A DNA stretch of 64,000 bases from Mesorhizobium qingshengii (GTDB lineage: Bacteria; Pseudomonadota; Alphaproteobacteria; Rhizobiales; Rhizobiaceae), in the NCBI RefSeq assembly GCF_027563465.1, contig NZ_JAPFQA010000019.1:1-64000 (forward strand), given 5' to 3'. The translations under genes and the position numbers were made by a program. The notes beneath the pieces were generated by a model. The model searched no databases. It was given only the letters and a program-made list of their open reading frames with translations, and was not told where the DNA came from. This document shows positions 1 to 64,000 of this stretch, piece after piece (the stretch's first letter is position 1; each line of letters opens with the position of its first letter).

Positions 1-463
1 CATATTTGAACCGCACATTCTGCAGGACCTTCGCCTTCACCTCGACATGAAGCTGCTCGGTAACGGTCTCGCCCATGCGATGCATCTGGCCGGCGCAGCA
101 AGGACACGCCTTCTGATCGTCGGGAAGGTCGTACTCGACACGCTCGCGCGGCAGGTTTTCCGGCAAGGCCTTGCGGCCGCGCTTCTTTCCGGTCTTGCTT
201 TCGACCACTGGCAATCCAGTATCCGGAAGGTCGGCGACATCGTCATCTTCGCCGTCGGCGTCATCCTCATCCGCGGCCTGTTCGGCTTCATTGAAGAGAC
301 GATCAATGTGCTTTTCGCTCTTCGGCGCAAAACGATGCAGTCGTGCAAGCGCCAGCTCTTCCTCGAGTTTGACGACGCGGTCGGCGAGTTGACGGTTCTG
401 CGCCTGCAGCGCAGCAATACGCGCCATCAACTCTTCAACAGTCGGTTCGCCGGGTCGATTCAT
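1..463 (-). CDS. tnpC: IS66 family transposase TnpC, N-terminal part, cut by the window edge
   Basis: This is the start of the large IS66 transposase, which carries out transposition together with the two small proteins encoded upstream. The frame is open from the ATG at 463 to base 1, so only about 154 residues are visible. They show an N-terminal coiled-coil-like segment rich in Leu, Glu and Gln, an acidic linker, a KKRGRK basic patch and a CPCC cysteine cluster followed by the GQMHRMGE segment, all usual for TnpC N-termini. The catalytic domain lies outside the window. The order tnpA, tnpB, tnpC on the minus strand is the standard IS66 layout. Confidence 0.9.
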   Translation of the reverse strand, partial: MNRPGEPTVEELMARIAALQAQNRQLADRVVKLEEELALARLHRFAPKSEKHIDRLFNEAEQAADEDDADGEDDDVADLPDTGLPVVESKTGKKRGRKALPENLPRERVEYDLPDDQKACPCCAGQMHRMGETVTEQLHVEVKAKVLQNVRFKY

Positions 464-517
464 CAGATTCTTGAATCGAAAGCATGCCGCCGCGTCAATC
501 GCTCAATTCGAGAGCCC

Positions 518-871
518 TCAACCGGCAACCTGATATTGCCGCACCGGATGGCGGACCATCGCATCGATATCGATGCCGTCGAGAATCCAGTGCAATTGCT
601 CGGTCGTAAGCGTGACCACCGCTGCCTCCCGGCGCGGCCACCGGAACTTGTCCTCGGTCAGCCGCTTCAGGACCAGCACAAAGCCCGACCGATCGAAGAA
701 CAGGAGCTTCATCCGGTCGCGACGGCGATTGCAGAACGCAAAAACCGCCGCAGCAAACGGATCGAGCGCCATCGTCTCTTGGACCAGAACCGCAAGGCTG
801 TTGATGCCGGCCCGGAAGTCGATCGGCTCGCGGTGCAGGTAGACTTTCAGGTTAGCGCCCAGTCTGAACAT
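518..871 (-). CDS. tnpB: IS66 family accessory protein TnpB (IS66 Orf2)
   Basis: This 117-residue protein is the IS66 Orf2-like accessory protein needed for transposition; its biochemical role is not well defined. It carries the family segments YLHREPIDFRAGI near the N-terminus, RDRMKLLFFDRSGF in the middle and KFRWPRR after it. Its length is normal. Its start overlaps the end of tnpA by about 20 bp, which suggests coupled translation. tnpC begins about 55 bp further on. Confidence 0.93.
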   Translation of the reverse strand: MFRLGANLKVYLHREPIDFRAGINSLAVLVQETMALDPFAAAVFAFCNRRRDRMKLLFFDRSGFVLVLKRLTEDKFRWPRREAAVVTLTTEQLHWILDGIDIDAMVRHPVRQYQVAG

Positions 872-1325
872 GACCCAGTGCTCCGATGGTCGCCGTCAAT
901 GCATCCACATCACCGCATTCCAGCGTCAGCTTCACGCCGTTCGGCAGTGACGCGCTCACCTTGGCTGGAGAGGAAAAAAGCGCAGTCCTTTTCGATGCCG
1001 ACCCACGCACCCCATCGCAAGTCCCCGGCAAATCCACCGCAGCCATGCTGCTCTGTCGCAGCAAGGCCCGATCGGAGGTGCTTTCAATCTGAACCGGGAG
1101 AAACGCCGGTGATGAGGACGGCGGGAGGGACTGGGTCTCCGTGCGCTTCTTTATCCACTTCCGAAGAAGGTTCGCATTGACCCCATGTTCGAGCGCAAGC
1201 CGCGATACCGACACACCAGGCTCAAGGCAGGCCGCGACAAGACGGTCCTTCGATGCGGGGTCGTATCGGCGTCGCCCGTTCCGACCGACAAGCCTCACCC
1301 GCAGCTTCTGCTCATCTTCTTCCAT
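852..1325 (-). CDS. tnpA: IS66 family protein TnpA (transposase Orf1, helix-turn-helix)
   Basis: This 157-residue protein is the first gene of the IS66 element and probably binds the element's DNA. Residues 15-60 form an HTH_Tnp_1-like helix-turn-helix: it reads RRYDPASKDRLV, then a segment ending VNANLLRKWIKK. A Pro/Ser linker and a C-terminal domain containing LPNGVKLTLECGD follow, which is typical of the family. I chose the ATG at 1325 because the conserved part begins there. The frame is open further upstream to 1382, but that part holds no family features and covers a palindrome. Confidence 0.88.
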   Translation of the reverse strand: MEEDEQKLRVRLVGRNGRRRYDPASKDRLVAACLEPGVSVSRLALEHGVNANLLRKWIKKRTETQSLPPSSSPAFLPVQIESTSDRALLRQSSMAAVDLPGTCDGVRGSASKRTALFSSPAKVSASLPNGVKLTLECGDVDALTATIGALGHVQTGR

Positions 1326-1330
1326 AACTT

Positions 1331-1356
1331 GGTGTCCACCTATTTTGGTGGACACC
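1331..1356. repeat. Perfect 10-bp palindrome just upstream of IS66 tnpA
   Basis: GGTGTCCACC at 1331-1340 is repeated inverted at 1347-1356, with a 6-base TATTTT loop. It sits 5 bp upstream of the tnpA start and close to the junction with the L,D-transpeptidase fragment. It may be an operator or hairpin controlling tnpA, or part of the element's end. I could not place the exact IS66 terminus because the other end lies outside the window. Confidence 0.6.
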
Positions 1357-1375
1357 TCATGCATCAACCCACTCA

Positions 1376-1570
1376 ATGGCAAAAGGTGCGGGGAAATTCG
1401 CGCTCACTCTTTATCGGAACGGTCGCGATACCTACTATCGGATTCACGGCACGACAGAGCCTTGGACGATCGGCCGGGCGGTATCCAACGGCTGCATTCG
1501 AATGCTCAATGAGCATGTGGCCGATCTCTATGAACGCGTCCCGATCGGAACGATCGTCGTTGTTCTGTGA
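1376..1570 (+). pseudogene. C-terminal fragment of an L,D-transpeptidase (YkuD domain)
   Basis: The 64 residues hold the YkuD active-site region: YRIHGTTEPWTIG followed by SNGCIRM with the catalytic Cys, then a normal end VGI/PIGT-VVVL. In intact enzymes this domain cross-links peptidoglycan stem peptides by 3-3 bonds in the periplasm. The N-terminal two thirds, including the signal peptide and most of the beta-sandwich, are missing. The reading frame loses family similarity just upstream of 1376, where the IS66 element begins. The simplest reading is that IS66 insertion cut the gene. A translated product from the ATG at 1376 would not fold as the family does. Confidence 0.8.
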
Positions 1571-1845
1571 CACAGAGAAAATGTCATCATCCATGTTCGA
1601 CAGGAGGCTTCGCTGCAGCGCTCTATTGGATACGGCACTCCAAGACGAAATGCGCATCCTGGAGCGTCTTCGTTCCGCTGGTCGAAATCTGCTGGCGGAT
1701 AGGTCCAACGCTTGGTGCCTTACGACGGAAGTGTGAGAGATATTCGCGCGCGCATGCGCTAGATTGGTGTGCCCGCCCAGACAGAAAAGGGAGGGCCCAT
1801 GCCGGGCGGTCGTATGGAACCCGCTAGGAATATGGAGGCAGCAAA

Positions 1846-2262
1846 ATGGGACCGGAAAAAAGTGAAATCAATCGACGGACCGCCGTTTTGATCGCAATAG
1901 TGTCAGCGGTCACGATGTCTGGCGGCTCGACCGAGGCGGAGGAGGCAAAGTTCACGACCCTGACGAGTTTTCAGTTGGCCGAGATGCTGAAGAAAAAGGA
2001 CTTCTTCTTCGTGAACGTGCACACGCCATATGAGGGCGAGATCAGAAATACTGACGCCTTTATTGTCTTCGACAAAATCGCGGATAATCTTGACAAGCTT
2101 CCGAAGGATAGATCTGCAAAGATCGTACTGTATTGTCGAAGTGGGCGAATGAGCGAAATAGCGGCACGGGAGTTGACGCAACTCGGTTTCAGCCAAGTGT
2201 CACATTTATCGGGCGGAATGATCGATTGGAAGAAGACCGGCTACGATATCCTTGAAAAGTAG
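1846..2262 (+). CDS. Periplasmic single-domain rhodanese
   Basis: This 138-residue protein has an N-terminal signal peptide (a hydrophobic stretch up to about residue 30, ending near STEAEE) and one rhodanese domain. The active-site loop is CRSGRM, with Cys as the expected persulfide-forming residue. The domain then runs through ARELTQLGFSQVSHLSGGMIDW, the usual rhodanese C-terminal pattern. Such proteins move sulfane sulfur or act on cyanide, thiosulfate or polysulfide; the real substrate cannot be told from sequence. A clear ribosome site (GGAGG) precedes the ATG at 1846. It stands alone after the IS66 scar. Confidence 0.85.
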   Translation: MGPEKSEINRRTAVLIAIVSAVTMSGGSTEAEEAKFTTLTSFQLAEMLKKKDFFFVNVHTPYEGEIRNTDAFIVFDKIADNLDKLPKDRSAKIVLYCRSGRMSEIAARELTQLGFSQVSHLSGGMIDWKKTGYDILEK

Positions 2263-2436
2263 CGTGCGTGCGGGGAATAGCAACGAGGCTCGGCTGGCAA
2301 ACGGAAGTCAGTCTCGACTTCCTGACGCCTGCGAGGCTTAGAGCTTTGCCTAAGCAGGTCGGCTATATGTGATCTGTAGTCTGGACCTGGGCGGGAGCTG
2401 ACATCCCACGCCCCGAGTTCATGCACATAGCCTGAG

Positions 2437-2463
2437 AAAAAATGTCCGCCTTAGGCGAGACGC
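2437..2463 (-). terminator. Probable rho-independent terminator after the BTLCP gene
   Basis: On the minus strand, just past the stop codon of the BTLCP gene at 2470, the sequence forms a short stem (CGCC with GGCG around a TAA loop, extended by GTC/GAC with one bulge). Six T residues follow directly. The stem is short, so this is a moderate call. Confidence 0.5.
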
Positions 2464-2469
2464 ACGTCC

Positions 2470-3093
2470 CTATTGAACCGCGCCAACCAGGACGGGTTGG
2501 CCTTCACGGATCGAGACCCATTGTCCGGTGTTGTCGATCGCCTGACGCTTCAAGAAAGTATAGTCTGTCTCATCCCACTGGCGGACTTTGTCGGTCAGAT
2601 TGTCCAAGAGATAATCGCCCTTGTCGGTGCGCACCGTCAGCACCGCATGGCCTTCGCCGTCGGGCTTGCGCAGGACAGTGATCAGAAGATCGGCTAGCGA
2701 CATTCCCATGCGGTTCAGTTCACGGCGTTTCTCGAGCACATAGTCCTCGCAGTCGCCGACGCCCCGGTCCGGATAAGCCCAGACCTCATCCTTGCCGTAG
2801 ATGTCCAAGTCACTCATCGGCTTGATCGCGGCGTTGACCTTTGCGGTGACGCTGGTCAGTTCTCTCCACAGCGCGTCGGTCATGGTGGCGGGTGCCAGTT
2901 TGCTTGGGCGAATGGAGCATTCGGCCGGATTGGCCTTGCAAAAATCGTAGTGTCCGATCGGCTGCGAGGTGAGGCCGCCCGTTACCATCGGATGGGCAGC
3001 AACGGCAGACACCGCAGCCAATGCCAAAACTACCAATCCCAACGCAGTCCCGGCAGCCGTGCGCACGATCCGCGCCGTCGAAAAGGAAAACAT
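2470..3093 (-). CDS. Transglutaminase-like cysteine proteinase, BTLCP family
   Basis: This 207-residue exported protein belongs to the bacterial transglutaminase-like cysteine proteinases, the family that includes the periplasmic protease LapG. A signal peptide covers about residues 10-33. The catalytic triad is visible: C115 in GDCEDY, H149 in GEGHAVLTV and D164 in LLDNL. LapG-type proteins cleave large surface adhesins, but no adhesin or LapD-like partner is visible here, so the target is unknown. The length is normal. A CtrA-like box lies about 22 bp upstream of the ATG. It is one of three transglutaminase-fold proteins in the first 23 kb. Confidence 0.9.
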   Translation of the reverse strand: MFSFSTARIVRTAAGTALGLVVLALAAVSAVAAHPMVTGGLTSQPIGHYDFCKANPAECSIRPSKLAPATMTDALWRELTSVTAKVNAAIKPMSDLDIYGKDEVWAYPDRGVGDCEDYVLEKRRELNRMGMSLADLLITVLRKPDGEGHAVLTVRTDKGDYLLDNLTDKVRQWDETDYTFLKRQAIDNTGQWVSIREGQPVLVGAVQ

Positions 3094-3114
3094 TGTCCCC
3101 GCTCGTCCCTGATT

Positions 3115-3131
3115 GTTAACGAAACGTTAAC
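3115..3131. promoter_or_regulatory. CtrA-type box TTAA-N7-TTAAC upstream of the BTLCP gene
   Basis: The palindrome GTTAACG-AAA-CGTTAAC contains TTAA (3116-3119), seven bases, and TTAAC (3127-3131). It therefore matches the known CtrA consensus TTAA-N7-TTAAC exactly and on both strands. It lies 22-38 bp upstream of the BTLCP start on the minus strand. CtrA is the cell-cycle master regulator of Hyphomicrobiales. Binding here is an inference. Confidence 0.65.
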
Positions 3132-3237
3132 GACCATTTACAGTGCGTGTCAATGATGCGGCCCGCCAGATCAGCGGCATGGTTACTGACATGTCTGTGG
3201 CGACTGCGACAAACGGTCGCCGAACACCGAGAGGCGT

Positions 3238-4113
3238 TCAGGCGGCCTTCTTCTCGGCGGAGCCGGTGTTCATCGTGCTCTGCTCGACGGCGTCGATGGT
3301 CGGCCGTTCATAGGACGAGATGGTCTTGCGGCCGAACTCGATCGCCACCTGCGGCAGCGCGCCGTTCATGTAGGCCAGCAGCGTCTGCTTGACGATGATG
3401 TAGAGGCGGTTGTTCTTCTCGCGCACAGTCTTGATCTTGGTGGCGACCGGCCCGACCACCGCATAGGACAGGAAGATGCCAAGGAAGGTGCCGACCAGGG
3501 CAGCGCCAATCAGGCCGCCGAGAATTTCCGGCGACTGGTCGAGCGCCCCCATCGCCTTGACCACGCCAAGCACCGCGGCGACGATGCCAAGCGCCGGCAA
3601 GCCGTCGCCGACCGCCACCAGCGCGTGATAGGCCTTCATCTTGTCGGACTTGATGGTCTGGATTTCCTCGTCCATCAGCGCCTCTATCTCATGCGAGCGG
3701 GCATTGCCGATGATGATGATGCGGCAATAGTCGCAGATGAAGGCCATCAGGTCGTGGTTCTTGAGCACGGTCGGAAAGGCCTGGAAGATCGCCGACTCCT
3801 CGGGGTTGTCGATATGCGCCTCGACCTCGCTGCGCGACTTCGAGCGCAGCTCGCGCATCAGGCTGTGCAGCACGCCGAGCGTTTCCAGATAGTCCTGCTC
3901 TTTCGGCACCGCTTGCTTGAAGGCTTCAAGGATGCCCCTGCCGGTATCCTTGACCGTCTTCATCGGGTTGGCGACCAGGAAGGTGCCCAGTGCCGCGCCG
4001 CAGATGACGACGGCTTCCCATGGCTGGACCAGCACGCGAAGATGGCCGCCCATGGCCATGAAGCCGCCAAGGACGCAGCCGAGCGTCACCACAAGTCCAA
4101 TCAGAATGCCCAC
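3238..4113 (-). CDS. motA: Flagellar motor stator protein MotA, orphan
   Basis: This 291-residue inner-membrane protein matches the rhizobial MotA form. It has two N-terminal membrane helices (residues 1-20 and about 30-50), a long charged cytoplasmic loop with acidic and basic residues for contact with FliG, then two more helices (about 165-190 and 195-225) containing [16 protein letters not shown], and a C-terminal cytoplasmic part. MotA pairs with MotB to form the proton channel driving flagellar rotation. I prefer the GTG start at 4113, which has a GGAAGGA ribosome site 6 bp before it; a TTG at 4128 is also in frame. No motB or other flagellar gene is in the window. Confidence 0.93.
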
Positions 4114-4215
4114 GACAGGTCCTTCCAAATTTCAGGTCAGGATCCTCGAGTATCCCGCGTGTCTTGTGTGAGGCTTGTTGAGCTGCACTGGGGGGTATCC
4201 GCCACCCCGAGAATG

Positions 4216-4857
4216 TCACCAACGCCGCGCAAATATGTTCCCGCTCACGGCTCCAATTGCGGCCAAGCCTGCGATAGCGATCGTATACCACGTGGCAACA
4301 AAAAGCGGCGAGTCGTCCGTGCACTGGGCCGCGTAGAGCGTCGCCGCAATCGCTCCCGCAAATATCCCACAAACCGCGCCTGCAAGGGTCGGCCTCGTCG
4401 GCGCGCCATAGCGCAGGACCGTCTGAAAAATGGCCAGGGGACCGATGCCAATCAGGGGAATGTAGGTCAGGCAAACCATGCTGTTCTTGCCAATCATCCT
4501 CGCCGACCAGACATCCGGAGGAAGAACGAAAAGTTCGACAACCACCGCAATGGCGATGAGGACGGGAGCGATCGCCAAATACGGAATTGCTTTTCGCCAC
4601 GCGTCGTCTGGGCGGGAAAGTGCGCGAGCAGGACCAAACGCACTCGCAGCGAGCGATATCGTCACAACGAACTTGAACAGAAAACGCGGCGTCCGGGCGG
4701 CAGCGAGGATGTCCGGTCGCAGGCCGAGCGTCGCGAAGAAGACGATAGCCGCAATCAGAATTGCCAGTCCCAACGCGCCTAGCCAAACTGTGGAGAGCGG
4801 CACCACAGGCCGTCGAGCGTCTGTAGCCAACGCCCTGATGAGATCACTTGTGTTCAT
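4216..4857 (-). CDS. Anti-sigma factor NrsF family (DUF1109)
   Basis: This 213-residue membrane protein has six hydrophobic segments (about residues 24-46, 57-78, 89-110, 125-147, 155-175 and 185-205) after a short cytoplasmic N-terminus starting with MNTSDLIRALATDARRP. That layout and the N-terminal motif fit NrsF (DUF1109), a membrane anti-sigma factor that holds an ECF sigma factor inactive under non-stress conditions. NrsF genes normally follow their sigma gene and overlap it. Here the upstream 130 bp hold no sigma factor, and IS110 debris lies beyond. The partner may have been lost or lie elsewhere. Confidence 0.85.
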   Translation of the reverse strand: MNTSDLIRALATDARRPVVPLSTVWLGALGLAILIAAIVFFATLGLRPDILAAARTPRFLFKFVVTISLAASAFGPARALSRPDDAWRKAIPYLAIAPVLIAIAVVVELFVLPPDVWSARMIGKNSMVCLTYIPLIGIGPLAIFQTVLRYGAPTRPTLAGAVCGIFAGAIAATLYAAQCTDDSPLFVATWYTIAIAGLAAIGAVSGNIFARRW

Positions 4858-4984
4858 TGCAATTCAGCCCGAGTAGTCGATTAAAGGCGCTGCTCTTACC
4901 ATATTCGTTCAAAGACCCGCCGTGGTTACCTCGATTCATATGTTTAATAGCCGCCGGTGGCCAGCCAGTCTCCAACAGCTCCTA

Positions 4985-5660
4985 ATGACCGTACATCTGA
5001 TAGGCGTAGGTGACACCTGCCAATCGGATCTGGCGGTGGTGCGGCGTGACGGCAAGAGGATTTGGTGCGGCAAATGCCCGTCCGAACCTGATCGCAGAAG
5101 TTCTCCGCAAGCAAGCGCCAGCGGCAAAGCGGGTGGTGTGAGACCGGTCCTTTGTCAGTGTGGTTCTACCACGCCTTGAGCGCAGAAGGGCTTCCGGCGA
5201 TCTGCATCGACGCCCGGCATGCCAAGGCCGCGCTCGACATGGCGCCCAAGAAGACTGACGCCAATGATGCCGATGGCCTGGCACATCTGGCTGAGGTTGG
5301 CTTCTACGGTGAGGTACGGGTGAAGGGCTATGACAGCATGCTGATCCGCACGCTCGTCGCCGCGCGGACAAGGCTGGTCAGGATCACGACCGAGCTGTCC
5401 AACCAAATCCGCGGGCTCATGAAGACGTTCGGGCTGGTGATTCCACGAACGCCCTCCAACCCGCTCTGGACGATCACCGACATCGCAGCAGCCGCCGAGA
5501 TCACCCACAAGGCCTGCGCCAAGCTGGCGGTCGACTCGACCTGCGCCTTGCCGGTCCACGCCCGCCCGCTGACCCTGGGCGCCGACATCGTCATGCATGC
5601 CGCGACCAAGGACGATGACTTCCGGGGCCGCATCAAGACCGTGCCGGCGGGTGGATGGGG
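4985..5660 (+). pseudogene. Decayed IS110 family transposase
   Basis: Segments of an IS110 transposase appear in order but in different frames. The N-terminal part (LAVVRRDGKR, then AIAEVLRKQAP) runs into a stop near 5139. It resumes in another frame as ETGPLSVWFYHAL, followed by ICIDARHAKAALDM, KTDANDADGLAHL and NQIRGLMKTFGL, which are the family's conserved RuvC-like core. The second half is shortened and ends around KTVPAGGWG, where the C-terminal transposase domain with the catalytic Ser should begin. At least two frameshifts and a C-terminal loss make it inactive. Confidence 0.85.
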
Positions 5661-5803
5661 CTTTTCGCATGCTGCGCTTCCGCTTGGTGTTCAAGCCTTT
5701 GCTTCGATCAGGCTTTTACGATCTGTTTAGGTTAACCACACGTATCGCATTTGAGACAAAATCGAGACAAGAGACCTCGCTAAGCCGCTTCTGACATCCC
5801 CTC

Positions 5804-6115
5804 ATGAGCGAGCTCCAAATGCGTCACATTGACCGTCTTCCATTCATCTTTGCCGCAGTCCTGTTCCTGCTTGCGTGGTTATTGGGTTTTCCGATGCGTG
5901 CCCAATCCGCGCCGCTTGAGGATGTCCAATGCACCGGTGATTTTGGATGCCGCGAGCGGCAAGACACTTTATCAGGACGGCATTTGTGACCAGCGTTTCA
6001 GCCCGGCCTCGACATTCAAGGTCCCCCTTGTCCCTCATAGGGTATGGGAATCCTGGACGACGAGAGCGCTGGCTCCGGTTGTCTGAACAGTTTCCCGCGA
6101 ACTATAAGTGGGGTT
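5804..6115 (+). pseudogene. Class D (OXA-type) beta-lactamase remnant with frameshifts
   Basis: An ATG at 5804 starts a good signal peptide (FIFAAVLFLLAWLLG). After a shift near 5935 the frame continues as VILDAASGKTLYQDG, then FSPASTFKVPL, which carries the class D STFK active-site motif. A second shift near 6045 leads to MGILDDESA, the next family segment. After about 6115 similarity ends, so the SxV and KTG motifs are missing. The intact enzyme would hydrolyse beta-lactams in the periplasm. Two frameshifts and loss of the C-terminal half mark it as dead. Confidence 0.8.
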
Positions 6116-6233
6116 CGGCCGGGTTTCATTGATTCGATTGCGCCGGGTGTCGGGCGTGAAGCAGGGAGGGCGATAGCCCGAGCGTAGTCGCATCCAACAC
6201 CCGGCGGCGGAAAATTCATGCCGCCGCCATGGT

Positions 6234-6627
6234 CGCGGCTTCATCATGTATGCGCGTTCAGGCGGGAGCCTTATCGCGCTTGGTGGCCCGATCGGGCCGG
6301 TGGAGGGCGCCAAGCTCGCCTGGGCCTTTCACGATCTTGCCGACCGTTCGGCTGTCCGCACCGCCTTTTATGGCGTGGAGCCGGACCAACTGCCATGTAT
6401 CTCGACATGGGCCTGGTCACACTGAAGCATGGCGAAGTCGCGCGCGTCGATTTAGCCGCGTTCAATCTCGACGGCCTGCGCCGCCAGCCGCTCCGCTACG
6501 CCGATCGCCGCGCCGAAAAGGACGGTCTGGTCTTCGAGGTCGTCGAGGCCAACGACGTGGCGCCACTGCTTGGCGAATTGCGACAGGTGTCGGACGCCTG
6601 GCTGGAGATGAAAGCGGGCAGCATCCC
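6234..6627 (+). pseudogene. MprF/LpiA-type phosphatidylglycerol lysyltransferase fragment
   Basis: From 6234 one frame reads GFIMYARSGGSLIALGGPIGP and onward to FYGVEPDQLP. After a shift near 6400 the next frame reads YLDMGLVTLKHGEVARVDL, then RRAEKDGLVFEVV and VSDAWLEMKAG. These are consecutive segments of the cytoplasmic DUF2156 (GNAT-fold) domain of MprF/LpiA, which transfers lysine from tRNA to phosphatidylglycerol and lowers sensitivity to cationic peptides. The membrane domain and the end of the catalytic domain are missing. It lies directly after the beta-lactamase remnant. Confidence 0.75.
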
Positions 6628-6983
6628 GGTCCATTTGCGGGTTTTGGGCCGTTGCTTTGCCCGACCTTCCTACCCCTATCCCATAGCCCTGGGGGCTACA
6701 GTTCTCCTCGACAAGGTAAAGAAACCGGTCCGAGGCGTCGGCGACAACGGTTCGGCGGAATAGACCGAGAGGGAACTCCACCTGCGGCAGGTAGGCCGGG
6801 TCGACCGAAAAGGGCTCCGATGATCTATGGGGCAATGGCCACTTGGGGAGCGAAAGCGACGCTCGTTCCAAAGCCAGCCAGCGCAATTCGAACGACCTCT
6901 GTAACCTTTGTTTACGGGCTCTTCATGACATCCACCTAGGCTTTACCCTATTTGTGCCTGTTGATAATGTGCAAGGGCAGAGA
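6628..6983. other. Gap of 356 bp without a recognisable gene
   Basis: No frame here resembles a known family. It follows decayed pseudogenes and probably contains the promoter of the downstream lytic transglycosylase, but no convincing -35/-10 pair stands out. Confidence 0.4.
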
Positions 6984-9038
6984 ATGACGGAACCCATGGC
7001 GACCAGACGGCCTCATATTCTCGCGTTGTTCGGCGCCTTTGTCGCGCTGACGCCGAGCGTGGCGGTTAGCGACAGCATCGACATGCAAGTCACGTCGGCC
7101 ATTCCGACACCTAGCTTGCATGACCCGAGCCTGGAGAACAAAGGACTATCGCAATTCGCCAGCGTTTCCCGGCTAAAAACGGGCCTCGATGCGCTCGCAG
7201 CTGGCGACATTCCCGGCGCCCGTGCCGTGCGTGATGCTCTTCCCGCCAACTCGCTCGACCAGCACATCCTTGCCTGGGCGATTGCGCTGTACGGCGGCGA
7301 CAAGGTTCCGAGCGGCGACATCGCCGCCGCGGCAAAGATGTTGCCCAACTGGCCGGGCACCGTTGCCTTGCGCAAGAACAGCGAGCGCGCGCTCTATCGC
7401 GAGAACCCTGCCCCCGACATCGTTATCAGGGCGTTCGACGGCAGCCAGCCGTCGACATTCGAAGGCGTGATGGTTCTCGCCCGCGCCTATGTCTCGTCCG
7501 GCAACGCCAAGGCGGCGCGTTCGGTGCTGTCACCGTTCTGGCGCACCGCGATCCTGGAAGCCAAGGACGAAACCGCGCTGATCAAGGAATTCGGCAGCCT
7601 GATCCCGGCCGCGGATCACCGTTTTCGCATGGAGCGCATGTTCTATGCCGATCGGGTTGGCTCCGCGCAGCGCGTCGCCAGCCTCGCCGGCGCCCAACAG
7701 CTTGCGGAGGCCTGGGCGGCGGCGGATAGAGGCGACAAGAACACCGCCAAACTGCTGAAGGCAGTGCCGGCGGCGCAGCGTTCGGCCGGCTATTTCTTCG
7801 CGCAGGCCGAATATCTGCGCAAGCAGGAGAATTTTGCCGGCGCCGCTTCTGTCGTGATGCAGGCGCCGACCGATCGCGAAGCGCTGGTCGATCCGGACGC
7901 CTGGTGGGTCGAGCGCCGGGTGTTGTCGCGCGAACTGGTCGACCAGGGCGACATGAAGACGGCATACCGGATTGTCGCCATGCATGCCGCCGAAAGTGCC
8001 GCCAATGCGGCGGATGCCGAATTCCACGCCGGCTGGTACGCGCTGCGTGGCCTGAACGACCCCAAACTTGCTGCAACGCATTTCGTGCGCATCGCCGACC
8101 TTGCACAGGGACCGATGACCCTGTCGCGCGCCTACTACTGGCTCGGCCGTGCGGCGGAAGTCGGTGGTCCGGGCAATGCCAAGGACTATTTTGCGCGCGC
8201 CGCTGCCTACGGCACGACATTTTACGGCCAGCTTGCCGCCGAACGCGTCGGCCGGCAGGCGCTCAACATCGTCTACCCCCAGCCTGATACCGCCGATCGC
8301 CAGAATTTTACCGGCCGCGAGGCCGTTAGCGCCATCAAGCGGCTACAGGAGGCCGGCTACGACCGCTATGCCGAAACGCTCTATCGCGACCTAGCCGGCC
8401 AATTGACCAGCCCGGGCGAACTGGCGCTGCTCGCTGTTCTTGCCGAGAAGCAAGGCAACCATTTCATGGCGCTGAAGGTCGGCAAGATCGCCGGGGCGCG
8501 AGGCATCGATGTCGGCGCGCTGTCGCATCCGCTCGGCGTCATTCCCGATTCGGCCAATATCTCCGGCTCCGGCAAGGCGCTGGCCTATGCCATCGCCCGC
8601 CAGGAAAGCGAATTCAACATCGGCGCGGTATCAAGTGCTGGGGCGCGCGGGCTGCTGCAGCTGATGCCGGCAACCGCCAAACAACTGGCGAAGAAGGCCG
8701 GATTGCAGTTTTCGCAGACAAAGCTGACCACCGACGCCGGCTATAACGCGACGCTTGGTTCGGCCTTTCTTGGCGAGCAGCTTGACCGCTTCAACGGTTC
8801 CTATGTGCTGACCTTCGCCGGCTACAATGCGGGCCCTAACCGGGCAAGCCAATGGGTGGCGAAATACGGCGACCCACGCGGCAAGGACATCGATGCCGTC
8901 GTCGACTGGATCGAGCGGATTCCTTACACGGAAACAAGAAGTTACGTGCAGCGCGTGATGGAGAATTACGAAGTCTACAAGATGCGTATTTCCGGCAAAT
9001 ACGACATTGTCGGCGACCTCGTGAACGGACGGAAGTGA
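6984..9038 (+). CDS. Soluble lytic murein transglycosylase (Slt70-like)
   Basis: This 684-residue exported protein has a signal peptide (about residues 8-30), a long helical superhelix region rich in Ala with TPR-like repeats (about 60-480), and a C-terminal SLT catalytic domain. The catalytic Glu is in ARQESEFNIGAVSSAGARG, and the GLLQLMPATAKQLA and GYNAGPNRA motifs follow. It cleaves the MurNAc-GlcNAc bond in peptidoglycan to give 1,6-anhydromuropeptides. I chose the ATG at 6984, which has a purine-rich stretch upstream and leads straight into the signal peptide; 6996 is an alternative. The gene is intact between two blocks of decayed DNA. Confidence 0.93.
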   Translation: MTEPMATRRPHILALFGAFVALTPSVAVSDSIDMQVTSAIPTPSLHDPSLENKGLSQFASVSRLKTGLDALAAGDIPGARAVRDALPANSLDQHILAWAIALYGGDKVPSGDIAAAAKMLPNWPGTVALRKNSERALYRENPAPDIVIRAFDGSQPSTFEGVMVLARAYVSSGNAKAARSVLSPFWRTAILEAKDETALIKEFGSLIPAADHRFRMERMFYADRVGSAQRVASLAGAQQLAEAWAAADRGDKNTAKLLKAVPAAQRSAGYFFAQAEYLRKQENFAGAASVVMQAPTDREALVDPDAWWVERRVLSRELVDQGDMKTAYRIVAMHAAESAANAADAEFHAGWYALRGLNDPKLAATHFVRIADLAQGPMTLSRAYYWLGRAAEVGGPGNAKDYFARAAAYGTTFYGQLAAERVGRQALNIVYPQPDTADRQNFTGREAVSAIKRLQEAGYDRYAETLYRDLAGQLTSPGELALLAVLAEKQGNHFMALKVGKIAGARGIDVGALSHPLGVIPDSANISGSGKALAYAIARQESEFNIGAVSSAGARGLLQLMPATAKQLAKKAGLQFSQTKLTTDAGYNATLGSAFLGEQLDRFNGSYVLTFAGYNAGPNRASQWVAKYGDPRGKDIDAVVDWIERIPYTETRSYVQRVMENYEVYKMRISGKYDIVGDLVNGRK

Positions 9039-9369
9039 TCCATCCCTGTCTGCCCGCTCTTGGTGAGCGGAACGGATTTTCAAAATCCAAACCTCGCGCG
9101 GCGCGGTGGATTGCCTGTGCCACCGCGGAGACTAGGTGCTCGTCAGATAGAGGCCCGAGATCCTGCAGAGCCCTTAGCCGGGCTTCAAAGTCGGCATATC
9201 TCGGTGCCACGTCGGGATCCGGCCAGGTCCTGAATTTCCCGGCCGATGGCCTGAATGGGCACGGTTCGGATGCGCGGCTCCTCCGGACTGCGCATTTTGG
9301 CCCATCCCTCACGGCCGTATCAGCATAGGCCGGAGCCCAGCGCGCGACCTCATTCAATGCATCGCGTGT
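9039..9369. other. Gap of 331 bp without a supported gene
   Basis: A long minus-strand frame crosses this stretch, but it runs on antisense into the transglycosylase gene and has no start or family match. I see no promoter or repeat here that can be supported. Confidence 0.4.
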
Positions 9370-9762
9370 AATGGCGATAAGACTGTAGCTGGTGCTCCGA
9401 CCTGCCGGCCGCATCGCGGGCCAGAATGCCTTGGCGGGATAGGTCCTCGATGTCACGGGCCGCCGTATCCTGCGAGCGCTCGGCCAAAGCCGCGTAGTTG
9501 GACGAGGTCAGCTTTCCCTTCGAACCCGCCAAGTAAGCGGCCGATGGCGAGACGCTGGCGGTAGTAGAGTTGAGTGCTGCCCCGGCGTGGGCATCCCAGA
9601 CCGGGCTTTGCGCAGAACCGAAACGAGGATCGTCTCCGCGCCCTCGAAGGCGCGGTCCAGGCACTCCAGGAACCAGGCGATCCACGGCGTGGTGTCGAGA
9701 TCGCCCTTTTTGGGTTCGCTCCATTGAGATAAATCAACTTGCTTCCAAGCAAGATAGGTCAA
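9370..9762 (-). pseudogene. Fic family protein (DUF4172 type), C-terminal remnant
   Basis: Minus-strand segments match the region after the Fic domain of DUF4172-type Fic proteins. KKGDLDTTPWIAWFLECL and FEGAETILVSVLRKA lie in one frame, GKLTSSNYAALAERSQ, DTAARDIEDLSRQGIL and AGG in another, and RSTSYSL in a third. This is the winged-helix end of the protein; the catalytic HPFxxGNG part is absent. At least two frameshifts are present. Intact Fic proteins transfer AMP to targets. Confidence 0.75.
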
Positions 9763-9794
9763 TATTCACCCGTCCTTTTGTGGGGCTTTTTGCA

Positions 9795-10802
9795 ATGAGT
9801 CGAACTGGAGGTTTCCTGCTGACCATGTTCATCGCCATGGCGGCTGCCGCCGGTGTGGTTTTCTTGCTTTACAAGACTGAGCTTGGTCTTATGCGCGACG
9901 CCGCCAGCCGAGGCAGTCTGGTCGCCAACCTCGACATGGGCCCGATCGAATACGCCGACAAGGGTGCGGGCATTCCGCTCCTATCGATCCACGGCGCCGG
10001 CGGCGGCTTTGACCAAGGCCTTGCCCTTGCTGCCGATCTTGTGGGTGACGGCTTTCGGGTCATCGCGCCGTCGCGCTTCGGCTATCTGCGCACGCCCGTT
10101 CCGCAAGACCCCTCTCCAGCCGCGCAGGCCGATGCGCACGCGGCGTTGCTTTCCAAACTGAATGTTCCCAAAGCGGTGGTTGTCGGCGTTTCGGCAGGCG
10201 CGCGTTCTGCAGTTGAGTTGACACTTCGGCACCCGGACAAGGTCGCCGTTCTCATTCTGATCGTCCCTGCCCTTTATTCGCCTACCAGTCCGGTCTCGAT
10301 CGAAGCGAGCCGCGGCAACAGGTTCGCATTGTGGGCCGTCAATGCTGGTGGCGATTTCGCTTGGTGGGCCACCGAGCAGATCGCGCCTTCAGTGCTCATT
10401 CGCTTCCTCGGCGTTCGACCCGCGCTGGTAGCGGCTGCGCCTCAGGCCGAGCGGGACCGCGTGATGAGTTTCGTCAAGAGCGTAGAGCCGTTGTCGCTGC
10501 GTTTCCCCGGAATCAATATCGATAGCACCCCCGCGTTGCATGAACTGCCATTGGAACAAATTACTGCGCCGACAATGATCATCTCTGCGCGCGACGATTT
10601 GTTCAACACGCTGCCAGCAGCCAAGTTCGCAGCGAGCAAGATCCCCGGTGCCAAGCTGGTCGTCTACGACACTGGCGGACACCTTTTGGTTGGACAGGTG
10701 CAGGAAGTTCGCACTGCAGTTCGCAGGTTTCTGGCTAGCGCGGGCTTGATCCCGTCATCCGATGCCACCGAGACAGTGCTACAATATCGCGTACGCTCCT
10801 GA
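9795..10802 (+). CDS. Membrane-anchored alpha/beta hydrolase
   Basis: This 335-residue protein starts with a single membrane helix (about residues 7-26) and continues as an alpha/beta hydrolase. The oxyanion region reads SIHGAGGGFDQG, the nucleophile elbow is GVSAGARSA, and the acid and His are in ISARDDLF and TGGHLL. The substrate cannot be told; the family includes esterases, peptidases and lactonases. I chose the ATG at 9795, because the earlier in-frame codons lie over the Fic remnant on the other strand. Its stop abuts the IS5 remnant, yet the C-terminus looks complete. Confidence 0.85.
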   Translation: MSRTGGFLLTMFIAMAAAAGVVFLLYKTELGLMRDAASRGSLVANLDMGPIEYADKGAGIPLLSIHGAGGGFDQGLALAADLVGDGFRVIAPSRFGYLRTPVPQDPSPAAQADAHAALLSKLNVPKAVVVGVSAGARSAVELTLRHPDKVAVLILIVPALYSPTSPVSIEASRGNRFALWAVNAGGDFAWWATEQIAPSVLIRFLGVRPALVAAAPQAERDRVMSFVKSVEPLSLRFPGINIDSTPALHELPLEQITAPTMIISARDDLFNTLPAAKFAASKIPGAKLVVYDTGGHLLVGQVQEVRTAVRRFLASAGLIPSSDATETVLQYRVRS

Positions 10803-11480
10803 GAGCCCTAAAACAGAGCATCGAACTTCCCGACCGCGTTGTCGCTTTGCAGATAATTAGTCGTCCGTGAAGACGGCCCAATTCGCCGATGGTGAGTTGC
10901 GAGCAGGGCTCGGTAGGATGGGGCTGGTATTGGCACGTCGGTTAGGCTGATCGCTGCTGGAGCGGCGGCTGCGAACAGCGCCAGGAAGAAGGCACACAAA
11001 AGCCTCAGCCAGTTGAGCAAGAGGCTGAAGTTATAGCCGACGGCGGCGAGCACTGCGTTGTTGGTATCGCCTTCGGCGAAGGCCAGGAAGTTGCGGCCCA
11101 TGCGATGGTCGTTCTTAGATGGCCGATGACCGGTTCGAGGGCGGCCAGGCGTCGCAGTGCCCGCTCGATGGCCTTGGTGAGGCCGCGCCTGTAGCCGGCG
11201 ACATGGACCTTGAACATCTTGTCGTTCGGCGCGTTGTGGCCGTGATAGCCAGCATCGGCGACGATCTTGCCGAGATTGGCGCCGATCGCGGTCTCGATGG
11301 CGGGAATGACGGTGGCCAGCGTGTGGCCGTCATAGGGATTGCCGGGCAGCGCCTTGACGTGGGCGACGAACTGGCCGCCGCGGCTGCGCTGCAGCGTGGT
11401 GGCGACCGAGACCTTGACGCCGAACTCATAGGGCTTGTGGGCCTTGCCCTTGAGGAGCGTCCTGATCACCGAAACGGGCA
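10803..11480 (-). pseudogene. IS5 family transposase, truncated and frameshifted
   Basis: From about 11455 down, the minus strand reads KGKAHKPYEFGVKVSVATT, then LPGNPYDGHTLATVIPAIE and VADAGYHGH, the usual middle of an IS5-type DDE transposase. Near 11110 the frame shifts and continues as HRMGRNFLAFAEGD and NAVLAAVGYNFSLLLNWLR, the normal C-terminus. The N-terminal half is missing, and the upstream junction falls in another gene fragment. It is inactive. Confidence 0.85.
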
Positions 11481-11668
11481 CACTCAGCTTGGCAGTTCTG
11501 GTTGTCTCGGTCGTCAGCCCCGTAGTGCTCTACCTGCTGGTCAAGCGTACTGGGATTGGCGCCTTCCTGTTTGAACGGCCAAACTGGGCGCGCATCGCAA
11601 GATCGGACCAAATGGGGGCTCCACTCGGGCACATTTCGTTAGGTGCAGCGCTGAAGGCCGTTGAGTGA
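11462..11668 (+). pseudogene. C-terminal fragment of a membrane protein, perhaps an acyltransferase
   Basis: After the IS5 junction the plus strand gives about 68 residues: a hydrophobic helix (LAVLVVSVVSPVVLYLLV) followed by KRTGIGAFLFERPNWARI and a short tail. A last helix followed by FLFERP-WA is reminiscent of the end of acyltransferase/OpgC-type membrane proteins, but this is from memory of the pattern only. There is no start, and the rest is lost at the IS5 junction. Confidence 0.45.
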
Positions 11669-12059
11669 ACTAGCGCCGAGTGCGGCTGATTGTATCGTCT
11701 TTTGAGGTCTCGGACCCGGCAATACGGAAGCAATCTCAGTCGAGGCTATGACGTCGCAAAATCACGCGCGCGCCATGGTACCGAAGGCCGAACCACTTCT
11801 GGCTGCCTGGCCAGGCATGTTGGTGAAGCGCGAAGACAAACACAGCGGCTCGAATCCCGGCTATTAGAGCTAGATAGCCACATTTGGACCCAACTGCCGC
11901 CACAATGCCATCCGAAGCCAATCAGCACGATGCGGTCGAGTGGTGCGAAACCCTGTCTTTGGCCAGCCGCTTCGTTGACTTTATCAGCCGTGACGGGCAA
12001 CTGTTTCGGCTCAAAATGGCGACAAGCCGTTCCGCCCGGGGAAGAAGCAGCCTTTCTGA
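11669..12059. other. Gap of 391 bp without a recognisable gene
   Basis: Frames of up to 136 codons exist but show no family match and overlap the start of the next gene. The stretch presumably carries the promoter of the M23 peptidase gene; no clear promoter elements were seen. Confidence 0.4.
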
Positions 12060-14042
12060 ATGCACGACACGGCAGAGGTGATAGCTGCGCTCGGCAATGA
12101 GCCCCCGCTGGTTGCGGACGGCCGCAGTCGCGCACCAGACCGGCGCGAAGTTTCGGCGCGCTGGCTGTCGGGCACCTTCCTTACCGGCGTGACCTCGAGC
12201 GTCCTGATGGGCGTGGCGCTGTTCGCCGCCCTTGACGGTCGCCAGCAACTGGCGACGCCGCCAGAGATCGCCGAACTGGGTCATCCCTCCAACAGCGACG
12301 ATTCCGGCGAGGTCGCCAAGACCACTAGGCTGGTGGCGCCGCGCCAGATCGCCAAGGCCAAGGACCGCCGACGCATGGAAGTGTCGATGGTGACCAAGGT
12401 CGGCGACCGCGATGTCATCCACACAATGCCTTTCGTGCAGATCAAGATGGCGCTAGCTGCAGGACACACGACCAACCGCCCCTACCCGCCTTTCGACCCG
12501 ATACAGGTGTTTGGCGACGACGGCGATGACAATTCGGGCCAGCCGGCCGCCGCTGCCGCTGCAACCGCCGGCCAGATCTATGGCGCCAAGGTCGAAAGCG
12601 AGATGAGCCTGAAGACGGTCGACTTCCCGGTCGAGACGGCGTCCTTCGATGAAAAAAGCGACCTGTCCGCCGACGAGGTGGAAAAAGTGGTGCGTGGGGC
12701 CGGCACAGGTCTGAGTGACGGCGCCGTCCAGGTGGCGTCGCTGCGTTATGTCGACCCGCAGCGATTCGGCGATTCGCTGGCACAGAGCATGGCCGGCTCC
12801 TACGTCAAGATCGTGCCGGAAAACGTCTCGGTGTCGCCGCGCGCCGTTGCCCACGACCAGACGCCAGCCTTCGCCGAGGAAATCATTCCCTTCACCAAGG
12901 ATCGCGACATAATCGAAGCCCTCGCGGATTCGGGCTATACGGGCGAGGACGCCACCGGCATGGCCGAGGCGATCTCCAAATTGCTGAACGCCCCGGCGCT
13001 CAAGGCAGGAACCGTGCTGCGCGTCGGGCTGGAAGTCCATGGCGACGCCGCCAAGGTCGTGCGTACCAGCGTCTACGACAAAACCCAGCACATCGTGACC
13101 ATCGCGCTCGATGATCATGGCCAGTATGTGCCGGCGCAGGAGCCGGAGCCCAATCCCGAATTGCTGAGGGCGTTCGACGATTCGCCGCCGGTGGTGGAAC
13201 GCGCCAATTTGCCGAACGTCTACGACGGCATCTATCGCACCGCCTATTCCTACGGCATGTCGAAGAAGTTGACCCAGCGGCTGGTCAAGCTTCTGGCGTC
13301 CGATGTCGACTTCCAGTCGCGGCTCAGCCCGTCGGACCGTCTCGAAGTGCTGTTCTCGCAGCCGGACGGTGACGACCAGGCGTCCGACGAATCCGAGCTG
13401 CTTTATGTGTCGTCGACCTTCGGCGGACAGACCCGCAATTTCTACCGCTTCCAGATGCCGGACGGCAGCACCGACTATTTCGACGAGAACGGCAGCAGCG
13501 CCCGGCAGTTCCTGCTGCGCAAGCCGGTTCCAAACGGTCGTTTTACATCTGGCTTTGGTGGGCGGGTGCATCCTGTTCTCGGTTATTTCAAGATGCACAC
13601 CGGCGTGGATTGGGCCGCGCCTTCTGGCACGCCCATCATTGCCGCCGGCAACGGCGTCGTCGAGAAGGCCGGCTGGGCCGGCGGCTACGGCAAGCAGACG
13701 GTCATCCAGCACGCCAACGGCTATCGGACAACCTACAATCACCAGAGCAGGATCGCGGACGGGATGGAGCCGGGCGTCAGAATACGACAGGGCCAGGTCA
13801 TCGGCTATGTGGGATCGACTGGCCTCTCGACGGGCAATCATTTGCATTTCGAAATCGCCGTCAACGGCACCAAGGTCGACCCGATGCGCGTTCGCCTGCC
13901 GGTCGGCAAGGTACTAAAGGGCGACGATCTCGTTGCCTTCAAGCGCGAGCGCGAACGCATTGATGACCTGCTCAAGCAGGAAGACAGCGACCAGTTGAAG
14001 GTCGCGAGCACAAAAGTCGACGACTGTGCAACAATTTGCTAA
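12060..14042 (+). CDS. M23 family peptidoglycan endopeptidase, membrane-anchored
   Basis: This 660-residue protein has one membrane helix near residues 35-60, a long periplasmic region with a LysM/OapA-like part (about 280-360), and a C-terminal peptidase_M23 domain (about 490-620). The metal-binding motifs are visible: HTGVDWAAP (HxxxD) and HLHFEIAV (HxH), with the GGRVHPVLG and YGKQTVIQHANG segments before and between them. Such enzymes cut peptide cross-links in peptidoglycan, often during growth or division. The length is normal for rhizobial members. No IS damage is seen, although an IS3 copy begins 56 bp after the stop. Confidence 0.9.
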   Translation: MHDTAEVIAALGNEPPLVADGRSRAPDRREVSARWLSGTFLTGVTSSVLMGVALFAALDGRQQLATPPEIAELGHPSNSDDSGEVAKTTRLVAPRQIAKAKDRRRMEVSMVTKVGDRDVIHTMPFVQIKMALAAGHTTNRPYPPFDPIQVFGDDGDDNSGQPAAAAAATAGQIYGAKVESEMSLKTVDFPVETASFDEKSDLSADEVEKVVRGAGTGLSDGAVQVASLRYVDPQRFGDSLAQSMAGSYVKIVPENVSVSPRAVAHDQTPAFAEEIIPFTKDRDIIEALADSGYTGEDATGMAEAISKLLNAPALKAGTVLRVGLEVHGDAAKVVRTSVYDKTQHIVTIALDDHGQYVPAQEPEPNPELLRAFDDSPPVVERANLPNVYDGIYRTAYSYGMSKKLTQRLVKLLASDVDFQSRLSPSDRLEVLFSQPDGDDQASDESELLYVSSTFGGQTRNFYRFQMPDGSTDYFDENGSSARQFLLRKPVPNGRFTSGFGGRVHPVLGYFKMHTGVDWAAPSGTPIIAAGNGVVEKAGWAGGYGKQTVIQHANGYRTTYNHQSRIADGMEPGVRIRQGQVIGYVGSTGLSTGNHLHFEIAVNGTKVDPMRVRLPVGKVLKGDDLVAFKRERERIDDLLKQEDSDQLKVASTKVDDCATIC

Positions 14043-14115
14043 ATTATTGCACAGTCTTGATGGGCCATCGCTGACATAGTTCCAGTTTGAGTCGAGCTGA
14101 CCTGCCACTGAACTG

Positions 14116-15045
14116 TCATCCAGCTGCGATTAGAGCCTCGACCGTTTTTGTTACGCCTTGTGGCGCGGGTTGAGCAACCGGCGGAGGCGCGGAGCCTTCC
14201 ATCAGCACAGCGTCGGAGCCGGTTGCGGTGATGACCTCGGCATAGGCTGCCGGGGTCTGGTAGCCGAGCGAGGAATGTGGCCTGGCGGTGTTGAAGTCCT
14301 CCCTCCATTCGGCGATGGCGCTTCGGGCGTGGTCGAGACCGAAGAACAGGCTCTCGTTCAACAGCTCGTCGCGCATCCGGCCGTTGAAACTCTCGACGTA
14401 ACCGTTTTGCATCGGCTTGCCCGGCGCGATGTAGTGCCATTCGATCCTGCAATCCTTCGACCAGGCGAGGATGGCGTTCGAGGTAAACTCGGTGCCGTGG
14501 TCGGAGACGATCATGCCCGGCTTGCCGCGGTGGGTGATCAGTTCCGTCAGTTCACGGGCAACCCGACGGCCGGAGATCGAGGTGTCCGGGATCGCGGCCA
14601 GGCATTCGCGCGTCACGTCGTCGACGATGTTGAGCACGCGGAACCTCCGGCCGCAGGCGAACTGGTCATGCACGAAATCCAGCGACCAGCGCGCGTTCGG
14701 CTTTGCCTCGACCAGGATCGGCGTCCGCGTGCCGACCGCTCGCCGCCTTGCCCGGCGCTTGCGCACCGTCAGGCCTTCCTCGCGGTAGAGACGATAGATG
14801 CGGTTGACCCCAGATGCCTCGCCCTCGCGCCTGAGCAGGATGAACAGCCGCCTGTAGCCAAAGCGTCGGCGCTCGTTGGCGAGGTCGCGCAACCTGCCAC
14901 GCAGCTCCGTCTCGGGCGGACGCCGGGACTGGTAGCGGATCATCTTGCGATCGGCGCCGACGAAGGAACAGGCCCGACGCTGCGACAAGCCCATGACGGC
15001 CTGCAGATGCGCGACGGCTTCGCGCTTAACGGCGGGCCCTACCAT
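14116..15045 (-). CDS. IS3 family transposase OrfB (DDE integrase core)
   Basis: This frame of 309 codons encodes the catalytic part of the IS3 transposase. An HTH_21-like N-terminal region ([10 protein letters not shown], then [12 protein letters not shown]) precedes an rve-type integrase core. The catalytic acids can be placed: Asp in RWSLDFVHD, Asp in [10 protein letters not shown] and Glu in [14 protein letters not shown]. It overlaps the end of orfA by 7 bp in another frame, and the two are normally joined by -1 programmed frameshifting. No inactivating change was seen. Confidence 0.93.
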
Positions 15046-15305
15046 TTTTTTGACAGAAGCTCACGCAGCGCCGAGGCTTCCAGCATCTGATCGGCGAGCA
15101 GCTTCTTCAGCTTGGCGTTCTCGTCTTCCAGCGCCTTCAGCCGCTTGGCGTCGGACACGTCCATCCCTCCATACTTCGCCTTCCAATTATACAGCGTCGC
15201 CTCCGAGACCCCGTGCTTGCGAGCCAAATCGCCCGCCTTCGCTCCCGCCTCGTGCTCGCGCAGAACCGCAATGATCTGCTCTTCCGTGAACCGCTTTCTC
15301 TTCAT
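15039..15305 (-). CDS. IS3 family transposase OrfA (HTH_Tnp_1)
   Basis: This 88-residue protein has an N-terminal helix-turn-helix ([17 protein letters not shown], then [17 protein letters not shown]) and a C-terminal leucine zipper-like stretch ([18 protein letters not shown]). It binds the element ends and gives the N-terminus of the OrfAB fusion transposase. Its length and start are standard. It reads AKKMV-like slippery sequence into orfB; the exact shift site was not proven. Confidence 0.93.
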
Positions 15306-15406
15306 CAGTCCGTCCTTCGATCAAGGGCCGGACTCTAATCTCAGATGGAGGAAATTCTCAGTGGCAGGTCAGAGCCATCCGCTTGTGATGCCCTGGAGAA
15401 GTGCCC

Positions 15407-16075
15407 ATGAACGGCAAATCAATATTTTCAGTTGCGTCAGTGGCGCAAATGGTAGCCTTTTCGTTGCCTGGCCAAGCTAACGCACATCCGCATGTCTTTG
15501 CCGAAGCACAGCTCCGTATCACACTCTCCGCCGATCAGTCATCCGTCACGTCGCTGCAGCACTTTTGGCGCTTCGACGAGATATTTTCAAGCACAGTAAT
15601 GATGGAGTTCGATAAGAATCTTGACCTCCAGCTTGATCCATCAGAAATGAAACTTGTTTCCGAAACAGTTTACGCGTCGCTCGCCGACTACAACTATTTC
15701 CAGATTGTGACCGTTAATGGAAAAGACGTTTTGATGAACTCCCCACCTTCGCTCACGACAACATTTGAGAATGACCAGTTGACCGTCTCATTTGAATCAA
15801 AGCCAAACAAACCGCTTATGCTTGCCGGAAGAATTGATTTTGGGGTCTACGATCCGACCTTCTATACCGCCATCGATTTTCTAACGGATGACAACCTTGT
15901 AGTCGATCAATTGCCCGCCGCGTGCACGCGCACCGTCATCCGGCCCAATGCCGATGAAGCCATTTCACAGAACCAGAAAACCCTCACGGATGCGTTTTTC
16001 AACGATCCCACAGGGACTGATATGAGCAAGATATTTGCGACGAAACTTGAATTATCCTGCGGCGCCAAGGGTTAG
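15407..16075 (+). CDS. DUF1007 family periplasmic protein
   Basis: This 222-residue protein has a short signal peptide and begins its mature part with the DUF1007 hallmark AHPHVF. FWRFDEIFSS and the later YDPTFYTAIDF are also typical. DUF1007 proteins are predicted periplasmic partners of nickel/cobalt-type metal transport (often beside RcnA-like permeases), but no such permease is next to this copy. I prefer the ATG at 15407, 8 bp after a GGAG site; a GTG at 15401 is in frame. The IS3 insertion 30 bp upstream may have removed or replaced the promoter. Confidence 0.85.
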   Translation: MNGKSIFSVASVAQMVAFSLPGQANAHPHVFAEAQLRITLSADQSSVTSLQHFWRFDEIFSSTVMMEFDKNLDLQLDPSEMKLVSETVYASLADYNYFQIVTVNGKDVLMNSPPSLTTTFENDQLTVSFESKPNKPLMLAGRIDFGVYDPTFYTAIDFLTDDNLVVDQLPAACTRTVIRPNADEAISQNQKTLTDAFFNDPTGTDMSKIFATKLELSCGAKG

Positions 16076-16097
16076 CAACTTCACCACCCGCAGGCCT

Positions 16098-16765
16098 TCA
16101 GAACCGCGTAACGGTGCCGGCCAGGCCATACTCCAGCGCATCGGCTGTCAACCCGTGCTCGACCGAGGCTTCCGCCAGTGCCGGAATGCGCTCTGCCAGC
16201 GCCGGCAGATTGCTCACCACCAGATCATGCCCGGCATTGACCGTAGCCCGGCGGGCGGCATCGGCGATTTTTCCCAGTCTTTCCAGTTCCATGGCCGCTC
16301 TGGCGGGATCGGAATGGCAGCTTCCATAAGGCCCTGTATAGAGCTCGATGCGATCGGCGCCGGTGTCGCGCGCGGCCGAAACGCCCTCGGGGTCCGGATC
16401 GGAAAACAGCGACACCAGAAAGCCACCCTTCTTCAGCCGCTTGACGATCGGCATCAGGAACGCGGCCTCGGCGACGAAGTTCCAACCATGGTCGGACGTC
16501 GCCTGAGCCGGATCGTCCGGCACCAGCGTCACCTGTTCCGGCTGGTTGCTTTTAACCCTCGATGTTGAATTCAGCCTTGGGAAACTCGTCGTCGATGAGC
16601 GCCCTGATCTCGGGCAGGTCGGAATGTCGCGTATGCCTCTCGTCGGGGCGTGGATGCACGGTCAGCCCATGTGCACCCGATGCAAGGGCAATTCGCCCGA
16701 GCCCAGTCACGCTCGGCCATGGCAGGTCGCGCCGGTTGCGCAGCAGACATCATTGACGCCTTGCG
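16098..16765 (-). pseudogene. pdxJ: Broken pyridoxine 5'-phosphate synthase PdxJ
   Basis: Two blocks of PdxJ are present in different frames. The first (about 16765-16560) reads [20 protein letters not shown], then [13 protein letters not shown] and [20 protein letters not shown], and runs into a stop. The second (16540-16098) reads [21 protein letters not shown] through to the C-terminus, with IELYTGPYG and TVNAGHDLV. About a dozen residues are lost at the junction, and the true start is missing, replaced by a beta-propeller fragment. Intact PdxJ makes pyridoxine phosphate for vitamin B6, so a working copy would be expected elsewhere. Confidence 0.85.
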
Positions 16766-16985
16766 TAGCGACGGCCAGCAGGCCATTTACGGTCACCTCG
16801 AGATTGTGAGGACGATCAGGCACCTCCGCGTGCCAGACGGTCTGGTTCGAGCTAGTATCAACGCCCGAGACCAATCCGGCGCCCTCGCTTGTGACGTAGG
16901 CGATGTGGGAGCTTTGCGCGACGGCACCGGTTGGCAGCAGCCACAAGGAAAGGGATGCGTTGACCAATGCCGTCAGCCACGGCAC
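16766..16985 (-). pseudogene. N-terminal fragment of a YVTN-type beta-propeller protein
   Basis: From the ATG at 16985 there is a signal peptide (ALVNASLSLWLLPTGAVAQ), then IAYVTSEGAGLVSGVD and RPHNLEVTVNGLLAVATQG. These are the first blade of a YVTN/YncE-like beta-propeller of the kind linked to PQQ-dependent alcohol metabolism. The frame then enters pdxJ sequence and ends at 16707. Only about 75 residues of a protein usually over 300 remain. The join looks like a deletion between two once separate genes. Confidence 0.7.
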
Positions 16986-17427
16986 CGTTCGGAAGACCTT
17001 TTGTTGCTTCTCCCTGCCATGTCAGCCTCGTCCTCGCTACGGAGACGTAGTGCGGTGGAAAGGGTTTGCCAGGAGGCATGGCGTCATCATTCTAGTGCCT
17101 TGGCGACTCGGCCGTCACATGATTTGCATTCCCAGGACTTGGGCATTTCTACATGCCGCTGCCGCTGTCCAATAGGGGTGCTTTTTCTACGGCTTTCGGT
17201 AATTTCCTGCGTTGCCGACGCCGAGCGATCTCTTCAGATCGGCCGTTTCAAGTTGTAGTTCGCGGCCGGACCCCGGCTTGAGGACGAAACACGAAGTGGC
17301 TCAGCTTGTTGAATAGGCAAAAACCAGTACCCGGCAAAACTCCAAACACTCTTCACAAAAAGGCCTATTTTGTACACGAATTTTTGTTGGTCAACGTCGC
17401 GCAATTTTCAACTCAGGAGGCATTGAG
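16986..17427. other. Gap of 442 bp without a recognisable gene
   Basis: No family was recognised on either strand. The last 100 bp are AT-rich compared with the surroundings and end in an AGGAGG ribosome site (near 17415) for the next gene, so they probably hold its promoter. Confidence 0.4.
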
Positions 17428-17694
17428 ATGATCACCAAGTTATTTTTCGTGGCCGCGGTTTTCTTGGCAGTAGCCGGCGCTGCTCAGGCCCAGAGCATGA
17501 ACGCAGATTGCACGGAAGACAATATGACGAAAATGCAATCCCAGATTGATTCGATGACCAGCGAAAGCCAGAAAGCTCAGAAACAGATGGCAATGGCTGA
17601 CATGGAGAAGGCCAAGGCATCGATGCAGACCAAGGACATGAAAGACTGCAAGGCCCATATGGAAAAGGCCATGAAGGCCATGATGCCGGGCTGA
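17428..17694 (+). CDS. Small Met-rich periplasmic protein
   Basis: This 88-residue protein has a clear signal peptide (LFFVAAVFLAVAGAAQA) and a mature part of about 66 residues, predicted helical, charged and rich in Met (about 13) and Lys. Two Cys residues are present (DCTED and KDCKA). Met-rich exported peptides are often linked to copper in the periplasm, and copper genes are plentiful in this window, but none adjoins this gene. An AGGAGG site stands 7 bp before the ATG. The family was not recognised. Confidence 0.75.
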   Translation: MITKLFFVAAVFLAVAGAAQAQSMNADCTEDNMTKMQSQIDSMTSESQKAQKQMAMADMEKAKASMQTKDMKDCKAHMEKAMKAMMPG

Positions 17695-17915
17695 TCAAAA
17701 CAGCAGCGCTTGTTGACGCGCGTTTGGCGAGAAGGAAGAGGTCGCCTCACCGCCCCCGGCAGCGCTGCCTATCTCCCGGACGCGCTGCCGTCAGATTATT
17801 CACCGGCAGGCACTGAGGTCCACCCAACCGGCGGCGACAGCAGAGTTCCCTTCTGACGGCATGGTGCAAACTCGTCAGCTAGTCACCTTTGGATTCCACT
17901 TGACGTCGCTGCCGA

Positions 17916-18325
17916 TTATTCCCGCAACATGAACCGAAAGGATTGCTGTTTCTCTCCCTGTTGCAGAAAGACCTGCCACCGCCCTCGCATTGGAAAGATT
18001 CCGTTTGCCTGGAGTTGATGGTTTGAGATGAGCTGAACCGCCGGCTTCAGTGGCGGCATGTCATGATCGAGCATGCGGAAGACGAGAGTCGGAGTTTCTG
18101 GACTCCTCTGTGCATCCGTAGCAAGAACCACTATGAACCGCCCAAACGTGTCGACTTGAAGCTCGACCGTGGTCGACGCGTCGCCATCCTTGTACTCGAA
18201 CGAGGTGGGGCTCCCAGGGCCAACGACCGGAAGAGTATCCCGGGCGATGAAGGTACACTAATCAGAATCCCAACGACTCCGAAGAGCACCGTGAACATCA
18301 GAATGATGGCAAGGCGCGGCATCAT
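17916..18325 (-). pseudogene. Small membrane-anchored protein split by one frameshift (FixH/YtkA-like)
   Basis: A good ribosome site (AGGAGAA) precedes the ATG at 18325, which starts a membrane helix (LAIILMFTVLFGVVGILI). At a CCCGGG run near 18240 the coding continues in another frame as TLPVVGPGSPTSFEYKDGD, then FIVVLATDAQRSPET and GIFPMRGRWQVFL, ending at 17916. The beta-rich part with a final FPM-GRW pattern resembles FixH/YtkA-like domains. One missing base would restore about 136 codons, so it may be a recent pseudogene or a sequence error. Confidence 0.55.
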
Positions 18326-18654
18326 GGGTTCTCCTTCATCCTCGCGCTATGAAGGCCGACCGAGTGCGACCTGAGAATGCTGCTGTTACGAGTGGTGCTA
18401 GCCCGATACGGGCGCCGCGTTGTCCGGCAGGCATGATCCTGGAAACCAAGTTGGTCTAGATCATACCTCATCCGATCCAGCTCGCCAGCGGAATGGCCCA
18501 AGCGCCTTGAGACGATCGTCCAGCGCCGAAGGCGTAGTCCGGTGAATGCGACGACAAGCGTTTCCTCTTTCCTTCAGGGAGCATCGAACGGATAGCAGCC
18601 TGAGGAAATCGAAGACTTCAGGAAGCGGCCAATCTGCATACATGACCGAATGGG
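18326..18654. other. Gap of 329 bp without a recognisable gene
   Basis: The minus strand here carries the leader and presumed promoter of the frameshifted small gene. The only longer frames are antisense or run into the BTLCP gene. Nothing further could be supported. Confidence 0.4.
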
Positions 18655-19596
18655 TTACTGCAGACCTTCGCCAGGAGCGACCGATGCGAAGCCGCCTTTG
18701 ATGTCGGCCACCTGCGCTGCACCAGATTTTGCACCGTGGATCCAGGCCCGGTTTGTGCTGACTGAATAGAGCGGCTGATAGGTCGGGAGATCGCTGTCCC
18801 GCAGAACAATGTTGCTGAGGTTGTCCAGAATGAACGTGCCACTGCTCGTGCTTACCGACAGCACCGCATGAAAGAAATTTCTCTTGCGGTCCTGGAGAAC
18901 AACGAGTGACATGCTCTGCGCCGGAATGCCCGCCCTCAGCAGCGCCGTCATCTTGAGTATGGCGAAATCCTCGCAGTCGCCGGCTCGCCGATCGAGGATT
19001 TCCGAAGGCTTCGCCCAATAGTCGAATTTCCCGTAGACTGTGCTGTCTTTCTTGTAAGCGATCAGGCGATTTACGCTGCTGTTGATGTAGGATAGCTTGT
19101 CGCTGAATTCCTTGCCTCGAACCACGTCGATGATAGCGGCAAAAGCGGCGCTCTTGCGCTCGCAGGCGCTGCCCGCCGAACAGCCGACGATCGCCTGGTA
19201 GACAGGCGCCCAGCGTGCCGAAGCGGGAAAGTTGCGCATGGACAAGGCGACCGATCCGAACACACCCGGGATGATCGCCGCCGTCTGCACGGGATCTATG
19301 CCGATATCGCCTTGCGCCATCGAAGGGTCAATCTCTCGATCTGCGATGGCTGGGCCGTAGCCGCCGAGAACCACACCGATCCGGTAGGCTGCGGCAGGCT
19401 GCGATGGCCGTGGCCTTTCCAGCGAAACGCCGCCGAGATAAGACGGCGCCTGGACTTTTTCCAGGAGTGCCCCGGCAGGGGCGGCTGTGCCGAAACCGTT
19501 GTTGGCAAGGGAAGGCTGCGCCAAACCGGCAACGCCGATTGCCAGCAACAGCACTTTGAGCCTGGTTGTTCCCCGAGCAGTGTTTTGTTTTTTCAT
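18655..19596 (-). CDS. Transglutaminase-like cysteine proteinase, BTLCP family (second copy)
   Basis: This 313-residue exported protein is a larger member of the family seen at 2470-3093. It has a signal peptide (LLLAIGVAGLAQPSLA), about 120 residues of variable sequence, and the catalytic domain with C208 in GDCEDFAILK, H243 in FFHAVLSV and D258 in ILDNLSN. Two extra Cys in VGCSAGSACERK may form a disulfide. The ATG at 19596 has an AGGTGGG site before it; a GTG at 19605 is in frame. No adhesin, LapD or membrane partner lies nearby, so its target is unknown. Confidence 0.88.
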   Translation of the reverse strand: MKKQNTARGTTRLKVLLLAIGVAGLAQPSLANNGFGTAAPAGALLEKVQAPSYLGGVSLERPRPSQPAAAYRIGVVLGGYGPAIADREIDPSMAQGDIGIDPVQTAAIIPGVFGSVALSMRNFPASARWAPVYQAIVGCSAGSACERKSAAFAAIIDVVRGKEFSDKLSYINSSVNRLIAYKKDSTVYGKFDYWAKPSEILDRRAGDCEDFAILKMTALLRAGIPAQSMSLVVLQDRKRNFFHAVLSVSTSSGTFILDNLSNIVLRDSDLPTYQPLYSVSTNRAWIHGAKSGAAQVADIKGGFASVAPGEGLQ

Positions 19597-19809
19597 AACG
19601 CCCACCTTTAATCGTGGACGCTACCAATCTTGTCTCAAATTACTGGAAAGGAAGGTAGATACTGTTTCGGAAAGTCGTTCTGTCCATCTTATCTAAAATT
19701 TTAAACAACTTTATACTTACCAGATGGTCACAGGCAACGCGACGCCGGCTCTATCGACACAACTGATATTCGCTCGCGATACCCAAGAGAAACCTGTCGC
19801 GTCTCCAAC

Positions 19810-20256
19810 CTAAATGGTTGCCGGAGGCTGATCGCGGAAAGGCAGAGACGACTGGAGAGACGATACGGCCCGGAAGTTTCGCCAGCGGATGAGGACGGCG
19901 ACCATCGTCACGAGGGCCCCGCCCGCCGCCAGATAAATTCGCACGGGCTCCAGATAGGTCAGCAGCGCGTTTGCGCCGAACATGAAGAGCAGTATCTTGT
20001 TACAGATCGGGCAAGCGATGCCGATGTAGTTGGCAATCCCGCCGACGCTCGCGAGCTTGACCGCGCACGCGGGAACCGGGATCGCCACATAGACCCCAAG
20101 CAAAAGCGCCTGGAGGGTGAGGAACGCGACCTCAAATCCGCTTGTCGGCGTCATTCGGATAAAAAACGGATTGGCCCATAGGGCGGCCACCGTCCCAAGC
20201 ATTGCGAAAGAAACGACCGCGACCAAAGCTCCCTTAAAAAATGAGCCAAACGTCAT
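19810..20256 (-). CDS. Four-helix membrane protein with a CPICNK motif, unknown function
   Basis: About 148 residues with four hydrophobic helices (roughly 5-27, 40-65, 75-100 and 105-125 of the mature frame). Helix three carries IGIACPICNKILLFMFG, a CxxC pair inside or at the edge of the membrane. A further Cys is in PVPACAVKL. I do not recognise a named family. The CxxC could bind metal or act in redox. An AAGGAG site touches the ATG at 20262 but is ideally placed for the ATG at 20256, so I chose the latter. It follows the penicillin-binding protein on the same strand by about 180 bp. Confidence 0.7.
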   Translation of the reverse strand: MTFGSFFKGALVAVVSFAMLGTVAALWANPFFIRMTPTSGFEVAFLTLQALLLGVYVAIPVPACAVKLASVGGIANYIGIACPICNKILLFMFGANALLTYLEPVRIYLAAGGALVTMVAVLIRWRNFRAVSSLQSSLPFRDQPPATI

Positions 20257-20443
20257 TTCCATCTCCTTATTTTGGTATCATTGACAGGCGCGGATAGCTC
20301 GATCCCGACGAGCAAAACGTCCGCAGATGCGACAAGGTTGCGCAAGAAACAGCTGAATATGTGGCTGAGCGGCGTATAAATGCTTGAGGTCCGTCGTGGA
20401 TATCGCACCAATGGCAGCGATGGATATGGCTCGCAGGATTTCC

Positions 20444-22210
20444 TCATTCTGCCGCGGCCTTGCTCGGGGCGGCAACCGTTTGAAGCGCCGGAAGGGTCGG
20501 CTCCGGGGGTAATGGCTGAAAACGCTCGGAACCCCAGGCCGCAATCCTTACCATCGTCGGAAACGGATTGGCCGGCCGCTCTTTTTGCGGTGCGATCGGC
20601 AGAAAGGGTAGAACCCGCGCCATGATGGTCCCGGTCACCGGAACCGCGTTCCAGCCCGAGGTTCTGAACCCGCTGGTTTCCGGTAACCCTTTTGGCTCAT
20701 CGAGAATTGTAAGGAAAAGATAGCGAGGTTTGTCGGCAGGGACTATGCCCATGAAGGCCGTCAGCACCCGGTCTCCCGAGTAGGCGCCATTTACCACTTT
20801 CTCCGAAGTGCCTGTCTTGCCCCCAATAAAATACCCGGCGACATCGGCTTTTTTGGCGGAGCCAACCTCGGCATTCAGGCGCATCAGAAACCGCACCGCT
20901 TCGCCTGTTTGCGGCGTGACCACATCTGTCGCCAAAATGCGTTTCTCGACCGGGGTACCTTCTATGAAGGTCGGCCGGATCAGGCGCCCACCGTTGACAA
21001 TTGCGCTGATAGCCATGCTCGCCTGAAGCGGTGTGACTGCCATGCCGTGGCCAAAGGCGATGGTGGCAGTACTGATCTCACTCCAATTCGGGGGAATGAG
21101 AGGCTGTGCGTTCTCCGGCAGTTCGGTTACGAGACGGTCGAACTGGCCCAGCCGCCTCAAAAAGGCCTTGTGTTTTTCGACGCCCACCCCCATCGCCATT
21201 CGCGCCATGGCGATGTTCGAAGAGTAGATAAATGCTTCGGGAACAAACAAGGGGCGCCCTTGGCCACGGTAGTCGTTGATTGAAAACCGGCCGAAGCGCA
21301 AAGGCTGGCTGGCGTCGAGGACGGAGTGGATGTTGAACACTCCCGAGTCCAGAGCCATGGCGGTGGTCATGGCTTTGAAGGTGGAGCCCATTTCATATGT
21401 GCCGACGCTGACACGATTGATGCGGTCCGGCTTCAATGCGTCGGCGGGAATGTTGGGGTCGAAATCCGGCAGCGAAACAAGCGCGAGCACCTCCCCATTC
21501 GTTACATCCATTACCAGCCCTGCCCCCGCGATAGCTTCGAAACGGGTGACGGCTTTCCTCAATTCATCGCTCAATGCATACTGAACCCTCAGATCCAGAC
21601 TGAGAACAATCGGTTCGAGATTTCGTCGATTGAGGTTCAAGCCAGCGGATCTAAGGTCTTGGAGTCCCTGTTCGTCGATCCAGCGTTCGATGCCGGCGAT
21701 TCCGGCATTGTCTATGTTGACCGACCCCAGGACATGTGCAGCAGCAGGCCCATTGGGATAAAGACGCCGGGTTTCATCCCGAATGCCGACACCTGGAATT
21801 CCAAGTGCCCACAGGCGATCCTTTTCAGCAGGCGTTATGCCACGCTTGATCCAGGTAAAGCCGCTGTTGCTGGCTAGGCGCTTATGAATATCGATCATGT
21901 CTAGGTCGGGAAAGACGCTCGTCAGGCCTTCGGCTGCTTCGTCGACATCGATAATCCGGCGAGGCTCGGCATAGACGGAACGGCTTGCGACATCCATGGC
22001 AAGAGTGACGTTGTTGCGATCGACTATGTCCGGCCGCGCAACAGACGGCGGTACCGCTGCGTACGCTTTATCTGGCCGTTCCATGTTTCCAAGGATCACC
22101 AGGCGTACCCCTATCGCGGCAAAGAAGGCGGAAAACAGCGCCATAACCATGTAGATCCGGACGCGGTAATTGGTGGATAACGGGTTGGTCTGTGAAGACG
22201 AGTCATCCAT
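20444..22210 (-). CDS. Class B penicillin-binding protein (FtsI/PBP3-like D,D-transpeptidase)
   Basis: This 588-residue inner-membrane protein has one N-terminal membrane helix (about 18-40), a PBP dimerisation domain (about 60-220) and a transpeptidase domain. The active-site Ser is S276 in MGSTFKAM, the second motif is YSSNIAM, and the third is K465 in GGKTGTSEK. It cross-links peptidoglycan at the septum or elsewhere. The start at 22210 lies 5 bp after the stop of the transglutaminase-like gene, so the two are in one operon. No ftsL, murE or other dcw genes adjoin, so this is probably an accessory paralogue, not the main division enzyme. Confidence 0.9.
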   Translation of the reverse strand: MDDSSSQTNPLSTNYRVRIYMVMALFSAFFAAIGVRLVILGNMERPDKAYAAVPPSVARPDIVDRNNVTLAMDVASRSVYAEPRRIIDVDEAAEGLTSVFPDLDMIDIHKRLASNSGFTWIKRGITPAEKDRLWALGIPGVGIRDETRRLYPNGPAAAHVLGSVNIDNAGIAGIERWIDEQGLQDLRSAGLNLNRRNLEPIVLSLDLRVQYALSDELRKAVTRFEAIAGAGLVMDVTNGEVLALVSLPDFDPNIPADALKPDRINRVSVGTYEMGSTFKAMTTAMALDSGVFNIHSVLDASQPLRFGRFSINDYRGQGRPLFVPEAFIYSSNIAMARMAMGVGVEKHKAFLRRLGQFDRLVTELPENAQPLIPPNWSEISTATIAFGHGMAVTPLQASMAISAIVNGGRLIRPTFIEGTPVEKRILATDVVTPQTGEAVRFLMRLNAEVGSAKKADVAGYFIGGKTGTSEKVVNGAYSGDRVLTAFMGIVPADKPRYLFLTILDEPKGLPETSGFRTSGWNAVPVTGTIMARVLPFLPIAPQKERPANPFPTMVRIAAWGSERFQPLPPEPTLPALQTVAAPSKAAAE

Positions 22211-22214
22211 GACG

Positions 22215-22958
22215 TTATCCTCTGACGGGATTTTCGCGCGCGCGCAATTCATCGGTCCAGGCGTTGAAAGCGCGGTTGAAGGCCAATGTGCGAGCGCGTT
22301 CCGGCCACCTGATTCCGAAATGTGCGTAAAGATCGGTCCCCGCCTTAAAATCCCCTTGCCGTATGACTCCGTTGGCGCGGGGAGTAATCGCTGGCGTTGG
22401 TTCAATGCCGTCCCAGTTTGCGAGAAAGGGAAATCCTGCTTTGGCAAGCACAGGATCCCAGGTCGGGTCGACCAGCGTCATCTTGCCATTGATCCGGACC
22501 TCCACGGTATCATGAAAGCCGCGGGTTTCGGCCAGGGGTGCAAGCACTGCTTTGGGTATCGGCAGGTCAGCCCAGTCGAATGGCAATTGGATGGGCCGGG
22601 CATCGAACTTTCGGGCTCGCATCAGTCGAAGTAGGGCGGCCGACTTGTGACGGCAATCGCCGCGACCGTTCGCGAAAAGGCTGTCGGGATCACCAGTCCA
22701 CGCCGTTAGCCTATAAGGGAGATTCTGAACGATTTTGAATGCCGCGACCCGCCGGTCACGGTCGGTCAGACCGGCTTCCAGCTTGCCGGCAACCCAGCCG
22801 GTGGAAATTGGTTTGCCTTCGGCACGCAGAGTTGCCATTTCGCGCTCCAACTCGGCGACGCGTGCATCAAGTGGCTCCGAGGTCTGACTTTGCGCTACTG
22901 CGTAAGCAGGCGCGAAAGCAGTCAGGCCGGCGCCGATCAAGAACATCCGCCTGTTCAT
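22215..22958 (-). CDS. Transglutaminase-like domain protein, exported
   Basis: This 247-residue protein begins with a Tat- or Sec-type signal (NRRMFLIGAGLTAFAPAYA), then a short coiled-coil stretch (about 30-48), then a transglutaminase-like fold. The triad is C102 in GRGDCRHKSAAL, H149 in GFHDTVEV and D164 in LVDPTWDP. It could be a protease or amidase acting in the periplasm. It directly precedes the penicillin-binding protein in the same operon, which suggests a shared role at the cell wall. It differs clearly from the two BTLCP proteins: the Cys motif is DCRHK, not DCED. Confidence 0.85.
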   Translation of the reverse strand: MNRRMFLIGAGLTAFAPAYAVAQSQTSEPLDARVAELEREMATLRAEGKPISTGWVAGKLEAGLTDRDRRVAAFKIVQNLPYRLTAWTGDPDSLFANGRGDCRHKSAALLRLMRARKFDARPIQLPFDWADLPIPKAVLAPLAETRGFHDTVEVRINGKMTLVDPTWDPVLAKAGFPFLANWDGIEPTPAITPRANGVIRQGDFKAGTDLYAHFGIRWPERARTLAFNRAFNAWTDELRARENPVRG

Positions 22959-23072
22959 CGAACCCCCTCCAAAAGCGGTGCCATGCTAGGCTGGCTGTGC
23001 CGCAGCCGCTGCGGGATTTCGACCGTCAAGGCCGCCTTGACAAGGATCCGTCTCGGTGCCGTGACGGATCGT

Positions 23073-23990
23073 CTAACGTTGGTTGCTCGCATATGGGCGC
23101 CCCTTCTCAGCCGGATACTGTTTTGCGCGGAGCGACTTCATGCCGGTCATGTCGACGACGGCCGCGCGACCTTTCTTGAGTGAAGGCTGCTTTTCGAACG
23201 CAACAACGACCCCGTTCATGCCACCAAGATCGCAAGATTTGCGCATCGTCAGACCGCCGGTGCCGGCACAGTCTGAAACCAATCCGACATATTCCGGACG
23301 AAGGTTGAATATGAGCAGTCCGCCAGGACACAGCAGGGCTGCGGCTGCGGCCAGAAACGATTTTACATCTGTTTCGAAATAGGCCGCTGCTTGCGAATAG
23401 AGGATGCCGACCGTCCCAGGCGGAATTCCTTGTGTGTCAAGGACCGGCAGGCCCGCAGCTGTGACATAAGGGTGTTCAAAGATCCCCTTTGGCAGGTCGG
23501 CGTGCCACTGCGTCAGATTCGTGAAGTGGAGAAAGACGCTCTGACCAAGATCGCGTTCAAAATGTTTGGCAAGGCCTGCAATATCGCGAGAGCTCCCTGA
23601 CGCAGGGCTTTTCAATCCTGCCCAGCCGCCGCCGACTTCCAGATATCGTAAGGTTCCGTCCGCCTGCAGACGGCGATTCGCTTCGTGGACCAGATCGAAG
23701 CCAAGCTGTTCAGCAAGACGAAACGACCCGCCGCTAGAGGTCCATGTTCCGTCATGAAGAAAGGAAACAAGGGTATCGTAGATCGACCCAGTCTCGCGAA
23801 ACATCGCTTTCAGATACCTGACCGGGTTCCGCCGCGATGGTATCGGTACGTTGGGACGCAGTCTGTGAGCTTGCAGGTCCCGTTTCACGCCCATTCGGAT
23901 CGAGCGCCACGCGGCCTCGTCCGGTTCGTATCCAATGGCTTCGAGGTTGCGTAGAATCAATTTGCGCGCGCGCGCCGCTGCGATGAACAT
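23073..23990 (-). CDS. Putative SAM-dependent methyltransferase-like protein
   Basis: About 305 residues. After a 110-residue N-terminal part the sequence shows YLEVGGGWAGL, which fits methyltransferase motif I, and later CPGGLLIFNLRPEYVG, which fits the motif III region (strand 5). Between these lies a segment naming no known substrate. The C-terminal 60 residues are charged and variable. It sits 113 bp upstream of the transglutaminase-like gene on the same strand and could be co-transcribed. I cannot name a substrate; the methyltransferase call itself rests on two motifs. Confidence 0.6.
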   Translation of the reverse strand: MFIAAARARKLILRNLEAIGYEPDEAAWRSIRMGVKRDLQAHRLRPNVPIPSRRNPVRYLKAMFRETGSIYDTLVSFLHDGTWTSSGGSFRLAEQLGFDLVHEANRRLQADGTLRYLEVGGGWAGLKSPASGSSRDIAGLAKHFERDLGQSVFLHFTNLTQWHADLPKGIFEHPYVTAAGLPVLDTQGIPPGTVGILYSQAAAYFETDVKSFLAAAAALLCPGGLLIFNLRPEYVGLVSDCAGTGGLTMRKSCDLGGMNGVVVAFEKQPSLKKGRAAVVDMTGMKSLRAKQYPAEKGRPYASNQR

Positions 23991-24100
23991 TGTGAAATTC
24001 CGCTATAGCTTCAAATGCCGCCCGCATTGCGGGCGGCGGGTGGGCACTGAGCGGAAGAAGAACAGGCGCCATCGGCGCCGGCAAAAACACACTCAGTGCA

Positions 24101-24436
24101 TCAGCACCAAGCGGATCGCGGAGGGCGATCGAAAGTTATCTGGACTATGCGCACGTCGTCCTGATGGGCAACAAAGGTTGGGCGGTCCTTCATCCCTGCA
24201 ATGTCAATTGCCTGCTGACTGATCATCTCGAAATGATGATCGTGATGCAGAACCTGATGCGACAAAGCGCCCGCATCCTTGGATCCCTGATCGTGAACGT
24301 GAGTGAGCTGCGCGAGTGGAAGATCGACAGCCTCAAGCGCCGGCGGATGCGCAGCAAATGCCAACAACAGCATCACCAAAGTGATGGCTGCAGCAATTAG
24401 GCGACGGGCCGGCCAAGCTGAGCGAGGAATGCGCAT
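24101..24436 (-). CDS. Small His-rich exported protein, possible metal binder
   Basis: About 111 residues with a signal peptide (RLIAAAITLVMLLLAFAAHP) followed by a mature part with His clusters: THVHDQG, and LSHQVLHHDHHFEM. Such short His-rich exported proteins are often found with metal efflux systems. None is adjacent here; the nearest copper genes are 5 kb away. I chose the ATG at 24436 since the signal peptide starts right after it. The C-terminus (PPRSAWC) lacks features. It was not recognised as a named family. Confidence 0.55.
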   Translation of the reverse strand: MRIPRSAWPARRLIAAAITLVMLLLAFAAHPPALEAVDLPLAQLTHVHDQGSKDAGALSHQVLHHDHHFEMISQQAIDIAGMKDRPTFVAHQDDVRIVQITFDRPPRSAWC

Positions 24437-24454
24437 AGTTCCAGTTTGCATCAC

Positions 24455-24822
24455 ATTGTTAAGGTCTGGTTAAGGCCAGACAGCTTCGCCGAATCGTAAG
24501 GCGTCACTTAGTCTAGGGATAATCCCAGGCGCTCAACGTGTCCATGCATTCGTGCGACGGAGCATCGCATGTTCGCGGCGACGCCTGGCGTTGCCGCCTT
24601 GGCCTTCCCTCGCCGAAGATCACCCTTGGCGACGGCGGTGGCCGGGGGGCCTTCGACGGTGCTATTCTTTGGATCCAGCTCCTATGATGCAAGGCATGCA
24701 CTGAACCCTGGAACCCGTTCTGTGATTTTGTGGCAAGCGCCCTTGCCGCGGGTCACGGTAACACGCCAAAATGCACCTTGGCGGTTGCAGTTCGCAAGCG
24801 AGCGCAGCTTAGGGAGGTCGGC
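24455..24822. other. Gap of 368 bp between divergent genes
   Basis: This stretch separates the His-rich gene (minus) from the nuclease-like gene (plus) and must carry both promoters. Frames in it show no family match. An AGGGAGG ribosome site at 24811-24817 belongs to the plus-strand gene. Confidence 0.4.
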
Positions 24823-26088
24823 TTGTCAGAAGCGATGGCGGCGTTGTTGAACCGTTGGCGCAGTGATCCCAACGGGACCTATCGATCATGGTTCTTGTGG
24901 GAAGAGCGCATCAAGAACTTTCGCTCGATACGCCGTGGCATTCAGCAGGTCGTGAGCGAGATCGGTGCGGGCGCGTTCGGAAACGCCTACAGAGGGTCCT
25001 CGTTGGAAGTGGTCGTCCATTCGATCGCCGAGCAAAGACAGATTTTCAAGGGGGCCGATCACGCCTTTCTTTGGAAACCCAAGCTACGAATCCCGGACAT
25101 CTACGAGAATGCCGACAACCAGCGCGCATTCGGACGAATGCTCGACACCTGCGTGTGCTGCAACGAGGAGTCGGTGATGCTCGCGGCGATACAGGAAATC
25201 GACGCACGGGCGATCAAGGGGCTAGGCCCTGCCGTCGCAAATCTTCTTTATTTCCTGCATCCGACGTTGGCGCCGCCCTTCAATACCGCGATCGTCAACG
25301 GCTACAATGCGCTCACCGGGGCCAAAGTGAAGCTCGGCCGATGGGAGCAATATCTGGCAATGAGGAAGGGAATCCTTGTCCTGAACGCCAAAAACCGCGC
25401 TTCGCTTTCGAACGATCTTGGAGCGATTGGCGGCCTGCTGTTCGATATTGGCAGTGGCCGGTACGCCGCGCCGCCGCTCGAGGACAGTCCTGTGGCGATG
25501 GCCGCCTGGCGCGACGACCTGGCGCGCGTTCGGGAGGAGGCGATAGCCGACCGTCTGATCAATGCGGCGCGCGAGAACGATCACACACACACAGAGATCC
25601 AAGGTTGGTTGCGCGATCTCGGTTTCGCTATGGGCTACGATGTTTGGGTGGCTTCCAACGACCGCAACCGTGCTTTTGGCGGTGGGAAGCTCAGCGACTT
25701 CTGTCTTGAAGTCCTTCCATTTCCCGAAGGCGTTTCGGCCGCGGACGCAGTTCGGCTCATCGACGTGCTGTGGCTCGATAAGGCGACGAGGCGGATCGTC
25801 GCTGCCTACGAGGTAGAGCACACCACATCGATCTATTCCGGAATAGTCCGCATGTTGGATCTTGCCCTTGGCGAGGAAGTGCAAGGGCTGGAGGGGCTAT
25901 TCCTTGTAGCGCCCGACGCGCGGGAGCAAGATGTCCGCAATCAGCTCAACAGGCCGGCATTCAGCCGAATTGCGGATCTGAAGGTGCGATATTTGGCGTA
26001 CGGCGAACTCAAGCACAATCGCGAGGCTATCGCCAAATTCGGCCATGGCATGAAGCCCATCCACGCGATTTCGCGGACGCTCAGTTGA
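24823..26088 (+). CDS. Possible PD-(D/E)XK-type nuclease, unknown function
   Basis: About 421 residues in two parts. The N-terminal part (to about residue 230) is helical and includes AIKGLGPAVANLLYFLHP, a helix-hairpin-helix-like pattern. The C-terminal part includes GGGKLSDFC, then LIDVLWLDKATRRIVAAYEVEHTTSIYSGI. The order D, then E-x-E after a strand (AAYEVEHT), looks like a PD-(D/E)XK-type nuclease core; similar sequences occur in restriction-like proteins. I chose the TTG at 24823, which has an AGGGAGG site 5 bp before it; the ATG at 24835 is next. It has no methylase partner. Confidence 0.6.
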   Translation: MSEAMAALLNRWRSDPNGTYRSWFLWEERIKNFRSIRRGIQQVVSEIGAGAFGNAYRGSSLEVVVHSIAEQRQIFKGADHAFLWKPKLRIPDIYENADNQRAFGRMLDTCVCCNEESVMLAAIQEIDARAIKGLGPAVANLLYFLHPTLAPPFNTAIVNGYNALTGAKVKLGRWEQYLAMRKGILVLNAKNRASLSNDLGAIGGLLFDIGSGRYAAPPLEDSPVAMAAWRDDLARVREEAIADRLINAARENDHTHTEIQGWLRDLGFAMGYDVWVASNDRNRAFGGGKLSDFCLEVLPFPEGVSAADAVRLIDVLWLDKATRRIVAAYEVEHTTSIYSGIVRMLDLALGEEVQGLEGLFLVAPDAREQDVRNQLNRPAFSRIADLKVRYLAYGELKHNREAIAKFGHGMKPIHAISRTLS

Positions 26089-26469
26089 GAGTCGATATTA
26101 TTCGAACCCGCGCACCTCGGCTACGCGGACCGAAACAAGATAGCGTTTAAGAGCTGGAACTCATGGTTGAGGGATGCTGGCTTGGAAAAGTTGTCGAGTG
26201 ATCGAGGTGTCGGCGAACCACAGCGCACAAAAGTTGGAGCGGCCACGTGCCGGCGGCCGCTCCATATCGCCGTGGCCCTTGAAGTGAAAGGAACACGCGC
26301 GACGGCCTCATCACCCTACATCCCCTGGCCGCTAGGGGAGCAAGGCCCATCGGGCAGGTCACAAGAATGTGTTGGCTAAGCTGTTGGTCGGCTTCTGCCG
26401 CAGCGATCATTTGATGCGAACGTTTCGGCCGCCCGAAGAGTGGGTTTGTTTCTCTTCCGCCTAAACAAA
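26089..26469. other. Gap of 381 bp without a recognisable gene
   Basis: No frame here matches a family. The stretch lies between two convergent genes and ends at a strong terminator hairpin for the binding-protein gene. Confidence 0.4.
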
Positions 26470-26499
26470 AGGCTCACTGCCGGATATGGCAGTGAGCCT
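26470..26499 (-). terminator. Strong rho-independent terminator of the iron-type binding-protein gene
   Basis: AGGCTCACTGCC at 26470-26481 pairs perfectly with GGCAGTGAGCCT at 26488-26499 around a 6-base loop. On the minus strand a T-rich stretch (TTTTGTTT) follows. It lies about 50 bp after the stop of the gene at 26548. Confidence 0.88.
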
Positions 26500-26547
26500 A
26501 GGTATCGGGTGGGAAAAATGCGGCTATCGTCGCCAATGGTAAGCCGC

Positions 26548-27561
26548 TCAGAGCAACCCGGCAGCGGTCATAAGGTCGGTGACCTTCTTGCTGTTCAAAT
26601 TCGACGGATCGACTTTCGGCGCCTGAAGATCCTTCAGCGGAACCAGCGCTGGATTGCTGTCGGCACCGACGCTGACGGCATATTCGAACGACGTTCCGGT
26701 CTTAAGGACGTCCTGGCCATCCTTGCCGGTGATCCACTTCAGGAAGGCCTGCGCCTCCTTGGCATGCTTGCTCGAAGCAAGCACGCCCCCTCCAGAAATG
26801 CTGACAAATGCGCCCGGATCCTGATCCTTGAAATAGAGGAGCCCCACGTTCTTGCTGTTTTCTCCAGTCTGGGCCTGATCTCCATAATAGTAGTAGTGGA
26901 AGATCACCGCACCTTCGATTTCACCAGCATTGACCGCCTTCATGGCGGCACTATTGCTTCGGTAGGCGGTGACATTGGCCTTTGTCGCGTTCAGCCATTC
27001 CGCCGTATCGGCTTCGCCCTTTATCTCAAGCAGGGCCCCAATGATCGACTGAAAATCGGCACCCGACGGAGAAGCAGCCCAACGGCCCTTCCAGCCCGGG
27101 TCAGCCAGATCCAGCAGCGACTTTGGAAGCTTGTCGGCAGTCAGCTTGGTCTTGTCGTAAGCAAAGACGGTACTGCGCGCGGCAATACCGACCCAATGCC
27201 CATTAGCAGGACGGAATTCTTTGGACACCTGCGCCAGCGTGTCTCCATCGACCGGCGCGAACAGGCCCGCCGCGTCGACAAGTGCCATGGCGGGCGAATT
27301 TTCTGTCAGGAATACATCGGCCGGCGTGGCGGCGCCTTCGGTGACGATCTGGTTGGCGAATTCAGGGTCTTCGCCGTTGCGCAGTGTGACCTTGATTCCT
27401 GTGTCCCTGGTGAAGCCCTTTACCCATTCGTTGGCCAGGCTCTCGTGCTGGGCATTGTAGACGATGATACCGTCGTTTGTGTCCTGGGCCAGCGCCGGTG
27501 CAGCGAGAAAGGCGTAGCATAGCGCCATGGCGCTCGCGAAAATTGAAAGGGCGGATCTCAT
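26548..27561 (-). CDS. Fe(3+)-type ABC transporter periplasmic binding protein, orphan
   Basis: This 337-residue exported protein has a signal peptide (about residues 5-25) and the FbpA/AfuA-type fold: IIVYNAQHESLANEW at the start, LTENSPAMALVD, and a tyrosine run (HYYYYGDQAQ) in the region that binds ferric iron in family members. It would deliver ferric iron to an inner-membrane permease. No permease or ATPase gene is next to it, so it is an orphan or works with a transporter elsewhere. A CTGGAG site precedes the ATG. The promoter carries a tight palindrome, and a strong terminator follows, so it is a single-gene unit. Confidence 0.88.
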   Translation of the reverse strand: MRSALSIFASAMALCYAFLAAPALAQDTNDGIIVYNAQHESLANEWVKGFTRDTGIKVTLRNGEDPEFANQIVTEGAATPADVFLTENSPAMALVDAAGLFAPVDGDTLAQVSKEFRPANGHWVGIAARSTVFAYDKTKLTADKLPKSLLDLADPGWKGRWAASPSGADFQSIIGALLEIKGEADTAEWLNATKANVTAYRSNSAAMKAVNAGEIEGAVIFHYYYYGDQAQTGENSKNVGLLYFKDQDPGAFVSISGGGVLASSKHAKEAQAFLKWITGKDGQDVLKTGTSFEYAVSVGADSNPALVPLKDLQAPKVDPSNLNSKKVTDLMTAAGLL

Positions 27562-27598
27562 CGGATGCTCCAGGCTACAGGCTGATGTGCCGGCCGGC

Positions 27599-27627
27599 TC
27601 TTAGCAATACTGGAGTATTGATGTCAA
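27599..27627 (-). promoter_or_regulatory. Promoter of the binding-protein gene with a palindrome between -35 and -10
   Basis: On the minus strand a TTGACA box (27622-27627) is followed 17 bp later by CTAAGA (27599-27604). The whole spacer is nearly filled by CAATACT-CC-AGTATTG (27605-27620), a perfect 7-bp inverted repeat. It is a likely operator for a repressor or for a MerR-like activator. It does not fit the Irr or RirA consensus as I know them, so the regulator is unknown. Confidence 0.65.
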
Positions 27628-27780
27628 CATAACTACACAGGTCGCAGTAGCCGCCGAGGCGGGAAAAATATGGCGTCTGGCTGAGCGATTTGTCGTTCGA
27701 CAGCAATCCTTGGCGGGAGGTGGCTTCGGAAATCGTCTCCCCTCACGACCGGAGCGATAACTTCGCCTCGCGAATGATAC

Positions 27781-28578
27781 CTAATGCACGGAAGGAAACA
27801 ACTCAGCCGTCAGCCCTGCAATCCGGTAAGTCAATAAGCCGAACCATTCATGCGCGGCGAGATCGGTCGCTGCAAGACCGACCGTGATTGAATCAGTCGG
27901 GCGTTTGAGATCTGCCGCGCCGCGCGTACGATAGTCGACAGGGTAAGGGGTCACATCAAAACCGGCAGCGCGAAAACATCCGATCGCCCTCGGCATGTGG
28001 CTCGCCGACGTGACCAGGAGCCAAAGCTCGCCTGGCTTCGGTTGGATCGAGGCGGCGCTCTCCGTGCCGTTCTCGCAGGTATTTCGAGATCGTTCCTCCA
28101 TCTCGATGCGCTCGGGCGACACGCCCAGCGACACGAGAATATCGCGGGCGACCTTTGATTCCGTCAGTGTGCTGGCACCATGACTCTGGCCCAACCCTCC
28201 GGAGAGAAAAATTCGTGCATCTGGATAACGCCTGCTGAGATCGACAGTCGCGGTCAGCCGTTCTCCCGCCTCATTCATCGCCAAAGTGCCGCGATAGCTG
28301 CTGATATGCGGGTCGACGGCCCCGCCAAGCAGGATGATACCAGCCACCGGCATATCGATGACCGGCTGGGGGAAGCGGTTCTCGAGCAACATCAACGCAG
28401 CCGGTCCCAGAGGGCTCCAACCGCAGATGGCCAACAACAGAACCGACGCTATGATGCATGCCCGTCCCAGGCGGAATCTGCCGAGGAGCGCGGCAGGAAT
28501 GCCGACCATGCCGAGCAGCGCGATCAGATTGGAAGGGATCAGGAAAAACTCGACGAGCTTTGAGATGACGAAAAACAT
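27781..28578 (-). CDS. YdcF/SanA family (DUF218) membrane protein
   Basis: About 265 residues with two N-terminal membrane helices (about 5-30 and 37-60) and a periplasmic DUF218 domain. Typical segments are GIILLGGAVDPHIS, YPDARIFLSGGLGQ, ARDILVSLGVSPERI and LLVTSASHMPRAIGCFR. Members are linked to envelope integrity and vancomycin sensitivity, but the reaction is unsettled. The ATG at 28578 follows a GTG at 28581. It is divergent from the cytochrome b561 gene with only about 40 bp between them. Confidence 0.85.
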   Translation of the reverse strand: MFFVISKLVEFFLIPSNLIALLGMVGIPAALLGRFRLGRACIIASVLLLAICGWSPLGPAALMLLENRFPQPVIDMPVAGIILLGGAVDPHISSYRGTLAMNEAGERLTATVDLSRRYPDARIFLSGGLGQSHGASTLTESKVARDILVSLGVSPERIEMEERSRNTCENGTESAASIQPKPGELWLLVTSASHMPRAIGCFRAAGFDVTPYPVDYRTRGAADLKRPTDSITVGLAATDLAAHEWFGLLTYRIAGLTAELFPSVH

Positions 28579-28620
28579 CACGCCCTCTCACGCGCATTTG
28601 ACAACCGGCGGGCCTCAAAG

Positions 28621-29235
28621 GTGAGAGAGAATCCTCGCCTGCACTGGCATTTCGGCATTCGGCTGCTGCATTGGCTGACCGTGATCGCGCTCGCGGCGCA
28701 AATCGCCATTGCCTTCGGACCGATGAACGGGCCGGGGATGGCGACGATGAACTGGCTTCCGCTCCACATGTCGATCGGCGTGACGATCCTTGCCATCATT
28801 GTCCTTAGGCTTTGCTGGCGCATCTTCACCCACCCCCCCGTGAGGCAGCCCAAACGAACCGTGCGGTTTGCGACTTCTTTCTTCCACGTGTTTCTCTACG
28901 CAATGATTCTTGCCGTCTTGATAACGGGATGGCTGGGCTACCAGCCAATGCCCTTCATGCCTCCCGCACGGCTTTTCGGAAACTTGCCCGTGCCGTTGCC
29001 ACCATCTGTCGGCGCGCTGTCGGCAAGGGCTTTCGCGTTCGTCCATGCAAAGCTCGTCTGGATCTTGCTTGGGTTCATTGGTGCTCACGTCCTGGGCGCG
29101 CTGGTGCATTTCGTGCTGCTTCGCGATGGTGTAATGCGAAGCATGTTCTTCAATCGGTCGAACACGGCCTCGCGGGAGCAGAAGGTGCCGGTTGCGGTCG
29201 GCGATAAAGCCGGCAGCTCAGGCGATCGCCCATAA
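28621..29235 (+). CDS. Cytochrome b561 family protein
   Basis: This 204-residue inner-membrane protein has four helices and the His residues that bind two haems b: HWHFGIRLLHW near the N-terminus, LPLHMSIGV in helix two, FFHVFLYAMI in helix three and FVHAKLVWILLGFIGAH in helix four. Members carry electrons from quinol, sometimes to periplasmic partners. The start is GTG at 28621. It converges with the YqaA-like gene, overlapping its end by 18 bp, at the edge of the copper locus. Confidence 0.88.
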   Translation: MRENPRLHWHFGIRLLHWLTVIALAAQIAIAFGPMNGPGMATMNWLPLHMSIGVTILAIIVLRLCWRIFTHPPVRQPKRTVRFATSFFHVFLYAMILAVLITGWLGYQPMPFMPPARLFGNLPVPLPPSVGALSARAFAFVHAKLVWILLGFIGAHVLGALVHFVLLRDGVMRSMFFNRSNTASREQKVPVAVGDKAGSSGDRP

Positions 29236-29658
29236 TCCTCCCGCGATGATCACCGCATATCGTGCAGCCTTCCCAAGTGCGACGAGCACCACGAACAAAC
29301 CAAAATGCACGCGCGCTGCGCCGGCCGCTACCGTGAAAGCATCTCCGACGACCGGCAGCCAGGCGAACAGGAGCGTCCACGCGCCAAAGCGGCGAAACGT
29401 CCGGCTCGCATGCTCATACTGTTCACGAGTGATTGGAAACCATCGCTTGGTCTGGAGCGTGTCGATGCCCCGCCCCATTATCCAGTTCATCACCGAGCCG
29501 AGCGTGTTGCCGATCGTGGCAACCGTAAAGAGCAGCGCCGGATCGCCACGGCCCGCGGCGACTAAGCCCGCGAGCACCACCTCCGATGAGACTGGCAAGA
29601 CGGTTGCGGCGAGGAATGCGCTGACGAACAGACCGCCATAGATGGCCAACGCTGCCAC
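29218..29658 (-). CDS. YqaA family membrane protein (DedA-like)
   Basis: This 146-residue protein has three to four hydrophobic segments and the YqaA/DedA pattern: FLAATVLPVSSEVVLAGL, IGNTLGSVMNWIMGRG, then FRRFGAWTLLFAWLPVVGDAF. DedA-type proteins are thought to move or flip lipids and to help maintain membrane potential. It lies 13 bp after the multicopper oxidase gene and probably ends the copA-cueR-oxidase operon. Its link to copper is not established. Confidence 0.8.
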   Translation of the reverse strand: MAALAIYGGLFVSAFLAATVLPVSSEVVLAGLVAAGRGDPALLFTVATIGNTLGSVMNWIMGRGIDTLQTKRWFPITREQYEHASRTFRRFGAWTLLFAWLPVVGDAFTVAAGAARVHFGLFVVLVALGKAARYAVIIAGGLWAIA

Positions 29659-29671
29659 GTCGAGCGACCGG

Positions 29672-31192
29672 CTACGCCTGCACGTCGACGATGCCCATCA
29701 TGCCAAGCTGCTCGTGTTCCAGGATGTGGCAATGAAACATTCGCAGCCCCGGCCGGTCCTGTCGTAGCAGGAGCCGCACCGTCTCGCCGCGCGCCACGTT
29801 GACCGTGTCCTTCCAGGCCAGGTAGGCCGGTTTCGAGACCTGGCCATCGCGTTCGTGCTCGATCACCTGAAACTGCGTCCCATGCACATGGAACGGATGG
29901 TCCATGTCCGCCTTGTTGACAATTTCCCAGAGTTCGACCTGTCCTGCTTTAGACACGACATCGATGCGGCCCATGTCAAAGGCGGCGCCGTTGATCAGGA
30001 ACCCCATCTCCATGTTTGTCGCGGTCATCGTCATGGTTTCGGTGAAGACGAAGCGCCGGCTGACGACAGGGGCGTTAAGTTGCGCAATCGGCCGCAGCCT
30101 GTCCGGCAGCGGCGGGAGCGGCTCTGCAGGTGTCTCCGAAACATTGACCGTAAGCAGTGTCAGGCCTGCATCCGCAGGGCGGCCTGCGCCCATCCAGCCG
30201 CGATCGTAGTCAAGCGTGTACAGCGTGGCTGGGCCGGGCTTGTCGAAGGTAACAATCAGCTCAAGGCGTTCCGCCGGGCTGAGAAGGATTTCGTCGGCTT
30301 CGATCGGTGCTTCCAACAGACCGCCGTCCGTTCCGACAACCATCATTGACGCTTCAAACGACAGTCGAAGGAAGCGCGCATTGGTGGCGTTGTAGAGCCG
30401 GAAGCGCCGCTTCGTGCCAAAGGGGACCGTTAGCGCAGGATTCTTCTGGCCATTGACGAGTACGTGATCGCCGACGCGCCCGTTCATCAGATCGACCATC
30501 GTATTGTCCGGCATCGTGCCGTCGGCAGCAAGGCGAAGGTCGGTGAACACCAGTACGGTATCGCCATACTCCGCCGGAATTGGATCGACCTTCGGCTTGA
30601 CCAGGAACACGCCGGCAAGGCCGCGATAAACTTGCTCGGCCGTCTTGCCGTGCGGATGCGGATGGTACCAGTACGCTGCTGCGCTTCCCTCGGGCAGTTC
30701 GAAGCTGTAGGTGCGATCGCCCGCCGTTGCGACCGGATCCATCGGATTGCCGTCCTGGTCCGCCGGCACCGGCATGCCGTGCCAGTGGAGGGTGCTCGCC
30801 TCGCCCGGAATGCGGTTTGCGAAGGTGATCTCGACGCGGTCGCCCTCGACCGCCTCGATCAGCGGACCGGGACTCATGCCGTTGTAGCCAAGAATCGGCG
30901 TGTCGAGCCCCGCGGCGAAGCGAGCCGTAGCGGGCTCGGCGGTGAGTTTCGCCCTGAACAGGCCGGGCGTATTGGCTTCGTTGACGAGGAGAGGCAATTG
31001 ACGAAGCGGCTCTCCCTCAGGCAGCATGAGCGCGTTCTTCGGTGCCGCCATGTCGTTGCCACCCATATCCATGCCGGGCATGTCATCCATGCCGGGCATG
31101 TCATCCATGCCGTCCATCTTCATTTGAGCGATCGCACGCCGGCTAACAAAAACCGTCGCAAGACCTGCCGCCAGAAAACCGCGTCGATGCAT
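29672..31192 (-). CDS. Multicopper oxidase, CueO/CopA type
   Basis: This 506-residue enzyme has a Tat-like signal (HRRGFLAAG), then a Met/Asp-rich stretch made of GMDDMP repeats, then three cupredoxin domains. All four copper motifs are present: HWHGMP, HPHPHG, HPFHVHGTQF and HCHILEHEQLGMM. It oxidises Cu(I) to Cu(II) in the periplasm, using O2, and so lowers copper toxicity. It lies 31 bp after cueR in the copA-cueR operon. The Met-rich N-terminus probably collects copper. Confidence 0.93.
   Translation of the reverse strand: MHRRGFLAAGLATVFVSRRAIAQMKMDGMDDMPGMDDMPGMDMGGNDMAAPKNALMLPEGEPLRQLPLLVNEANTPGLFRAKLTAEPATARFAAGLDTPILGYNGMSPGPLIEAVEGDRVEITFANRIPGEASTLHWHGMPVPADQDGNPMDPVATAGDRTYSFELPEGSAAAYWYHPHPHGKTAEQVYRGLAGVFLVKPKVDPIPAEYGDTVLVFTDLRLAADGTMPDNTMVDLMNGRVGDHVLVNGQKNPALTVPFGTKRRFRLYNATNARFLRLSFEASMMVVGTDGGLLEAPIEADEILLSPAERLELIVTFDKPGPATLYTLDYDRGWMGAGRPADAGLTLLTVNVSETPAEPLPPLPDRLRPIAQLNAPVVSRRFVFTETMTMTATNMEMGFLINGAAFDMGRIDVVSKAGQVELWEIVNKADMDHPFHVHGTQFQVIEHERDGQVSKPAYLAWKDTVNVARGETVRLLLRQDRPGLRMFHCHILEHEQLGMMGIVDVQA
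31070..31122. repeat. 18-bp tandem repeat in the multicopper oxidase gene
   Basis: About three direct copies of an 18-base unit (CATGTCATCCATGCCGGG as read on the plus strand, last copy ending in CGTCC) encode the DDMPGM repeats after the signal peptide. Copy number could vary between strains and tune the number of Met residues. Confidence 0.75.
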
Positions 31193-31222
31193 CTGTCGTC
31201 TCCTACGTCACAGAGTAGCGCG

Positions 31223-31711
31223 TCAGCGCGCGGTACGATGAGAAAGTCCACCAACGCTTGGCGCTGTCGCCGCCACCACGGGGCTCCGGCGCTTTTTCGG
31301 TGCCCTGGCTGGCCCGGCCTCGTGACCGCTGGAAAGGCTTTCGATGATCGGGCAATGCGGGCGATCATCGCCTTGGCAGTGTTCGGCCAGATGACGCAGA
31401 GTTTTACTCATGTCGCGGAGTTCGCGCATTTTCCGCTCGAGCTCCGCGACATGTTCCATGGCAATCCGCTTGACATCGGCGCTCGCCCGCGAGCGGTCGC
31501 TCCAGAGCGCCAGCAGAGCGGTCATCTGCTCCACCGAAAAGCCAAGATCGCGAGCTCGACGGACGAAACGAAGCATGTGGACGTCGTCGTCGGAATAGAC
31601 CCGGTAACCGGCATCGGTCCGGACAACGTTCGAGATGAGTCCGATCGTCTCGTAATAACGGATCATCTTGGCCGAGACGCCAGACGCCGCTGCTGCTTCA
31701 CCGATGTTCAT
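31223..31711 (-). CDS. cueR: Copper-responsive MerR family regulator CueR
   Basis: This 162-residue protein has an N-terminal winged helix-turn-helix (MNIGEAAAASGVSAKMIRYY), a dimerisation helix (about 80-110) and the metal loop with C112 and C120 in HCQGDDRPHCPII, the same numbering as the Cu(I) ligands of enteric CueR. A Ser/Ala-rich tail follows. It activates copA and copZ when Cu(I) binds. The ATG at 31711 gives the conserved N-terminus. It lies 79 bp after copA on the same strand. Confidence 0.92.
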   Translation of the reverse strand: MNIGEAAAASGVSAKMIRYYETIGLISNVVRTDAGYRVYSDDDVHMLRFVRRARDLGFSVEQMTALLALWSDRSRASADVKRIAMEHVAELERKMRELRDMSKTLRHLAEHCQGDDRPHCPIIESLSSGHEAGPARAPKKRRSPVVAATAPSVGGLSHRTAR

Positions 31712-31790
31712 GAGCGAATTCCTGCAGGTTGAGGCTTCCGGCGACAGCAGAGCCGGGATCCGGGGATAAGACACATCTGAACTAGCCCCT

Positions 31791-34346
31791 TCATATGACC
31801 GGGACCGGCCCGGAGAACTGGTCGGCGCGCGGCCTGCCGTCGATCGGCGGCTGGAAGCGCCTGACGCGCAAGGCATTGGTCAGGACGAAGACGCTGGACA
31901 GCGCCATGGCGCCCGCCGCGAGCATCGGCGACAGAAGCGTGCCGGAGAACGGGTACAGCACCCCGGCGGCGACGGGTATGAGCGCGATGTTGTAGGCGAA
32001 GGCCCAGAACAGATTCTGGCCGATGTTGCGGATCGTGGCCTTGGAGAGCGCGATCGCATTCGCCACGCCGCGCAGATCGCCAGACATCAGGACGACGTCG
32101 GCGCTTTCTATGGCGATGTCCGTGCCAGTGCCGATGGCGATGCCGACATCGGCCGCGGCAAGCGCGGGCGCGTCGTTGATGCCGTCGCCGACGAAGGCGA
32201 CGCGAGCACCGTGCTGGCCAAGCCGCTTGACGGCGTCGACCTTACCGTCCGGCAGCACCTCTGCCACGATTTCGTCGATGCCGATCCGCCGCCCGATCGC
32301 CTCAGCCGTGCGCCGGTTGTCGCCGGTCACCATGGCCACTTTGAGACCGAGCGCATGCAGGGCAGCGATGGCCGCCGGCGTCGATGCCTTGATCGGATCA
32401 GCGACCGCGATGATTGCAGCAAGCCTGCCATCGATGGCCGCATAAAGCGGGGTCTTGCCCTCGTCGCCGAGCCGTGCTGCCGCCGAAGCAAACATCGAGA
32501 TGTCCAGGCCGAGCCGTGTCATCAGGCGATCAGCGCCAATTTCAAGCTTGCGGCCTTCGACGGCAGCACTGACGCCAAAACCGGGGACGGCCTCGAAGTC
32601 CTTGATATCGGCAAGCACAAGACCGCGCCGCTCCGCGGCCCGAACGATCGCCTCGGCGACTGGATGCTCGGAACGAGCCTCCACCGAGCCGACGAGCCGG
32701 AGCACGTCGGCTTCGACAAAACCGTCAGTCACGACGAAATCGGTCAGTTCGGGGCGGCCCTCGGTGAGCGTTCCCGTCTTGTCGAGAGCAATGACCGTAG
32801 CATCACGCAGTGTCTGCAGCGCCTCGCCCTTGCGGAAGAGCACACCCATTTCGGCCGCCCGCCCCGTGCCGACCATAATCGAGGTCGGCGTGGCGAGGCC
32901 CATGGCGCACGGGCAGGCAATGATAAGCACGGCAACGGCGTTGACGAGCGCGAAGGACAGCGCCGGCTCCGGCCCGAGGAAAAGCCAGGCCCCGAACGTG
33001 AGCAAGGCCGCAGCAATGACCGCCGGCACGAACCACGCCGTCACCTTGTCGACGAGCGCCTGGATCGGCAGCTTGGAGCCTTGAGCGGCTTCGACCATCC
33101 TGATGATCTGGGCGAGCAGCGTGGCCGAGCCGACCTTGGTGGCACGGAAGGAAAAACTCCCGGTACTGTTGATGGTGCCGCCGACCACTTCCGCGCCAAG
33201 ACCCTTGGCGACGGGCAGCGGTTCGCCAGTCATCATGGACTCGTCGACAAAGGATGATCCTCCGACGATCTCGCCATCGACCGCGATCTTTTCACCCGGC
33301 CGAACCATGACCATGTCACCGACCCGCACTTCGGCGAGCGGCACGTCTACCGTGATGCCGTTCTTGACGACGCGCGCCGTCTTGGGCTGCAGTCCGACGA
33401 GTTTCTTGATCGCCTCGCTGGTCCGGCCCTTGGCCCGCGCTTCGAGGGTGCGTCCGAGCAGGATCAGCGTCACGATCACGGCCGCTGCTTCATAATAGAC
33501 GTTGGCTGTGCCTGCCGGCAGAACACCGGGAAGGAAAGTCGCGACGATCGAGTAGGCCCAGGCAGCACCCGACCCAAGCGCGACCAGCGCGTTCATGTCT
33601 GGTGCGCCCCTGAGCAGCGCCGGCATTCCCTTCCTGAAGAAACGCAGACCGGGGCCAAACAGAACAATCGTGGTCAGGACGAATTGCAGGCGCCAGTTCC
33701 AATCGCCAAGCGTCATCATCACCCAGTGATGGAACGCTGGCACGAGATGGGAGCCCATTTCGAGCGTGAAGACGGGCAGCGTCAGAAGCGCCGCCAAAGC
33801 GAGCGAACGGCCGAGCACGCGGATTTCGGTTTCGCGCCCATCCCGCTCGCGGTCCTCGCCTGCATCCGGCAGGATCTGACGCGCTCCGTAGCCGGCGGCC
33901 GCCACCGCCTTTTCAAGTGCATCAGCCTCGGCGGCACCCGTGACGATCCGGACGGTGGCGCGCTCCGTTGCCAGGTTAACATTCGCCTCCGCCACGCCCG
34001 GCACTTTCTTGAGTGCCTTTTCGATACGCGCGACGCAGGAGGCGCAGGTCATGCCTTCGATGGCGAGTTCAATCGTATCCGCGCGCGCTTCGTATCCCAC
34101 CGCCGATACTGCCGCGAGAACGGGAGCAAGCTCCGGCTTGCCGGAGAAAGTCACCTCGGCACGTTGGGTCGCCAGATTGACCGATGCCCTGGCGACGCCC
34201 GGCGCGGAGGCAATTGCTTTTTCGACGCGCCGCACGCACGAGGCACACGTCATGCCCTCGATGCCGATCTGAATTGTGGAACCAAGAGCTGAAACGGGGT
34301 CGGCTGGTGTGTGGGGGGTAACGGCGTTCACGGTCTGCAACTCCAT
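31791..34346 (-). CDS. copA: Copper-exporting P1B-type ATPase CopA
   Basis: This 851-residue inner-membrane pump has two N-terminal metal-binding domains with GMTCASC (residues about 31-37 and 99-105), eight predicted helices, the ion site C478-P-C480 in [13 protein letters not shown], phosphorylation site D522 in [14 protein letters not shown] in the nucleotide domain and GDGINDAP near the hinge. It exports Cu(I) from the cytoplasm. It is the first gene of a minus-strand operon with cueR, the multicopper oxidase and the YqaA-like gene, driven by a CueR-type promoter. Confidence 0.95.
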
Positions 34347-34362
34347 TCGGTAGCAGCCACAC

Positions 34363-34393
34363 TATATAAAGGTTCCCATAATTGGAAGGTCAA
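34363..34393 (-). promoter_or_regulatory. CueR-type promoter of copA
   Basis: On the minus strand TTGACC (34388-34393) and TATATA (34363-34368) are separated by 19 bp. The spacer holds the dyad CTTCC-N7-GGAA, the known CueR/MerR operator pattern. The over-long spacer is the mark of MerR-type activation. The -10 lies about 17 bp upstream of the copA ATG. Confidence 0.88.
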
Positions 34394-34458
34394 GAGGCAA
34401 AATTCGATCATTACGTCGCCGTGGGCTACGACGATCTAACCGGCCCAGAAAAAAGCTC

Positions 34459-34489
34459 TTGACCTTCCAACGATGGGAAGCCCCATATG
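34459..34489 (+). promoter_or_regulatory. CueR-type promoter of copZ
   Basis: On the plus strand TTGACC (34459-34464) and CATATG (34484-34489) are separated by 19 bp, with the dyad CTTCC (34464-34468) N7 GGAAG (34476-34480) between. It mirrors the copA promoter 65 bp away, so one regulator probably drives both directions. Confidence 0.85.
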
Positions 34490-34518
34490 ACTCGCATCAG
34501 CAAGAAAGGAAAGCAGTG

Positions 34519-34722
34519 ATGTTGAAACTGAAGGTTCCGGACATGAGCTGCGGCCATTGCGCCAGCACGATCGAAAAGGCGGTAAAGAGCGTCGATCCGA
34601 CAGCTCGCGTGGCAGTCGACCTCGGGTCATCGACGGTCGCTGTCGAAACCAAGGCGGACGAAACGTCAATCCGCGACGTCATCAGGTCGGCTGGTTACGA
34701 CAACGAAAAGTTGGCTCCCTAA
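34519..34722 (+). CDS. copZ: Copper chaperone CopZ-like (HMA domain)
   Basis: This 67-residue cytoplasmic protein is one heavy-metal-associated domain. The Cu(I) motif is MSCGHC (C11 and C14), and the rest follows the ferredoxin-like fold to GYDNEKLAP. It would carry Cu(I) to CopA and CueR. The ATG at 34519 has a purine-rich ribosome site (AAAGGAAAG) before it. It is divergent from copA and has its own CueR-type promoter. Confidence 0.92.
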   Translation: MLKLKVPDMSCGHCASTIEKAVKSVDPTARVAVDLGSSTVAVETKADETSIRDVIRSAGYDNEKLAP

Positions 34723-34732
34723 TCGTCTCGCG

Positions 34733-34767
34733 CGCGGCCGGCGCGGATCAAAACCGCGTCGGCCGCG
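34733..34767 (+). terminator. Long GC-rich hairpin after copZ
   Basis: Fourteen bases at 34733-34746 pair with 34754-34767 around a 7-base loop, with only one G-T wobble. It follows the copZ stop by 10 bp. There is no good T run, so termination is likely but not certain. Confidence 0.6.
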
Positions 34768-34785
34768 TTCATACACTAAAGTCCA

Positions 34786-35324
34786 TTGAGGCTTAGTAGG
34801 AAGAGCCGCCGGCAGGGCGTCGGCTCGACAATCCATTGCGTCGCCGGGGACGCGACCGGCATCATCCTCGCCGCCGTCATCACGGCGACGCTAGGCCTGC
34901 CGATGTGGCTCGATCTCATCGTTGAATATCTCGCGGGCGTCGCCTTCGGACTGTTCATATTCCAGTCGCTGTTCATGAAATCGATGATGGGCGGCACCTA
35001 TTGGGAAAACGTTCGCAAAAGCTTCTGCCCGAGTTCATCTCCATGAATTTCATGATGGCCGGCATGGCCCCCGTCATGAGCTTCCTGATGATGGGTCGCG
35101 ACAGGCGCGGGATGGAGCCGACTGAGCTTTTGTTCTGGGGCGTGATGTCGATCGGCGTCATTGCCGGCTTTGCGCTCGCCTACCCTGCCAATGTCTGGCT
35201 GGTCGCACGCAAGCTGAAGCATGGGCTGATGACGCAGCGCCTGCAAATCGCCGAATGCACGACCGCGTCACACCAGTCCCATTTGGTCACGCTCTCGTTT
35301 GCCAACAGAAAGGCCGGACTATGA
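34786..35324 (+). pseudogene. DUF4396 family membrane protein split by one frameshift
   Basis: The first frame (TTG at 34786) reads GSTIHCVAGDATGIILAAVI, then MWLDLIVEYLAGVAFGLFIFQ and MGGTYWENVRKSF. Near 35030 the coding moves by one base to LPEFISMNFMMAGMAPVMS, then RGMEPTELLFWGVMSIGV and KLKHGLMTQR. Together they give a four-helix DUF4396 domain. Proteins of this kind often sit near copper genes; their role is unknown. Removing one base would restore the frame, so a sequence error is possible. Confidence 0.75.
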
Positions 35325-35565
35325 AAGTCCGGCCAAGAATGAAGGTCGGAACCTCCAGAGGGAAACGCGCCGGACGAATGGGAGGAGACATCCGACGCAC
35401 TGAATATATGGGGGCCACGACGCAGACGCTGCGTTCCAACGAGGATGACGACGTCGTGCAGCGGTGAGCCCACCTTACCCGGCTCTTTCGCCCGCCTAGG
35501 ACCAGCGTCTCATCCGCCATGCAGGGCAAGGCGCGGACCTGCGTATGAGGGGCAGTTGGCTTCGG

Positions 35566-36564
35566 TCATTTGACCCCTTTCTCCATCTTGATGTCGGTGC
35601 TGGCGGTGCACATGCCGACGAGATCACCCAGATGCGCCCTCCATTCCGCAGTCTGATCGTTGTTGTTGTAGAGCCGATCAAGCGAGGCTTCGCCCTCCAG
35701 CGTATCGAGCATGCAGGCACAATAGCTGGAGCAGAACTTGCTGTCGCGCGACTGTTCGCACGATAGCTGGCAGGTTTTCAGGAAGTTAACCTGTGGGGTT
35801 TCAACCTTGGCCGGCATCAATTGAGAAAACAGCCAGACGCAGCCGATCAGCAGCGGCTGGTGGATCAGGTAAAAGGCCAGGCTGTGGCGGCTGATGAAGA
35901 CCAGCGGGTTGGCCCATCGGCCGGGTGCGAGGCTTGCCAGGCGCGCCCGTATACCGGAGGTGGAGGCAAACTTCGCCGTCGCGATCCCCGACAGCACCGC
36001 GCCGAACCACGGGAACAGCGGCACATAGTCGTTGGAACGCGGATTGATGGCGGAAAGGCCGACCCACCATAGCCAGGGATGATCGAAGGCCTCCAACCGC
36101 AGGTAAACGGGTGCCGCGATGAGAAACGCGGCAACGGCAAGCGTCAGCACCGCCGGAAGGCGCAGGAAGGCGAGACCCAGCAGGCTGGCCAGCGCGATCT
36201 CATGCAATATGCCAAAGAAGATGAAGCCGTCCGGCATGGCGACGCGGGTGACGACCGAAATGGCGATCGCGGCTCCGGCAACCATGGCGAACCGCTTCCA
36301 GAAGCCGTTCCAGCGGATCTGCCTGCCATGGGCAAGGTACAGGCTGACGCCGACCAGTACCAGGAAGGTCGAAGCGATGCAGCGGGCGTAGATCCTCCAC
36401 CAACCATAGGCGGTCAGGCCGGGATCGGTATATCCGAAGAACTCCAGATCCCAGGCGAAATGGTAGCTCGCCATGGTGACGAACGCGAAGCCGCGCACGA
36501 TGTCGATGGCGATGATGCGCTTCGGTTGATCCTGAACGGGTGCGGTCAGCGTATGGATGCTCAT
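35566..36564 (-). CDS. DUF1624/HGSNAT-type membrane protein with a Cys-rich tail
   Basis: This 332-residue protein has about eight membrane helices and the DUF1624 start RIIAIDIVRGFAFVTMASYHFAWD, related to the heparan-alpha-glucosaminide acetyltransferase family. Other typical parts are LVGVSLYLAHGR, FFGILHEIALAS, YVPLFPWFG and SLAFYLIHQPLLIG. The last 70 residues leave the membrane and hold seven Cys (TCQLSCEQ, KFCSSYCACM, GMCTAS), probably forming disulfides outside the cytoplasm. The acceptor is unknown. It stands alone between the copper locus and cspA. Confidence 0.82.
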   Translation of the reverse strand: MSIHTLTAPVQDQPKRIIAIDIVRGFAFVTMASYHFAWDLEFFGYTDPGLTAYGWWRIYARCIASTFLVLVGVSLYLAHGRQIRWNGFWKRFAMVAGAAIAISVVTRVAMPDGFIFFGILHEIALASLLGLAFLRLPAVLTLAVAAFLIAAPVYLRLEAFDHPWLWWVGLSAINPRSNDYVPLFPWFGAVLSGIATAKFASTSGIRARLASLAPGRWANPLVFISRHSLAFYLIHQPLLIGCVWLFSQLMPAKVETPQVNFLKTCQLSCEQSRDSKFCSSYCACMLDTLEGEASLDRLYNNNDQTAEWRAHLGDLVGMCTASTDIKMEKGVK

Positions 36565-36844
36565 GGTCTCGCGATCTGATTCAGCCCCGCATGACGACTA
36601 TCACTGTTGCGCCGGACAAAAGAAGCTGGCCACGCGTAGCGCCAGAAGCGGTTGCGCCGTCGCGTCCTGCATCCAGACCTTTCGTCTGTGAGCTTACATC
36701 ACATAGAAGCCGCTTTAGGCCAGCACGATGTATCGCCGCCTCAGACAGTCAAGCGATCTAGCGGAACGAAGGAACCCAATCATGTCGACCAAACCCAGCT
36801 GCCGACGCTCGGTTGCGCGGCTCTGGCTCCTGCCCGGACAGAAA

Positions 36845-37057
36845 TCAGCCTGCTTTGCTGAGATTGCCAGCAGAAGATTTACCGGTACGGCGGTCCTGCT
36901 CGACCTCATAGTTGATCTTCTGGCCATCAACCAGGGTCGAGAGGCCCGCGCGTTCGACTGCGGAAATATGAACAAACACATCTTGACCGCCGTTGTCGGG
37001 CTGAATGAATCCAAAGCCCTTGGTGCTGTTGAACCACTTCACGGTGCCAGTAGCCAT
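36845..37057 (-). CDS. Cold-shock protein, CspA family
   Basis: This 70-residue protein is a single cold-shock domain. It starts TGTVKWFNSTKGFGFIQ and has both RNA-binding motifs, KGFGFI (RNP1) and DVFVHIS (RNP2), then GLSTLVDGQKINYEVEQD. It acts as an RNA chaperone. The ATG at 37057 gives the standard start. About 190 bp of leader and promoter lie upstream before the next gene. Whether it is induced by cold cannot be told. Confidence 0.95.
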   Translation of the reverse strand: MATGTVKWFNSTKGFGFIQPDNGGQDVFVHISAVERAGLSTLVDGQKINYEVEQDRRTGKSSAGNLSKAG

Positions 37058-37243
37058 GTGCGTATCCCTTGTAGCCAGACCGATTTGTATCGAGATTTGA
37101 GATAGACGCACAAAAGCGAAAAATTGCAAGCAAAGGCTCCAGCAGCCAAGAACCACATCGATGTGGGTGTCCCGAAGGCCGCCAAGATGCCCGCAAATAT
37201 CTTTCCCTATTGGACGATCCGTCCTCGGAAATCGAACGTCGAT

Positions 37244-37822
37244 TCATTCGAGTGTATATGACGGGAGGGTGGCCTCAAGCTGATCCTGCGCCTTTTCTGA
37301 TTTCTCGACAATCTGTTTGGCAGCGCGATTTAGGGATTGCTCCAGAGCTGTACATGAGCCAGGTGCCGTCGCGCCATGGGTCAGCTTGCTAACCTGTTCT
37401 GCCGCATCAACGGCAATCGTTTTGTGACCATATTCATGGGCCTTCAGCTCCTGAAAGTAACTAGCCCAAGCCGTGCGCACGGCTTGGTCGGCGCGCTCTT
37501 CGTCGGCCCAGGTCGGAAGTAAAATGTTGAGTTTGAGAACGATTTCGTCCGAGCTGACCCGGCAGGAGTTCTCCGCCGCTTCAAACTGGAAATTCCAGTG
37601 CCAATCATCTGACACTTCGCCTTCAATGATACCGTCGCTGTCCCGCTTGGCCACCCGGTGCAAGTCTTCATGTATCGCTTGCCGGCTAAGGCCTCGCAAC
37701 TGATAAGTCGAATAGGTGATATCGAGCTTCACGTCCGCGCGGGCCGCTCCGACACCAACCATAAAGACAAAACCGCTAAAAACGGCGGTGTATTTGCTCA
37801 TTGTCAATAACTGGCATTGCAT
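37244..37822 (-). CDS. DUF922 family putative Zn-dependent protease, exported
   Basis: This 192-residue protein has a signal peptide (AVFSGFVFMVGVGAARA) and a DUF922 domain. The region WHWNFQFEAAENSCRV is typical, and HEYGHK gives an HExxH-like zinc motif (H-E-Y-G-H). Peptidase activity is predicted, not shown. The ATG at 37822 has an AAGGAG site 8 bp before it. Neighbours are cspA and the phosphoketolase operon, with no clear link. Confidence 0.82.
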   Translation of the reverse strand: MQCQLLTMSKYTAVFSGFVFMVGVGAARADVKLDITYSTYQLRGLSRQAIHEDLHRVAKRDSDGIIEGEVSDDWHWNFQFEAAENSCRVSSDEIVLKLNILLPTWADEERADQAVRTAWASYFQELKAHEYGHKTIAVDAAEQVSKLTHGATAPGSCTALEQSLNRAAKQIVEKSEKAQDQLEATLPSYTLE

Positions 37823-38167
37823 CGTGGCGCTCCTTCAATCGTGTCCGTCTCCTTAAACGAACAGTTGGGGCATATTGCGGCTGCTGCGCCACATGACGAG
37901 GGCAGGCCACAAACAGGGAAAGGTTCGTCCCGCAGCGCGTTGATGGCGGGCAAGGTTCAGATCCGGCAGAAAAGCGTCGGCTTCGGCGAGCTGGACCAGC
38001 GACGCCGCCAGCACGTCGCCGCGTCGCCAGAGATCGTCGGTGGAGAGCAGGGACGCATCGGCCCGCGACGCGACGATCACGATGCTGAAATTGTCATTAG
38101 TCCTAACTGCCTTGGTTGGGTCCGAGAAGGTAACGACCGTCAGCCAGATCGTCTGATAGGAGCCTCG
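37823..38167. other. Gap of 345 bp with one doubtful minus-strand frame
   Basis: A minus-strand frame of about 75 codons (37853-38080) contains DASLLSTDDLWRRGD and LPDLNLARHQRAAGRTF. It has amino-acid composition like a real protein but no family match and no ribosome site. It may be the tail of a lost gene. I do not call it as a gene. Confidence 0.3.
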
Positions 38168-40522
38168 CTAGGCACTCCATTTCCAATTCTGGATTTCGGG
38201 CATGTCTTCACCATGTTGCCTGATGTAGCGGGCATGATCGGCGAGCTTGTCGCGGATCTCTTGGCCAAACTGCTCCGCACGTGAGCCCAGGCGCGACGCC
38301 CGATCAACGGCATCCATGGCCAGATGAAACCTGTCGATCTCGTTGAGAACCGCCATATCGAACGGCGTAGTGGTGGTGCCCTCTTCCTTATAGCCGTGGA
38401 CGTGAAAATTCTGATGGTTGGTGCGCCTATAGGTCAGCCGATGGATCAGTGTCGGATAGCCGTGATAGGCAAAGATCACGGGCTTGTCCCTGGTGAACAT
38501 CTCGTCGAAAGCACCGTCGCTCAAACCATGGGGGTGTTGGTTTGGAGACTGCAATGCCATCAGGTCAACAACGTTGATGACGCGGATTTTTAGATCCGGG
38601 ACATGCTGCCGAAGCAAGTCGACCGCGGCCAAGGTCTCGAGCGTTGGTACATCCCCGGCGCAAGCCATCACCACGTCGGGCTCGCCATCACTGGTGGCCC
38701 ATTCCCATATGCTTGCGCCGACCGCACAATGAGCTGCTGCGGCGTCGATATCCAACCACTGTAGCTCTGGCGCCTTTCCCGCAACGATCACGTTGATATA
38801 GTTGCGGCTACGCAAGCAATGATCTGTGACCGAGAGCAGCGTATTGGCATCGGCCGGCAGATAGACCCGGATAATATCGGCTTTCTTGTTAGCGACATGG
38901 TCGATAAAACCGGGATCCTGATGGCTGAATCCATTGTGATCCTGCTGCCAAACGTGAGAGGTAAGCAGATAGGTCAACGATGCGATCGGGCGCCGCCAAG
39001 CGACCTTGCGCGAGACCTTCAACCATTTAGCATGTTGGTTGAACATCGAGTCGACAATGTGGATAAAGGCCTCATAACAGGAAAAAAATCCGTGGCGGCC
39101 GGTGAGCAGGTATCCCTCCAGCCAGCCTTGGCAAAGATGCTCGCTCAGGACTTCCATCACGCGGCCGTCCGGCGCGATTTGGGTGTCGTCCTCGATGAGC
39201 TCGCCAGCGAAAGCCCGGTCGGTGACTTCGAACAGCGCGGAGAGACGGTTCGATTCGGTTTCATCCGGACCGAAGACGCGGAAGTTGTGCCCAGCCATAT
39301 TGAGCTTCATCACGTCCCGCAGAAAGGTGCCTGCAATTCGGGTGGCTTGACCGACAACCGTGCCCGGAGCAGGCACATCGACGGCATAATCGCGGAAATC
39401 GGGCAGCTCCAGTTCGCGCAAAAGCAATCCGCCATTGGCGTGCGGATTCGCTCCCATCCGGCGAGCACCTTTGGGCGCCAGTTCCCTCAACTCAGTAACA
39501 AGCCTGCCCGTTTCATCGAACAGTTCTTTCGGCCGATAGCTCCGCATCCAAGTCTCCAGTACCGCGAGATGGCTGGGATCGCCAGCAAGATTGGCCAGCG
39601 GAACCTGGTGTGAGCGCCATGACCCTTCGGTCTTCTTGCCATCGACCTCCTTGGGTCCTGTCCATCCTTTGGGCGTCCGAAGCACGATCATCGGCCAAGC
39701 GGGCCTGCTGGTGAACCCGTTGGCCCGGGCGTCGGATTGGATCTGCCGGATTTCCCCGACGACCTGATCTAGCGTTCCGGCCATGAGCTGATGCAGCGTC
39801 TGCGGATCATCGCCTTCGACGAAGTATGGCTTGTATCCGTAGCCGCGAAACAGCGCCTCGAGTTCCTCGTGACCAATCCTAGCGAGGATTGTCGGACTCG
39901 CGATCTTGTAACCGTTGAGGTGCAGGATCGGCAGTACTGCGCCGTCGCGCGCCGGATTGAGAAACTTGTTTGAGTGCCAGCTCGTGGCCAAGGCGCCGGT
40001 TTCGGCTTCACCGTCGCCCACCACGCAGGCGACCAGAAGGTCCGGGTTGTCGAAAGCGGCACCGTAGGCGTGCATCAGCGAATAGCCGAGTTCACCACCC
40101 TCGTTGATCGAACCCGGCGTTTCAGCCGCGACATGGCTCGAAATGCCACCAGGAAAGGAAAACTGGGTGAAAAGCTTCTTCAGGCCGTCTTCGTCCTGGG
40201 AAATTGCCGGATAGAATTCGCTGTAAGTACCTTCGAGATAGGTATTGGCCACCACGCCCGGGCCGCCGTGCCCCGGTCCGGCGACATAAATCATGTCGAG
40301 GTCGAACTGCTTTATGATCCGGTTGAGATGGACATAGATAAAGTTCAGCCCCGGGGTCGTGCCCCAATGCCCAAGCAGCCGCGGCTTCACGTGCTCCAAG
40401 AGCAGCGGCTCCTTTAGCAATGGATTGTCGCGCAGGTAGATCTGGCCGACGGAAAGAAAGTTAGCTGCCCGCCAGTAGGCGTGCATCTTCCGGAGGAGTT
40501 CCGGCGAGAGTGGCTCGTTCAT
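38168..40522 (-). CDS. xfp: Xylulose-5-phosphate/fructose-6-phosphate phosphoketolase
   Basis: This 784-residue thiamine-diphosphate enzyme splits xylulose 5-phosphate or fructose 6-phosphate with phosphate to give acetyl phosphate and an aldose phosphate. The N-terminal domain has [11 protein letters not shown], the AGPGHGGP motif and the ThDP motif GDGEAETG (residues 169-176). Later HQDPGFIDH and the C-terminal [17 protein letters not shown] are typical. The ATG at 40522 lies 4 bp after the ackA stop, so the two form one operon in which acetyl phosphate passes to acetate kinase. Confidence 0.95.
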
Positions 40523-40526
40523 GCGT

Positions 40527-41732
40527 CTATTCCTTTGAGTGAGTGCGGTCCAAAATGCCACTGACCGCTTTGGCGATCATCATTTCTTCATCGGTGGCGA
40601 TAACGCGAACGCAGACGCAGCCAGAGTCGGTTGAGATGACCGGCTCGCTGCCATCGTTCCGCGTCGCGTCGAGTTGGACGCCGAGGAAATCGAGATCGGC
40701 GCAAATGCGTGCACGTATGGCAGACGAATTCTCGCCAATGCCACCTGTGAAGACCAGCGTATCGAGCCCGCCGAGCGCGGTGGCAAATGACCCGATGCTC
40801 TTCTTGACCTGGTAGCAGAACAGATCAACGGCTTCGGATGCCCTGACATCACGGGTTTCGCGATCCAGGAGGTCGCGCAGATCAGAGCTCGTTTCGGAAA
40901 CGCCAAGCAATCCCGCCTCGTGATTGACCATGCGATGAAATCGTTCGGCGCTCAGGCCTTCGGCTTGGGCGAAGAACAAGACCAGGCCCGGATCGAGATC
41001 GCCCGACCGTGTGCCCATCGGCACGCCGGCCGCAGGGGTGAATCCCATGGTTGTGTCGATGCATTTGCCGCCGCGCACCGCCGACAGACTGGCGCCATTG
41101 CCGAGGTGGGCCATGATCACGCGGCTAGAGGCCGCCTCTACGCCAGCGACACGCGTCAGTTCCTCGACGAGGAATGCATAGGAAAGACCGTGGAATCCGA
41201 GCCGCTCAACTCCCAACGCCTCGTAACGCCGCGGGATTGGCAGGATTTTCGCGACGCGCGGCATGTGTTGGTGAAACGCGGTGTCGAAGCATGCGGCCTG
41301 CAGCAAGGTCGGAGCGCGGCCGCTGAACAGCTCGATCATTGCGATCTCGGATGGCAGATGCTCCGGCGCGTAGGCGCTTATCCGCCGCAATTCGTCCATC
41401 AGTTCGCTTGTGATCGGTTGCGGTTCCTTGTAGCGCGCGCCGCCATTGACAATACGATGACCTACCGCCTTCAGCGAGGCCAATCCGACGCGCTCCTCGA
41501 GCCAGTCAAGCAGGTAGCCCGTTGCAGACCTGTGATCCAACGCGCCAACCGAGCGGATCTGATTTTCGCCACTGGCTAAATCTGTCAAGGTTATTGTGGC
41601 ATCGCGCTCGCCGAGACGATCTATTTTGCCGCGCAGTTGGCGGATCGGAGCGTCCGCCACCGCGAATAATGCGAACTTGATGCTCGACGAGCCGCCATTG
41701 ATCGTCAGCACCGATGATTCTTGCATGTTCAT
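40527..41732 (-). CDS. ackA: Acetate kinase
   Basis: This 401-residue enzyme turns acetyl phosphate and ADP into acetate and ATP. It shows the family start [15 protein letters not shown], the HRIVNGG motif, [21 protein letters not shown] and FTGGIGENS. It lies between the ATP-grasp gene, whose stop overlaps its ATG, and xfp. The set makes the last steps of a phosphoketolase route to ATP. The length is normal. Confidence 0.95.
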
Positions 41733-43012
41733 ATGACCAGGACAGGAGCAAAACCGCCGCCGGGTGTGCGGAAATTTGTGGTCTGGCCCTGGTAGAGGCG
41801 CGCGGCCGCGAGCAGCACCTTGCCATCATATGTATAAAGCCGCACGTCCATTTTGCGCGGTGAGAGTGCACCATCGATCTCGATCATACGCTGCCCGGGT
41901 GCGGCAAATGCCTGGGCGACATAGCCACCACGGGCGATCTCGGCCCACATCCCTTTCGTCACCTTGTCGCCTCGATAGACCGCTTTGCTGCCGTGGCCCG
42001 AGAGCGGTTTGAAGAACATGTCCTTGCGGGACTGCCAGGCGGCATCCGAATTGTCGGGCGTGACCAGCGTAGTCCGCGGAATGCCGGCGAGCCGCGAGCG
42101 CATGTCCGGAGGAAGGCCGAATGCTTCCAGCGCCGCCGGATCGGACAGCAAGGTCAGATTGCGCTTGCTGGCAAGGAGCGCGTGGTTGTGCGGATTGGGA
42201 GTGAGCACCACGGCGCCGTCCTGATAAGCCGCTCTGAGCGCGGCATGTTCCGGGCGGTCAAGTGTGAAATCCACCAGGCGATTGTAAACGAGGTCGATCT
42301 GCTGTCCGCCGAGCCGAAGCCTGCCGCCATCATATTTCAGCTCACTCGCGTCCCCGATCATCGCCTCCACGCCGTGCTTCAGAAATAGCTGCCGGGCCAG
42401 CACGAATTCAGGATAGAGATACTGCTCCCTAGGCTGATCATCGACGATCGCAATCGTTCGCGGCGAGCCGGCTCCGCGCTGACGGCGCCATTCATTCTCG
42501 AACATCGCAATGACACTGGTTTCGAAGTGATCGTCCCTGGCGCCGATCAACGCCTGATCGACTTCGGAGCAGCAGGCCTTCTGTGCTCTGGCCAATAAGG
42601 CATTGAGGAAAGCCCCGCCGGCGTTGGTGTTGACCTCGATCAGCTTGGGATCCTGATCGTCGAGATGGAAGTCGTAGCCCATCAGAGCGCCGACGGGTCC
42701 AAAATCCCTTTGCGCGATTTCGGGAGCCCAGGAGAGGACCGTTTCGCGGTAAGCTGGCAACTTTGCTGTCGCCTCGATGGCGACGACGATTCTCTGCATC
42801 TCGTCGAGGGCGGACGCGGCGAGGAAGACCGGCACATTGGAAAACAAATGCGGCCGCGACGCCATGAAAGCTTCGCAGAAACCAGCGTCGCCGGCTTCGT
42901 GATCCAGTGCCGCCCGAAGCTCCGCTCGGTCGAGCGTGATGCAGAAGCATTTGCGGTTGAGCCGCGCCGATAAGGACGGGGTGATTTCCGCCACGCCGGG
43001 GACTGTTAGCAT
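41729..43012 (-). CDS. ATP-grasp-like protein in the xfp-ackA operon, unknown substrate
   Basis: This 427-residue protein has an N-terminal domain with MGYDFHLDDQDPKLIEVNTN, and a C-terminal ATP-grasp-like part: FFKPLSGHGSKAVYRGD, then GYVAQAFAAPGQR, DVRLYTYDGK and AARLYQGQTTNFRTPGG. It probably makes a carboxylate-amine or similar bond using ATP. No substrate can be named. Its GAGGAG site and ATG at 43012 open the operon, and it overlaps ackA by 4 bp, so it is coupled to acetate formation. Confidence 0.7.
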   Translation of the reverse strand: MLTVPGVAEITPSLSARLNRKCFCITLDRAELRAALDHEAGDAGFCEAFMASRPHLFSNVPVFLAASALDEMQRIVVAIEATAKLPAYRETVLSWAPEIAQRDFGPVGALMGYDFHLDDQDPKLIEVNTNAGGAFLNALLARAQKACCSEVDQALIGARDDHFETSVIAMFENEWRRQRGAGSPRTIAIVDDQPREQYLYPEFVLARQLFLKHGVEAMIGDASELKYDGGRLRLGGQQIDLVYNRLVDFTLDRPEHAALRAAYQDGAVVLTPNPHNHALLASKRNLTLLSDPAALEAFGLPPDMRSRLAGIPRTTLVTPDNSDAAWQSRKDMFFKPLSGHGSKAVYRGDKVTKGMWAEIARGGYVAQAFAAPGQRMIEIDGALSPRKMDVRLYTYDGKVLLAAARLYQGQTTNFRTPGGGFAPVLVI

Positions 43013-43360
43013 GTCAGTATCTCCTCGCTGCCGGCGGCTGCGGTTTCCTGCCAGTAAACCTGGCCGAGACCCGATCAGCCTATCGACGGGACCCAGTGCG
43101 AGGGGCTCATATGAGCACCCAGATGCCCGTGGTCGTGGAGACAGGCGATAAGGTCTTGGCGCCGAATTCTATCCTGACGGTACCCTCGGTGGAACGCGGC
43201 ACTACCGGCATTTGCCTCAACTCCTGCTTAGGTCACCCAACGTTATCGGCAAAGGCCTTTGATCCGCGTCCGATGAGACTTGGCCACTTAAGAAGTTCCA
43301 CCGGCTCGCGGCATTGATTTGCGTCAAAGTGGCGACGCGCAACTGGGCTATACTGAATCT
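43013..43360. other. Divergent promoter region of 348 bp
   Basis: This gap separates the ATP-grasp operon (minus) from the second copper-type operon (plus). It holds an FNR/FixK-like box and a -10 element near the plus-strand gene. No supported gene is present. Confidence 0.5.
43314..43354 (+). promoter_or_regulatory. FNR/FixK-like box with -10 element
   Basis: TTGATTTGCGTCAA at 43314-43327 matches the FNR/FixK half-sites TTGA-N6-TCAA. A TATACT -10 follows at 43349-43354. The box centre lies about 40 bp before the predicted transcript start, which is the usual class II position. If the start is near 43361, the first mRNA may have almost no leader. It suggests control by oxygen or redox state. 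Confidence 0.65.
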
Positions 43361-43750
43361 ATGAAAATCGCGATGGCTCAGCTTCGATTACTGCTCGCCG
43401 TGATCCTGCTGATCGCGGGCGGGGCTATTGCTGGTTTTGCCGAGCAGGCTCTTGGAATGGGTGCTGACGTTACTGCTAACGTTGCAACGCGCTCGACGAG
43501 CGCCTCACACAAGGTGATGGGTCACGTCGCGTCCGCAGACCGGGACAACCATCGCCCCCCATGTGATGGCTGCCTGGATTGCGTGCACTCGACCGGATCG
43601 GGCTGTTGTGCCGCAAGCATTTCCGCCACCGGCGAATGCAGGGTTCTCCATGACGCGCCGGATGCCGTCCGGTTCATGGCAGGCAAGGCGTTCTTGGCAA
43701 CGGGCGTCGATCCAGAGGCCCTCCTGCGACCTCCCCAGATCTTCGCCTGA
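43361..43750 (+). CDS. Small Cys-rich exported protein of the second copper operon
   Basis: About 129 residues with a signal peptide (LLLAVILLIAGGAIAGFA) and a Cys-rich middle: PPCDGCLDCVHSTGSGCC, then ECRVLHD. The C-terminus reads FMAGKAFLATGVDPEALLRPP. CxxCxxC spacing suggests metal binding, probably copper from the context. The ATG at 43361 or 43373 could be the start; the -10 element lies just before, so the transcript may be nearly leaderless. Not a named family. Confidence 0.6.
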   Translation: MKIAMAQLRLLLAVILLIAGGAIAGFAEQALGMGADVTANVATRSTSASHKVMGHVASADRDNHRPPCDGCLDCVHSTGSGCCAASISATGECRVLHDAPDAVRFMAGKAFLATGVDPEALLRPPQIFA

Positions 43751-43919
43751 TATCGCGCCGTCGCTGTCCTTGGGACTGTTGAACCCTGCGGCGCCCTTCA
43801 AGGCCCGACAGCGCGCGAGCGATCCACCAAAACCAAACCGGTACCGGCGCTCCCGCTGCCCTGCGCACCCAATTCCAGATTTCGCCTATCCGTTTCACAT
43901 CAACGATAAGGAAACAGTC

Positions 43920-44537
43920 ATGAAAGCCCATCTTCGATTGATCACGCTTGCCGCATTCACAACCCTGTCGAGCGCGGCCCTTGCCCAGACGGATCCGCAC
44001 CATCCGGCGGCTGACGTACCACAATCCACGACAGCGGCCCCCGCCGCGGAGGCGATGCCCGGTAATTTGCCCGAGCAGTGCACAACGATGATGTCAATGA
44101 TGCAGAAAATGATGCCCATGATGGAGAAAATGGCTCCCATGATGCAGCAGATGATGCCGATGATGCAGCAGATGATGCAAGGCGGCACGACGCAGAGCGG
44201 CGGCATGATGCAAGGCGGACAGGGCGGCGGAATGCAAGGCGGCATGGCGAACGGCATGCCGATGAACACTGACAACATGCCGGAGGCGTCCAGGAATTAC
44301 ATGGAGGCCATGAAGCGAATGGACGGGCCGATGATGCAGGGCATCCAGGCCGGCGATCCCGATGTCGCTTTCGTCCAGGCGATGATCCCGCACCATCAAG
44401 GAGCCATCGACATGGCCCGTGCGGTCCTGCAATTTGGCAAGGATGATCAGGTCAAGGGCTGGGCCAATCAGATCATCACGGCTCAGCAGGCCGAGATCGC
44501 CGCAATGCAGGAATGGCTCAAGCAACACGCGAAATGA
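43920..44537 (+). CDS. DUF305 family exported protein with a Met-rich insert
   Basis: This 205-residue protein has a signal peptide (about residues 1-22), a low-complexity Met/Gln/Gly-rich stretch (about 57-110, with runs such as MMPMMEKMAPMM), and a C-terminal DUF305 domain with AMIPHHQGAIDMAR, the hallmark HHQ-A--MA motif. DUF305 proteins are ferritin-like and often found with copper resistance. The Met cluster and HH motif could bind Cu(I). The gene lies in a plus-strand series ending in a P1B ATPase. Confidence 0.87.
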   Translation: MKAHLRLITLAAFTTLSSAALAQTDPHHPAADVPQSTTAAPAAEAMPGNLPEQCTTMMSMMQKMMPMMEKMAPMMQQMMPMMQQMMQGGTTQSGGMMQGGQGGGMQGGMANGMPMNTDNMPEASRNYMEAMKRMDGPMMQGIQAGDPDVAFVQAMIPHHQGAIDMARAVLQFGKDDQVKGWANQIITAQQAEIAAMQEWLKQHAK

Positions 44538-44549
44538 CAGGAGGAAGCC

Positions 44550-44828
44550 ATGAACAAACTCAGCGTTCTGTCCGTCGGCATTGCGCTTGGCGTGACGCTG
44601 GCCCTGATGAGCATGCTCTGTGCTCTGGCCTTCGCCATCTGGCCGGACGCAACGCTCGATTTCTTCGGAGCCTTCACGCATGGGCTCGACCTCAGCGCGG
44701 TCAAATCGACGGCGCCGATGAGCCCTGGCCGGATTGTCTACGGCGTTCTCGGCATTGGTGTCGTCGGCCTCGTGGCGGGTGTCGTGTACGCCTCGATCTA
44801 CAATGTTGTCGCAACCGGTAGCCGGTAG
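44550..44828 (+). CDS. DUF5676 family small membrane protein
   Basis: This 92-residue protein has two membrane helices (about 5-30 and 60-85) with LSVGIALGVTLALMSMLCALA and IVYGVLGIGVVGLVAGVVYASIYN. The DUF5676 family is of unknown function and is often found beside metal-transport genes. An AGGAGG-like site lies before the ATG, 12 bp after the DUF305 stop, so the two are coupled in the operon. Confidence 0.8.
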   Translation: MNKLSVLSVGIALGVTLALMSMLCALAFAIWPDATLDFFGAFTHGLDLSAVKSTAPMSPGRIVYGVLGIGVVGLVAGVVYASIYNVVATGSR

Positions 44829-44848
44829 GGCAAGGCGAGGAACCGCTT

Positions 44849-45337
44849 GTGAAAGCTGCAGCCAATCCATGGACGATGTCGTCTGCAATTCTTGCCCTGG
44901 CGGGAATGATCATCGCCGGGATCGGACTGTATTTCATCGTTCTCCGGCCGCCACTGCTGCCCGAGGATATCCGCTATATGCGCCTGTCGGCCGCCGAGCT
45001 CGAAGCCATCGGTCCGCGTCTTGCTATGTGGCTCACATACGTCTTCAGGGTGCTCGGTGGCTATGCATTCGCCACCGGCGTTCTCCTGATTGCGCTAGCA
45101 CTCACCGCGTTCCGCGCGCGCCACCCAATCGCGCTGGCAGGCGCTCTGGTCGGAGGAGCGTCATCCATCGGACTGATGTCAGTGGTCAATTTCACGATTG
45201 GCTCCGATTTCAGGTGGCCCCTGTTTGCCTGCGCGCTGGTCTGGGCCCTGAGCTTCGTCGCGTACGGCTTCGAAGCCTCCGCATCGACCGCCGTGCCCGA
45301 GCAACGACAATCTCTAACGAAGAGAAGCAGCCAATGA
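44849..45337 (+). CDS. Four-helix membrane protein of the second copper operon
   Basis: About 162 residues with four membrane helices (about 10-33, 58-82, 90-110 and 115-145) and a charged periplasmic loop between helices one and two (LLPEDIRYMRLSAAELEAIGPR). The family was not recognised. It lies 20 bp after DUF5676 in the same direction and is probably in the same operon. The start GTG/ATG choice is uncertain: the frame begins GTGAAAGCTGCAGCC with a purine-rich site before it. Confidence 0.65.
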   Translation: MKAAANPWTMSSAILALAGMIIAGIGLYFIVLRPPLLPEDIRYMRLSAAELEAIGPRLAMWLTYVFRVLGGYAFATGVLLIALALTAFRARHPIALAGALVGGASSIGLMSVVNFTIGSDFRWPLFACALVWALSFVAYGFEASASTAVPEQRQSLTKRSSQ

Positions 45338-45536
45338 CCCCAACGCGCACCGCATGTCCGTACGCCCGACCTGCCCAACCAGAGCCGGAGGTCGAGGCCG
45401 GATCGGGCGGAAATTTCGAAGACCGGCTTGGTCACGATTGGCTTCCAACGCGCGGCAAGCCGCGAACGTGCGTTTGTTACACCCTAACCCGGGCCGAATG
45501 TTTCGAGACCGAGAGTTCAAACCGAAGGAGATGATG

Positions 45537-46967
45537 ATGAAGCGCCGAGATTTCTTGAAAGGTGCGTTAGCCGGTGCGGCAGGTCTTGCGGCGCCAGCGT
45601 TCTCGTTCAGGCCGGCTTTCGCCGGTCAGTCAGGCGCCCAGCCGCTTGGCATCTCACGCCGCACTATCGAGGTGAACGGCAAAGCTGCCAGCGTCTTCGG
45701 CCTGCGAAGGGCCGACGGCGCGCCTGGCCTGCGCTTGCGGGCGGGCGAAGCCTTCAACGTGCTGCTTCGAAACGAGACAGCCGAGCCAACGATCATACAC
45801 TGGCACGGGTTGACGCCGCCGTGGCCGAGCGACGGCGTCGCCGACGCGCCACTGCCGCTCATCGGCGCTAGAGCCGATCGCAGTTTCGATTTTCCGGTCG
45901 GCGGGCCCGGCACTTTCTGGATGCACGCGCATACCTTGCAGGAGCAATTGCTGCTCGCCGCTCCGCTCATTGTCGCCGATCCCGCCGATGACGCAAAGGA
46001 CGAGCAGGAGGTTGTCATCCTGCTCCACGATTTCTCGTTCTCGTCGCCGGAAGAGCTGCTGGCCGGGTTGCAGAGCAAGAACACCGGCGGCTCCATGCCG
46101 ATGGGCGGGATGGATATGTCGGGAGCGAAGACCGACGCCATGGCAGGGACGAAAAATGGCGGCATGGCGACCGATATCAACGATATCGACTATGACGCCT
46201 ATCTGGCCAACGACCGGTCCCTGAACGACCCCGAGATCGTCCCGGTCGAACGGGGTGGACGTGTGCGGGTGCGGATCATCAACGGCGCCACGGCGACGGC
46301 GTTCACGATCGACTTTGGCGCGCTTGAAGGCGAACTGATTGCGGTCGACGGTCAGCCTGTCGAACCGGTCAGGGGTCGGCGGTTTCCGATGACAATGGGG
46401 CAGCGCATCGACGTGCGCCTGCAGTTGCCGCGCGACGTCAGCTCCTCCTTTCCGATCCTGGCGCTGCGCGAGGGAAGCAAGGAACGCACCGGAATTGTCC
46501 TGCGTCCGGCCGGCGCAGCGGTGGCCAAGCTCGGGACGGCGGCGGATGCCGACGCTCCAGTTCTCGACCTGGCGCTCGAGGCACAACTTCGGGCAATCGC
46601 GCCACTTGCATCGCGCCCTGCCGACAAGACGTTCGACATGGCGCTAACGGGCGACATGGCCGCCTACCGCTGGGGCTTGCAGACCAACCCACCGCTCGTC
46701 GTCGATCCGGGCGACCGGGTGGAAGTGACGCTGCGCAACACCAGCATGATGGCCCATCCAATGCACCTGCACGGCCATCATTTCCAGGTGGTCGCGATTG
46801 ATGGACAGCGCTTTGCGGGAGCGGTGAGGGATACGGTCCTGCTGCCCCCTAATCGCTCCGTGACGATCGCTGTCGACGCCGTCAATCCCGGAAAATGGGC
46901 GTTCCACTGTCACCATCTCTACCACATGGCGACCGGCATGATGTCGACCTTTGCCTATCGGGTTTAG
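45537..46967 (+). CDS. Second multicopper oxidase
   Basis: This 476-residue enzyme has a Tat signal (KRRDFLKGALAGAAG) and three cupredoxin domains with the copper motifs HWHGLTPPWP, WMHAHTLQEQ, HPMHLHGHHFQV and HCHHLYHMATGMM. It differs from the first oxidase in motif two (HAH, not HPHPHG) and carries a Met-rich loop (MPMGGMDMSGAK) in the middle. Three ATGs in a row lie after GGAG; the last (45537) has the best spacing. It oxidises Cu(I) or another metal in the periplasm. Confidence 0.9.
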   Translation: MKRRDFLKGALAGAAGLAAPAFSFRPAFAGQSGAQPLGISRRTIEVNGKAASVFGLRRADGAPGLRLRAGEAFNVLLRNETAEPTIIHWHGLTPPWPSDGVADAPLPLIGARADRSFDFPVGGPGTFWMHAHTLQEQLLLAAPLIVADPADDAKDEQEVVILLHDFSFSSPEELLAGLQSKNTGGSMPMGGMDMSGAKTDAMAGTKNGGMATDINDIDYDAYLANDRSLNDPEIVPVERGGRVRVRIINGATATAFTIDFGALEGELIAVDGQPVEPVRGRRFPMTMGQRIDVRLQLPRDVSSSFPILALREGSKERTGIVLRPAGAAVAKLGTAADADAPVLDLALEAQLRAIAPLASRPADKTFDMALTGDMAAYRWGLQTNPPLVVDPGDRVEVTLRNTSMMAHPMHLHGHHFQVVAIDGQRFAGAVRDTVLLPPNRSVTIAVDAVNPGKWAFHCHHLYHMATGMMSTFAYRV

Positions 46968-47044
46968 GATATTCCGCGGGCCGCAACGATCCGGGGCCTG
47001 CATAACAACGATGGCAATGCAGCAGGAAGCATAGGAGACCGTTG

Positions 47045-49489
47045 ATGAAAAAGGTCAATCTGGAAGTGCGCGGCCTTGTCGGCATAATGGATTTCGCAGC
47101 GGTCGAAATGCATCTCGCGGCTTTGCCGGGTGTCGCCGGTGTCGCGATGAACGCGGGGTCGACAACCGCGAGCGTCGAATTCGACGAGGGGCGGACGAGC
47201 CCGGAGATCCTCGCCAGCGAAATTGAGGCCTGCGGCTTCCATTGCCGTGGCGAGGTCGTGCCGCGGCATGTGTGCATTCCCGACAGCACGACGATACCGC
47301 CGGGGCATCCGCGCGCGACCTCCGGGCACGATTACGCCCAGCACGATCATAGGGGGCACGATCATGGGGGGCACGCCGCCATGATCGAGCCGGCTCCGGC
47401 GGGCAAGAGCACGGCTGCAGCCAAGGCGCCGCACGACGCCATGGCCCATGAGATGGGACACGGCGCCGGCATGGACATGCAGGGCATGGTCAAGGACATG
47501 CGCAATCGTTTCCTCGTCAGCCTGGTTTTCACGCTGCCGATTTTCGCCATGGAGCCGATGGGCCTGGGCGAGCCGTGGCTGCGCCCGCCTTTCGGACTGA
47601 GTGAAGACCTTGCAATGTTTTTCCTCGCCAGCGCCGCGATCCTCTACCCGGTCTGGCCATTCCTGGTCGCCGCCTGGCGGGCCTTGCGCAACGGCGTCCT
47701 CAACATGGCCGTGCTGGTGGTGCTGAGCGTTGGCACCGGCTACCTGTTCAGCGTTGGCGCGACCTTCTTCTTCGAGGGGCAGCAATTCTACGAGGCGGCG
47801 AGCGTGCTGCTCGTGTTCATCCTGCTCGGCCATTGGCTGGAGATGCGCGCCCGTGCGGGGGCGTCGGCCGCGATCAGGGCCCTGCTCAACCTAGCACCGC
47901 CCAGGGCCTCCGTTTTCCGCGATGGCAAGGAGGTCGAGGTTGCAACCGCCGACGTCGTGCTCGGCGACATTGTGGTCCTGCGGCCCGGCAACAAGCTACC
48001 CGTCGACGGCGAGGTGATCGAAGGCACGTCGACGATCGATGAATCGATGCTGACCGGCGAGTCGATGCCGGTGACCAAGAAGGTCGGCGACAAGGTCATC
48101 GGGGCGACGATCAACAAGAGCGGCTCGCTGCGCTACCGCTCTACCAAGGTGGGTGCCGACACTGCGCTTGCCCAGATCGTCAAGCTCGTCCAGGAGGCCC
48201 AGAACTCGAAGGCGCCGGCCCAACTGCTCGCCGATCGCGCTTCGCAATGGCTGGTGCTTGCCGCGATCCTCATCGGGCTTGCGACCTTCGCCGTCTGGTT
48301 CTGGTGGCTCGGCCAGCCTCTGCTGTTCGCGATGACCTTGACCATAACCGTCTTCGTCATCGCTTGTCCCGATGCGCTCGGCCTCGCTACGCCGATGGCT
48401 GTCATGGTCGGCACCGGCCTTGGCGCTTCAAACGGGATCCTGTTCAAGAATGCCGCCGCTCTCGAGGAGGCGACCAAGCTCAACGTGATCGTCTTCGACA
48501 AGACCGGCACGCTCACGATGGGGCAACCCAAGGTCGTCGAAATCGTCTCCGCTGCCGGCGTTTCCCCCGACGAGGTCCTACAAGTCGCGGCCGCCGTGGA
48601 TCAGGGCTCGGACCATCCGCTCGCCGTCGCCATCGTCGAGCGAGCCAAAGACCTGAAGCTTCCCAAAGTGTCGGACTTTCTGAATATCGAAGGCGAAGGC
48701 GCCACAGCCGCGATCGCCGGAGCGCCGGTTTTCCTTGGCAACCGGCGCCTCATGGACGAGCAGAAGATCGATCTTCTGGCGCTCGGTGACAAGGCCGAAA
48801 CGCTCAAGGGCGAAGGCCGCACCGTCATCCATGTGGCACGCTCTGGCAAGCTGCTCGGGCTGATCGCTATCGCCGATACGCCGCGCCCGACAGCCATCGC
48901 AACGATCGCCAAACTGCACGACCAGGGTGTTCGCGTGGCCATGCTCACGGGCGACAATGCCGGCACCGCCAAGCGCATCGCCGACGAACTCGGCATCGAC
49001 ATCGTCCTGGCCGATGTCTTGCCAGGGCAGAAGGCCGAGAAAATCAAGGAACTGCAAGGCCAAGGCCTGAAGGTCGGCATGGTTGGCGACGGCGTCAACG
49101 ACGCGCCAGCCCTGACGCAAGCCGACGTCGGATTTGCGATCGGTGCGGGCACCGACGTCGCCATTGAAAGCGCCGACATCGTGCTGATGAAGAGCGATCC
49201 CTACGACGTGGTCGGTGCGATGACGCTCTCGCGCGCCACGCTACGCAAGATGCACCAGAACCTGTGGTGGGCGGTCGGCTACAATCTCATCGCCTTCCCG
49301 ATCGCGGCAGGCGTATTCTACCCATTCCTGCTGAGCCCCGAGATTGCAGCGCTGGCAATGTCGGGCAGTTCGGCTCTCGTGGCCGTCAACGCCCTGCTGC
49401 TGAAGCGAACCAGGCTCGCGGGCATCCGGCCCGCCGGGTCGATGACCGAAGGTGTTGCTCACGAGCATCCGACTGGCGCCCCGGCATGA
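47045..49489 (+). CDS. P1B-type metal ATPase with a CPD ion motif
   Basis: This 814-residue pump has a degenerate HMA domain at the N-terminus (GLVGIMDF stands where GMTCxxC would be), a His-rich linker ([11 protein letters not shown]), eight helices, phosphorylation site D485 in [14 protein letters not shown] and GDGVNDAP. The helix-six ion motif is C441-P-D in [12 protein letters not shown], not the CPC of CopA. The changed Cys may shift metal choice. It lies about 75 bp after the second multicopper oxidase. The ATG at 47045 has an AGGAGA site before it. Confidence 0.9.
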
Positions 49490-49830
49490 GCGTATCCACG
49501 AAAGGCCCCCTGCCCGCATCGCGGTGGTTCCTGGGCGCACTTCCGGCTTCGGCCTTGGTCGTTGCGTGCGGCTATGAGATCTGGGGCGGTTGTCGGATTT
49601 GATCGGACGCAGGCCCATCCTTGTCATCGGTCTGATCGGCTTTGCCGTCACCTTGGCGGCTTTGGCGCTCGTGCCGAGTTTGCCCGTGCTTTATGTCGGG
49701 CGGATCTTGAATGGCGGCCTCGCTGCTGGAGAGGTTTTGACTTCGGCAGCGCGGGTTCCTCCTCTGCGCAAGTCGTCCCGCTGCCTCTCGCGGCCGCCCT
49801 GGTTCTGGCCACTGCTGTAGGTAACGGGAC
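49486..49830 (+). pseudogene. MFS transporter fragment with frameshift
   Basis: An ATG overlapping the ATPase stop (ATGA) starts [20 protein letters not shown], a first MFS helix, which stops near 49600. In the next frame comes LSDLIGRRPILVIGLIGFAV, the loop 2-3 motif of MFS transporters, then LALVPSLPVLYVGRILNGGLAA, after which similarity is lost. About 100 of over 400 residues remain. It once would have been coupled to the ATPase. Confidence 0.75.
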
Positions 49831-49970
49831 TGCTCTTCCTGGAGGTCGATCAACCAGCCGCTTCACGCCACCGCGGCCGGTGCTTGAGACGGCTGGGCCT
49901 CGCGCCGTTTACGGGAGTGGTATTGCCGAATGAGCATTCTCGGACTTTTGCCCGCTATTTGGAGAGCTAC

Positions 49971-51356
49971 GTGAAATCACATTCCTCACCGTCGCTTCAA
50001 TTTCTCGGGGCCGCAGGAACAGTTACCGGATCGCGGTACCTGCTTGAAACGGATGGTCACCGCGTCCTCATCGACTGCGGTCTTTTTCAGGGCTACAAGC
50101 AGCTGCGTGATCGCAATCGCGCGGCATTCCCGGTGCCGCCCGAAACCATCGGCACGGTGTTGCTCACTCATGCGCATCTCGACCATTCGGGCTATATTCC
50201 CGCGTTGGTGCGCGATGGCTTTCGCGGCAAAATCATATGCACTCCCGCCACCGCCGAGTTGTGTTCACTGCTACTGCCCGACAGCGGCCACCTTCAGGAA
50301 GAAGAGGCAAGGTACGCGAAGGAGCGAGGCTATTCCAAGCATGCCAACCCTGCGCCGCTCTACACTCTCGAAGATGCGAGGGCTTCGCTGGAACATATCG
50401 AGACTCGGGATTTCGATAGCGAATTCGAAGTCCGGCCCGGCGTTCGAGCCCGTTTCATCCACGCTGGGCATCTTCTTGGCGCCGCGCAGATAAGCTTGAA
50501 ATTGGCCGGCATGACTCTGCATTTCAGCGGCGATCTCGGGCGCCCGCAAGACCCACTGATGCGGCCACCCCAACCGCTGCTTGAAGCCGACATACTCGTG
50601 TGCGAGTCCACCTATGGCAACCGCAGACATCCGCGACTTGATGCCCAGGCGGAACTCGCTCCGGTGATCCGGCGTGTCGCAGCGCGAGGCGGTGTGATCG
50701 TCATCCCGGCGTTCGCCGTCGGCCGCGCCCAAGGCATCATGCTGCACATTGCTCGCCTAAGTCAGCGTGGCGAGATCCCAACCATGCCCGTCTTCCTCAA
50801 CAGCCCGATGGCTGTCGACGCCACGGAAATCTACCACCGTTTCCATGACGAGCATCACGTCAGCGTCGATGAATGCCGGGCCATGTACTCGATCGCGACA
50901 CTGGTGCGTTCTGTCGAAGAATCCAAAGCCCTGAACCACAGGCGCGGGCCCATGATAATCATATCGGCAAGTGGTATGCTCACGGGAGGACGGGTGCTGC
51001 ACCATCTTCAGGCGTTCGGATCAGATGCGCGCAATGCGATTCTGCTTTCCGGTTATCAGGCTGGAGGCACGCGAGGTGCGGCTCTTGCAGCCGGCGCCGA
51101 TCACTTGCGGATGTTTGGACACGACATCCCAATCCGTGCCGAAGTCGTTCAGCTTGAGAGCTTTTCCGGTCATGCGGACGCCGACGAAATTCTTGAGTGG
51201 ATGCGGCATGCTCGCCGCGCACCCAGGATGACGTACCTCACGCACGGCGAACCGGACGCCGCGGATACGCTGCGTGGCCGCATCAATCGCGAACTGCAGT
51301 GGCAGGCCCGTGTCCCCGAGCATCTAGAAGAGATTAGCTTGGAGGACCCGGCATGA
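49971..51356 (+). CDS. MBL-fold beta-CASP nuclease (CPSF/YSH1-like)
   Basis: This 461-residue protein has a metallo-beta-lactamase core with the metal motif HAHLDHSG (H67, H69, D71, H72), HAGHLLGAAQ and SGDLGRP, then a beta-CASP domain (about 200-370) with ESTYGNR, and RNA-metabolising motifs SASGMLTGGRVLHHL and SFSGHADADE. Such enzymes cut or trim RNA. The GTG at 49971 has a GGAGAG site and gives the conserved start; an ATG at 49884 is in frame. Its stop overlaps the next ATG. Confidence 0.88.
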   Translation: MKSHSSPSLQFLGAAGTVTGSRYLLETDGHRVLIDCGLFQGYKQLRDRNRAAFPVPPETIGTVLLTHAHLDHSGYIPALVRDGFRGKIICTPATAELCSLLLPDSGHLQEEEARYAKERGYSKHANPAPLYTLEDARASLEHIETRDFDSEFEVRPGVRARFIHAGHLLGAAQISLKLAGMTLHFSGDLGRPQDPLMRPPQPLLEADILVCESTYGNRRHPRLDAQAELAPVIRRVAARGGVIVIPAFAVGRAQGIMLHIARLSQRGEIPTMPVFLNSPMAVDATEIYHRFHDEHHVSVDECRAMYSIATLVRSVEESKALNHRRGPMIIISASGMLTGGRVLHHLQAFGSDARNAILLSGYQAGGTRGAALAAGADHLRMFGHDIPIRAEVVQLESFSGHADADEILEWMRHARRAPRMTYLTHGEPDAADTLRGRINRELQWQARVPEHLEEISLEDPA

Positions 51357-52864
51357 ACAGCGCTCACAGCCGGTTGCGCCTCGTCCGAGCGGGTATCGAC
51401 ACCTATCAGCAACCCGTCGTCTACATGCATCGCGACTGCCATGTCTGCCGGTCGGAGGGCTTTACGGCACTCACCCGGGTTCTGGCGCGTAGCGGCGACC
51501 GCGAGGTGGTCGCCACACTCAACGTCGTTGTCGATGACCACCTTGAACTGGATGTGGCTGCATTGTCCGAGTCCGCCTGGACGGCGCTCTGGCCAGGCCC
51601 TGAAGCATGGGGCGTATTCAGTCACCCAGAGCCGCCCGCTTCGGCACCGGCGCTGCGGGCGAAGGTCTTCGGCCAGCGGCTCGGGGAGACGGACTTCCTC
51701 GCCCTGATGCGCGACACCGTCAGCAACCGCCTGTCGGACATTGAACTGACGGCATTCGTCACGGCCTGCGCCGGCGAGCGGCTCGACAAAGAAGAGACGG
51801 TTGCTCTCACAAAGGCAATGTTGGCGGTCGGAGAGCGCATTGATTGGGGCAGCGGCGCGGTGTTGGACAAGCATTGCGTCGGCGGCCTTCCGGGAAATCG
51901 CACCACGCCGATTATCGTCGCGATCGTTGCCGCCGCCGGCTACCGGATTCCCAAGACTTCCTCACGTGCCATCACATCTCCCGCGGGCACCGCCGACGCC
52001 ATGGAGGTCATGGCGCCGGTGGCGCTGGACCTCGAGGCCATGCGACGGGTGGTCGAGCGCGAAGGAGGCTGCATAGTCTGGGGCGGAAAAGTCCGGCTCA
52101 GCCCAGCCGACGACATTCTGATCCGCATCGAGCGTCCACTCGACTTCGACAGCGACGGACAGTTGGTCGCAAGTGTGCTTTCGAAGAAGGTCGCCGCCGG
52201 CTCGACACACGTGCTGATCGACATTCCGATCGGACCGACTGCCAAGGTGCGTTCTTCCTCAGCCGCCGCGTTGCTTGAGGCAAGGCTCCTGGCGACAGCT
52301 CAGGCTCTCGGACTTAACCTGTCGGTGCTGCGCACCGATGGCTTCCAACCGGTTGGATACGGCATCGGCCCGGCCCTTGAAGCCCGCGACGTGCTGAGCG
52401 TCCTGCGCAATGACGCGGCGGCCCCCCGCGATCTCCGCGGCCGTGCGCTCGACCTTGCTGGCGCCTTGCTCGATGCCGCACCCGGGGCGGAACCAGGAAA
52501 AGGCCGGGCCATTGCATCCACATTGCTCGACAACGGCGCCGCTCTCCGGAAGTTTATGGCGATCTGTGAGGCACAGGGCGGCTTTACCGAGCCAGGAATA
52601 GCTCCCCACATCCGTCCGGTTTTCGCCAACCGAACCGGCCAGATAGGTCAGATCGACAACCGTCGGCTCGCAAAGGTCGCCAAGCTTGCCGGCGCTCCCG
52701 GCAGCGCTATTGCTGGAATTGATTCCCGCCTTCGCATCGGCGACGGTATCAAGATCGGCGAGCCGCTTTTTGAAGTCCACGCCCGGTCGCCAGGAGAGCT
52801 GGAATACGCATTTGAATATGCTTCGGCTCATCCGGACATATTCGAAATCGGGGTCGGACAATGA
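51353..52864 (+). CDS. Thymidine/AMP phosphorylase family protein
   Basis: This 503-residue protein has an 80-residue N-terminal domain, as in archaeal AMP phosphorylase, then the pyrimidine-phosphorylase fold: FVTACAGERLDKEE, DKHCVGGLPGNRTTPI and KTSSRAITSPAGTADAMEV, the phosphate and nucleoside binding parts. The length matches the AMP-phosphorylase type (about 500) better than DeoA (about 440). It would release the base and give ribose 1-phosphate or ribose 1,5-bisphosphate. It is coupled to both neighbours by ATGA overlaps. Confidence 0.87.
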   Translation: MNSAHSRLRLVRAGIDTYQQPVVYMHRDCHVCRSEGFTALTRVLARSGDREVVATLNVVVDDHLELDVAALSESAWTALWPGPEAWGVFSHPEPPASAPALRAKVFGQRLGETDFLALMRDTVSNRLSDIELTAFVTACAGERLDKEETVALTKAMLAVGERIDWGSGAVLDKHCVGGLPGNRTTPIIVAIVAAAGYRIPKTSSRAITSPAGTADAMEVMAPVALDLEAMRRVVEREGGCIVWGGKVRLSPADDILIRIERPLDFDSDGQLVASVLSKKVAAGSTHVLIDIPIGPTAKVRSSSAAALLEARLLATAQALGLNLSVLRTDGFQPVGYGIGPALEARDVLSVLRNDAAAPRDLRGRALDLAGALLDAAPGAEPGKGRAIASTLLDNGAALRKFMAICEAQGGFTEPGIAPHIRPVFANRTGQIGQIDNRRLAKVAKLAGAPGSAIAGIDSRLRIGDGIKIGEPLFEVHARSPGELEYAFEYASAHPDIFEIGVGQ

Positions 52865-53766
52865 CCCGCATGCTGCTTCCTTTCCCGTTGCAGCGAACCC
52901 TGGCTGCCGCGATAGCCCCTTTGCTGGGCGCGCGAACCGGCCGGCTGGACTGGCGCCACTTTCCGGATGGCGAATCCCTGGTCGCGATCGAACAGGATTT
53001 GCGCGGCTTTGATGTCGCGCTCGTTGCCAGTTTGCGCAATCCCGATGCACTTGCCCTGCCGCTGCGGTTCGCCGCCGCGACAGCGCGCGAGTTCGGCGCT
53101 CGCTCCGTTGGCCTCATAGCGCCTTATCTGGCCTACATGCGCCAGGATAAGCGGTTCAATCCCGGCGAAGCGGTAAGCGCGCCAGTGTTCGCACGTTTCC
53201 TGGCGGAAAGTTTCGATTGGCTGGTGACGGCAGATCCCCATTTGCACAGGAATCCCAAGCTTTCCGAGCTGTTTCGGATCCCGGCCCATGCGGTGGCCAC
53301 GGCTTCCCTTATCGCAGAATGGATTCGTGACAACATCCCCAACGCCATCCTGATAGGTCCCGACAGTGAAAGCGACCAATGGGTATCCGAGATCGCCCAC
53401 CGCGCTGGTGTTGCCTTTCAGATCTTGACGAAAATCCGACGAGGTGACCGCGACGTCGAGGTGAGCCTTCCTTCGATCGATGCGGCTCGCAGCCGAACCC
53501 CAATCATCGTTGATGACATCGTCTCGTCGGGAGGGACCATGCTTGAAACCCTGGATCACCTGAGGCAGCTTGGTCTGCCTCCCGTAGTCTGCATTGTCAT
53601 TCATCCCGTGTTCGCTCAAAACGCCTACGCGCAGCTGTTGGCGGCCGGTGCCGAAAGGATCGTGAGCACGGACTCAATTCCGCATCCGTCGAATACGATT
53701 TCCATTGCCGGCTTGCTGGCTGAGGCCAGCGCCGAATTGTTCGGGAACGCCCTCTCTGCCCGGTAG
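52861..53766 (+). CDS. Ribose-phosphate pyrophosphokinase (PRPP synthetase-like)
   Basis: This 301-residue protein has the two phosphoribosyltransferase-type domains of PRPP synthetase. The N-terminal half has HFPDGESLVAI and YLAYMRQDKRF, and the C-terminal half has the PRPP loop VDDIVSSGGTMLET and a DSESDQW segment. It makes PRPP from ribose 5-phosphate and ATP, or the reverse. It is shorter than the housekeeping enzyme (about 310-315) and is likely an accessory copy. It ends the coupled operon. Confidence 0.88.
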   Translation: MTRMLLPFPLQRTLAAAIAPLLGARTGRLDWRHFPDGESLVAIEQDLRGFDVALVASLRNPDALALPLRFAAATAREFGARSVGLIAPYLAYMRQDKRFNPGEAVSAPVFARFLAESFDWLVTADPHLHRNPKLSELFRIPAHAVATASLIAEWIRDNIPNAILIGPDSESDQWVSEIAHRAGVAFQILTKIRRGDRDVEVSLPSIDAARSRTPIIVDDIVSSGGTMLETLDHLRQLGLPPVVCIVIHPVFAQNAYAQLLAAGAERIVSTDSIPHPSNTISIAGLLAEASAELFGNALSAR

Positions 53767-53826
53767 TGATGAACAATGCCGCCCGTTTATATTGATTTGT
53801 AACGGTCGTTGCATTATTGCTGCTAT

Positions 53827-54369
53827 ATGACCGCTACAGCTTGGCTCTTGCTCACGTACAAAGTGCCCCCGGAACCGGCGACGAAGCGTATCGCGCTGTG
53901 GCGCCGGCTCAAGGGTATGGGTGCGATCTACCTGCAGAACGGCGTCTGCCTGCTGCCGAAGACTGACGATCATGTCCGTCGGCTGAAAATGCTGGAGAAC
54001 GACGTTTCCGAGATGGGTGGAGAATCCGTCATCCTGGAGACCATCGCCCTCGATCGCGCTCAAGAGGACAAGGTGGTCGCCCGCTTCAAGGCGGATCGCG
54101 ACGACCAGTACCGCGAGTTTCTCGGTCGGTGCGCTGATTTTGAGATCGAGATCGCCAAGGAGATCTCGATCAACAAGTTCACCTATGCCGAACTTGAAGA
54201 GGAAGACACCGATCTGAAGAAGCTCCAGGGCTGGCTGGAGAAGATCAAGAAGCTCGATTTCTACGGTGCATCACTCGCGGATGAAGCCGCCGAACGGCTA
54301 CGGGCCTGCGAGGCTTTGCTCGACAGTTACGCTCAACGGGTCTTCGACGCTCACGATGAAAATCGGTGA
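53827..54369 (+). CDS. ChrB-like chromate-resistance regulator, N-terminal-type
   Basis: About 180 residues. TATAWLLLTYKVPPEPATKRIALWRRLKGMGAIYLQNGV, read in short parts, is the ChrB N-terminal signature, followed by CLLPKTDDH and KFTYAELEEE. A charged helical tail runs to the end (LKKLQGWLEKIKK). Full ChrB proteins are about 310 residues with a C-terminal domain; only the N-terminal part is here. No chrA lies next to it. The ATG at 53827 was chosen; a plain AT-rich promoter precedes it. Confidence 0.78.
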   Translation: MTATAWLLLTYKVPPEPATKRIALWRRLKGMGAIYLQNGVCLLPKTDDHVRRLKMLENDVSEMGGESVILETIALDRAQEDKVVARFKADRDDQYREFLGRCADFEIEIAKEISINKFTYAELEEEDTDLKKLQGWLEKIKKLDFYGASLADEAAERLRACEALLDSYAQRVFDAHDENR

Positions 54370-54400
54370 GGTGAGCAGCTAGGATGACGGAACAGGCGCG

Positions 54401-55618
54401 ATGACAGCCGCGGCAGTGGATCGCTCCGGAGTCCGGCAGGGGATTCCCGTCGGCATTTGGGTCCTCGGCTTCGTTTCGATGCTGATGGACATCTCGTCGG
54501 AGATGATCCACGCGCTGTTGCCCATCTACATGGTGACGGTGCTCGGAACTTCGGCTCTGACCATCGGAACCATCGAGGGCATTGCCGAAGCAACTGCCTC
54601 GATCACCAAGGTCTTCTCCGGCGCGTTCAGCGACTGGCTCGGCAAGCGCAAATTCCTCGCCGCGTTCGGTTATGGCCTGGCGGCCCTCACCAGGCCGATC
54701 TTTCCGTTGGCGCATTCGATCGAATGGCTCATCGCGGCGCGATTCATCGATCGTGTCGGCAAGGGCATTCGCGGCGCGCCACGCGATGCACTTGTCGCCG
54801 ACATCGCCCCGCCGCATCTGCGCGGCGCGAGCTTCGGTCTGCGCCAGTCGCTTGACACCGTCGGCGCGTTCGTCGGCCCGCTTCTCGCTATCGGCTTGAT
54901 GTGGCTGACGGCGGATCATTTTCAGGCGGTGTTCTGGATTGCCGTCATTCCGGCATTCCTGTCCTTTGGCCTGATCCTCGTCGCCGTGAAAGAACCAGAG
55001 CGCCCGAAGGAGCAGCGCCGTGTCCGCATGCCGTTGCATCGCGACGAACTGCAGCGGATGGGAGCGACCTATTGGTGGGTTGTGGGGATCGCGGCAATCT
55101 TCACGCTCGCTCGCTTCAGCGAAGCCTTCCTCGTTTTGCGCGCGCAATCGATCGGCCTGCCGTTGGCATTGGTCCCGGTTGTTCTAGTGATCATGAGTCT
55201 CGCCTATTCCCTGTCGGCCTATCCGATTGGCGTGCTGTCCGATCGAGTGAATCGCCTGGCTCTCCTGGCCGTTGGCCTCGTCCTTCTTCTACTGGCCGAT
55301 CTCGTGCTCGCGTTCGCGGCAGGCATTGTCTGGGTCGGGATCGGCGTTGTGCTCTGGGGCCTGCATATGGGCTTCACGCAAGGCCTGCTGGCAACCTTGA
55401 TTGCCGAGACCGCGCCAGCGGAGTTGCGTGGAACCGCCTTCGGCATGTTCAATCTCGTGACCGGTGTCGCGTTGCTCGTCGCAAGCATCGTCGCCGGCGC
55501 TCTTTGGGATCTGGCAGGGCCGCAAGGCACGTTCCTGGCGGGAGCCGCCTTCACCGTGGTGACCCTCGCAGGATTGTTTGTCATTCGCGGTCGGCTGAGA
55601 GAGCGGGCCGATGTCTGA
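54401..55618 (+). CDS. MFS transporter
   Basis: This 405-residue inner-membrane protein has twelve predicted helices and the MFS loop motifs FSDWLGKRK (loop 2-3) and RGASFGLRQSLDTVG. The start IWVLGFVSMLMDISSEMI is typical of a group with broad or unknown substrates. It follows the chrB-like gene by 31 bp and may be co-transcribed. It is a candidate partner of the ChrB-like protein in place of chrA, but this is inference. Confidence 0.85.
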   Translation: MTAAAVDRSGVRQGIPVGIWVLGFVSMLMDISSEMIHALLPIYMVTVLGTSALTIGTIEGIAEATASITKVFSGAFSDWLGKRKFLAAFGYGLAALTRPIFPLAHSIEWLIAARFIDRVGKGIRGAPRDALVADIAPPHLRGASFGLRQSLDTVGAFVGPLLAIGLMWLTADHFQAVFWIAVIPAFLSFGLILVAVKEPERPKEQRRVRMPLHRDELQRMGATYWWVVGIAAIFTLARFSEAFLVLRAQSIGLPLALVPVVLVIMSLAYSLSAYPIGVLSDRVNRLALLAVGLVLLLLADLVLAFAAGIVWVGIGVVLWGLHMGFTQGLLATLIAETAPAELRGTAFGMFNLVTGVALLVASIVAGALWDLAGPQGTFLAGAAFTVVTLAGLFVIRGRLRERADV

Positions 55619-55711
55619 TATCCGCGGCGCCCACCTGCCAACCCTTACCCGTCAATCGCCCCAGAGTACCGCACATGCGTCGACACTGGAGGTCGAACCT
55701 AGGAGTCGCCC

Positions 55712-56263
55712 ATGTTTGAACTCGACGCCGCGGTAACGCACGCAATCAATGGATTGGCGGAACGCAGTGCGGTCGTCGATTTTCTGATGATCTGGGTTTC
55801 CTCCATCGGCGTCCCCCTTCTGGTGCTTGCGGTCGCCGGACAATGGTGGCGGCAAGCCGAAAGGCCTCACACTCGCCACGCGCTTGTCGCGGCCGGACTC
55901 TCGTTCCTTCTTGGTGTCGCCCTTAATCAGCTTATCCTACTCTTCGTTCACAGGATGCGGCCCTATGACAGCGGCGCAACTCATGTCCTGATCGCCCCCA
56001 GCGCCGATCCATCATTCCCCTCTGATCACGCGACAGCGACCTTTGCCATCGCGGCGGCGTTCCTTCTGCATGGCATGCGGCGCGTGGGGCTGGGTTTCCT
56101 CGCGGCGGCGGCACTCGTGACCTTCTCTCGCGTCTATATCGGAACCCGCTACGCCAGTGACGTTCTGGGCGGGGCGCTGACTGGGGTTATTGCCGCCTTC
56201 GCCGTTCGCGCGGTCTATCGGCAAGACACCCGCATCGACCGCCTCGTCACTGGCATTCTATAG
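55712..56263 (+). CDS. PAP2 family phosphatase
   Basis: This 183-residue membrane protein has about five helices and the three PAP2 motifs: RMRPYD (a variant of KxxxxxxRP), PSDHAT (PSGH-type, with D) and SRVYIGTRYASD (SRxxxxxHxxxD-type). It removes phosphate from lipid phosphates, such as undecaprenyl diphosphate. The last motif lacks the usual His (R-Y in place), so activity is not certain. It is directly followed by the fusion protein with its own PAP2 domain. Confidence 0.85.
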   Translation: MFELDAAVTHAINGLAERSAVVDFLMIWVSSIGVPLLVLAVAGQWWRQAERPHTRHALVAAGLSFLLGVALNQLILLFVHRMRPYDSGATHVLIAPSADPSFPSDHATATFAIAAAFLLHGMRRVGLGFLAAAALVTFSRVYIGTRYASDVLGGALTGVIAAFAVRAVYRQDTRIDRLVTGIL

Positions 56264-56274
56264 GAAGCCTCGGG

Positions 56275-58314
56275 ATGCTGACGTCCCTGGTCTCATCGGT
56301 GGTCGAATTGCTGACGGCGCACCCGCATGTGGCCTATCTGGCGGTGTTTCTGCTGGCGCTTTCGGAGTCGATCCCGATCATCGGCGTTGTCATCCCAGGC
56401 ACCGCCGTGATCCTCGCGCTCAGCACCCTGGTGCCGAGCGGCGTATTGTTGCTCTGGCCATTGCTGATCGCAGCCACTTCAGGCGCCATCGCCGGTGATG
56501 GTTTTTCATTCTGGCTCGGGCACCAATACCATCGCGAGATTCTTGGCCTCTGGCCACTGAACCGGAACCCCGAACTGATCGAGCGCAGTGATGCCTTTTT
56601 CACGCGTCACGGCGACAAGAGTGTTTTTCTCGCACGCTTCACGCCGGGCGTCCGCGCCTTCATTCCGCTGCTCGCCGGCATGCTGGGAATGCCGGTCAGA
56701 CGGTTCTATGCCGTCAATGTCGCGTCGGCGATCGCCTGGGCGCCGTCGCATATCCTGCCGGGTGTGCTCGTCGGTGCCGCCTTCGGCATCTTCGGTGCAG
56801 CCGCAAAGCCGCTCGCGATCCTGCTGGTCGTTCTGGTCGTGGCAGGTTGGGTGGTTGTACATGTCGTGCGCTGGACGTTGCGCCGCGGCATACCACTGCT
56901 CATCGTTGGTGTGGAACGGCTGCGGAGCTGGGCCGGCGCCCGCGACAGCTGGCTCAGCCGCAATCTCACCAGTTTGCTTGATCCTTCGCAGCACGAGGCG
57001 CGGGCTCTCGCATTGCCGATGGTTCTGCTGATCGGTGCAGCATGGCTGTTCTTCGGCGTCCTTGAAGATGTCGTCAGTGGCGACCCTTTGGTGCTCGCCG
57101 ACGGCGCGATCTATCGCGCCCTCCAGGATCTTCGCACCGCACCCGGCGATGCGTTGATGATAGCCATCACCGAACTCGGCGACACCGTCGTCGTGGTCGC
57201 GGTCACGATCATCATCTTTCTATGGCTTGCCTGGAAGCGGGCCTGGCGCACTGCCGGTTACTGGATCGCTGCAATCGCCGGCGCATCGGCGCTCAACACG
57301 GCCATCAAGGTGGCATTGCATCGAGCCCGGCCCGGTGAGTCGCTGTATTCTGGCTGGAGCGCCTTTTCCTTTCCAAGCGGCCATAGCACCATCAACATGG
57401 TGCTCTACGGATTCCTCGCCTTCCTCATCGCGCGTGAACTTCGCCCGGCGCTGCGCTTGTCGGTCACTCTCGGCGCCGCGGTCCTGATATTTATGATCGC
57501 GTTCTCACGCCTCTACCTCGGTGCGCACTGGCTGTCCGACGTGCTTGGGGGCTTGGCGTTCGGGTCCGCGTGGCTCGCGCTGCTTGGACTATCCTACCTG
57601 CGCCGGCAAACCGAGCGCATTGAACCAAGTGGGCTGCTCGCCGTCGGATGTGCGGCGCTTATTCTCGCCGGCGGCTTCCATATCTACCGCAGCCACGCGA
57701 CGGATCTCCAGCGATACGCCGTCAAAAGCGCGACGCAATCCATTGCGGCCGCTGATTGGTGGGCGTCGGATTGGCAGCAACTGCCGGCCCGGCGCATCGA
57801 CCTTACCGGCGAGACGCAAGAGCCGCTAACGTTCCAGTGGGCCGGTAGCTTGCAAAGCCTGCAAGACGTCTTGCTGCGGAAGGGCTGGCACACATCGACA
57901 GCTTGGGCGCCATTGAGCACTCTGACCTGGTTCACCGGATCGGCCAGTCCGGCCAATCTTCCGGTTGTTCCCTTTCTCGCCGGCGGTCGCTTTCCCAGCC
58001 TTACCCTTGTTCGACAATCCGGTGACGTTGTATTCTTGGATTCTCGTCTCGTGCTCCGGCTGTGGGCCGCCGACGTCGAGGTTACCAACGGACAGACCGC
58101 GCCGCTTTGGATCGGGTCTGTCGTCGAGGAGCGTCTCACTCATCCTCTCGGGCTGGTCACTCTGGCCTCGACGCAGCCCAACGTCAACGCGCCGCGAAAA
58201 GCGCTGGCCGCGGCTCTCGACGGAGGACGCCTCGTTTCACCGGCCAAAAGAGTGACGGCCTCGGATTGGGACGGACAGGTACTATTGGCTCGCCAAGATG
58301 AGATGCGGAAGTGA
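56275..58314 (+). CDS. DedA-PAP2-LssY fusion membrane protein
   Basis: This 679-residue protein has three parts. Residues about 1-200 are DedA/SNARE-associated (LSESIPIIGVVIPGTAVIL, GDGFSFWLGHQYH, and FTPGVRAFIPLLAGM). Residues about 260-470 are PAP2 with HRARPGES, FPSGHSTINM and SRLYLGAHWLSDVLGG, a full catalytic set. Residues about 500-679 resemble an LssY C-terminal domain. It could move a lipid phosphate across the membrane and remove its phosphate. It lies 11 bp after the single PAP2 gene. Confidence 0.85.
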   Translation: MLTSLVSSVVELLTAHPHVAYLAVFLLALSESIPIIGVVIPGTAVILALSTLVPSGVLLLWPLLIAATSGAIAGDGFSFWLGHQYHREILGLWPLNRNPELIERSDAFFTRHGDKSVFLARFTPGVRAFIPLLAGMLGMPVRRFYAVNVASAIAWAPSHILPGVLVGAAFGIFGAAAKPLAILLVVLVVAGWVVVHVVRWTLRRGIPLLIVGVERLRSWAGARDSWLSRNLTSLLDPSQHEARALALPMVLLIGAAWLFFGVLEDVVSGDPLVLADGAIYRALQDLRTAPGDALMIAITELGDTVVVVAVTIIIFLWLAWKRAWRTAGYWIAAIAGASALNTAIKVALHRARPGESLYSGWSAFSFPSGHSTINMVLYGFLAFLIARELRPALRLSVTLGAAVLIFMIAFSRLYLGAHWLSDVLGGLAFGSAWLALLGLSYLRRQTERIEPSGLLAVGCAALILAGGFHIYRSHATDLQRYAVKSATQSIAAADWWASDWQQLPARRIDLTGETQEPLTFQWAGSLQSLQDVLLRKGWHTSTAWAPLSTLTWFTGSASPANLPVVPFLAGGRFPSLTLVRQSGDVVFLDSRLVLRLWAADVEVTNGQTAPLWIGSVVEERLTHPLGLVTLASTQPNVNAPRKALAAALDGGRLVSPAKRVTASDWDGQVLLARQDEMRK

Positions 58315-58549
58315 GTCCGAACGGTCGCCGGTCACCCGTTCGACCGACTCGTATGTCGGTGCAGAGTGCATCCTGTCGCTCTCGGCGACGCAATGTCCGC
58401 GAAAACGGCTCATTGAACGGCATTTCGCGGAACAACGTCTCGAGCAGCGCGCGTTTCCAGCCGTGTGCCGTCGGCGAAGTGGGCTTCATCACAACCACAG
58501 AACACCAGAACGGCAGCACCAGTTCAGTTAGGCTAGGCAGGAACATCGG

Positions 58550-59677
58550 CTACGACTGCCGTGCGAGCATTGTCCTGAAGCGCGACAAAGCAACGGCAAC
58601 AAACGCGGCGCCCAGCGCTGCCATTGCTGCCAGGTCCTTCCAGACGAGGTCAATTCCGGCGCCACGATAGAGGACCGATTGCGCGAATCTGACAAAGTGC
58701 GTCGACGGCGACGCGTACATGATGTCTTGCAGCAACACCGGCATGCTCTCGAATGGCGTGAACGAGCCTGATAGCAGGAACATCACGATGAAGACCGGGA
58801 TCGCTAGCAGCGCAAATTGCGGCATCGAGTTCGCGATAGTCGCCAGCAAGATGCCGAGCGATGTCACTGCGAAGAGATAAACGGCGGCCCCGGCAAGGAA
58901 GAATTCCACCGATCCCACGATTGGCACTTGCAGCGCGAACTGCACCACGAGGTGGAGCGAAAGCCCTGCCGCCAGCAGGACGATCAGACCATTCGCCCAG
59001 ATCTTTGCCGCAAGAATTTCGTTCGGCAGCACAGGCATCACCAACAAATGCTCGATGGTGCCGCGCTCGCGTTCGCGCATCACAGCCGCGCCGGCGAGGA
59101 TGACTGCGAGGATCGTGACATTGTTGATGATACCCATACTCGCGGAAAAGCGGATCGCCTCAAGGTTCTGATTGAACAAGGCGCGGATGACCGGCTCGAT
59201 CGGTACGGCCTGGCTGGCACCGTGCTGGTGCAGAAAGTTTGCTGTCTCGCGGGCGATGATTTGCTGGATGTAGGCCGTTCCGACGGCAGCTTGTGCCACT
59301 GCCGTAGCATCGACATTGATTTGTATTGATGGGCCGCGGTTCGCCAAAAGATCGGCTTCGAAACGCGGCGGAATATCCAGGACGAACGTATACAGTCCCT
59401 TGTCCAGGAGTGCATCGAGCTCCGAGCGATCGATTTCGCGGGGTGCGCGAAAATAAGGTGGTTGCAGGGCGTCCTTGATGCGAGACGACAAGGCCGAGTG
59501 GTCGGCATCGACGACGGCCACGCCAGCATTGCTTACGTCGGTCTTCATGGCGGTCGCCTCGGAGTAAACGGCGACCGTGAAAACGTAGACAATCAGTACG
59601 GCCATGACCACGTCGCGCGCGAGGCTGGCGAGCTCCTTGACCCCGAGATGAAAAACGTTGCGAACCCAATATCGCAT
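58550..59677 (-). CDS. ABC-2 type permease of a tripartite exporter
   Basis: This 375-residue inner-membrane protein has one N-terminal helix, a large periplasmic domain (about 45-180) and five C-terminal helices. RERERGTIEHLLVMPV is the typical ABC-2 cytoplasmic motif. It pairs with the fused ATPase-permease upstream, whose stop is 2 bp before its ATG at 59677. The family includes YhhJ-type proteins. The substrate is unknown. Confidence 0.9.
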   Translation of the reverse strand: MRYWVRNVFHLGVKELASLARDVVMAVLIVYVFTVAVYSEATAMKTDVSNAGVAVVDADHSALSSRIKDALQPPYFRAPREIDRSELDALLDKGLYTFVLDIPPRFEADLLANRGPSIQINVDATAVAQAAVGTAYIQQIIARETANFLHQHGASQAVPIEPVIRALFNQNLEAIRFSASMGIINNVTILAVILAGAAVMRERERGTIEHLLVMPVLPNEILAAKIWANGLIVLLAAGLSLHLVVQFALQVPIVGSVEFFLAGAAVYLFAVTSLGILLATIANSMPQFALLAIPVFIVMFLLSGSFTPFESMPVLLQDIMYASPSTHFVRFAQSVLYRGAGIDLVWKDLAAMAALGAAFVAVALSRFRTMLARQS

Positions 59678-59679
59678 GG

Positions 59680-62460
59680 CTAGACGCCTTGCTTGCGGAC
59701 CGACAGGCGGGCCAGCAGGAGAAACAGGATGCCAAAGCCGAGCAATACAGCGATCTCGGGAATAAACGCGTTCGCCTCGAGCCCTTTGGCAAAGACGCCG
59801 AGGCTGACGGTTTGGAACCAAAGTGCGGGAAATGAAAGCCCCATCAGACGAGCCGGGCCTTCAAGTGTGGAGGCCGGGAAAAGGAACCCGGAATAGTGTG
59901 CCGCAGTCATTGCGGTCAGGATCGCAGTTGCAAAAATCGCCGCGACCTGTGTCGAAACGAACGCCGACACCAAAAGGCCGAAGGCGGTTGCCGCAAACAC
60001 GTAACCCAAGGCCGCAATTGACAGGGCAAGCACGGACCCCTTTGGGACGACACCGAGCACGGCGGCGGCCATCACCACAAGGCTCACAAAACTGATAAAA
60101 CCGGTGGCAACATAGGGCAGCTGCTTGCCGATGAGGTATTCGCTGACCGTCGCGGGAGAGGCGTAGACGTTCGTGATCGAGCCCATCTCCTTTTCCCGCA
60201 CGACGGCGAGTGCCGTCAGCATCGCTGGAAACACGACCAGCAGAAGCATTATCGACCCCGGCGTGATTGCGAATACGCTGCGGAAATCCTGATTATATCG
60301 AAACCGCGGCTCCACATTGACCGGCAGCATCTGCGGATCTTGGCCCTGCAACTGAAGATGGCGCTCCGCCGCGTAGGTCAGAACCGCACCCTGGATATAA
60401 GCGCGCGCCGTCTCCGCTGGAAACGTACTGCCTCCGTCAAGCCAGAAGCTCACCTGCGGCTGCCGATCCTGCAGAAGGTCGCGACCAAAGCCGGGCGGAA
60501 TATCGACAGCGAACCGCAACTCGCCCGATCGCAAGCGATTGTCGATCTCGAACTCGTCTCTCAGTGGTGACTGTTCGACAAAATAGCGGGAATGCGAGAA
60601 TTGCTCCAGGAACAAGCGGCTCTCAAGAGACTGATCCCGATCGATCACCGCGTAACGAAGATTTTCGATGTCAAACGAGATGCCGTAACCAAACGTCGCC
60701 AGCAGCAAAAGAGGCCCGAGCAGCGCGAAGGCAAGCCGGACGCGATCTCTCAGGAGTTCCACCGCCTCTCGCCGGGCAAAGGCCCAGATTCGGCGCAGAG
60801 GTGCCGCCGCCGATCTGTACGGGAGATCTGACAGGGATCTCGTCTCTGACCCGGACAGACCAGACGCATCAGTAGGCTTAACGCCAGCGGATGATGCAGG
60901 TAGATCCTTCGGTGCGACCGACTGTGCCGATGCCTCCTCGAGATAGGCCACAAAGGCGTTTTCGAGATTATCGGCCCCGCGCGCAAGGCGAAGCTCCTCA
61001 GGGCTGCCGATCGAAAGAACACGGCCGGCATGCATCAACGAAACGCGATCGCAGCGCTCGGCCTCGTTCATGAAATGCGTCGATATGAAGATCGTCACTC
61101 CATCGCGGCGCGACATCTCGACGAGGAGACGCCAGAACCGGTCACGTGCCGCCGGATCGACACCTGAAGTGGGTTCGTCGAGGATCAATATTTCCGGCTG
61201 ATGCAGGCATGCGGCGGCGAGCTGGAGCCGCTGGCGAATCCCGAGCGGCAGCTCAGTAGGCAACGCGTTCGCAACGGCGTCGAGGTCGAATCGGGCCAAT
61301 GCCGAGGCGACGCGTGCCTCAAGTTCGCCCGCCGGAGTCCGAAAGAGGCGTCCATGAAGCTCCAGGTTTGCCCTGACGGAAATCTCCTCATAGAGCGAGA
61401 AGGATTGCGACATGTAGCCGATGCGCATTCTTGTCGTGATGTCGCGGGCATCGACCGGCTTTCCCAACAGCTCGGCTCGCCCTTCGCTTGCCGGCAGAAG
61501 GCCCGTGAGCATCTTCATCGTCGTCGTCTTGCCGCAACCATTTGATCCCAGAAATCCGAAGATCTCTCCGCGCTGGATTCGGAAGCTGACGTGATCCACT
61601 GCCGTGAAATCGCCGAAGCGCATGGTCAGGTTATCCGCGGCGATCGCGGGAGGACCGTCGCTAGGTTGCAGTTCTGGAATAGCGAGTTGCGTGCGATCGC
61701 CACGACGTTCAGGGCGCTGCAGAGCGATGTAGGCTTCCTCCAGCGTGCTTGCCTTGGTTTGGGCAAGGATCTGGGCCGTGTCACCCGCGGCGATGACCCT
61801 GCCCTCATCCATGGCGACGATGTTGTCGAAGCGCTCAGCCTCTTCCATGTAGGCGGTCGCAACCAGTACCGTCAGGCCGGGACGTTCGAGGCGGATACGT
61901 CCGATCAGGTCCCAAAATTGGCGCCGCGACAGAGGATCGACACCGGTCGTCGGTTCATCGAGGATCAATAGGTCGGGATCATGAATCAAGGCGCAGCAGA
62001 GTCCAAGCTTCTGCTTCATTCCGCCGGACAACTTGCCGGCCGGACGATCCGGAAAAGGATCGAGGCCGGTGGCAGCAAGCAGGCGTGCGATGCGCCGACG
62101 GCGTTCGCTTTCACGCTGCCCATACAAACGGCCGAAAAAATCGATGTTCTCGACGACGGAGAGTGTCGGGTAGAGGTTGCGGCCGAGACCCTGCGGCATA
62201 TAGGCGATGCGTGGCGAAACCATATCACGGTGAGAACGCAACGCCATGTTGCCGCCAAGAGCCGTCACGGTCCCGGATTGGATGCGTTTGACGCCGGCAA
62301 TCAGGCCGAGCAGGGTGGACTTGCCGACGCCATCGGGGCCGATGAAGGCCGCTGTCATTCCACGTGCGATCGAAAGGCTGACGCCGTCGAGCGCATTTGT
62401 TTTGCCATAGCGGTGATGGATCGCATCAACTCGAATGGCGGGTCCCTCGTCAGCGGTCAT
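59680..62460 (-). CDS. Fused ABC transporter: two ATPase domains and a permease (RbbA-like)
   Basis: This 926-residue protein has two ATPase domains and one ABC-2 permease. Walker A motifs are GPDGVGKSTL (about residue 37) and GSNGCGKTTT (about 312). The first signature is LSGGMKQKLGL; the second, LPLGIRQRLQL, is a variant. Walker B segments are LLILDEPTTGVD and ILILDEPTSGVD. The permease (about 560-926) has six helices. Related proteins include YhiH/RbbA. It lies between the HlyD adaptor and the second permease. Confidence 0.9.
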   Translation of the reverse strand: MTADEGPAIRVDAIHHRYGKTNALDGVSLSIARGMTAAFIGPDGVGKSTLLGLIAGVKRIQSGTVTALGGNMALRSHRDMVSPRIAYMPQGLGRNLYPTLSVVENIDFFGRLYGQRESERRRRIARLLAATGLDPFPDRPAGKLSGGMKQKLGLCCALIHDPDLLILDEPTTGVDPLSRRQFWDLIGRIRLERPGLTVLVATAYMEEAERFDNIVAMDEGRVIAAGDTAQILAQTKASTLEEAYIALQRPERRGDRTQLAIPELQPSDGPPAIAADNLTMRFGDFTAVDHVSFRIQRGEIFGFLGSNGCGKTTTMKMLTGLLPASEGRAELLGKPVDARDITTRMRIGYMSQSFSLYEEISVRANLELHGRLFRTPAGELEARVASALARFDLDAVANALPTELPLGIRQRLQLAAACLHQPEILILDEPTSGVDPAARDRFWRLLVEMSRRDGVTIFISTHFMNEAERCDRVSLMHAGRVLSIGSPEELRLARGADNLENAFVAYLEEASAQSVAPKDLPASSAGVKPTDASGLSGSETRSLSDLPYRSAAAPLRRIWAFARREAVELLRDRVRLAFALLGPLLLLATFGYGISFDIENLRYAVIDRDQSLESRLFLEQFSHSRYFVEQSPLRDEFEIDNRLRSGELRFAVDIPPGFGRDLLQDRQPQVSFWLDGGSTFPAETARAYIQGAVLTYAAERHLQLQGQDPQMLPVNVEPRFRYNQDFRSVFAITPGSIMLLLVVFPAMLTALAVVREKEMGSITNVYASPATVSEYLIGKQLPYVATGFISFVSLVVMAAAVLGVVPKGSVLALSIAALGYVFAATAFGLLVSAFVSTQVAAIFATAILTAMTAAHYSGFLFPASTLEGPARLMGLSFPALWFQTVSLGVFAKGLEANAFIPEIAVLLGFGILFLLLARLSVRKQGV

Positions 62461-63439
62461 CCGGCAGCCTCGGCGTCAGATTGGCCGGCCAGGCTGCTCC
62501 GGCCTGCACTTTGACGTAAGCGTTGCCGGTCATGCCTGCTTTCACATAGCCGCTGTGCTTTTCGAGTATCCGCGGATCGATATGCAGCTTGATCCGATAC
62601 ATCAGCTTCTCGCGTTCATCGGCGGTCTCGACGTATTTCGGGGTAAACTGTGCGTCGGCTGCAACGAAGGAAATTGTCGCCGGAACGACATATTCCGACG
62701 ATCCATCGAGCACGATCCGCGCCTCCGATCCGAGTTCGACACGTCCGACCTGGCTGGTGGGCAGGAAGATGGTCATATTGACGTCTGAAAGGTCGAGAAG
62801 CGTGAGCACCCGCCCGCCCGCCGCAACAACCTCCCCAGCCTGAGCGAGACGATATTCGACGCGGCCCGACACTGGAGCTTTCAGCGTCATATCAGCAATC
62901 ACCGCTTCAATCTGGGTGATCTGAGCCTCGGCAGCCTCCACCGCCGTCTTGGCGTCTTCGACGGCCACTTTGGCGATGTCCAGAGAGGCCTTTGAGATGT
63001 CTCTCTGCGCCGTTCGGCGGTCCAGTTCCGCTTGTGTGGACGTACTGGTGCGCGCGAGCTCAACGATGCGTTTAAGCTCGACTTCGGCCAGCTTCAACTC
63101 CGCCTCGCGCAGCGCAACATTGGCCTCGGCAGTTGCTACACCCTGGTGGCTGCGGTGGACGGCAGCTCTCGCCCCGGCGCGCTGCGCAAGTATTTCTGTC
63201 GTGTCTATACGCGCAAGGATACTATCCTTTTCGACATTAGCGCCCTCGTTGACGCCCACCTCAGCGAGGCGACCGGCATATTTGGTTGCGATGTCGACCC
63301 GCTCGACTTCGATGCGACCATTGGCCCGTGCCAATCCCACCGGAACACGGGCTGCCTGTTCCTTCAGCCAGTATGCGTAAGCACCACCGGCGGCAGCGAC
63401 GGCGAGGACTGCGACAGTTATGATCGGAGCAATACGCAT
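62450..63439 (-). CDS. HlyD family membrane fusion protein
   Basis: This 329-residue periplasmic adaptor has one N-terminal helix (about 5-25), a biotinyl-lipoyl-like part (NGRIEVERVDIATKYAGR), a long coiled coil (about 95-190) and a beta-barrel part with LKAPVSGRVEYRLAQAGEVV. It links the inner-membrane ABC exporter to an outer-membrane channel, which is not in the window. The ATG at 63439 gives the conserved start. It overlaps the next gene by 11 bp, so the three are one operon. Confidence 0.92.
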   Translation of the reverse strand: MRIAPIITVAVLAVAAAGGAYAYWLKEQAARVPVGLARANGRIEVERVDIATKYAGRLAEVGVNEGANVEKDSILARIDTTEILAQRAGARAAVHRSHQGVATAEANVALREAELKLAEVELKRIVELARTSTSTQAELDRRTAQRDISKASLDIAKVAVEDAKTAVEAAEAQITQIEAVIADMTLKAPVSGRVEYRLAQAGEVVAAGGRVLTLLDLSDVNMTIFLPTSQVGRVELGSEARIVLDGSSEYVVPATISFVAADAQFTPKYVETADEREKLMYRIKLHIDPRILEKHSGYVKAGMTGNAYVKVQAGAAWPANLTPRLPDDR

Positions 63440-63759
63440 TTTTGATCCATTTGGACGCACGTGCCGGACAGTCTGCCGAAACTGCTTTGGTCCAGCTTCG
63501 GGAAAGCAGTTTGTAATGTCGTAAGCTTGAGCCAGGTGATTGCTTTGACTCAACGCAAATACGAGCAACGAACATGTATCGACGTTTGGCCTTGCCAGAT
63601 GCCATGGCCGGTACCCGAACGCAAGACACACCCCTGGAGATCAGCGCCGGGCACTACCTTGGCGAACTCGGTCAACTCAAGCTTCCTCGTCGCGCTTGAG
63701 GCCGGTCGAGACTTTCCGCCTTCACCCGTTGCGGCGCGCCGAGCCAAATCGTTAATGAG
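63440..63759. other. Gap of 320 bp before the exporter operon
   Basis: The upstream part of this gap should hold the promoter of the HlyD-ABC operon. No gene or clear operator was seen. Confidence 0.4.
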
Positions 63760-63924
63760 CTAGTGCCCGTGTGAGGGCGGAAGAGCAGCAGACCCGTAGC
63801 AGTTTCTGGCGTCGCTCGGCTTTGGTCCGCATGGCGTGCCGGCCCAATGTCCAGCGGGCAACTGTTGGCACCCCGAAATGATCAAGGCCGCAGCCAGCAT
63901 CGTCAAAGCAGGCATGCCTCGCAT
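63760..63924 (-). CDS. Small lipoprotein, unknown function
   Basis: About 54 residues. The start RGMPALTMLAAALIISGCQQL is a lipoprotein signal with lipobox LIISGC; Cys is the modified residue. The mature part is short and rich in Pro, Gly and Cys (GTPCGPKPSDARNCYG). It may be involved in envelope function. The ATG at 63924 was chosen since the lipobox follows; further ATGs lie upstream. Confidence 0.55.
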   Translation of the reverse strand: MRGMPALTMLAAALIISGCQQLPAGHWAGTPCGPKPSDARNCYGSAALPPSHGH

Positions 63925-64000
63925 CAGAGGCCCTCTAACCAGTGGAGTTTCGTCGCCCCCGATGAGACCCGACGTCTCTACGTTATTTTCTTTCATATTT

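Follow-up and report, generated by a model that had tools for sequence, protein, structure and literature searches.

Why would copper resistance need a nuclease? This question is raised by a gene of Mesorhizobium qingshengii that is located on the plus strand at positions 24823-26088 of the window, which is the whole stretch of 64,000 nucleotides that was analysed. The gene has a TTG start codon and encodes a protein of 421 amino acids. Accounts of copper resistance usually centre on the export, the oxidation and the sequestration of the metal, and a nuclease would add a further element to this picture.

The gene and its relationship to CopL

Five nucleotides upstream of the TTG start a likely ribosome-binding site, GGGAGG, is present (24812-24817, plus strand), and a similar sequence, GGGGAGG, precedes the gene of the nearest relative (L002), which is from Mesorhizobium comanense and is 94.5% identical. 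The longest mechanically determined reading frame opens at GTG 24730. The sequence elements that had been quoted in a preliminary description of this DNA were located at residues 133-142 (GLGPAVANLL), 314-319 (DVLWLD) and 327-340 (AAYEVEHTTSIYSG). A genome collection was scanned for relatives, and the best 80 of 106 were kept, which were 62-94% identical to the window protein and mostly near full-length. The frame was single and unbroken in all 90 other loci that were read (80 from genomes and 10 from plasmids). The comparison of the window gene with its nearest relative yielded a dN/dS of 0.064, and 73 positions were invariant across 99 aligned sequences, showing that the gene is under selection. 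The reading frame is a real gene under purifying selection, and the earlier observation of an ORF with the quoted motifs was confirmed by its coordinates, its relatives, the unbroken frames and the dN/dS value.

When a Cupriavidus member of the family was used as query, positions 180704-181969 of the plasmid pMOL30 of Cupriavidus metallidurans CH34 were found, which is the gene for CopL (Rmet_6120, RMET_RS30570). The name copL could be tied to this gene because two start sites from the published passages fit the record, namely the transcription start site of copL at 181,983, which is 14 bp upstream, and an antisense start site at 181,548 inside copL (PMC7563307). The window protein and CopL are 65% identical over the full 421 amino acids (E 0.0), so that the same two domains are expected in CopL. 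The sequences thus attest both a conserved coding gene and its relationship to CopL.

On pMOL30 copL has a start site of its own and a shared motif, for which the authors propose a possible binding of CopR1 (PMC7563307). The published evidence on the induction of copL by copper is conflicting. According to the passages on copL, RNA-seq under acute copper revealed that the cop1 genes were up with the exception of copE and copL, while an antisense transcript inside copL was up (PMC7563307). After a multi-metal challenge copL was up on both strands (PMC11647585), and in a proteomic study CopL was not found, nor were ten other cop1 products (PMC11647595). In one of the published passages CopL is listed as a type II restriction enzyme (PMC12029693), and other members of the family are already annotated as "type II restriction endonuclease". 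The claim that the protein might belong to a type not yet described is therefore not supported, in view of its relative CopL, of these annotations and of a match to the PADLOC profile REase_II that is described below.

Two predicted domains

The CopL-family protein encoded at 24823-26088 (plus strand) is predicted to be a fusion of an HhH-GPD-like and a PD-(D/E)XK domain. An AlphaFold2 model of the whole protein, built with 57 sequences, had a mean pLDDT of 81 and a pTM of 0.70, with a helical N-terminal half and an alpha/beta C-terminal half. In the latter, residues 244-421 (25552-26085, plus strand) form the predicted PD-(D/E)XK nuclease domain, the elements of which are helix 244-269, strands 273-276, 315-318 and 325-331, helix 337-349 and strand 358-363. 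The best match among solved structures was the small subunit of R.BspD6I (2p14; VIA-align, Z 8.6, rmsd 3.7, 138 residues), and N.BspD6I, BsaWI, EcoT38I, SgrAI, BamHI and the Pyrococcus abyssi repair endonuclease 2vld were ranked below it. The predicted model and the alignment contain the alpha-beta core of restriction endonucleases as well as the acids of the pattern D...(E/D)-x-(K/E). D314 (25762-25764, plus strand) is a putative metal ligand just before core strand 315-318, and E330-V-E332 (25810-25818, plus strand), where core strand 325-331 ends, is the putative catalytic pair of the E-x-E type. All 99 sequences have these three acids without exception, and the same is true of H256 and Q260 in the first core helix (25588-25602, plus strand) and of N279, D280, S339, G340, R343 and D346. 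The PADLOC profile REase_II (PDLC03534) matched residues 254-395 with an E value of 1.9e-10. Pfam and NCBIfam yielded no family for the window protein (in the case of Pfam none at E values up to 10), and Foldseek found no match with E < 0.001 for the model of the whole protein or of the N-terminal domain, the fold scores being middling. Predicted structure and alignment together indicate that the C-terminal half is likely a PD-(D/E)XK nuclease with its catalytic residues kept, and the PD-(D/E)XK core that had been suspected from a few motifs is supported by the structure prediction, the match to 2p14 and the invariant acids.

The N-terminal half (residues 1-222; 24823-25488, plus strand) is predicted to be an HhH-GPD glycosylase-like domain. 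When it was folded alone, the model had a pLDDT of 85 and a pTM of 0.85, and its comparison with 3knt, the 8-oxoguanine glycosylase Ogg of Methanocaldococcus jannaschii, resulted in a Z of 7.0 with an rmsd of 4.0 over 161 residues. HhH-GPD glycosylases made up 37 of the 50 entries shown, many of them OGG1, and the Foldseek ranks 1-6 were MutY proteins with E values of 0.23 to 0.94. A profile comparison with 31 HhH-GPD proteins was weak (P 0.031 over 26 columns, compared to 0.26 for the C-terminal domain; one row, L119, is a fragment of 36 amino acids), and PF00730 of Pfam matched neither the window protein nor any of 12 members. A Z below 8 can reflect a common arrangement, and the N-terminal half was therefore assigned on three grounds, namely how consistent the listed matches are, the coverage and the helix-hairpin-helix motif IKGLGPAVANLL, which was found at residues 131-142 (25213-25248, plus strand). 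This agrees with the helical N-terminal part with a hairpin pattern that had been described before. These results point to a putative HhH-GPD glycosylase fold of the 8-oxoguanine/MutY type.

The chemistry of the glycosylases looks lost, as judged from the alignment, because the places of the catalytic Lys and Asp are not kept. The place of the Lys is taken by A137 (A in 96, T in 2 and S in 1 of 99 sequences), while N154 (25282-25284, plus strand), which either coincides with the position of the Asp or is no more than two residues away from it, is found in all 99 sequences. Between residues 146 and 162 the window protein is free of Asp, and thus the apparent loss of the catalytic Asp is independent of the register of the alignment. 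Residues 75-95 (25045-25107, plus strand) form a nearly invariant loop, F..GA.H.F.WKPKLRIPDIYE, with low model confidence at 77-88. Among 52 cluster representatives the median identity to the window protein was 72% for the N-terminal domain, 60% for the C-terminal domain and 100% for loop 75-95, indicating a stronger constraint on the putative reading half than on the nuclease half. On the basis of models and alignment, both folds, the retained nuclease residues and the lost glycosylase residues are thus inferred features of the family.

A search of PDB sequences was topped by helices of coronavirus spike S2, which matched the helical part 131-222 (window 25213-25488) with a best profile E value of 4.3e-05. 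These matches were taken as chance. They advise caution with profiles that are built from few sequences.

Copper genes in the neighborhood

Two groups of copper genes are present in the window. On the minus strand a multicopper oxidase gene (29672-31192; the best NCBIfam model is CueO, below the cut-off), a gene for the Cu(I)-responsive regulator CueR (31223-31876; TIGR02044 above the cut-off) and a gene for a CopA-type copper P-type ATPase (31791-34346; TIGR01511 above the cut-off) were identified in family searches. On the plus strand a second multicopper oxidase (45354-46967) and a second copper-type P-type ATPase (47042-49489; TIGR01511 above the cut-off) are encoded. Between the two groups, adjoining genes for phosphoketolase and acetate kinase are found (38168-41732, minus strand).

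At an identity of 85%, 99 family loci fell into 53 clusters. Copper markers were found near the gene in 36 of the 53 clusters, or, counted by locus, in 51 of 80 genome loci, in 8 of 10 hand-picked plasmid loci and in 5 of the 8 short loci that belong to one family. The other 17 clusters lacked such a marker up to a distance of about 8.5 kb, and some of these are on short contigs. The commonest neighbor groups, which were named by length, sequence and marker matches and not by a family search, were P-type ATPases, which occur in 27 of the 53 clusters and are no farther than 1.5 kb away in 13, followed by multicopper oxidases with 18 clusters and RND pumps with 11. P-type ATPases with motifs that we take to be copper-type were present in 20 of the 53 clusters, and some of those nearby are without these motifs (e.g. 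in L072, L083 and L085). Copper genes were also found nearby on annotated plasmids of Roseomonas, Sphingobium, Variovorax, Enterococcus, Listeria and Hymenobacter, and heavy-metal P-type ATPases near the gene in Deinococcus and Komagataeibacter; the setting is less clear in Streptomyces and Spirosoma. In Hymenobacter (L088:11297-12493) a second gene, annotated as restriction endonuclease, lies directly 3' of the CopL-family gene.

These numbers were compared with the background in the host genomes. Cu-oxidase_3 had 140 matches in about 219 Mb (38 host genomes), from which about 0.5 positive loci of 39 would be expected, versus 15 observed. E1-E2 ATPase had 201 matches in about 130 Mb (24 host genomes), with about 0.7 of 24 loci expected versus 15 observed. 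In a sample covering the phylum a copper marker was present at 9 of 15 target loci, versus 0 of 9 EcoRII-C and 0 of 10 Tn3 transposase control loci (Fisher p 1e-4); the loci compared are few and in part related to one another, the marker rule was fixed after earlier marker matches had been seen, and the markers were partly drawn from CopL-family loci. The 15 target loci, from 14 genomes and with 8 from one family, were taken from 17 places found, the window and a fragment at a contig edge being left out; two of them, L162 and L163, are copies in one genome. For EcoRII-C all 9 places found were used, one of which (L176) has an arsenite-pump marker and no copper marker, while the 10 Tn3 loci were taken from 15 listed places after removal of repeats and fragments and represent 5 genomes, a single one of which contributed 4 loci. 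REase_II was also tried as a control family (E 1e-8, 299 genomes) and was rejected as unusable, since the 5 places found in 4 genomes all belonged to the CopL family and other members were missed. Among the 6 unmarked target loci of the sample, two look metal-related by eye and were not counted, one with an RND pump (L160) and one with a DUF2933-like and a Met/His-rich ORF (L166). At three loci of one family (L167, L168 and L170) the gene is surrounded by seemingly ordinary chromosomal genes and no copper markers were found. The flanking ORFs that L168 and L170 have in common suggest vertical inheritance.

The companions of copL on pMOL30 are much less common. A tblastn search with copO, copQ, copH, copE, copG and copI of pMOL30 found no relative in the window, and relatives of copQ, copH and copE were each present in only 1 of the 53 clusters, which is the Cupriavidus one, those of copG in 10 and those of copI in 8. 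The distribution of copL is thus far wider than that of its cop neighbors on pMOL30.

The preliminary description had seen no methylase or helicase next to the gene, and indeed no DNA methylase or helicase was found by Pfam among 20 chosen ORFs of the window between 18.6 and 49.5 kb. A crude motif search for a DNA-methylase pattern was likewise negative in 1,444 neighbor ORFs of 99 loci. The ORF at 23073-23990 (minus strand) resembles a class I SAM methyltransferase by eye and has no match in Pfam, NCBIfam or PADLOC. None of 8 window neighbors matched PADLOC at an E value of 0.001. A stand-alone defence gene, as had been proposed, is therefore not the best reading, because the neighbors that recur most often resemble genes for the efflux and oxidation of copper. 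Taken together, the compared sequences reveal a frequent linkage to copper genes.

Possible functions and known systems

The explanation that accounts best for these results, to which a probability of about 0.4 is assigned, is that the CopL family consists of metal-dependent PD-(D/E)XK nucleases with a dead-glycosylase reader, which are mobile accessories of copper-resistance islands and most likely perform damage-dependent incision. The N-terminal domain would scan DNA and dock on an abnormal base or a copper-provoked lesion, and the C-terminal domain with D314, E330 and E332 would then incise the strand. Normal DNA would thereby be spared, and no protective methylase would be needed. Free cutting of normal host DNA is unlikely, because the nuclease spreads across phyla without a methylase. 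A glycosylase shape without the glycosylase residues would suit the recognition of an abnormal base and its hand-over to the nuclease, and, judging from the copper setting, the target would be lesions or adducts formed when the cell is under metal stress. It is from the copper linkage that we infer DNA repair, and the function as a repair nuclease, although preferred in this analysis, is unproven. A role in oxidative lesions in particular is weakened by a report that copper does not cause oxidative DNA damage in the cytoplasm of Escherichia coli (Macomber 2007, as cited in a passage of PMC9302797). Among the published data, the separate start site of copL and its rise after the multi-metal challenge favor the explanation as a whole. 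Against it stand the missing induction under acute copper, the failure to find CopL by proteomics, the clusters and sampled loci that are devoid of copper markers, and the middling fold scores. It is tempting to speculate, albeit only tentatively, that CopL represents a class of lesion-directed nucleases, in which a dead domain of the 8-oxoguanine glycosylase type would find a damaged or metal-adducted base and a restriction-type nuclease would cut there, and that copper islands across phyla would carry CopL to repair DNA besides exporting the metal.

The main rival of the repair reading is the restriction of modified DNA. As a restriction enzyme, either an orphan or a modification-dependent one (type IV-like), the protein would read modified or foreign DNA with its N-terminal domain and destroy incoming phage or plasmid DNA with its nuclease, and copper islands would be mere carriers, to which it is a benefit or serves for the exclusion of rival plasmids. 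A base-reading fold joined to a nuclease without a methylase would suit a type IV action, the gene is plasmid-borne in 179 records, REase_II matched 12 of 12 diverse members, and the existing annotations as type II restriction endonuclease point in the same direction. However, the commonest neighbor groups look related to copper and not to defence, none of the 8 window neighbors compared with PADLOC matched it, and the EcoRII-C control loci were devoid of copper markers, so that this explanation is regarded as possible yet rather doubtful.

The distribution of the gene bears on a different explanation, namely that it is a selfish or neutral passenger without a role in copper resistance, which rides on copper islands that spread well. 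The gene is single copy in its own genome and sporadic. It was found in 15 of 398 genomes from a sample of the phylum, its own included, and in none of the eight further genomes that are listed for its genus. Its positions and orientations relative to the neighbors vary, and some genomes contain two copies on different contigs (L003 and L007; L035 and L050; L162 and L163). Some plasmid records outside the 90 loci read contain broken or partial copies, with the match in 2-4 pieces (H12, H16 and H60) or as fragments (H99). All this would fit a passenger, but the low dN/dS and the invariant positions speak for selection, and the Tn3 transposases, which are mobile as well, had no copper marker nearby at any control locus. 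A mere passenger is therefore unlikely.

Scans of genomes and plasmids revealed relatives in many phyla. A transfer between phyla is likely, though the tree itself is no proof of it, as rows of several phyla join at an unsupported fork. A phage origin was considered and rejected: there was no match among 50,697 phage records, a scan of viral contigs that reaches close relatives only yielded one pattern match and no confirmed one, and a viral fold library gave no match with E < 0.001.

A regulatory role would mean that both domains bind DNA, that cleavage is weak or absent, and that the protein acts as a DNA-binding regulator or sensor that tunes cop expression. On pMOL30 copL is divergent from copO-copF and shares the intergenic region with them. 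A CueR-like inverted repeat with one mismatch is located in this region (L194:13903-13923), as is the case in L021 and L023. CopL is described as a Cys-rich cytosolic protein in PMC7563307, yet the count made here gave only 4 Cys residues for the window protein and 5 for CopL. Against such a role, the putative catalytic acids are invariant, and a CueR-like box with at most one mismatch was found upstream in only 3 of 71 loci (up to three loci per cluster), all of them from Cupriavidus, versus 0.11 expected. With at most three mismatches 6 of 71 loci were found versus 1.88 expected, and with at most four 17 of 71 versus 12.4 expected. No CopY-type box was present in the promoter regions of the Enterococcus and Listeria loci, the one pattern match being inside the Listeria coding start. 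A copper-regulated promoter was therefore rejected as a general feature, and regulation is an improbable function of the family. Still less probable is a suicide nuclease that is switched on by surplus cytosolic copper and degrades the DNA of overloaded cells, since C110-x-C112-C113, which is common (96, 83 and 87 of 99 sequences) and could bind Cu(I), lacks C112 and C113 in the two Bacillota and two Bacteroidota members that were aligned, with copper markers near the gene in three of these four, and no antitoxin-like group was recognized by eye among the 45 commonest neighbor groups.

A conserved nuclease-like protein that accompanies copper genes in Proteobacteria, Bacillota and Bacteroidota suggests that copper survival has a part at the level of the DNA; alternatively, the protein could be a DNA-policing part of copper islands. 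The interest lies in the link itself, in that a reader-guided nuclease, built from a dead glycosylase reader and a live nuclease, is predicted for a copper-resistance component of untested function. Searches of the open-licence literature for copper resistance in combination with a restriction endonuclease, with an HhH-glycosylase fusion or with an island nuclease or DNA repair yielded no paper.

The predicted core fold and the D...E-x-E acids are common to the CopL-family protein and to PD-(D/E)XK restriction endonucleases such as the small subunit of R.BspD6I, BamHI, which we take to have the E-x-E form, and BsaWI. The protein differs from these enzymes by the glycosylase-like fusion, by the linkage to copper genes and in that no methylase was found; in type II restriction-modification systems the cognate methylase is beside the nuclease, whereas the window gene is without one among the ORFs scanned. 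Accordingly, REase_II of PADLOC matches only the nuclease half of the family. With the HhH-GPD glycosylases (archaeal Ogg, MutY and OGG1), residues 1-222 share the predicted fold and the helix-hairpin-helix, while the protein is unlike them in the missing catalytic Lys and Asp and the missing PF00730 match. The repair endonuclease 2vld of P. abyssi, presumably NucS, has a PD-(D/E)XK domain in common with the window protein (Z 6.6, rmsd 4.0, 101 residues), whereas no counterpart of the HhH-GPD-like N-terminal domain and no sequence match were found. The closest comparison is that with CopL of pMOL30 itself. There copL is set among the genes for a multicopper oxidase, CopB, CopC, CopD, a P-type ATPase and CopE, whereas the window gene is 3.6-8 kb away from the copper genes, has the opposite orientation and is not part of a compact cop cluster. 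Nevertheless, the two proteins are related over their full length, and both are encoded near copper-resistance genes.
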